21,937 nt of DNA from a virus. The notes under the pieces were generated by a model. The model was not told the DNA's origin and searched no databases. It was given only the letters and a program-made list of their open reading frames with translations. The position numbers and the translations under genes are program-made. Below are positions 1 through 21,937 of this stretch, piece by piece; within the stretch, counting starts at the first letter, position 1, and every line of letters begins with the position of its first letter. The stretch lies in the IMG/VR virus record IMGVR_UViG_3300020175_000063, positions 1 through 21,937 of that record, one strand, 5' to 3'.

Positions 1-373
1 TTTTACCATAGGACCCACCAGAATTTTCTCGGGCGAGTTTCTTTGCCTTCGCTTCGCTTCCCGATGGTATTTCTTGGGTTTCAAACTTTGGATTAGGTTC
101 GTATATTCCCTCGGACACAATCAAACGATGTTGTGAAAACGTTGTATTACCTATGACAGTTTTCATTGCGTTTGTGTGGAGCACAAGGTTGCGAGCGATC
201 TGTTTCAGATCAGGGGCCCCAAAGAATCCGTCCGCGTATAATTTTTGAAACTGTGTACGTGAACCTCGTGCTCCTAAAAACTTGGCACAAGTAATGCCTG
301 GTCCCAATTTAGTAGCAGAGGTGATCGACGATTCGAACTCTGGATTATATTGAGGGTCAACTAATATCTTCAT
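1..373 (-). CDS. Unknown late protein downstream of the spike gene (3' end cut off)
   Basis: The reading frame opens with ATG at 373-371 and runs off the left edge, so only the first ~124 residues are visible. Its ATG overlaps the TGA of the spike gene (ATGA, 4 nt), which fixes the start and implies translational coupling in the late baseplate operon. The visible part is soluble and has no signal peptide. It starts MKILVDPQYNPEFESS, followed by LGPGITCAKFLGARGSRTQF at about residues 23-42, and then turns Lys/Ser/Gly-rich near the edge. I do not recognise the family. Position next to the spike suggests a virion or hub-associated protein, but that is inference from context only. Confidence 0.75.
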   Translation of the reverse strand, partial: MKILVDPQYNPEFESSITSATKLGPGITCAKFLGARGSRTQFQKLYADGFFGAPDLKQIARNLVLHTNAMKTVIGNTTFSQHRLIVSEGIYEPNPKFETQEIPSGSEAKAKKLARENSGGSYGK

Positions 374-1839
374 TTTTTATTCACCTTGAATCGTTTACTG
401 CGATTGTCTGATGGATTGTTACCTAACAGATTGACACCCAATCGAATAGTTCCAGTCTTGGATGCTGATCGGCCGATATTCTTCGGCATATTCTTTTTGA
501 AATCCCCGTTGAGTTTGCCCTGAGATACCAAATAACTTGTAAAACTTCCGTTACCAAAGTGTTGAGGGTCGCGGAGTTTAGAACGGATCTCATGAATCGA
601 CGGATCATGATTGAACAATTCTTTATAATCATCAGATTTGGTGATCTTACTCTTTAATTTAGGATCAACTGCCACGTTTCGAATTCCGTAGTTGCTTGAT
701 GATAACTGAAGTTCCACAATAGCAGGATTAGGAATCGGTGCTGTAGGTGGAATAGGAATGAACGGCATGATTCCGGGAACAGGAACCTCTGGAACTGGAA
801 GTGTACTTGGTCCACCTACAGCAGCAGCCTTCACCGCCTGCACCGCCGTTGCAGCACCTCTCGCAAAACCCGCACTGGCAGCATGAATAGAATAGTCAGC
901 ATGTATTGCTTCTGCGGCTTTACCCACAAGAGACCCGTAAAAACACGCAAGATTCGTAACTTTCGCAGGAAATCCACCGTATGACTTCCCGTAGTAGTCC
1001 ATGAGAGGACCGCCAATGGTTCCTTTGTGCCCGATCATACTAATGTGTCGTGCTGTGATGTTTGCGATCGAAGATGCCGCTACCCATTCCCCAACAGCAG
1101 TTTGAATGAAATCACCACCCGAAAGAATCTCTGTGTTACCCTGAACAAAGTTGTTCATATTTCCTGCGACAACAACATTGTGATCGTCAAGTAATGTCTC
1201 AGTATTCATTCCGATGACTTGAGCGCCACGAGAACCTCGAATGGTATAGTTCTGGTCACGGTTTACTGTTTTGGTATGTCGCCCTTTAATTTCTTCGATC
1301 TTATCACCGGCGACGTTGAGGTTATAATTGCCACCGACATCAACATTAAAATCACCCGTGACAGAAAGAGTAAGATTACCTTTGTAAACAAGATTACCTT
1401 CCCCTTCAACGATCGTTGTTTGATCACCACCTGTAACTTCTACTCTCTGATTTTTTGAAGAAATGATAACAGTACCATCGGCGCGCATTTCAACACCCGC
1501 ACCTGTGCGATGCTTGATCAAAACTCTCTCACCGCCGGGCGTATCATCGATCTCGATAACATGACCCGATGGAGATTCAGAGACTTGATTGTAGGGATAC
1601 TGAGAAGGTTTTTGATCTGATACGTTTAGAGAAAGATCGTAGTCACCACCCCCAAGATCCAGCGAGTTTACTGTTTCTCCCTTTGAGGCTTTGTTAACAC
1701 TCGAACCGAAAAAGTAATCACGTTTGGGATATTCACCAGATGCGTCAGAGAACCCCTCTTGCGAGATGCCTACAGTTTCTTCTTGACCTTCGCCAAATTT
1801 CTCTGTTCTTTCTTTTAATGAATCAAGTTTATTCGTCAT
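370..1839 (-). CDS. gp5: Baseplate central spike (gp5 C-terminal beta-helix type), stand-alone
   Basis: This 489-aa protein is predicted to form the trimeric membrane-piercing spike under the baseplate hub. Residues 29-40 (GFSDASGEYPKR) resemble the linker that follows the OB fold in T4 gp5. Residues 92-125 (VIEIDDTPGGERVLIKH, then EMRADGTVII) are the classic gp5/VgrG entry to the triple-stranded beta-helix. About residues 130-270 are short repeated beta strands rich in G, N, D and V (for example GNLTLSVTGDFNVDVGGNYN). There is no OB fold and no lysozyme domain; these lie in the two upstream genes. Unlike T4 gp5, the protein continues ~210 residues past the helix, through an Ala-rich segment and a Pro-rich segment (348-371) into a basic tail. 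The start overlaps the amidase gene by 11 nt. Confidence 0.85.
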   Translation of the reverse strand: MTNKLDSLKERTEKFGEGQEETVGISQEGFSDASGEYPKRDYFFGSSVNKASKGETVNSLDLGGGDYDLSLNVSDQKPSQYPYNQVSESPSGHVIEIDDTPGGERVLIKHRTGAGVEMRADGTVIISSKNQRVEVTGGDQTTIVEGEGNLVYKGNLTLSVTGDFNVDVGGNYNLNVAGDKIEEIKGRHTKTVNRDQNYTIRGSRGAQVIGMNTETLLDDHNVVVAGNMNNFVQGNTEILSGGDFIQTAVGEWVAASSIANITARHISMIGHKGTIGGPLMDYYGKSYGGFPAKVTNLACFYGSLVGKAAEAIHADYSIHAASAGFARGAATAVQAVKAAAVGGPSTLPVPEVPVPGIMPFIPIPPTAPIPNPAIVELQLSSSNYGIRNVAVDPKLKSKITKSDDYKELFNHDPSIHEIRSKLRDPQHFGNGSFTSYLVSQGKLNGDFKKNMPKNIGRSASKTGTIRLGVNLLGNNPSDNRSKRFKVNKK

Positions 1840-3721
1840 TTTTTAGAATCTCGTCGATCGTTAGTGGCGCTTGTGATAATGTATCTGTAAACTTCGATTG
1901 TTTTCTGAAAATATTCTCAACATAATTAATCACCTCAAAGCCTGGGTCTATTTCGTCCTCGTCGATATCATTATGACCAATGATCTGACCACCCGGAAAT
2001 ACCGCATAGAACGATCTACAAAAGTGGTCAAAAGTATTCAACTGGCTTCTCGTCAACGATTGTACTGATAAAAAGTTTTCTGAATTAGGTGTTCCCGAAG
2101 GAACATTAATTCCTCCAACAAACACAATTCCGATACTTCTCAGATCATGACTGTTTACAGGAGCGTGTTGCCCTTGTGTGTTAACTGGTCTACCTCTCTG
2201 TAGAGAACCATCGCGTCTGATAACATAGTGGTAACCAATCCCATCCAACCCAAGATCTAAATGGTATTTATTGATTTCTTCAGAACCAATATTCTTGTTG
2301 GTGTGTGTCTCGCTCCAGTGTGTGACTACTTCAGTCACATCACGATCAACATTTCGCAGTTCAGCCTGTAGTTCTTCAATAGATGACACATAAGGGAAAA
2401 CGGGTTCGCCTTCACCTTTCTTCCACTCTTTCTCATATGATCCAATAACATATGGTTCAGAAAAGACAGCCTCACTAGGAGTGACACGAGTAGCGTTGTC
2501 GATCGTTGTGTCGATACTCTTCACTAACTGTCGTATACTATCGAATGATTTGCCTGTCGCGTCATACAACAGTCTCACCGCTTCTGAGATGTCACCAGCA
2601 TCGCCCTGAGACAAGTTAACAACCCTGTTGGTTTGTTCGTCTGTAAGTTTGGGTGCAAAGTCACGAACCCGTTTCTTAACATCTGACAGAACCTCTGTAC
2701 TAATGCCCTGTATGATACCTGTTTGAGATCCCTTTGCGACCTTTGTTTGTATGAGTGATCTGTATTCATCACCCTTTGTTGTGTATGTGTTTCTTGCTTC
2801 GGCCGATCCTGTAACAGAGTTGAGGACAGTTTTCGAATCTTTACCACCCGATAAGTTTTCAAGGTCGGAACCTGCTTTCTTTAGATTCTGTTTGATGTTA
2901 CCCGAATCTTTCACAATATTGGATAAATCTGCTAAAGGGTTTGTTTTATTCTTTAAAATTGCCTCATTAAATTCGGCACTATCAGTTTCTCCTCGACCTA
3001 TGCGAGAAGAAGTCACTGAAGACCTTGTAATATTACCGTTCGCATCAACAGCAGAAATCGTGCTGATCACAGTGTTGAGATTGCTGTTTGACGCAAGACT
3101 GGTTCTGACTACCGATTCGAGTTCGTCTGTTACGCTTGTGATTGCTTTATTTGCAAGAGAATTGATTGCTGAAGCACCATCAAAAGCACCCATCTTACCA
3201 GATAGTATATCTTTGCCTGCGTCGAGAATACCTTGAGGGCTGGCTTCGACAAGTGCTTTTTGAAGATTGCCTGGAGTCACTCCAAGACCCGTGATTAACT
3301 GAAGCACAGAGGCTACGGTACCGCTAACGCCACCTTCAGCATCAAGTGTTGCTTGGATAGGAAACACGACACCATTCTCATCGGGTTCGCTAAATGTAAT
3401 TTTGACAGCCGACCCAAACTTAGATGCGAGCCCCGAAGTTAGTTCATCGACAAAGGCGGTCTTCATACCTTCAAGGCTTTGAATACCGTCGTCAATCAAC
3501 CCTTCGGTAGTCACATTGCTTAACTTATCTTGATACTTGTCGAATTTTTGTGTTAAACTTTTGACGCCACCTTCGACTTGACCGGCGACACTACCCGAAA
3601 CACTTTCGACCGAATTCTTTAAAGAGTCTTTGGCATTTTTTGCAGATGATTCGAGTTGAGTTGTATCAACAGAAGCCTCTGCATTCTTTACCGATTCCGA
3701 TAATTTTTGTTTGTCCGACAT
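1829..3721 (-). CDS. Baseplate hub-associated N-acetylmuramoyl-L-alanine amidase
   Basis: This 630-aa protein carries a C-terminal amidase of the T7-lysozyme/PGRP type (Amidase_2) at about residues 465-605. Visible motifs are VTHWSETHT with the first zinc His at 468, GYHYVIRRDGSLQRGRP at about 496-512, H519 in GQHAP, IIGHND with the second zinc His at 583, and DPGF with Asp592 in the place of the third ligand (often Cys in the family). It should cut the amide bond between muramic acid and the stem peptide during cell-wall penetration. Residues 1-440 are low-complexity, Ser/Ala/Lys-rich and mostly helical, with no family I can name; they may anchor it in the hub. It sits between the OB-fold gene (TAATG overlap) and the spike gene, so the amidase replaces the lysozyme found inside T4 gp5. 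Confidence 0.85.
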   Translation of the reverse strand: MSDKQKLSESVKNAEASVDTTQLESSAKNAKDSLKNSVESVSGSVAGQVEGGVKSLTQKFDKYQDKLSNVTTEGLIDDGIQSLEGMKTAFVDELTSGLASKFGSAVKITFSEPDENGVVFPIQATLDAEGGVSGTVASVLQLITGLGVTPGNLQKALVEASPQGILDAGKDILSGKMGAFDGASAINSLANKAITSVTDELESVVRTSLASNSNLNTVISTISAVDANGNITRSSVTSSRIGRGETDSAEFNEAILKNKTNPLADLSNIVKDSGNIKQNLKKAGSDLENLSGGKDSKTVLNSVTGSAEARNTYTTKGDEYRSLIQTKVAKGSQTGIIQGISTEVLSDVKKRVRDFAPKLTDEQTNRVVNLSQGDAGDISEAVRLLYDATGKSFDSIRQLVKSIDTTIDNATRVTPSEAVFSEPYVIGSYEKEWKKGEGEPVFPYVSSIEELQAELRNVDRDVTEVVTHWSETHTNKNIGSEEINKYHLDLGLDGIGYHYVIRRDGSLQRGRPVNTQGQHAPVNSHDLRSIGIVFVGGINVPSGTPNSENFLSVQSLTRSQLNTFDHFCRSFYAVFPGGQIIGHNDIDEDEIDPGFEVINYVENIFRKQSKFTDTLSQAPLTIDEILKNDE

Positions 3722-4608
3722 TATGAAAGCACCTCGTCGTAAGCCCTTTGTGCGAGTATGTCTGTTCGATTTGACCCTTTGATATATTCTTTGTTAATCA
3801 CTACACTCGCATCTTTAATATTAGATGTCGCAAGAAGTTTTCGATTAGCAAGGCTTAAACGATTTCTTAACTCGAACACCACAAATTGTAACTGAATAGA
3901 AAATAATCTCCAATCAGAGTTCGGGGAATATTGTGCGGCAAATCTTAACAGGTCAGAAAATCGACTACCGATTTCTGTTGTGTTTTTCCACTGAACAATA
4001 CCCACAGTTTCTTCGGTGATGTCATCGTCATATGTTTTAAAACGAGAAACACCTTCGAGCGCCCCTGTTATGGCTGCCGCATGAATTAACTCATAACCAT
4101 TATCGATAAAGAACTTTACTGATTGCTGTCGTCTGAGACCTACAAGAGCGTAGTTACCGAAACTTGCTTCTGCTACATTGTCGTCCTTCATACGAGTCGA
4201 AACAACATTCTGTAGTCTTTCTTGGTCATACTCAAAACTATTATCTGTATTGTTTTGTCGACCACTCTGAACACTCGAAGGAAATTCTGTTCGAGGTAAT
4301 GACCCTAGAATTAAAGGAATTTGAGATGATACCCCGTCAAGAAAAACACCGAACACAAACGCACCCGAAACAAGTTGAGGTATTTTTCCAATACCAGACG
4401 CACCACCTTCTGTGGTAGGAACTAATACTTGTGCCCATGGTAAATCTTTCTCAGGAATGTTTTCTGTACTCTCACTGTGTACGCCATAAATTCTGACTTT
4501 AACACGACCTTCAAGGCCTGATGGTGGATGTGAGTTAACAACAGTTCCGAAGAACCATCGATAATCGTCCCCATAAAACTCTTTCTGTATAGGTCTTAGA
4601 ACAGCCAT
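3721..4608 (-). CDS. gp5: gp5-like hub protein: OB fold plus degenerate tail-lysozyme-like domain
   Basis: Residues 17-107 match the N-terminal OB fold of T4 gp5: WFFGTVVN, GRVKVRIYGVH, LPWAQVLVPTT, SGIG, then GVFLDG and ILGSLP. This domain joins the gp27 hub to the spike. Residues 160-290 resemble a phage tail lysozyme domain (Phage_lysozyme2 type): SVKFFIDNGY, AAAITGALEG, VGIVQWKN, QLQFVVFELRN. In that family I expect a catalytic Glu in a G-N-L-x-x-E-S motif; here the segment reads GALEGVS (182-188) with Val187 at that place and a Glu two residues earlier, so activity is doubtful. The start is supported by AAAGGA about 9 nt upstream. It lies 22 nt after gp27 and overlaps the amidase gene by 1 nt. 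The OB assignment is firm; the lysozyme-like part is less so. Confidence 0.82.
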   Translation of the reverse strand: MAVLRPIQKEFYGDDYRWFFGTVVNSHPPSGLEGRVKVRIYGVHSESTENIPEKDLPWAQVLVPTTEGGASGIGKIPQLVSGAFVFGVFLDGVSSQIPLILGSLPRTEFPSSVQSGRQNNTDNSFEYDQERLQNVVSTRMKDDNVAEASFGNYALVGLRRQQSVKFFIDNGYELIHAAAITGALEGVSRFKTYDDDITEETVGIVQWKNTTEIGSRFSDLLRFAAQYSPNSDWRLFSIQLQFVVFELRNRLSLANRKLLATSNIKDASVVINKEYIKGSNRTDILAQRAYDEVLS

Positions 4609-4630
4609 TAAGTGTTATCCTTTAAATGCT

Positions 4631-5995
4631 TCATACTCTAAAGTCTTTTGGCAGTTCGCCTAGTTTGGTCAATCTTAAAATCGTAGTGTGTTTCTCGTCA
4701 GCGAGTCTATGATTGGTTGCAAGAATTATATAGTCTCCAGATTTTCTTTTGTCGATCTGATCATTGGTGTCTTTTAGATCCCCCTGAACATTTGAGTTTA
4801 GAAACAGAAGTCTTAATTTGCGACCTACACTGATCTTACCTTTGAAGAATAACGACCCATTCATTCCGATATCAATGATGTTCTTCTTCAAGAAGGTTCT
4901 TATGATTTTATTCTTAGCCTTCAATCGCGACTCGATTAGGCTGTTGTTCTCCCCCAATAATGAAGTCTCGTCGTGATAACTCTTGAATTGGTTATATGTG
5001 TTACTTGACACGACTTGATGAATATGTAACGAGTTGTATTCGTCAGATAATTTACCATCGATCTCCAAAGACGGATCGAAAACAGATTGATTTGTATCTG
5101 CGGAGATCAATTTGTTCGTGTAGAACTCGTCAAGGATATCTCGAATACTAATGTGATCGCCTGATAGTACTCCTGTCCCAGCATCAATGCTCGCATAAAA
5201 AGATCCAATCGCACCATTCTCATACAGTGCCAACGAGTTTTCAGCATCCACCTCTTTGAACGACATGATTTCATAATAAGGTCTAAGTTGATCCTGATCC
5301 GCGTCAACACCAGAAATCGCAGAACTATATCTCAGAGGCAGTTTATCATTGATCACATCTTCTCTGAGCAGACCGTCAAGGGATGACATCACGAGACTGT
5401 TTGTGTAAAGACTTCCTGACAAAAATATAGGTGAACCTGTTTGAGTTGTTGCGCGGTCTCTTAACCACTGTATCGCTTCAAGGGGGCTTAGATAAGGTAC
5501 GATTATCTTTCTCGGACCTTGAACAGATGGTTCAAATAAACTTTTGACTACTGTCTTACCCAATTCATTATCTGCTATAGAAGTGATAATGTTTTCGAGT
5601 TCGTCTGTATAAGATTTACTAAACTGTTTTATAGCATCAATATATACATGTTCTTCGACCAAACTAATCGAGAGCAATTCTGCTCTCTCATTCATTTTTT
5701 GTGTGTCGTTTATCTTCGAGAAAAAGAAATACTTGACGACGACCGGTTCCTCTGGATTTTCAGCGTCACCCAAAACAAGTTTAAGTCTTTCTGTCCCCTG
5801 AATATTTAATGATTTTTTAAGACCAAAGTCATCTATGAGAACAATCGTTGAATCTACATAGGGCTTATATAGATTCTCGAATAAGTTTACTTCGACAATA
5901 TTACCCCGAACATCTACAACCTTATCTTCGTTTTTGACAGAAGATAAAATTATAGACGCTTCGAGTATTCCAAACTGAGATTGGTTTTGAGCCAT
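4631..5995 (-). CDS. gp27: Baseplate hub subunit, gp27-like
   Basis: This 454-aa protein is predicted to form the trimeric ring that joins the tail tube to the gp5 spike; T4 gp27 has 391 residues. The N-terminal region (FGILEASIIL, VDVRGNIVEVNLFENLYKPY, STIVLIDDFGLKKSL) has the strand pattern of tube-like hub domains. The segment YLSPLEAIQWLRDRA at about residues 168-182 with SPIFLSGSLYTNSLV after it is typical of marine T4-like hub proteins. The C-terminus (GDYIILATNHRLADEKHTT ILRL) resembles the conserved beta-rich end of gp27-like hubs. It starts at an overlapping TAATG with gp53 and is followed at once by the OB-fold gp5 gene, its expected binding partner. The assignment rests on pattern and gene order. 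Confidence 0.75.
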   Translation of the reverse strand: MAQNQSQFGILEASIILSSVKNEDKVVDVRGNIVEVNLFENLYKPYVDSTIVLIDDFGLKKSLNIQGTERLKLVLGDAENPEEPVVVKYFFFSKINDTQKMNERAELLSISLVEEHVYIDAIKQFSKSYTDELENIITSIADNELGKTVVKSLFEPSVQGPRKIIVPYLSPLEAIQWLRDRATTQTGSPIFLSGSLYTNSLVMSSLDGLLREDVINDKLPLRYSSAISGVDADQDQLRPYYEIMSFKEVDAENSLALYENGAIGSFYASIDAGTGVLSGDHISIRDILDEFYTNKLISADTNQSVFDPSLEIDGKLSDEYNSLHIHQVVSSNTYNQFKSYHDETSLLGENNSLIESRLKAKNKIIRTFLKKNIIDIGMNGSLFFKGKISVGRKLRLLFLNSNVQGDLKDTNDQIDKRKSGDYIILATNHRLADEKHTTILRLTKLGELPKDFRV

Positions 5996-6738
5996 TAAGT
6001 TCTCTTAAGTAGTCGCTTGAAGTCGCCTACAACTTGTTCGATGTATTGTTTTTTAATTACTCGAATCTTCTTGACAGCATCGTTCTGACTAATCAGAAAC
6101 TCAAGATTAGTAATAGGAATCTTCGAGGGTTCGAATTGGTAAAAGAAGTCAAGGTATGTTCCCGAATCATTCTCGTAGTGATGTGTTCCCTGATATTCAT
6201 AAACTGTAGCCTGAAGCCCGGCAAGCTCATTAGAACCATCAGCATAAGAGATCTCATCCTTACCTGTAATGTCGCTGTCTGACGAAATGGTAATCTCGCC
6301 TACATTAAGATTCTTTCTGACAACAACGCCGTCACTACCCTGAACTAACACTGCTTGCCCAACAGGATATTTGTCAGCAAGATTTCGAATCCCTGCGCTA
6401 TCCGCTTCTGTCAAATTTAGTTTAACAGTGTAGTTTGGAAACATCGTATTCTGAGCATACGTGTATAATTGTTGAAGCGTCTTCGGCCAACCTTGTTCTC
6501 GCAATCTCTCATTCATCAAGAAGAAGGTCCAATCATACTCACTCTTACCATAAAGTCTGTGCGCTAATGTGTCGGGTCTATCCCCATCACGAATCTCATA
6601 CTCGATGTAAGCACCGGTTGTGTCTCGTAATATATCAATCAGATCAACATATCTTGTTAGTTGTTGAAACAATACGGGAGACTCTTCCTCACCAAAGAGG
6701 TAGAAAACCTTGGGAAAATTTTCAAAATACTTTGACAT
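5995..6738 (-). CDS. gp53: Baseplate wedge subunit gp53
   Basis: This 247-aa protein matches gp53, the wedge protein that helps join the six wedges around the hub (T4 gp53 is about 196 aa). It opens MSKYFENFPKVFY, followed by DLIDILRDTTGAYIEYEIRD. Residues 50-78 (RDGDRPDTLAHRLYG, EYDWTFFLMNE) form a LysM-like motif that is the hallmark of gp53. The C-terminal part (FEPSKIPITNLEFLISQND, then a basic end) is also typical. It overlaps gp48 by one base (TAATG) and gp27 by one base (TAATG), so it is probably translated by coupling. No oddities beyond the extra length, which lies after the LysM-like part. Confidence 0.88.
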   Translation of the reverse strand: MSKYFENFPKVFYLFGEEESPVLFQQLTRYVDLIDILRDTTGAYIEYEIRDGDRPDTLAHRLYGKSEYDWTFFLMNERLREQGWPKTLQQLYTYAQNTMFPNYTVKLNLTEADSAGIRNLADKYPVGQAVLVQGSDGVVVRKNLNVGEITISSDSDITGKDEISYADGSNELAGLQATVYEYQGTHHYENDSGTYLDFFYQFEPSKIPITNLEFLISQNDAVKKIRVIKKQYIEQVVGDFKRLLKRT

Positions 6739-7937
6739 TAGAAACCGCCCCTAATTTTTTCTTTGTCCAGAGTAACAATCTCTTGAAACGCTAACGAGAT
6801 ATCAACTTCAACAAAGTTACCATCCCAATGCATTCCTGTTCCGGTTGAGTTGAAAGATGTCTGTACATCTCTAAGATAACATCTCTGAATTTTAAATGCC
6901 GGATTTTCTCCGTAATTATTTTTAATATCTATTTCAAACATGTTGGGAAATTTATACGCAAGGGGTACACCCGAATCACCAAGAGGTATCTTTTCTGGGT
7001 AGAGTTCTTGTCTGAAAAATTTTACAATGTTTCGCACTTCTAATGCTTCCTCGTGACTGTTCGCGACCATTTTGAAGGTGAAAGCAAAACTTCTTATTCC
7101 CACTTGCTGAAAAAGTGTTCGTTGATTGGGGGCAGATGCGATTCGTGTTGCGCTTCGTACAGCAGGAGAAAGACCTCCCATGGTATCTCCTAGTGCCGAG
7201 GCACCCACAACTGCGCCGGCACTGCCGAATGCGCTACCAATCGCTGCACCTAAAACTTCTCCCGCACCTTTAGCGATTGCGGCGGCCGCAAGAGCAGACG
7301 CTGTTGATAATAGTTGACCATTAGACGAGGCTCCAGCAAATGGATTTTGTCCTTGCATCGCGCCTTCAAGCGCCCCGCCGACTAGTCCTAAGTTGGCAGT
7401 TTCATATTGTGCCAGATCACTGTATCGCAGATCACGTTGAAGAGGCAAGGTGACGCTACCAACGCGTTCACCACCGCCTTTATTCTCATATGTCTGAAAG
7501 TAAGACGCTTGTTGTGCTTCACCTTCTTCGGTTTCAAAAAGTATGTCTGTGAGAGACTCGCCGTTCTGAGAGCGAAGGACAGTATTACTGATAGTTCCTC
7601 GCTCGGTCATCCCGTCTTCAGCCGTGCCGGCTAGCGACTCCACCGGATTAGATGTCTTTTCGCTTAAGTAATTAAACAACTTCCCTATCTTTTCTGATAT
7701 ATCAACACCTTCAGTTTTGACTGCTGTAAAAATAATACGGGCAGGAAAAGACCTTGATAGTGTGAGGGGATATTTAAAATTCCGAGACTCTTCCTGCGAT
7801 TCTTCTGAAGGATCTGTGGCTTCTTGATTAACGTCTTGGGTAGATTTTTCTTCGGCGATCACAACTTCTTCGGTTGCCGTGTTCGGTTCTTCGCTCCAGT
7901 ACTGGCGGCGTTCACTTCGATTTTGTATAGTGTCCAT
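6738..7937 (-). CDS. gp48: Baseplate tail-tube cap gp48 (gp48/gp54 family)
   Basis: This 399-aa protein is the first gene of the leftward late operon. It has an acidic, probably disordered N-terminus (to about residue 60), then LTLSRSFPARIIFTAVKTEG, a central Gly/Ala-rich stretch at about 190-265, and a conserved C-terminal half: FAFTFKMVANSHEEALEV, IVKFFRQELYPE, FPNMFEIDIKN, and CYLRDVQTSFN ending in WDGNFVEVDISLAFQEI. That C-terminal half is the tube-like fold of gp48/gp54, which starts the tail tube on the baseplate. T4 gp48 has 364 residues. The start at 7937 lies about 31 nt from a late promoter and has AGG about 9 nt upstream. gp48 is preferred over gp54 because a separate gp54-like gene is present at 9834-10514. 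Confidence 0.8.
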   Translation of the reverse strand: MDTIQNRSERRQYWSEEPNTATEEVVIAEEKSTQDVNQEATDPSEESQEESRNFKYPLTLSRSFPARIIFTAVKTEGVDISEKIGKLFNYLSEKTSNPVESLAGTAEDGMTERGTISNTVLRSQNGESLTDILFETEEGEAQQASYFQTYENKGGGERVGSVTLPLQRDLRYSDLAQYETANLGLVGGALEGAMQGQNPFAGASSNGQLLSTASALAAAAIAKGAGEVLGAAIGSAFGSAGAVVGASALGDTMGGLSPAVRSATRIASAPNQRTLFQQVGIRSFAFTFKMVANSHEEALEVRNIVKFFRQELYPEKIPLGDSGVPLAYKFPNMFEIDIKNNYGENPAFKIQRCYLRDVQTSFNSTGTGMHWDGNFVEVDISLAFQEIVTLDKEKIRGGF

Positions 7938-7946
7938 ATAAGACCT

Positions 7947-7954
7947 AATAAATA
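7947..7954 (+). promoter_or_regulatory. Probable T4-type late promoter for the rightward structural operon
   Basis: The plus strand reads AATAAATA, seven of eight bases of TATAAATA, about 30 nt upstream of the gp4 start codon. It lies within 15 bp of the exact late promoter on the other strand, so the two operons appear to be fired from one compact divergent region. Confidence 0.55.
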
Positions 7955-7968
7955 TGTTTATCTTAGTT

Positions 7969-7976
7969 TATTTATA
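7969..7976 (-). promoter_or_regulatory. T4-type late promoter for the leftward baseplate operon
   Basis: The minus strand reads TATAAATA, an exact match to the T4 late-promoter consensus. It lies about 31 nt upstream of the gp48 ATG, the usual distance for a short 5' leader. In T4 this element is read by RNA polymerase carrying gp55, with gp33 and the sliding clamp; a gp33 homologue is encoded at 13831-14064. Confidence 0.75.
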
Positions 7977-7984
7977 GAGTTTTT

Positions 7985-8479
7985 ATGACATATAAAGGCA
8001 GGTATCGAGTTAAAAATCCCGAGAAGTATAAAGGCGATTATTCAAATGTCGTCTACAGATCTTTATGGGAGAAACATGCGTTCAAATGGTGTGACCAAAA
8101 CTCAGAAATAAAATATTGGTCAAGCGAAGAAACTGTCATACCATATCTATATGAAGTTGATAGAAAGTACCACAGGTATTTTATGGATTTGAAAATTGTT
8201 TACAAGTCAGGAAAAACCGTTCTCATAGAAATAAAGCCTGAAAAAGAACTGTCACCTCCTAAGGGTGATCGTCGCACTAAGCGTTATATCAATGAAGGAT
8301 TGACGTATATAAAGAATCAAAACAAATGGAAAGCGGCAAGTGAGTATGCGAAAGATCAAGGGTGGGAGTTTCAGATCTGGACAGAAAAACAACTTAACGC
8401 AATGGGAATAATGCCCAAGTCTACTAAACCATTAAAACCTTTCACGAGGAAGAAAACGAGTACAAAAAAGACTAAATAG
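7985..8479 (+). CDS. gp4: Head completion protein gp4 (gp50/gp4), TnsA-like nuclease fold
   Basis: This 164-aa protein matches T4 gp4 (about 150 aa), needed to finish DNA-filled heads before tail joining. It opens with KGRYRVKNPEKYKGD and VVYRSLWEKHAFKW, then KYWSSEETVIPYLYEVDRK. A PD-(D/E)xK type arrangement is visible: Glu29 in WEK, Asp68 in HRYFMDLKI, and Glu82-x-Lys84 in VLIEIKP, consistent with the TnsA N-terminal nuclease family. The C-terminus is short and very basic. The start has AGAG 6-9 nt upstream and lies 30 nt after a late-promoter-like octamer. It is the first gene of the plus-strand operon; a 52-nt gap separates it from the glycosyltransferase-like gene. Confidence 0.88.
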   Translation: MTYKGRYRVKNPEKYKGDYSNVVYRSLWEKHAFKWCDQNSEIKYWSSEETVIPYLYEVDRKYHRYFMDLKIVYKSGKTVLIEIKPEKELSPPKGDRRTKRYINEGLTYIKNQNKWKAASEYAKDQGWEFQIWTEKQLNAMGIMPKSTKPLKPFTRKKTSTKKTK

Positions 8480-8531
8480 AAAGTATGAAAATGGTGTTAA
8501 TAAAGTTAGGGTCGTTTCGGGGAAAAGGGAC

Positions 8532-9251
8532 ATGAAGGTTGCTATGTGTTTTTCTGGTCTGCCTCGAGGCAATTACAAAGAAAATATAACGAGATTCCGA
8601 AGAATTTTTCCTGATTATGATTTCTTTTTTAGTACTTGGCGGGGGTATGAAATAGAAGGCGAAAATTACACGATCTACGAAGAACCAAAATCCGACTATT
8701 TAAATGCTCTATGCAACGATAAAAAAATTGGCAAAAAATATAACGCAAAAGTATTAGCCTGGGGATACAAACAAATTATAGGACATTCGTTACAATTGCT
8801 TTTTGATGTCCCTAGAGAATATGACATGATAGTTCGGTGTCGATACGATTCGGAACTGAACGAAAAAATAGATTGGGACCATTTTGTAAAAAAATCATAC
8901 AACAGAAATACCATATTCGGATTTAGTTCGGAGTCAGGTGAAAATTCAAAGGGATTAAAAAGATGGGATTCAATTATAGAAATTACGGGAAAATACCAAT
9001 ACGCCAGATTAAACGACATGTTGATTTTTCATAAAAGAAACGATTTCTCGTCTGAAAGAGTATTTGAACTGTTTCGAAAAGAGATATTACAACCATGTGA
9101 ACAGGGATGGGTTCAAGCGTTTCCTGATGCTGTTTTCCCGATGAGAAAATATGCGATTAAACTTCCGGTGTTTAGATGTTTTGTTGGCGGGCTTAGTTTA
9201 GATAGAAACGAAGAACAAATTTCACTCATGCATGAACCAAGGGTCTTATAG
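8532..9251 (+). CDS. Glycosyltransferase-like protein inserted in the structural operon
   Basis: This 239-aa protein starts with MKVAMCFSGLPRGNYKENI and FPDYDFFFSTWRGYE, followed by YDMIVRCRYDSEL at residues 97-109. The F-S-G-x-x-R opening and the Y-D-x-x-x-R-x-R-x-D motif are seen in a group of phage and bacterial surface-glycan glycosyltransferases (WavE-like). A nucleotide sugar would be the donor; the acceptor is unknown. It may decorate a virion protein or alter the host surface. It has an AAAAGGGA ribosome site and its TAG overlaps the GTG start of the next gene. It is visibly richer in A and T than its structural neighbours and looks like an accessory insertion. The family call is from motif resemblance only. 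Confidence 0.6.
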   Translation: MKVAMCFSGLPRGNYKENITRFRRIFPDYDFFFSTWRGYEIEGENYTIYEEPKSDYLNALCNDKKIGKKYNAKVLAWGYKQIIGHSLQLLFDVPREYDMIVRCRYDSELNEKIDWDHFVKKSYNRNTIFGFSSESGENSKGLKRWDSIIEITGKYQYARLNDMLIFHKRNDFSSERVFELFRKEILQPCEQGWVQAFPDAVFPMRKYAIKLPVFRCFVGGLSLDRNEEQISLMHEPRVL

Positions 9252-9841
9252 TGTCAAATCTTTTTCAGACAGTAGAGTTAGAAGCGTTTCGAGCGGGTAT
9301 CACGCCACGCACCAAAGAGTCTCGTGACTGGTTTCGAAAGAAAGTGCAGAACATGCGCAACCTTAATCGTAGAGCGTTGATGAATGAAGATCCTGTTGAG
9401 AAAAGGTCGAAACATGCTTCTGGATCTATGTTCATGTTCTTCTACGATGCGAAGAACAGAGACACGCTCCCGTATTGGGATTCGTTTCCCTTGGTGATTG
9501 CGATTGGTCCGGCGGCAAAGGGGTTTTATGGTATGAATCTACACTATCTGCCGATACCTCTTCGTGCTAAGTTTCTTGACAACCTGATGGACATCACCAA
9601 CAATAAAAAGTACAACGAGTCAACAAGGTTTGAAGTGTCATATCAATTTCTAAATCGGGCGGCAAAGTTTAAGTATTTTAAGCCTTGCTTTAAACATTAC
9701 TTAACAAGTCAGATAGAAGGAAAACTTGCGTACATTGCCCCTCCTGAATGGGAGATTGCAACATTTCTTCCAGCCGCTCAATGGCAGAAAGGGAAAATGG
9801 GTCAGGTTTATAAAGATTCTCGGAGAATAATGAATGCTTAA
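9251..9841 (+). CDS. Conserved T4-like late protein, function not assigned
   Basis: This 196-aa protein begins at a GTG that overlaps the preceding TAG (TAGTG). It has a basic, helical N-terminal third (TPRTKESRDWFRKKVQNM), then SGSMFMFFYDAKNRDTLPYW at about residues 56-75, followed by DSFPLVIAIG and FYGMNLHYLPIPLRAKFLD. The end is WEIATFLPAAQW with a short basic tail. I recognise the pattern as a widespread marine T4-like phage protein encoded among the structural genes, but cannot name its role with certainty. Position next to gp4 would fit gp2, the DNA end protector, yet I cannot confirm that from sequence. No membrane segments or signal peptide. It overlaps the next gene by 8 nt. Confidence 0.72.
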   Translation: MSNLFQTVELEAFRAGITPRTKESRDWFRKKVQNMRNLNRRALMNEDPVEKRSKHASGSMFMFFYDAKNRDTLPYWDSFPLVIAIGPAAKGFYGMNLHYLPIPLRAKFLDNLMDITNNKKYNESTRFEVSYQFLNRAAKFKYFKPCFKHYLTSQIEGKLAYIAPPEWEIATFLPAAQWQKGKMGQVYKDSRRIMNA

Positions 9842-10514
9842 GTCGGGAACAGTAGAAGAATTAAAATCGATCGTCTCAAAGGGCCGCGGTCTTGCTCGAA
9901 CAAATCTTTACTATGTGTATCTGCCTTCGTTTGGGCAATATAGTTCATATGAACTCGGGGTCCTTTGTACAAACGTTACTTTGCCCGCACGACAGTTGAC
10001 AACTGTTCAACGTGAGTTGGGAATTGTGAAACAAGATGTCGTTTATGGTTTTGTCAACCCGAATGTTTCTATGACCTTTCGAGTGTTGAATGATCAGTCT
10101 GTTCGTGAATACTTTGAAGTATGGCAACAACTTGCTCTGGAAAAATATGATGACATCGAAGGTAGATACGAATCCTCTTATCCAGATCAGTACTGTAAGA
10201 AAGTAGAAATATTTCAGTTAGAGAAAGGTGTGAGTTATCCGATCTACGACAAGCAAATTGAACTGGGCCCAATCAATATTAATTTTGATATTGATATAGG
10301 AAGTTCGTTTGATAAGAATTATAAATGGACTCTTGACAGAGCCTTTCCTGTAAGCATAACAAATGAGACCTTCTCGGACGCCTCATCAAATGAGATAAGT
10401 ACAATTACAGTAGAGTTTTCCTACCACTATTGGGAAAGTGAAAAATTAACACCTAAAAACAAAAATAGAAATGCAGTGAGCGGGCTACTAGGTAGCATTG
10501 CAAGCAATATTTAA
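9834..10514 (+). CDS. gp54: Tail tube-like protein, probable gp54 (tube initiator), gp19 fold
   Basis: This 226-aa protein has the layout of the gp19/gp54 tail-tube fold: ARTNLYYVYLPSFG near residue 21, then CTNVTLPARQLTTVQRELG, VNPNVSMTFRVLNDQSVREY with the FEVWQQLAL helix, a strand pair around VEIFQLEKG and IELGPI, and the closing ISTITVEFSYHYWE. The closing strand plus Y-W-E matches the end of T4 gp19. The major tube protein would normally lie near the sheath gene, so this copy between gp4 and gp26 is more likely the baseplate-tube junction protein gp54. T4 gp54 is longer (320 aa), which leaves some doubt. It overlaps the preceding gene by 8 nt, and gp26 starts 16 nt later. Confidence 0.65.
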   Translation: MLKSGTVEELKSIVSKGRGLARTNLYYVYLPSFGQYSSYELGVLCTNVTLPARQLTTVQRELGIVKQDVVYGFVNPNVSMTFRVLNDQSVREYFEVWQQLALEKYDDIEGRYESSYPDQYCKKVEIFQLEKGVSYPIYDKQIELGPININFDIDIGSSFDKNYKWTLDRAFPVSITNETFSDASSNEISTITVEFSYHYWESEKLTPKNKNRNAVSGLLGSIASNI

Positions 10515-10530
10515 TTAATGGAGATAAATT

Positions 10531-11223
10531 ATGGCATTACCTGTACTAAATGATACACCAAAATATGAGTTAAAAATACCTTCAACAGGTAAAAAGATTA
10601 AGTTTCGACCTTATCTTGTGAAAGAAGAAAAAGTCCTTATGATGGCGGCTGAATCTGGTGATGGTGTTCAGATGATGAGTGCTATTATGGACACGATCCA
10701 ATCGTGCGTACAGTCGCAGACCAAAGTGGAAAGTCTTACCACCTTTGATATCGAGTATCTTTTTATTAAACTCAGATCAAAATCTGTTGGTGAGTCATCT
10801 ACGATAAATCTGTCATGTGAGTCATGTAAAGAACCTAACGAACATGTAATTGATTTGGAAAGTATAGAGTGTGTGGGCGGTACAAAAGACAAGTTAATTA
10901 AGATTAGTGACGAGGTCACAGTCGAGATGAAATATCCCAGTTATAAAGATATTAATCTAAATCAAGATGAAAACGAAATGGGGTTTGATATTCTTGCGAA
11001 CAGTATGTCTGCGGTGTTAACTGAAGAAGATCGAATTGAAATGGCTGACGAGACACCAGAGAATATTCGTAAGTTCCTAGAGTCTATGACTAAAGAACAA
11101 TTTGAAAAGGTATCAACTTTTCTTTTGGACATGCCGCAGGTTAAACATAAGATTGTCTATGACTGTGTGAAGTGTCATGAACCTAACGAAATAGAATTAA
11201 AAGGAATTCAAAGTTTTTTTTAA
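10531..11223 (+). CDS. gp26: Baseplate hub assembly protein gp26, with two CxxC pairs
   Basis: This 230-aa protein resembles gp26 of marine T4-like phages (T4 gp26 is 208 aa). It starts MALPVLNDTPKYELKIPSTG and contains FDIEYLFIKLRSKSVGE and the closing CHEPNEIELKGIQSFF. Two Cys pairs, C96/C99 (CESCKEPNEH) and C212/C215 (CVKCHEPNE), share the context C-x-x-C-x-E-P-N-E and very likely bind one zinc. The start has GGAG 8 nt upstream. The gene ends in a run of eight T immediately at its TAA stop, from which the gp51-like frame continues in -1 phase, so gp26 may be made both alone and as a gp26-gp51 fusion. In T4, gp26 and gp51 act in hub assembly; here they lie just before the tape-measure gene. 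Confidence 0.82.
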   Translation: MALPVLNDTPKYELKIPSTGKKIKFRPYLVKEEKVLMMAAESGDGVQMMSAIMDTIQSCVQSQTKVESLTTFDIEYLFIKLRSKSVGESSTINLSCESCKEPNEHVIDLESIECVGGTKDKLIKISDEVTVEMKYPSYKDINLNQDENEMGFDILANSMSAVLTEEDRIEMADETPENIRKFLESMTKEQFEKVSTFLLDMPQVKHKIVYDCVKCHEPNEIELKGIQSFF

Positions 11224-11255
11224 TAAGCCTCTCTCACGATGATTTGGCAAATCAT
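11201..11255 (+). promoter_or_regulatory. Probable -1 programmed ribosomal frameshift site (gp26 to gp51)
   Basis: The 0-frame codons at 11212-11223 are AGT TTT TTT TAA. The heptamer T-TTT-TTT (11214-11220) allows both tRNAs to slip back one base, after which reading continues TTA ATA AGC in the gp51-like frame. An AAGGA element at 11201-11205, 8 nt upstream, could act as an internal Shine-Dalgarno stimulator, as known for E. coli dnaX. A 7-bp hairpin with a 3-nt loop lies at 11239-11255, rather far downstream (18 nt) and AT-rich, so its role is uncertain. Confidence 0.65.
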
Positions 11256-11417
11256 TTTAAAACAAATTTTTTGTTACAGAGGCATCATAATTATACTTTG
11301 ACAGAAATAGAAATGATGATGCCGTGGGAGAGGGAAGTACACATCATTCTATTGCTTCAAGCATTAGAAGAAGAAAAACAAGCAAGAGAGCAAGCCAATG
11401 GCAACAATAACACTTAG
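11220..11417 (+). CDS. gp51: gp51-like hub assembly domain, read by -1 frameshift from gp26
   Basis: This frame is open from 11187 to the TAG at 11415-11417 and codes, after the slip site, for about 65 residues: SLSHDDLANHFKTNFLLQ, then YTLTEIEMMMPWEREVHI, and a helical LLLQALEEEKQ end. It resembles the short gp51 of marine T4-like phages. There is no ATG before 11313, inside the conserved part, and no ribosome site fits the few non-ATG alternatives, so a fusion to gp26 through the T8 run is the simplest way to express it. The coordinates given start at the first codon after the slip. Its end overlaps the gp29 start by 20 nt. A gp26/gp26-51 pair just before the tape measure matches the lambda G/GT chaperone arrangement. 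Confidence 0.7.
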   Translation, partial: LISLSHDDLANHFKTNFLLQRHHNYTLTEIEMMMPWEREVHIILLLQALEEEKQAREQANGNNNT

Positions 11418-12771
11418 TGATTTGATTGAAGAACAAAAGGAAACCACCGAATATGTTGCGTTGATCGATGATCGTTTCGCTGAGTTCTTTATGATGATGC
11501 GCGCCGATAAACTCGATATGCTTGAAATGATGCAAGAATTAAAGAACCCGACTGCTCCTTTGGTGCCTGGTGCGGTTCCTGGAGCTCCTGGAGGAGAGGT
11601 TCCTAGTGGAGGTGGGTTAGGAGTAGGTGGGTTATTAGCCGGGTTGTTAGCCGCTATCGCAATAGGTCCTGCACTGATGATAGGTTTTGTAGAAGGTGTG
11701 TTTGACACTCTTCGCGCCGCACTCAAAATTGTGAAATTAGATTTTATTAGTACACGCCTTATGGAGAAGTTTAAGAATTCAAAAGTGTTCGCATTCTTAG
11801 ACGATTTAGTTGTTAAAACAATTAATATGTTCGATGACTATATTAAGAAGCCTCTGACAAACTTTGGCACCTTTATGAAGGATAAATTTAAAGCCATAAG
11901 AAACTTCTTTGATCCGACCGGAATCTTGGCTAAAATTTTCAAGCCACTAACAGAAGGTATTAAAACTGTGGGTGGTGTTTTTGCTAAAATTGGGACAGCG
12001 TTTGGAAGGTTGTTTGGAGCTTTCCGGGCCTTTGGTGCCATTCTTGGTAGGATTTTTATCCCGATCGGAATTATTATGGGTTTGGTTGACATCATCTCGG
12101 GAACAATCGATGGGTTTACGGCCGAAAGTGGTAATATAGCGGACAAAATTCTCGGCGGTTTTTATGGTGCTTATAAAGGTCTTATCAACGGGCTTATCAT
12201 GATGCCTCTCGACCTGTTAAAAGATGGCATCTCTTGGATAGCCGAGAAACTTGGATTTGAAAACTTCAGCGGGATGCTTGACTCATTTTCATTCAAAGAT
12301 TTGTTCAGTAATATGGTTGATAAAGTCAAGGTAATTGTACAGAAAATTTTCAGATTCCCAGTCGCAGTAGGAAGGGGTATCGGGTCTGCACTTGGCGCAG
12401 TGGTAAACCCTCTTGGCGACTCGCCTACCGAAGCATTTAGTAAAGCATTCAACAAAGTGATGGATGCTCCCCTTGCTGCTGATGGAACGGGTCGCGCTGA
12501 GAAAATAACTGCCGCTGCTGCCGCAAGCACTGATACACCACCTGCTGAACAGTTGAGTAAACCTCGTAATAATTCAGATGTTCGAAGAGAGTCTATGGAG
12601 AGGAACGCTCTTGAAAGTTCAGCGGCTTCAAACGCCGTCACAGTCGTGAACAACACTAACGCACCTACAAGTGTGAGCAATCAAACCAGTGTGTCTGGTT
12701 TTGGGAATTCTTTTATGCCCTCTGCGACAATGTCTAACGGAACAAGATCAGACGCATATGCCGGAGCATAA
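11398..12771 (+). CDS. gp29: Tape measure protein gp29-like (tail length determinator)
   Basis: This 457-aa protein is predicted to thread the tail tube and set its length; T4 gp29 has 590 residues. The N-terminus (about 1-50) is helical and Met-rich, followed by a Pro/Gly linker (51-76). Two hydrophobic stretches (about 77-101 and 203-236) and amphipathic Phe/Gly-rich repeats (TGILAKIFKPL, GGVFAKIGTAFGRLFGAF) are typical of tape measure proteins. The C-terminal 100 residues are Ser/Asn/Ala-rich and likely disordered. Position after gp26/gp51 supports the call. Its start lies inside the end of the gp51-like frame. The assignment is from composition and context, because tape measures diverge fast. 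Confidence 0.75.
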   Translation: MATITLSDLIEEQKETTEYVALIDDRFAEFFMMMRADKLDMLEMMQELKNPTAPLVPGAVPGAPGGEVPSGGGLGVGGLLAGLLAAIAIGPALMIGFVEGVFDTLRAALKIVKLDFISTRLMEKFKNSKVFAFLDDLVVKTINMFDDYIKKPLTNFGTFMKDKFKAIRNFFDPTGILAKIFKPLTEGIKTVGGVFAKIGTAFGRLFGAFRAFGAILGRIFIPIGIIMGLVDIISGTIDGFTAESGNIADKILGGFYGAYKGLINGLIMMPLDLLKDGISWIAEKLGFENFSGMLDSFSFKDLFSNMVDKVKVIVQKIFRFPVAVGRGIGSALGAVVNPLGDSPTEAFSKAFNKVMDAPLAADGTGRAEKITAAAAASTDTPPAEQLSKPRNNSDVRRESMERNALESSAASNAVTVVNNTNAPTSVSNQTSVSGFGNSFMPSATMSNGTRSDAYAGA

Positions 12772-12776
12772 AAAAA

Positions 12777-12792
12777 GGGGACTTTCGTCCCC
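12777..12792 (-). terminator. Rho-independent terminator after gp32
   Basis: Read on the minus strand it is GGGGAC-GAAA-GTCCCC followed by a run of seven T: a 6-bp GC-rich stem with a very stable GAAA tetraloop. It lies 29 nt past the gp32 stop, in the convergent gap with gp29. On the plus strand the same hairpin has no T tract, so it acts best on leftward transcripts. A smaller palindrome, AACCTTTAAGGTT, lies just beside it on the gp32 side. Confidence 0.85.
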
Positions 12793-12820
12793 CCATAACC
12801 TTTAAGGTTTATACTAAGAG

Positions 12821-13723
12821 TTAATCTTCAGCGGCAAGTTTCGCAAAGTATGAAAGAGTATCCTCTTCACCATCTGCGCTCATTGACTCACTAGATTCTC
12901 GTGGTTGCACAGGACTACTAGTTTTCATTGGTTCTGGTGCGCTCGATGTATCCATCGAAATCTCTTGACGAGTTGTGTTCGATTGACCCAGAACAAGAGC
13001 AAGACGATCAGCGAGTTCCTCACGAGTCTTGTAGTTCGCTGGATCCGTAAACTCATTCAGATCATATAACCCTTCATAGATCTGTTCTAGTTCCGAATCA
13101 TCACCATTCAACAACGGTGCTGGCGAAGCAAACTCTGACTTATCATAGTTACGATAACCCTCAACATTTCGAATCTTCAGTTTGAATGAAGCACCTTCCC
13201 AAAAATCAAAGGGATTTACAGGGGTCTCATCAGCAAACTGTGGTTGCATCACATCCATCATCTTATCAAAGATTTTCTTACCAAAAGTGTACAGGAAGAC
13301 TTTGCCTTCGTTCTGTGGGTTAGCCGGGTCAGATTCGACCAGAACATTTGACACATAGTGAAGTCGACGCTTCTGAGTACGAGCAGTCTCTTTGTCTGAT
13401 TCTACACCAGAGTTCCAGAGACGAGAGTTGTATTCGCCAACAGGATCTTGCTGACCAATCGAAGTCAGAGACTTTTCGATATACCACTGACCAGTTGGAC
13501 CTTTGAATCCGTGATCCCAGTATCGAACCCATGGGAGTTCATTACCTTCGGGAGCAGGTAGAAAACGCAGAACAGCGTACCCATTACCTGCTTTATCAAC
13601 AGTGGGTTTCCACTGTCGCTCGTCAACATAGGACTTCTTATCAGTGGGTGCGTCACCTGCGCTTGCGGCAGAGACGAGATCAGAGATAGAGTTGCGATTA
13701 CGCTTGAGGTTTGAAAACGACAT
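12821..13723 (-). CDS. gp32: Single-stranded DNA-binding protein gp32, without the zinc cysteines
   Basis: This 300-aa protein matches gp32, which coats ssDNA during replication, recombination and repair (T4 gp32 has 301 residues). The basic LAST-type motif LKRNRNSISDL (residues 6-16) serves cooperative binding. The core shows GYAVLRFLPAPEGNELPWVRYW, SNVLVESDPANPQNEGKVF, LYTFGKKIFDKM, FDFWEGASFKLKI and GYRNYDKSEF. The C-terminus is acidic and ends EEDTLSYFAKLAAED, the part that recruits partner proteins. T4 gp32 binds zinc through one His and three Cys; here the equivalent region reads QQDPVGEYNSRLW, and the whole protein has no cysteine. The gene has its own sigma70-like promoter, a repeated leader, and a terminator after it. 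Confidence 0.95.
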   Translation of the reverse strand: MSFSNLKRNRNSISDLVSAASAGDAPTDKKSYVDERQWKPTVDKAGNGYAVLRFLPAPEGNELPWVRYWDHGFKGPTGQWYIEKSLTSIGQQDPVGEYNSRLWNSGVESDKETARTQKRRLHYVSNVLVESDPANPQNEGKVFLYTFGKKIFDKMMDVMQPQFADETPVNPFDFWEGASFKLKIRNVEGYRNYDKSEFASPAPLLNGDDSELEQIYEGLYDLNEFTDPANYKTREELADRLALVLGQSNTTRQEISMDTSSAPEPMKTSSPVQPRESSESMSADGEEDTLSYFAKLAAED

Positions 13724-13730
13724 ATATATT

Positions 13731-13760
13731 TCCTTGTATGTTTTGTATGTTTTGTATTAC
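13731..13760 (-). promoter_or_regulatory. gp32 mRNA leader repeats with ribosome site (candidate autogenous operator)
   Basis: On the minus strand three 9-nt units in a row, GTAATACAA, AACATACAA and AACATACAA, end in AAGGA, the gp32 ribosome site, 7 nt before the ATG. The stretch is A-rich and cannot fold. T4 gp32 represses its own translation by coating an unstructured, repetitive AU-rich stretch over its ribosome site; this leader has the same character. I see no convincing pseudoknot upstream, only a 5-bp TTATA/TATAA hairpin. Confidence 0.5.
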
Positions 13761-13794
13761 AGATTATCCACGTTATACATTATATAAGAATAGC

Positions 13795-13823
13795 ATTATA
13801 CTATAAAAAAAATGAAAAGTCAA
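13795..13823 (-). promoter_or_regulatory. Sigma70-type promoter for gp32
   Basis: The minus strand has TTGACT (13818-13823), exactly 17 nt of spacer, then TATAAT (13795-13800). This is nearly the full sigma70 consensus. It lies between the gp33 stop and the gp32 start, so gp32 can be transcribed early by unmodified host polymerase, separately from the upstream genes. Transcription would begin about 65 nt before the gp32 ATG. Confidence 0.85.
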
Positions 13824-13830
13824 TCGTTAT

Positions 13831-14064
13831 TTATTCGAAAGACAATTCGTTACCCCGAGGAATGAAATTCAATTTCATTGCCTCTGCTTCGATCTTACTC
13901 CTAATTGGTCCTGAAATGTATTTCTTCACATCTTCTTCATCAAGTTTGTTTTTCTCACAGAAGTACAACACAGCATCAATGTAACTAAGATTTTTATAAC
14001 GAACAATCTCCTCGATGCTTTTCGAAAACTTGTTCTTGTTCATCATCATACCACTAATAGTCAT
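13831..14064 (-). CDS. gp33: Late transcription co-activator gp33-like
   Basis: This 77-aa protein resembles the short gp33 of marine T4-like phages, which bridges host RNA polymerase and the sliding clamp to activate late promoters (T4 gp33 is about 112 aa). The core is FSKSIEEIVRYKNLSYIDAV, followed by YFCEKNKLDEEDVKKYISG, KIEAEAMKLNFIP and the ending GNELSFE, a hydrophobic-acidic tail of the kind expected to bind the clamp. The ATG overlaps the TGA of the upstream gene (ATGA), which favours the start at 14064, although three Met codons follow at residues 6-8. It lies just upstream of gp32, as in related phages, and fits the late promoters at 7947-7976. Confidence 0.8.
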   Translation of the reverse strand: MTISGMMMNKNKFSKSIEEIVRYKNLSYIDAVLYFCEKNKLDEEDVKKYISGPIRSKIEAEAMKLNFIPRGNELSFE

Positions 14065-14780
14065 TCTAACTCCTTAGACCAGATTTGTCCTACGTCCTTA
14101 TAAAATACACCAACGGTTCGTTTAATTAAACCATCTTTATCGAATGCTGGTGCGATACACAAATAGTTGACTTTATTCTCTCGAAGTTCACCATAGTGTG
14201 AATCGAGCCATACACCAGACTTTAAATACATCTGAATGTTGTAAACATATGTTTGGGCGATTACCTCCTCTTTTGTGGGCGTTTCATTTTTCTTGAAAGA
14301 CGCAGCATACTTTTTCCAATGTTCAAGCCACTCCTTAACTTTTGTGACATGAAGAGGATGATCGTCATCTAGGTCATCTAAACTTGAGTGAATTGGTGGG
14401 TTATACGTCATTGTCTCACGAAGTTTCTCAACACGATTTATCATCGACAACAGTTGGGTCTTAAACTGACCTTTTATCTTTTCGGGCATGTAACCAAGTC
14501 TATATGCTTTCCACCCGTGTTTACAAATCGTTGAAAGATACACATCTGGTACACGGATCATTTCACTGTACAAATCCCAACCACTATGATCACGTACCCA
14601 CTTCTTTGCTGAGTGTAGGTATTCTTTGTTACTCACTTCCATATGAACAAAATACTCACAATCTCGCCACGCTTTAAGACGATCTTCTTCTGTCTCTGCC
14701 GCTTGGAGTTTCTTCCAATCTGGGGCTGGAGTTATAGTCTTTTTTTCTTTAGGTGTAAACTTTTTAACTCTGGGCGCCAT
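14061..14780 (-). CDS. Conserved T4-like phage protein of unknown function
   Basis: This 239-aa protein has a basic, Pro/Lys-rich N-terminus (to about residue 22), then DRLKAWRDCEYFVHMEVSNK, KKWVRDHSGWDLYSEM, LSTICKHGWKAYRLGYMP, and a C-terminal SGVWLDSHYGE with IAPAFDKDGLIKRTVGVFY. It is rich in Trp and Tyr, mostly helical, and has no membrane segment. I recall proteins of this pattern next to gp33 in marine T4-like phages, but no function. T4 has the helicase loader gp59 in this neighbourhood; I see no similarity to gp59, so I do not transfer that name. It has a GGGAGA ribosome site 7 nt before the ATG and a 4-nt ATGA overlap with gp33. Confidence 0.75.
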   Translation of the reverse strand: MAPRVKKFTPKEKKTITPAPDWKKLQAAETEEDRLKAWRDCEYFVHMEVSNKEYLHSAKKWVRDHSGWDLYSEMIRVPDVYLSTICKHGWKAYRLGYMPEKIKGQFKTQLLSMINRVEKLRETMTYNPPIHSSLDDLDDDHPLHVTKVKEWLEHWKKYAASFKKNETPTKEEVIAQTYVYNIQMYLKSGVWLDSHYGELRENKVNYLCIAPAFDKDGLIKRTVGVFYKDVGQIWSKELE

Positions 14781-14901
14781 CTTTATCTCCCGTTTTCTTT
14801 TTCACAACCTTTTTGTCTTTGTTGAAGATCTTATTCCAGTTATTATTAAACGTTTTCGGGTCCACTGAAATTGGTCTCGGTTTGCTTCCCTTTCCGTTCA
14901 T
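14764..14901 (-). CDS. Small basic phage protein (45 aa), overlapping both neighbours
   Basis: A 45-aa frame opens at ATG 14901-14899 with GGTGGAAAG upstream and ends at TAA 14764-14766. The product starts MNGKGSKPRPISVD, then KTFNNNWNKIFNKDKK and a Lys/Asp-rich end. The opening G-K-G-S-K-P-R-P with a W-x-x-I-F motif resembles a small protein found in many phages, function unknown. It overlaps the 3' end of the upstream gene by 56 nt and the start of the downstream gene by 17 nt, filling what otherwise looks like a 65-nt gap. The recognisable motif, the start site and the fit between neighbours make it likely real. Confidence 0.7.
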   Translation of the reverse strand: MNGKGSKPRPISVDPKTFNNNWNKIFNKDKKVVKKKTGDKDGAQS

Positions 14902-15448
14902 ACTCTTTCCACCATTCTGGAGCCTCTCGTTTAGTCCACTTAGCGAATGATCGCTTGTCTTCCCAATAGAACTGTCTGTATGAAGTCATTGAATCACCTT
15001 CGACAATACATTGAGGATATTGTGACATTGCTGGTGTTGGTTCTGTGAACCCTTTGCTTTCTAATTTCGAAGGAGGGAGTAGTAGAAAATACTCTAACTT
15101 TCGATACGATTCATGTACACGACCATAACGATGTTCATACTCATGCGCCAACTCGAACCAAAGAGAATGTAACCAATTGTAATTATCAGCAGATTCTCTT
15201 ACCCAGATTGTAGATGGATGATTTACATGACACGCTTTGTACAAGGTGTGATTCATAACACTATCTGGATGAAAATACCTCTGGACTTTTCGACCACTTG
15301 TTGATCGACCGTACCAAAAGTCACCATCTACTACTCGATGAGTAGTGGACAGAAGCTGGGCATATTCGACCGTCATTTTACACACATGAGCATCACAGTG
15401 ATCTTTTGCGCAAAGAAAAGGGTCTTTGTTTAGATAAAATATATTCAT
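14846..15448 (-). CDS. Conserved phage protein, possible pyrimidine-dimer glycosylase relative
   Basis: This 200-aa protein opens MNIFYLNKDPFLCAKDHCDA, then HVCKMTVEYAQLLSTTHRV at about residues 21-39, NHTLYKACHVNHPSTIWVRE at about 66-85, and NYNWLHSLWFELAHEYEHRYG. The pattern is common in phage genomes, and such proteins are sometimes annotated near the pyrimidine dimer DNA glycosylase (DenV-like) group because of the His/Lys-rich N-terminus. I cannot confirm a catalytic residue, so the function stays open. His and Trp are unusually frequent. It lies 3 nt after the 46-aa gene, in a tightly packed operon with thyX, and its 3' end overlaps the 45-aa gene in another frame. Confidence 0.72.
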   Translation of the reverse strand: MNIFYLNKDPFLCAKDHCDAHVCKMTVEYAQLLSTTHRVVDGDFWYGRSTSGRKVQRYFHPDSVMNHTLYKACHVNHPSTIWVRESADNYNWLHSLWFELAHEYEHRYGRVHESYRKLEYFLLLPPSKLESKGFTEPTPAMSQYPQCIVEGDSMTSYRQFYWEDKRSFAKWTKREAPEWWKEYERKGKQTETNFSGPENV

Positions 15449-15451
15449 TTT

Positions 15452-15592
15452 TTACCCCATATTTTTTATAGCAATCTTGTACACCTCACCAAGAATAGCC
15501 TTCTCATGATGTGAAAGACTATTATACAACTTTTTATCTTTACGTGCAAGCTTTTTTATTTTGCGCATCATTTTTGCTTTCTTTGCGTTCAT
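15452..15592 (-). CDS. Small basic protein (46 aa), unknown
   Basis: The ATG at 15592-15590 overlaps the TGA of the upstream gene (ATGA) and the TAA at 15454-15452 lies 3 nt before the next ATG, so the frame fits exactly between two real genes. The product starts MNAKKAKMMRKIKKLARKD, continues YNSLSHHEKAILGEVY and ends NMG. It is very basic in its first half and helical overall; nucleic-acid binding is a fair guess but nothing more. The ATGA coupling is the same as at several other junctions in this block, which is the main evidence that it is translated. Confidence 0.7.
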   Translation of the reverse strand: MNAKKAKMMRKIKKLARKDKKLYNSLSHHEKAILGEVYKIAIKNMG

Positions 15593-15861
15593 ATGATAAT
15601 ACCACTCGTAGACTTTCGATATTCACGTTCAACTTCGGTTGCGGTCTTAATTACAAACGCAACCGTTCCCTTATTGAATCTGACTTCGTCGGGTTCCTGT
15701 ATCCCAGTCATGCATACAGCAGGGATAAACGCAACGCCGCTTTCAGTTTGAGTCAGAAGTCGAGGATCAGCAATCACGTATTGTTCAGATGTTTCTTCAA
15801 CAAACTTGCCTACAAACTCACCGGTCAGTGTCACGATCGACACAATATCATTTTTATTCAT
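15589..15861 (-). CDS. Small conserved phage protein, possible Sm-like beta barrel
   Basis: This 90-aa protein begins MNKNDIVSIVTLTGEFVGKF, followed by YVIADPRLLTQTESGVAFIP and a second half with KGTVAFVIKTATEVEREY, ending in SGIII. The alternation of short strands with a T-G-E-x-x-G-K turn early in the chain is reminiscent of Sm-like (Hfq-type) barrels, and similar small proteins occur in marine T4-like phages. No catalytic motif is visible. Its ATG overlaps the TGA of thyX (ATGA) and its TGA overlaps the ATG of the 46-aa gene, so it is coupled on both sides. The Sm-like idea is a fold guess from strand pattern. Confidence 0.7.
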   Translation of the reverse strand: MNKNDIVSIVTLTGEFVGKFVEETSEQYVIADPRLLTQTESGVAFIPAVCMTGIQEPDEVRFNKGTVAFVIKTATEVEREYRKSTSGIII

Positions 15862-16526
15862 TTAACTTCTCCATCAATTGCTTTGGTGATATCAGGGAAA
15901 TGCTGTTTGATAATCTCCCAACATTGTTCTGCTACTTCCATATGTTCTTTCTGTGTCCCATTACTTCTTCGAAGATCACAGTAATGCAACCAAGATCGAA
16001 GTGTGCCAGACATGTACAGAGTAGTCTGAGTGTTTCCTTCGGGCAACACTGCTCGGGCTTGTTCTTTCGCAATACCATTTTCAAGTGCCCACTTATATAC
16101 CTCTTTGCTCTTGTTGATAACTTCACGTTGTTTCATGCTCCAGTTTTCAACTAACCGATCATCATCATTCGCGATCTCGATTGAGTTCTGCCTGTTCTTA
16201 GGGTCTTGTAATCTTGCCTCTCTTGGAACAAAATCTTCACTCACAGCATAACGCTGACTAAATTCTTGGAACGAGAACGACCGATGTCTTATGATCTGTC
16301 GTGAGATATCACGGGTTGTTTGAATCTCTAAGGTCATTGATACCATTTCAAATGGAGACCAATGATTCTCTCGAATAAGATACTTCAGAAGTTTCGCCGA
16401 AGTAACCGCATTGTTTTGATTGCCTGGGTTACTCACCCTTGCAGAATACGCAATCAAATCGTTTGCGGTATTACATCCAGTTGATGCTGACGGTTTTGTC
16501 AATCCTACCAATGACACTTTGCTCAT
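15858..16526 (-). CDS. thyX: Flavin-dependent thymidylate synthase ThyX
   Basis: ThyX makes dTMP from dUMP using methylene-tetrahydrofolate, FAD and NADPH, supplying thymidine for phage DNA. The signature R-H-R-x7-S is present as RHRSFSFQEFSQRY at residues 80-93; the usual Asn in the middle is Gln here. HWSPFEM at 55-61 and the C-terminal QTTLYMSGTLRSWLHYCDLR are also family features. The start is taken at ATG 16526, which has AAAAGGC 6 nt upstream and gives 222 residues, a normal length; an in-frame TTG at 16550 would add eight residues but lies inside the upstream gene and has no ribosome site. The stop overlaps the next ATG. Confidence 0.95.
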   Translation of the reverse strand: MSKVSLVGLTKPSASTGCNTANDLIAYSARVSNPGNQNNAVTSAKLLKYLIRENHWSPFEMVSMTLEIQTTRDISRQIIRHRSFSFQEFSQRYAVSEDFVPREARLQDPKNRQNSIEIANDDDRLVENWSMKQREVINKSKEVYKWALENGIAKEQARAVLPEGNTQTTLYMSGTLRSWLHYCDLRRSNGTQKEHMEVAEQCWEIIKQHFPDITKAIDGEVK

Positions 16527-16537
16527 TTTCACGCCTT

Positions 16538-16768
16538 TTATTGTACCCAAGTAACACTATACTTAGGTGGTTTATTATCACAGGTATAATTATTCTCTTC
16601 GATAAAGTTAATCACGTCAACACACTTACCGGATGAAGTACTTATAAGAACTTCTGGCCGATTAAGAGCATCAACAAGCACCAAGACCAAGCCAAGGTAC
16701 ATAAGCACTCCAACAGCAAGGGCAACAAATACCTCTCTCGGGTTACCATAACGTTTTTCATTTTCCAT
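16538..16768 (-). CDS. Small single-pass membrane protein, unknown
   Basis: This 76-aa protein has a short polar N-terminus (MENEKRYGNPREV), one hydrophobic membrane helix (VFVALAVGVLMYLGLVLVLV) and a C-terminal domain with two cysteines (GKCVDVINF and NYTCDNKPPKYSVTWV). The cysteines could form a disulfide if the tail faces the periplasm. Small proteins of this plan with an S-T-S-x-G-x-C and T-C-x-N-x-P pattern are familiar from marine T4-like phages, function unknown. The ATG at 16768 is chosen because GAAGG lies 7-8 nt upstream; a TTG at 16774 is the alternative. It lies 11 nt before thyX. Confidence 0.72.
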   Translation of the reverse strand: MENEKRYGNPREVFVALAVGVLMYLGLVLVLVDALNRPEVLISTSSGKCVDVINFIEENNYTCDNKPPKYSVTWVQ

Positions 16769-16770
16769 AA

Positions 16771-16953
16771 TCAAACCTTCTTCAAGTATTCATCCAATTC
16801 ACTCACATTCTCTTTCGCTAAGTTTAACGCAATTTCAAGCACCGTTTCACTATTTCCTTCGGCTGCTGAAATCAACGTCTTGAGTACAGAGTTGGCGACC
16901 GCGAGATTTGATCTTGCGTCTGAGTAGGATAAAAAGTAATCATCATACACCAT
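16771..16953 (-). CDS. Small helical protein (60 aa), unknown
   Basis: The product begins MVYDDYFLSYSDARSNLAVA and is almost entirely helical (SVLKTLISAAEGN, VLEIALNLAKENVSELDEYL). There is a good ribosome site, AAGGAGA, 8 nt before the ATG, and the frame ends 2 nt before the next gene. It follows the hairpin and T-run at 16977-17040, so it may be the first gene of its own transcript or be reached by read-through. No family recognised. Confidence 0.65.
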   Translation of the reverse strand: MVYDDYFLSYSDARSNLAVANSVLKTLISAAEGNSETVLEIALNLAKENVSELDEYLKKV

Positions 16954-16976
16954 TTTATATCTCCTTCATTATCAAT

Positions 16977-17040
16977 AAAAAAATCGATGAGTCACGCCAC
17001 GTAGCAATAATTAGCAATTTTCGCAAGCGTGAACTCATCG
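16977..17040 (-). terminator. Long hairpin followed by a T run: terminator or attenuator
   Basis: CGATGAGT at 16985-16992 pairs with ACTCATCG at 17033-17040, and CACGC at 16993-16997 pairs with GCGTG at 17027-17031, with a single bulged base. The 13-bp stem closes a 29-nt loop. On the minus strand it is followed by A and then seven T (16977-16983). It lies between the 114-aa gene and the 60-aa gene, only 25-30 nt before the latter's ATG, so it may also limit rather than fully stop transcription. Confidence 0.65.
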
Positions 17041-17051
17041 TAAAACCCCTC

Positions 17052-17396
17052 TTAACGAGATACTAACCGATCAAACTCTCTTTCTGACATGACAGCATCA
17101 CCGAATGATCGTCTCTTCGCAACATACTCGGCATAAGGGCTGTATCCACCAGCACGAATTCTGCGAGACTTACCACCACCCATCAGAAAGTTTGCGTTGA
17201 GATACGCCTTCTCACCTTCGAATCGAGCAAAGTAAGGGTCTAACTCAACCAACACCCAGTCACTCATAGTCTTTTTACACGCCGTGTTCTTGCGAGTGTC
17301 GATTCGGGTAATCTCACCTTCAAGATAACCAGCAGCAGATTTCCAACCAATCGTCTCACCAACAACAGCAACATCAAATGCTTTATAGTTAATCAT
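17052..17396 (-). CDS. Small protein (114 aa), unknown, shares a motif with its neighbour
   Basis: The first 75 residues look like a small beta-rich domain (FDVAVVGETIGW, GYLEGEITRIDTRKN, DWVLVELDPYFARFE), and a Gly/Arg-rich link (GGGKSRRIRAGG) leads to a helical tail, YSPYAEYVAKRRSFGDAV. The motif Y-x-x-Y-A-E-Y-V-A-x-R-R recurs near the N-terminus of the preceding 80-aa protein. I do not recognise the family. The ATG overlaps the preceding TAA by one base (TAATG). A hairpin with a T run follows the gene. Confidence 0.65.
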   Translation of the reverse strand: MINYKAFDVAVVGETIGWKSAAGYLEGEITRIDTRKNTACKKTMSDWVLVELDPYFARFEGEKAYLNANFLMGGGKSRRIRAGGYSPYAEYVAKRRSFGDAVMSEREFDRLVSR

Positions 17397-17638
17397 TATA
17401 CAGTCCTCACAACGTAAGCGGGTTTACTAGGGTCTAATCTCAAAGAAACATCTTTCACTTCCCACGCAGCCTCAAACTCGGCAAACCCTTCTGCCATTCG
17501 AGGGTTGCACAAGGTCTCGTCTTTTCTCAATGCAGTCCACAAGGTCTCAGGCAAGACGTGGTGACGTGTTGCACGACGAGCAGCAACGTACTCGGCATAA
17601 GTCTCATAAGATGCAGCAGTCTTTGTCATTTTTTCCAT
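17396..17638 (-). CDS. Small protein (80 aa), unknown, carries the YAEYVAxRR motif
   Basis: The product starts MEKMTKTAASYETYAEYVAA, continues RRATRHHVLPETLWTALRKD, and has an acidic-hydrophobic middle (EGFAEFEAAWEVKDVSL). The segment YETYAEYVAARR matches YSPYAEYVAKRR in the next gene. The start at 17638 is weakly supported (a GAGAGAGA stretch lies 8-15 nt upstream); Met4 at 17629 is an alternative. It is the first gene after the sigma70-like promoter at 17674-17702, so it is probably expressed early. No family recognised. Confidence 0.65.
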   Translation of the reverse strand: MEKMTKTAASYETYAEYVAARRATRHHVLPETLWTALRKDETLCNPRMAEGFAEFEAAWEVKDVSLRLDPSKPAYVVRTV

Positions 17639-17673
17639 CTTTAGGTCTCTCTCTTCTCGTTGATTACATAGTA

Positions 17674-17702
17674 ATTATACAGTAGATGATGTGAAAACAC
17701 AA
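17674..17702 (-). promoter_or_regulatory. Sigma70-like promoter for the small-gene block
   Basis: The minus strand has a perfect -10 TATAAT (17674-17679), a 17-nt spacer, and TTGTGT (17697-17702) as a weak -35 with three matches to TTGACA. It lies 36 nt upstream of the 80-aa gene and just after the terminator at 17739-17774, so transcription would stop and restart here. Confidence 0.6.
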
Positions 17703-17738
17703 GCGATAAGTTACTGATTTATAAGAAGAAATATAAAG

Positions 17739-17774
17739 AAAAAAACCCCCGATAAATCAATGACTTGCGAGGGT
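17739..17774 (-). terminator. Rho-independent terminator after the ParB-like gene
   Basis: On the minus strand ACCCTCG pairs with CGGGGGT (one T-G wobble), with a second short stem AAGTC/GATTT inside, followed directly by a run of seven T (17739-17745). It ends leftward transcripts of the accessory block. A separate 7-bp hairpin, CTTGAAT/ATTCAAG, overlaps the stop codon of the upstream gene at 17833-17849. Confidence 0.75.
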
Positions 17775-17844
17775 AAAAAAGGAAGTTTTTTTATTTTTTT
17801 ACATGATATATTTTCAAGTTGTTATGATTTAACTTGAATTTTAT

Positions 17845-19071
17845 TCAAGATACATCTCCTAATGTCTCGGCCGCATCCATGTCGAACATATATTCAGATT
17901 TTCTCTGGTACAAAGTTCTGGACGTAGGATTGTATAAAACCGGTTCATTAAAACTGTGGATCGAACCGACGGCGGGTAAAAATCCATAGACCTTAATGTT
18001 AGAAATGCAACCTTTAGTAACGATATTGGCGTTTGTGATCATCTGTTCAAATTTATCAATGTTAGAGACTGCAACATTGTGATAACTCGACTCTGGATCG
18101 CCACCCGTTAGAGTACTTGTGTGGAATACAACACGAATCTCTTTTTCTGGGTTTGCGGCTGCAACGGAAAGAGCACTTGTAAACACCTTAGAAACCGTCG
18201 ATGCGGCTTTACACATGTAAATAATTTTATCACTGTCTTGCAGTTTAAAGTTACGCATATAACTTTCGATACGGAACGCAGCCTTCACATCAGAGGACCA
18301 TGAAGCAACAACAGATGTTGGGTTATAATTGTTATAAACACCATAAGCGATGTTATACCGTGGTGTGTCCGAGAACCTAGAACCAATTACACTGACTCGT
18401 TTGATCAGTGCATCGAGGTCATAAGGACTGACGCCTGCTGTGCCGTTTGAAGACTTCCAAACCTCACATTGTCGACTAAGGGCCGCTTTGACATCTTCGA
18501 CAGTGTTGGGATTTGAAGCATTAATTGGTTGTAATACCTGACCCATAACCGAAACCGCATCATCGATATCAAATTTTGATGCAGATGCTTTTGGTCTGAA
18601 TACCGCGACAAGGATAAAATTGCGGCCGACTTTACCGAAATACTCTTTGCGAGTATCACCAGTCAACCAGTGATCTGTGTTACCAACTCTTAGAACGGCC
18701 GGCGGCAAGTTTGTAAGTTTGTAGCCTTTTGCCAGACTTCGATGTACAATTTGTGCTGCCCCATCTTTCACCCGGCCACCTGTCCGATGAATCTGATTGA
18801 CTGTCTGATCAATTGGTATTAGTTCAAAGTGACTGAATTCAATTGATTGGTGAATATCAGGCCCAAAGTATGTAGGCTCTGAGTTTTTCCATATCGTTTC
18901 ATATATATTTTTTGTGATTTCAACGTGTTCTTCAGTCAGTTCTTCTCGCGTAATATCAACAATATATTTTTTAGATGATGGACTTAACTCAACCCGCCAA
19001 ATTTCTTTGGTTGTTGCCTTGACTCTGCCTTCTTGTCTCAGACTCTGATTATAGTTATTTTCAAATTTCAT
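17845..19071 (-). CDS. ParB/Srx-fold-like phage protein, function unknown
   Basis: In this 408-aa protein, residues 81-160 fit the ParB N-terminal (ParB/sulfiredoxin) layout: HFELIPIDQTVNQIHRTGG as the first strand and helix, then LAKGYKLTNLPPAVLRVG, and WLTGDTRKEYFGKVG with NFILVAVF, where the G-D-T-R-K stands for the usual G-x-x-R box. No helix-turn-helix DNA-binding part follows that I can recognise; the C-terminal half (about 200-400) is mixed alpha/beta with no known motif. Such domains in phages have been linked to nuclease, nucleotide-binding or DNA-modification roles, none of which can be chosen here. It has a GAGGAAA ribosome site 6 nt before the ATG and is the last gene before a terminator. 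Confidence 0.7.
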   Translation of the reverse strand: MKFENNYNQSLRQEGRVKATTKEIWRVELSPSSKKYIVDITREELTEEHVEITKNIYETIWKNSEPTYFGPDIHQSIEFSHFELIPIDQTVNQIHRTGGRVKDGAAQIVHRSLAKGYKLTNLPPAVLRVGNTDHWLTGDTRKEYFGKVGRNFILVAVFRPKASASKFDIDDAVSVMGQVLQPINASNPNTVEDVKAALSRQCEVWKSSNGTAGVSPYDLDALIKRVSVIGSRFSDTPRYNIAYGVYNNYNPTSVVASWSSDVKAAFRIESYMRNFKLQDSDKIIYMCKAASTVSKVFTSALSVAAANPEKEIRVVFHTSTLTGGDPESSYHNVAVSNIDKFEQMITNANIVTKGCISNIKVYGFLPAVGSIHSFNEPVLYNPTSRTLYQRKSEYMFDMDAAETLGDVS

Positions 19072-19098
19072 ATTATTTTCCTCGATTTAGTCGTAGGT

Positions 19099-19599
19099 TT
19101 AAGTTGTAAGACTGTCTTTAGGATCAGTCTTGTATAGACGAGATGTTGGTTGAACATCTAACATAAGTTTCATTGTTCTCTTATGCGGTCTGTTCTTCCA
19201 TCCGTACCACTTGGATGGTTTTCCCACTTCGTAAGGTGGATCACAGTCGATTTTGTCGTACTGTGCCGCCGTTACATCAATGATTGCCTCGTCATCTTGC
19301 AACCACCAGTGAGTATTCCCAAGGGAATCTTTGCCACTAAAAGGCTTTAGTATATCACAATTAAAAAAGAAATACAAGGCCTGTGTAGAATGATAACAAT
19401 GACCAAACAATGGGTTTGTCTTGTTAGCTTCTTTATATATGCTGGAAAGATATTTAACATTTAGTTTATCACGTATCATTTGTGACAACAATCTAATATT
19501 TTCTGGCGAATATTCGTAGGGTTCATATTCTAAATTTTGGGTCTCAAATATGACCCAATCGTTTTTACTCTTTTTATATCTGTGTCGTTCAAGTATCAT
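19099..19599 (-). CDS. Predicted Cys-His-Asp hydrolase-like phage protein
   Basis: This 166-aa protein carries GHCYHSTQALYFFF with Cys68, THWWLQD with His97, and IIDVTAAQYD with Asp108. The order Cys, His, Asp with the sequence contexts G-H-C, H-W and I-x-D-x-T-A is that of a papain-like or transglutaminase-like hydrolase group I have seen in phages and bacteria, where these three would be the catalytic triad. The substrate cannot be inferred; peptide or amide bonds would be typical. A basic N-terminus and a basic region at about 130-142 flank the core. There is no clear ribosome site; the gene lies 10 nt after the endonuclease-like gene, so it may be translated by re-initiation. Confidence 0.65.
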   Translation of the reverse strand: MILERHRYKKSKNDWVIFETQNLEYEPYEYSPENIRLLSQMIRDKLNVKYLSSIYKEANKTNPLFGHCYHSTQALYFFFNCDILKPFSGKDSLGNTHWWLQDDEAIIDVTAAQYDKIDCDPPYEVGKPSKWYGWKNRPHKRTMKLMLDVQPTSRLYKTDPKDSLTT

Positions 19600-19609
19600 A
19601 ATACCACAA

Positions 19610-20188
19610 TTATCTTATAATGTCAAACGTTTTTGTTTCTTTTTTGATATTCTTCTTAGCATAATATGCACGTGAATATTCACGTTTCTTTTCAGGATTC
19701 TTAGCATAATATTCACGGGCCCGTTCAAGGACCCGTTCACGATTCTTAGCATAATATTCACGGTCCCGTTCATGGGTCCGTTCAAGATTCTTAGCATAAT
19801 ATTCACGTTCCCGTTCACGGGTCCGTTCACGATTCTTTTCACGCCATTCACGTGCATATTCAGGATGAAACGATACTCCCCCTTTCCAATTCCAATGATC
19901 TTCACCATACATAGGAGGTGGTGGAAATGCTACTGTGACATTATAGTATTTGTCCCAGCATTTTTCCTTACGATTGTCAAGCAATTTGTTTTCTAATTCA
20001 ATCATCTCTTGTTCGGTACCCATTGCGAGTATTCTTCTACGCATATAGGAAGGAATAGAGGTTTTGGTGAATGATTCCATTACATTAGACGAATGAGTGT
20101 ATGAATCATCTGGGGTTCCTTTGTGGTATCCCAGATAGAACATACGGTTTTTAGTATCAAACCATAGGTAGACGAATGCTTCTTTCAT
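19610..20188 (-). CDS. GIY-YIG-like homing endonuclease with a 15-residue repeat tail
   Basis: This 192-aa protein starts with FVYLWFDTKNRMFYLGYHKG (residues 5-24), a degenerate GIY-YIG pair in which Y-L-W and Y-L-G stand for the two motif halves, followed by DDSYTHSS. A helix with Arg50-52 and Glu63-66 (EMIELENKLL) fits the catalytic Arg and Glu of the family. HWNWKGG (98-104) resembles the DNA-contact motif found in phage HNH and GIY-YIG homing enzymes. Residues 113-180 are five 15-aa units built on REYYAKN, very basic and helical, likely DNA-binding. Homing endonucleases of this kind spread themselves into related phages by cutting a specific site. AAGGAGA precedes the start. Confidence 0.7.
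   Translation of the reverse strand: MKEAFVYLWFDTKNRMFYLGYHKGTPDDSYTHSSNVMESFTKTSIPSYMRRRILAMGTEQEMIELENKLLDNRKEKCWDKYYNVTVAFPPPPMYGEDHWNWKGGVSFHPEYAREWREKNRERTREREREYYAKNLERTHERDREYYAKNRERVLERAREYYAKNPEKKREYSRAYYAKKNIKKETKTFDIIR
19649..19852. repeat. 45-bp tandem coding repeat (four clear units, one degenerate)
   Basis: The plus-strand word TTAGCATAAT begins at 19656, 19701, 19746 and 19791, an exact 45-bp period; a degenerate unit follows at about 19836. The period is a multiple of three and keeps the endonuclease frame, giving the 15-aa REYYAKN units. A second frame on the same strand also stays open over the repeat, as expected for a 45-bp period. Units are adjacent with no spacers. Confidence 0.9.
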
Positions 20189-20205
20189 AATATATCTCCT
20201 TATAA

Positions 20206-20625
20206 CTATTTTTCTGCTTTCTTTTGATATTCATCTTCAGACCCTGGATATTGCCACGCCCAGACAGCCACAGCAGCCATGAAACCGCCTGACCATAGAA
20301 CGGCAACGAGATTATAAGTGGTGAACCACAGAAAAGCGATCGAGGATGACATAACCACTATCATCGCGTACTTCATTCGTTGAGGGAAGATTCTCTTCTC
20401 AATCCAGTTCGTCAGAAAGGGCCCGAAGTGTTTGTGATTGTACAGGTAGTCGTGCATACGCTGAGAGGATTTAGAGAAACAATACGCAGAGAACACTAGG
20501 AAAATAGAGAACGGTATGCCAGGGGTGATGAACCCGATGTAAGCGAGACCGAGCGAGATCATCCCAGTCGAATACCACAACGCTTTTTTAATACGGGAAC
20601 TGGCGCTTTTTGAACTGGTTGACAT
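20206..20625 (-). CDS. DUF454 (YbaN-like) inner-membrane protein
   Basis: This 139-aa protein fits the DUF454/YbaN family: LGLAYIGFITPGIPFSIFLV (25-44), AYCFSKSSQRMHDYL, then NHKHFGPFLTNWIEKR and a closing membrane part. Membrane segments lie at about 16-50 (one or two helices), 86-101 and 105-124; the ends are polar. The function of the family is unknown. The start at 20625 lies 38 nt inside the bilin reductase gene, and there is no other Met before the first membrane segment, so it is co-transcribed and probably coupled with the heme oxygenase and bilin reductase genes. Whether it handles heme, bilin or something unrelated cannot be read from sequence. Confidence 0.82.
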   Translation of the reverse strand: MSTSSKSASSRIKKALWYSTGMISLGLAYIGFITPGIPFSIFLVFSAYCFSKSSQRMHDYLYNHKHFGPFLTNWIEKRIFPQRMKYAMIVVMSSSIAFLWFTTYNLVAVLWSGGFMAAVAVWAWQYPGSEDEYQKKAEK

Positions 20626-21262
20626 AATCTTCCTCTAACCCTAGTGAAACCATAACGTTTTTCGAGTTGGTATTTTCTAATTGATTCTTACAGTACTTAG
20701 CACGATTGTGGCTATAATCTACAATTCGCGCATGGTCTGATTGGAGTGGCGTCTTGTCTTCCAGTTCTTTGAACCATGCATGAAGATTTTCTTTGCCCAT
20801 ATGTACAAGATTTTTAATCTCGGTCACATCATCTGTTGCTCCTGCAACAACCATATGATCAGAGAATATTTCCTTTGCCCATGGCGGTAGATCTCTGGTG
20901 CGCTTCGGGATGAACGGTGCGACATTGGCTTTGAAGTCTTCACTCGCCTTAGAATAATTACCAGAGGTTGTGGGTGACATGTCATGAAAACATCCAGTCA
21001 CTTTGCGAGCGCCGCATATTACATCAAAACCATAGATAGGCATCGGATATTCACTCTTAGAGTAACACGCCACATGCATCATCCACATCTTCTTACTTTC
21101 TCTCATATCAATGATGGATATGTGTGCCAGATCAGTCTTCTCGGAAGCGTAGTAGTAGTTAGTATGTTGATCGACGACCTCAACGCTAGGCGACCCACAG
21201 TATCCACTCATTGTGGTTTTCAGATACTCACTGAAATCGATGAACTCATTCCACGCTTGCAT
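20588..21262 (-). CDS. pcyX: Ferredoxin-dependent bilin reductase (PcyX-like)
   Basis: This 224-aa protein belongs to the ferredoxin-dependent bilin reductases (PcyA/PebA/PebS/PcyX), which reduce biliverdin IX-alpha to coloured bilins. Visible features are the central MPIYGFDVICGARKVTGCFH (74-93) with Asp94 in FHDMSP where the family has its catalytic Asp, LPPWAKEIFSDH at 125-136, and the C-terminal RAKYCKNQLENTNSK, matching the family's Y-C-x-x-Q-x-x-N. It is a little shorter than cyanobacterial PcyA (about 240 aa). PcyX is the class reported with a heme oxygenase in uncultured oceanic phages, making phycoerythrobilin; I prefer it because of gene context, not a phylogeny. The start overlaps the heme oxygenase gene by 17 nt, so the two are coupled. 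Confidence 0.88.
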   Translation of the reverse strand: MQAWNEFIDFSEYLKTTMSGYCGSPSVEVVDQHTNYYYASEKTDLAHISIIDMRESKKMWMMHVACYSKSEYPMPIYGFDVICGARKVTGCFHDMSPTTSGNYSKASEDFKANVAPFIPKRTRDLPPWAKEIFSDHMVVAGATDDVTEIKNLVHMGKENLHAWFKELEDKTPLQSDHARIVDYSHNRAKYCKNQLENTNSKNVMVSLGLEEDYVNQFKKRQFPY

Positions 21263-21797
21263 TTGTTCGCATTTCCTCTAACTCTTCCATAATATCTATA
21301 TGATACCTAAAACCCTGCTTCACCTTTTCCGTGTTCAAGGTCAGGTCACGAATCGAACGAATACATTCTTGACGATCCTTAAATTTATACATGTGACCCG
21401 GAGTAGGAATGTTCTTTGCGATAATGCTCCCACCAAATACCATACCCAGATAGTTAAGATAGAAGTGAGAATTTAATGACTCTGTGTCATCTTCATCTTC
21501 GCCCAGAATATAATTTGAGTATCGAATCGCCGACTTAGGGGTGTCAAAAATTGATGGAATTTTACCAAGGGTTTCAAGATCTTTGACTATAGAATCACAT
21601 CTTGCCAGAGAAGAATGTGGGATTTTGTAACCCCTGTAAACTTCACCAAAAACTTCGATTGCTTCGAAGATAACATACTGGGCATTAAGATATCGAACGT
21701 AGTCCATGTCGGTCGTCTCACCGTTGAGAAGACGAAGAGCAAAGGTTGTTTCCTCTACAAGATCGTGTAACTCTTTAGTTTCTTCTCTAATGTTCAT
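21246..21797 (-). CDS. ho1: Phage heme oxygenase
   Basis: This 183-aa protein is a canonical alpha-helical heme oxygenase, which opens heme to biliverdin IX-alpha, CO and iron using reductant such as ferredoxin. His11 in IREETKELHDLVEETTF is the proximal heme ligand. The distal helix is SHFYLNYLGMVFGGSIIAK (110-128), with the Gly122-Gly123 pair that lets oxygen reach heme iron. It is shorter than cyanobacterial HO1 (about 240 aa), mainly at the C-terminus. The biliverdin would pass to the bilin reductase encoded immediately downstream. Its ATG overlaps the TGA of the preceding gene (ATGA), placing it inside a longer operon that enters from the right edge. Confidence 0.9.
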   Translation of the reverse strand: MNIREETKELHDLVEETTFALRLLNGETTDMDYVRYLNAQYVIFEAIEVFGEVYRGYKIPHSSLARCDSIVKDLETLGKIPSIFDTPKSAIRYSNYILGEDEDDTESLNSHFYLNYLGMVFGGSIIAKNIPTPGHMYKFKDRQECIRSIRDLTLNTEKVKQGFRYHIDIMEELEEMRTNASVE

Positions 21798-21937
21798 ACA
21801 CTTTCATACACTCTGTATTCGACAAAGGTGTAGAACTTAAAACACAGAAATGAAATATCTAAACAATACTCTTCTAGAGATACTGAAACAGAAGGGAGTA
21901 AGTAAACAGTCTTTTCATCTGTCCACTGATTGCTAAA
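21794..21937 (-). CDS. Unknown protein upstream of heme oxygenase (C-terminal 47 residues only)
   Basis: A frame open from the right edge ends at TGA 21796-21794, which overlaps the heme oxygenase ATG by 4 nt. The visible end reads FSNQWTDEKTVYLLP, then VSLEEYCLDISFLCFKFY and VEYRVYESV. It is rich in aromatic residues with alternating strands. The continuous frame and the ATGA junction are good evidence of a real gene; the function cannot be judged from this fragment. Confidence 0.65.
   Translation of the reverse strand, partial: FSNQWTDEKTVYLLPSVSVSLEEYCLDISFLCFKFYTFVEYRVYESV

Follow-up and report, generated by a model that had tools for sequence, protein, structure and literature searches.

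Marine T4-like phages such as pelagiphage Mosig EXVC030M carry the hemO-pcyX cassette (Ledermann et al.), in which a heme oxygenase gene is followed by an overlapping gene for a PcyX-type bilin reductase. Tetrapyrrole genes are also phage-borne in the vAlaS/hemO/pcyA-X cassette (PMC11480375), where the additional enzyme, vAlaS, is a 5-aminolevulinate synthase. In bacteria, the hemO heme-uptake cluster of Acinetobacter (PMC10483418) has receptor, TonB and hemophore genes, no bilin reductase, and a gene of the DUF454 family directly behind the heme oxygenase. E. coli possesses a protein of the same Pfam family, YbaN, whose gene stands alone between priC and apt and belongs to the Fur regulon (PMC7157518, PMC10164565; predicted in PMC3224099).

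The DNA analysed here (the window, 21,937 bases in all) is a viral contig with family matches for gp2, gp4, gp5, gp48, gp53, the hub and gp32, head, tail and baseplate genes among them, which bears out the first-pass annotation of a T4-like phage. The nearest relatives of its gp32 are those of phage C48C1 and Methylophilales phage Melnitz, at 58-60% identity, and the gp48-like gene is preceded by an exact T4 late-promoter motif, TATAAATA (7969-7976, minus strand). In the window, as in Mosig, a PcyX-type reductase gene overlaps the end of the heme oxygenase gene before it. Mosig differs in lacking DUF454 throughout, and the two reductases share about 30% identity; the window belongs to a separate reductase clade, in which a DUF454 gene is joined to the overlap chain. 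The window shares with the vAlaS phages the family of its DUF454, which these phages carry next to vAlaS, although DUF454 goes unmentioned in the main text of the vAlaS paper (PMC11480375). It differs from the three-gene hemO-pcyA/X-valaS cassette in that no vAlaS (TIGR01821) is found in the window or in the records of its clade, the largest of which is 153 kb and any of which may be incomplete. The enzyme pair, rightly taken as known in the first-pass annotation, and phage vAlaS are thus already published. A constant DUF454 companion, or DUF454 as a partner of the pathway, was found nowhere in the literature searched, supplements and most subscription journals lying outside that search, and as far as checked the DUF454 link is new. 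DUF454 is named in seven papers, no title among which is on phages.

Table 1. Coordinates of the heme oxygenase, bilin reductase and DUF454 genes, their overlaps and the putative ribosome-binding hexamers in the window
Feature	Position	Strand	Basis
Heme oxygenase, HemO type, 183 aa	21246..21797	-	Pfam PF01126, solved heme oxygenases
Ferredoxin-dependent bilin reductase, PcyX-type, 224 aa	20588..21262	-	Pfam PF05996, structure 5OWG, alignment, tree
DUF454 / YbaN-family inner-membrane protein, 139 aa	20206..20625	-	Pfam PF04304, NCBIfam, helical model
17 nt shared by the end of the heme oxygenase gene and the start of the reductase gene	21246..21262	-	
38 nt shared by the end of the reductase gene and the start of the DUF454 gene	20588..20625	-	length common to nine DUF454 lineages
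AGAGGA Shine-Dalgarno-like hexamer before reductase start, within heme oxygenase gene	21274..21279	-	sequence
AGAGGA Shine-Dalgarno-like hexamer before DUF454 start, within reductase gene	20631..20636	-	sequence

Read along the minus strand, the heme oxygenase gene comes first, the gene for the ferredoxin-dependent bilin reductase (FDBR) second and DUF454 third, and the three reading frames and both overlaps lie exactly where they had been placed at first pass (Table 1). The presence of AGAGGA before both internal starts fits translational coupling; the overlaps and these hexamers together are consistent with the three genes forming one co-translated unit, and the proposal of a single overlapping unit is borne out. 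Purifying selection acts on each of the three proteins. A small minus-strand open reading frame (59 aa in relatives) lies upstream of position 21797 with its TGA overlapping the ATG of the heme oxygenase, so the unit may begin further upstream, at or beyond the end of the contig. On the other side of the unit, a reading frame at 19610-20188 contains internal repeats of about 90 bp and by eye resembles a homing endonuclease. A relative of this frame sits between reductase and DUF454 in locus L070, and it is absent behind DUF454 in some relatives; it is probably mobile.

The heme oxygenase matches Heme_oxygenase (PF01126) at 51.2 bits, against a curated cut-off of 23, and solved heme oxygenases with a best E value of 3e-6 (phmmer). 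Its proximal-His segment, ETKELHD (KELHD), and its glycine-rich distal-helix segment, YLGMVFGGS, align with the corresponding stretches of the solved enzymes. As a rough base rate, two records among 50,697 named phages match it. This gene is swapped more freely than its partners: in six loci (L004, L006, L008, L011, L012 and L016) the heme oxygenase is only 31-38% identical to that of the window, as against 62-73% for the reductase and 77-84% for DUF454. Locus L022 shows the reverse, the heme oxygenase being nearer than the reductase (heme oxygenase 61%, reductase 44%, DUF454 65%). Within the heme oxygenase gene of the window, a mosaic tract at 21370-21690 has about 75-87% identity to the near-identical contigs L050, L051 and L053, whereas its flanks are mostly 97-100% identical to them; in this comparison dS is 0.45 for the heme oxygenase versus 0.008 for the reductase, which suggests recombination or diversification of the heme oxygenase.

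The reductase matches Fe_bilin_red (PF05996) at 54.3 bits (curated cut-off 31), and its closest solved structure is PcyX (5OWG, E 1.4e-28), with PcyA behind at 6e-10. The predicted catalytic residues D52, H63 and D80 align with Asp55 of PcyX and with His88 and Asp105 of PcyA, and are invariant or nearly so in an alignment of 24 phage FDBRs. In a tree built from cyanophage PcyA, PebS, Mosig PcyX, 5OWG and the phage relatives, all 30 non-cyanophage rows, including Mosig PcyX and 5OWG, are split from the PcyA and PebS of cyanophages (100/100). The window reductase lies in a separate clade of 17 rows (100/100) beside the PcyX group, and 14 DUF454-linked reductases form one clade (95/90). Far from falling outside the FDBRs, the protein groups on the PcyX side of this tree, which supports its naming as PcyX-like; as the PcyA sequences in the tree are those of cyanophages and not of alphaproteobacteria, the grouping does not separate PcyX from the wider AX lineage (PMC10151467). 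Asp55 is the catalytic residue that marks PcyX (PMC11480375), and the PcyA published for phage CB_2 is without it. As the window reductase, unlike that PcyA, has the equivalent residue (D52), phycoerythrobilin is the expected and most likely product. At L010/L051 a frameshift splits the reductase gene of a contig that is otherwise 98-99% identical, indicating a pseudogene or an assembly error.

Family knowledge would have the heme oxygenase open heme to biliverdin IXalpha, with release of Fe2+ and CO, and the PcyX-type reductase would then convert biliverdin to a phycobilin, most likely phycoerythrobilin, with four electrons from ferredoxin. The donor is assumed to be a host ferredoxin because a Fer2 (2Fe-2S ferredoxin) domain was found among the related records in Mosig only. 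Neither a phycobilisome domain nor a ferrochelatase (PF00762) scored over cut-off in 22 related records. In Mosig (L047) the heme oxygenase and PcyX genes are accompanied by several 2OG-Fe(II) oxygenases, the 2Fe-2S ferredoxin and a gene annotated as ferrochelatase, an annotation that PF00762 does not confirm.

The suggested search of viral contigs for the same three-gene order, carried out with the reductase, returned 45 loci and found this order in many related contigs. DUF454 stands behind the reductase in the closer loci and is non-adjacent in the more distant ones, so that co-occurrence with heme oxygenase and FDBR is a feature of related phages and not of the window alone. Of the 17 loci at which the junction of FDBR and DUF454 can be read, 12 have an overlap of exactly 38 nt; they span nine DUF454 lineages, and the reductases sharing this overlap are as little as 44% identical. 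Together with the purifying selection this implies that the layout is not due to chance. Extra sequence separates reductase and DUF454 in L004, L012, L060, L069 and L070. The heme oxygenase-FDBR pair is found without DUF454 in the Mosig pelagiphage and in the records of L018-L020. In phages with distant reductases, DUF454 occurs next to vAlaS or near it at another place in the record, and in L090 and L110 the vAlaS-DUF454 pair is 2-4 kb away from the heme oxygenase-FDBR pair, on the other strand.

The DUF454 protein matches PF04304 at 91.9 bits (curated cut-off 35.1) but the equivalog of E. coli YbaN (NCBIfam PRK10527, NF007818) at 57.6 bits, below the cut-off of 163, and by these scores the two proteins would belong to a common family but to different equivalogs. 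Its model (pLDDT 87) is helical at residues 11-33, 40-53, 82-103 and 106-124, and shorter helices lie in between. A segment covering roughly residues 54-85, between helices predicted to span the membrane, is positively charged in the model and carries H64, which is invariant in all 53 phage rows and present in 6 of 8 bacterial rows. The segment may be cytoplasmic, and H64 could be a heme or bilin ligand. Fold searches with the model gave no informative match (best E 2.8 with Foldseek; best Z 5.7 over 71 residues with VIA-align), solved structures searched with a profile yielded just weak matches to ribosomal S2, and biochemical data on DUF454 were not found in the literature. Between the window and its more distant relatives the nonsynonymous divergence of DUF454 is 0.14-0.25 while the synonymous divergence is saturated, indicating that the gene is maintained. 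In the tree, all phage DUF454s form one clade (100/97), separate from the bacterial ones, inside which those linked to heme oxygenase and FDBR form a clade of their own (96/92).

DUF454 was also found beside a second enzyme. A first scan, seeded only from contigs with the heme oxygenase-FDBR-DUF454 order, gave 306 viral relatives, and among the best 80 of these the DUF454 locus was next to heme oxygenase-FDBR in 26 cases, next to vAlaS in 35, next to both in 2 and next to neither in 17. The alternative neighbour is a 5-aminolevulinate synthase by its match to TIGR01821 (549 bits versus a cut-off of 339), and it usually overlaps DUF454 by 4-14 nt. The reverse scan with vAlaS gave at least 571 relatives, of which 75 of the best 80 have a DUF454 within 4 kb; the other five contigs stop within 0.4 kb past vAlaS. 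Two further DUF454 scans found vAlaS at 50 of 80 and 13 of 16 loci, plus one locus with vAlaS and heme oxygenase-FDBR, numbers to be read knowing that the queries of scans A6 and A7 had themselves been found via vAlaS and that the scans return best-scoring relatives only. At the remaining loci DUF454 is beside structural, peroxiredoxin or other genes. With near-copies removed at 90%, 66 DUF454 groups are left, and in 48 of them DUF454 is next to a tetrapyrrole gene. The first scan had led us to consider a near-exclusive adjacency, which was dropped when the second showed phages with a non-adjacent DUF454; the association is hence stated as co-occurrence at the genome level. The records of L082, L128 and L041 have an in-frame stop in the vAlaS reading frame, which is either decayed or misassembled.

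The earlier proposal of DUF454 as a membrane partner of the bilin pathway that could export or place the bilin, or deal with heme or iron release, thus stands in part: the gene does adjoin heme oxygenase-FDBR, but it is not specific to bilin genes. Being found more often behind 5-aminolevulinate synthase, it has a distribution that a bilin-only role does not cover. The loci beside structural or peroxiredoxin genes might be taken to indicate a bystander, a general phage membrane protein of lysis or superinfection control that lies downstream by chance. This appears highly improbable, as phages have DUF454 next to two unrelated tetrapyrrole modules and bacteria next to one, and the co-occurrence has no exception among the long records tested: at least one of heme oxygenase and vAlaS is encoded in 15 of the 15 DUF454-query records above 90 kb (L078, L082, L090, L103, L114, L121, L263, L274, L276, L281, L285, L292, L295, L311 and L320). 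Moreover, 14 of the 19 records without an adjacent tetrapyrrole gene encode heme oxygenase and/or vAlaS elsewhere, and the 5 that have neither are fragments of 21-40 kb. Nor was DUF454 seen among named T4-like phages, in which heme oxygenase is largely missing, a further point that makes a bystander role unlikely. The named phages that match DUF454 are bacterial contigs (Acinetobacter phage MD-2021a) or unannotated records, and the AlaS matches listed among the 50,697 named phages have 30-35% identity, the annotated ones being enzymes of the biotin and threonine pathways. The genes near DUF454 in L281-L314 include, as judged by eye, AhpC- or AhpD-like ones and those for glutaredoxin and ribonucleotide reductase; heme oxygenase or vAlaS is encoded at a distance in these records.

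As the two enzyme systems that DUF454 partners are unrelated and share only tetrapyrroles, the simplest common role is the handling of tetrapyrroles at the membrane. On balance we lean towards reading the locus as a co-translated heme-to-bilin module with an inner-membrane, tetrapyrrole-handling DUF454, which would serve the alternative 5-aminolevulinate synthase module as well. The protein would move or hold a tetrapyrrole at the membrane, be it excess porphyrin, heme or the bilin product, and export or detoxification is somewhat favoured over import. We infer the enzyme products, the electron donor, and the transport or tethering activity of DUF454 with its direction. One might alternatively see in DUF454 an anchor or scaffold that tethers the heme oxygenase, the reductase or AlaS at the inner membrane, where heme is delivered. 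The fixed gene order and the overlap with the reductase agree with such a role, and in the model the positively charged 54-85 segment with its invariant H64 could contact soluble enzymes. We nevertheless consider tethering rather doubtful: next to a nearly unchanged DUF454, heme oxygenases are only 31-38% identical to that of the window, and AlaS is an unrelated partner, which makes a conserved specific interface unlikely. A tetrapyrrole-handling DUF454, as the third gene common to the heme oxygenase-FDBR and vAlaS modules, would introduce into phage tetrapyrrole metabolism a membrane step that has apparently not been considered so far.

The bacterial DUF454 genes bear on whether this role extends to the family. 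In an Acinetobacter contig deposited as phage, the genes for TonB, heme oxygenase and DUF454 (ybaN) are consecutive, with 28 nt between the last two; in the Acinetobacter hemO cluster, which has the same gene order, the last gene is listed as a hypothetical protein (PMC10483418). The Acinetobacter DUF454 falls among the bacterial proteins and not within the phage clade, and the adjacency of heme oxygenase and DUF454 has thus probably arisen at least twice, as far as the tree can tell. Heme oxygenase and DUF454 are also both enriched near genes for T11SS outer-membrane proteins (PMC12282271). Unrelated genes surround several DUF454 genes of rhizobia, sphingomonads and Deinococcus as well as another one from Acinetobacter, plasmid DUF454 genes are in mixed contexts, and the four plasmid records with a heme oxygenase show no overlap with the DUF454 records listed. 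E. coli K-12 is not known to have AlaS or a heme oxygenase of the window type. An iron homeostasis function, in which DUF454 would handle the Fe2+ released by heme oxygenase or aid iron or heme uptake, with the bilin as a by-product, would agree with the Fur regulation of ybaN, with the Acinetobacter heme-uptake cluster, with one Rhizobium DUF454 adjoining an FTR1 iron-permease locus and with the increased expression of a DUF454 gene in iron-starved Avibacterium (PMC7970244). It is the less likely reading all the same, as AlaS, the commonest phage neighbour, makes 5-aminolevulinate with no release of iron, and as DUF454 has no strong metal-site pattern apart from one invariant His. The phage associations suggest a part in the handling of heme or porphyrin for the DUF454 family, to which YbaN of E. 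coli belongs, thereby offering a testable function for a family of unknown function that E. coli keeps under its iron regulator Fur. The broader proposal, of DUF454/YbaN as a widespread inner-membrane family of transporters or membrane chaperones for porphyrin, heme or bilin that became the fixed companion of heme-synthesis and heme-degradation genes in phages, is tentative, its chances falling a little short of even.

Some of the records concerned appear to be misassigned. L048 and L229, both Acinetobacter phage MD-2021a records, resemble bacterial chromosome contigs, with cheA, dapE and the hemO cluster. Conversely, a scan of genome contigs gave three metagenome bins, at least one of them with vAlaS-DUF454 and probably a misbinned phage contig; L130, a 335 kb contig of a Neomarinimicrobiota metagenome bin, carries the vAlaS-DUF454 pair and is probably such a misbinned phage.
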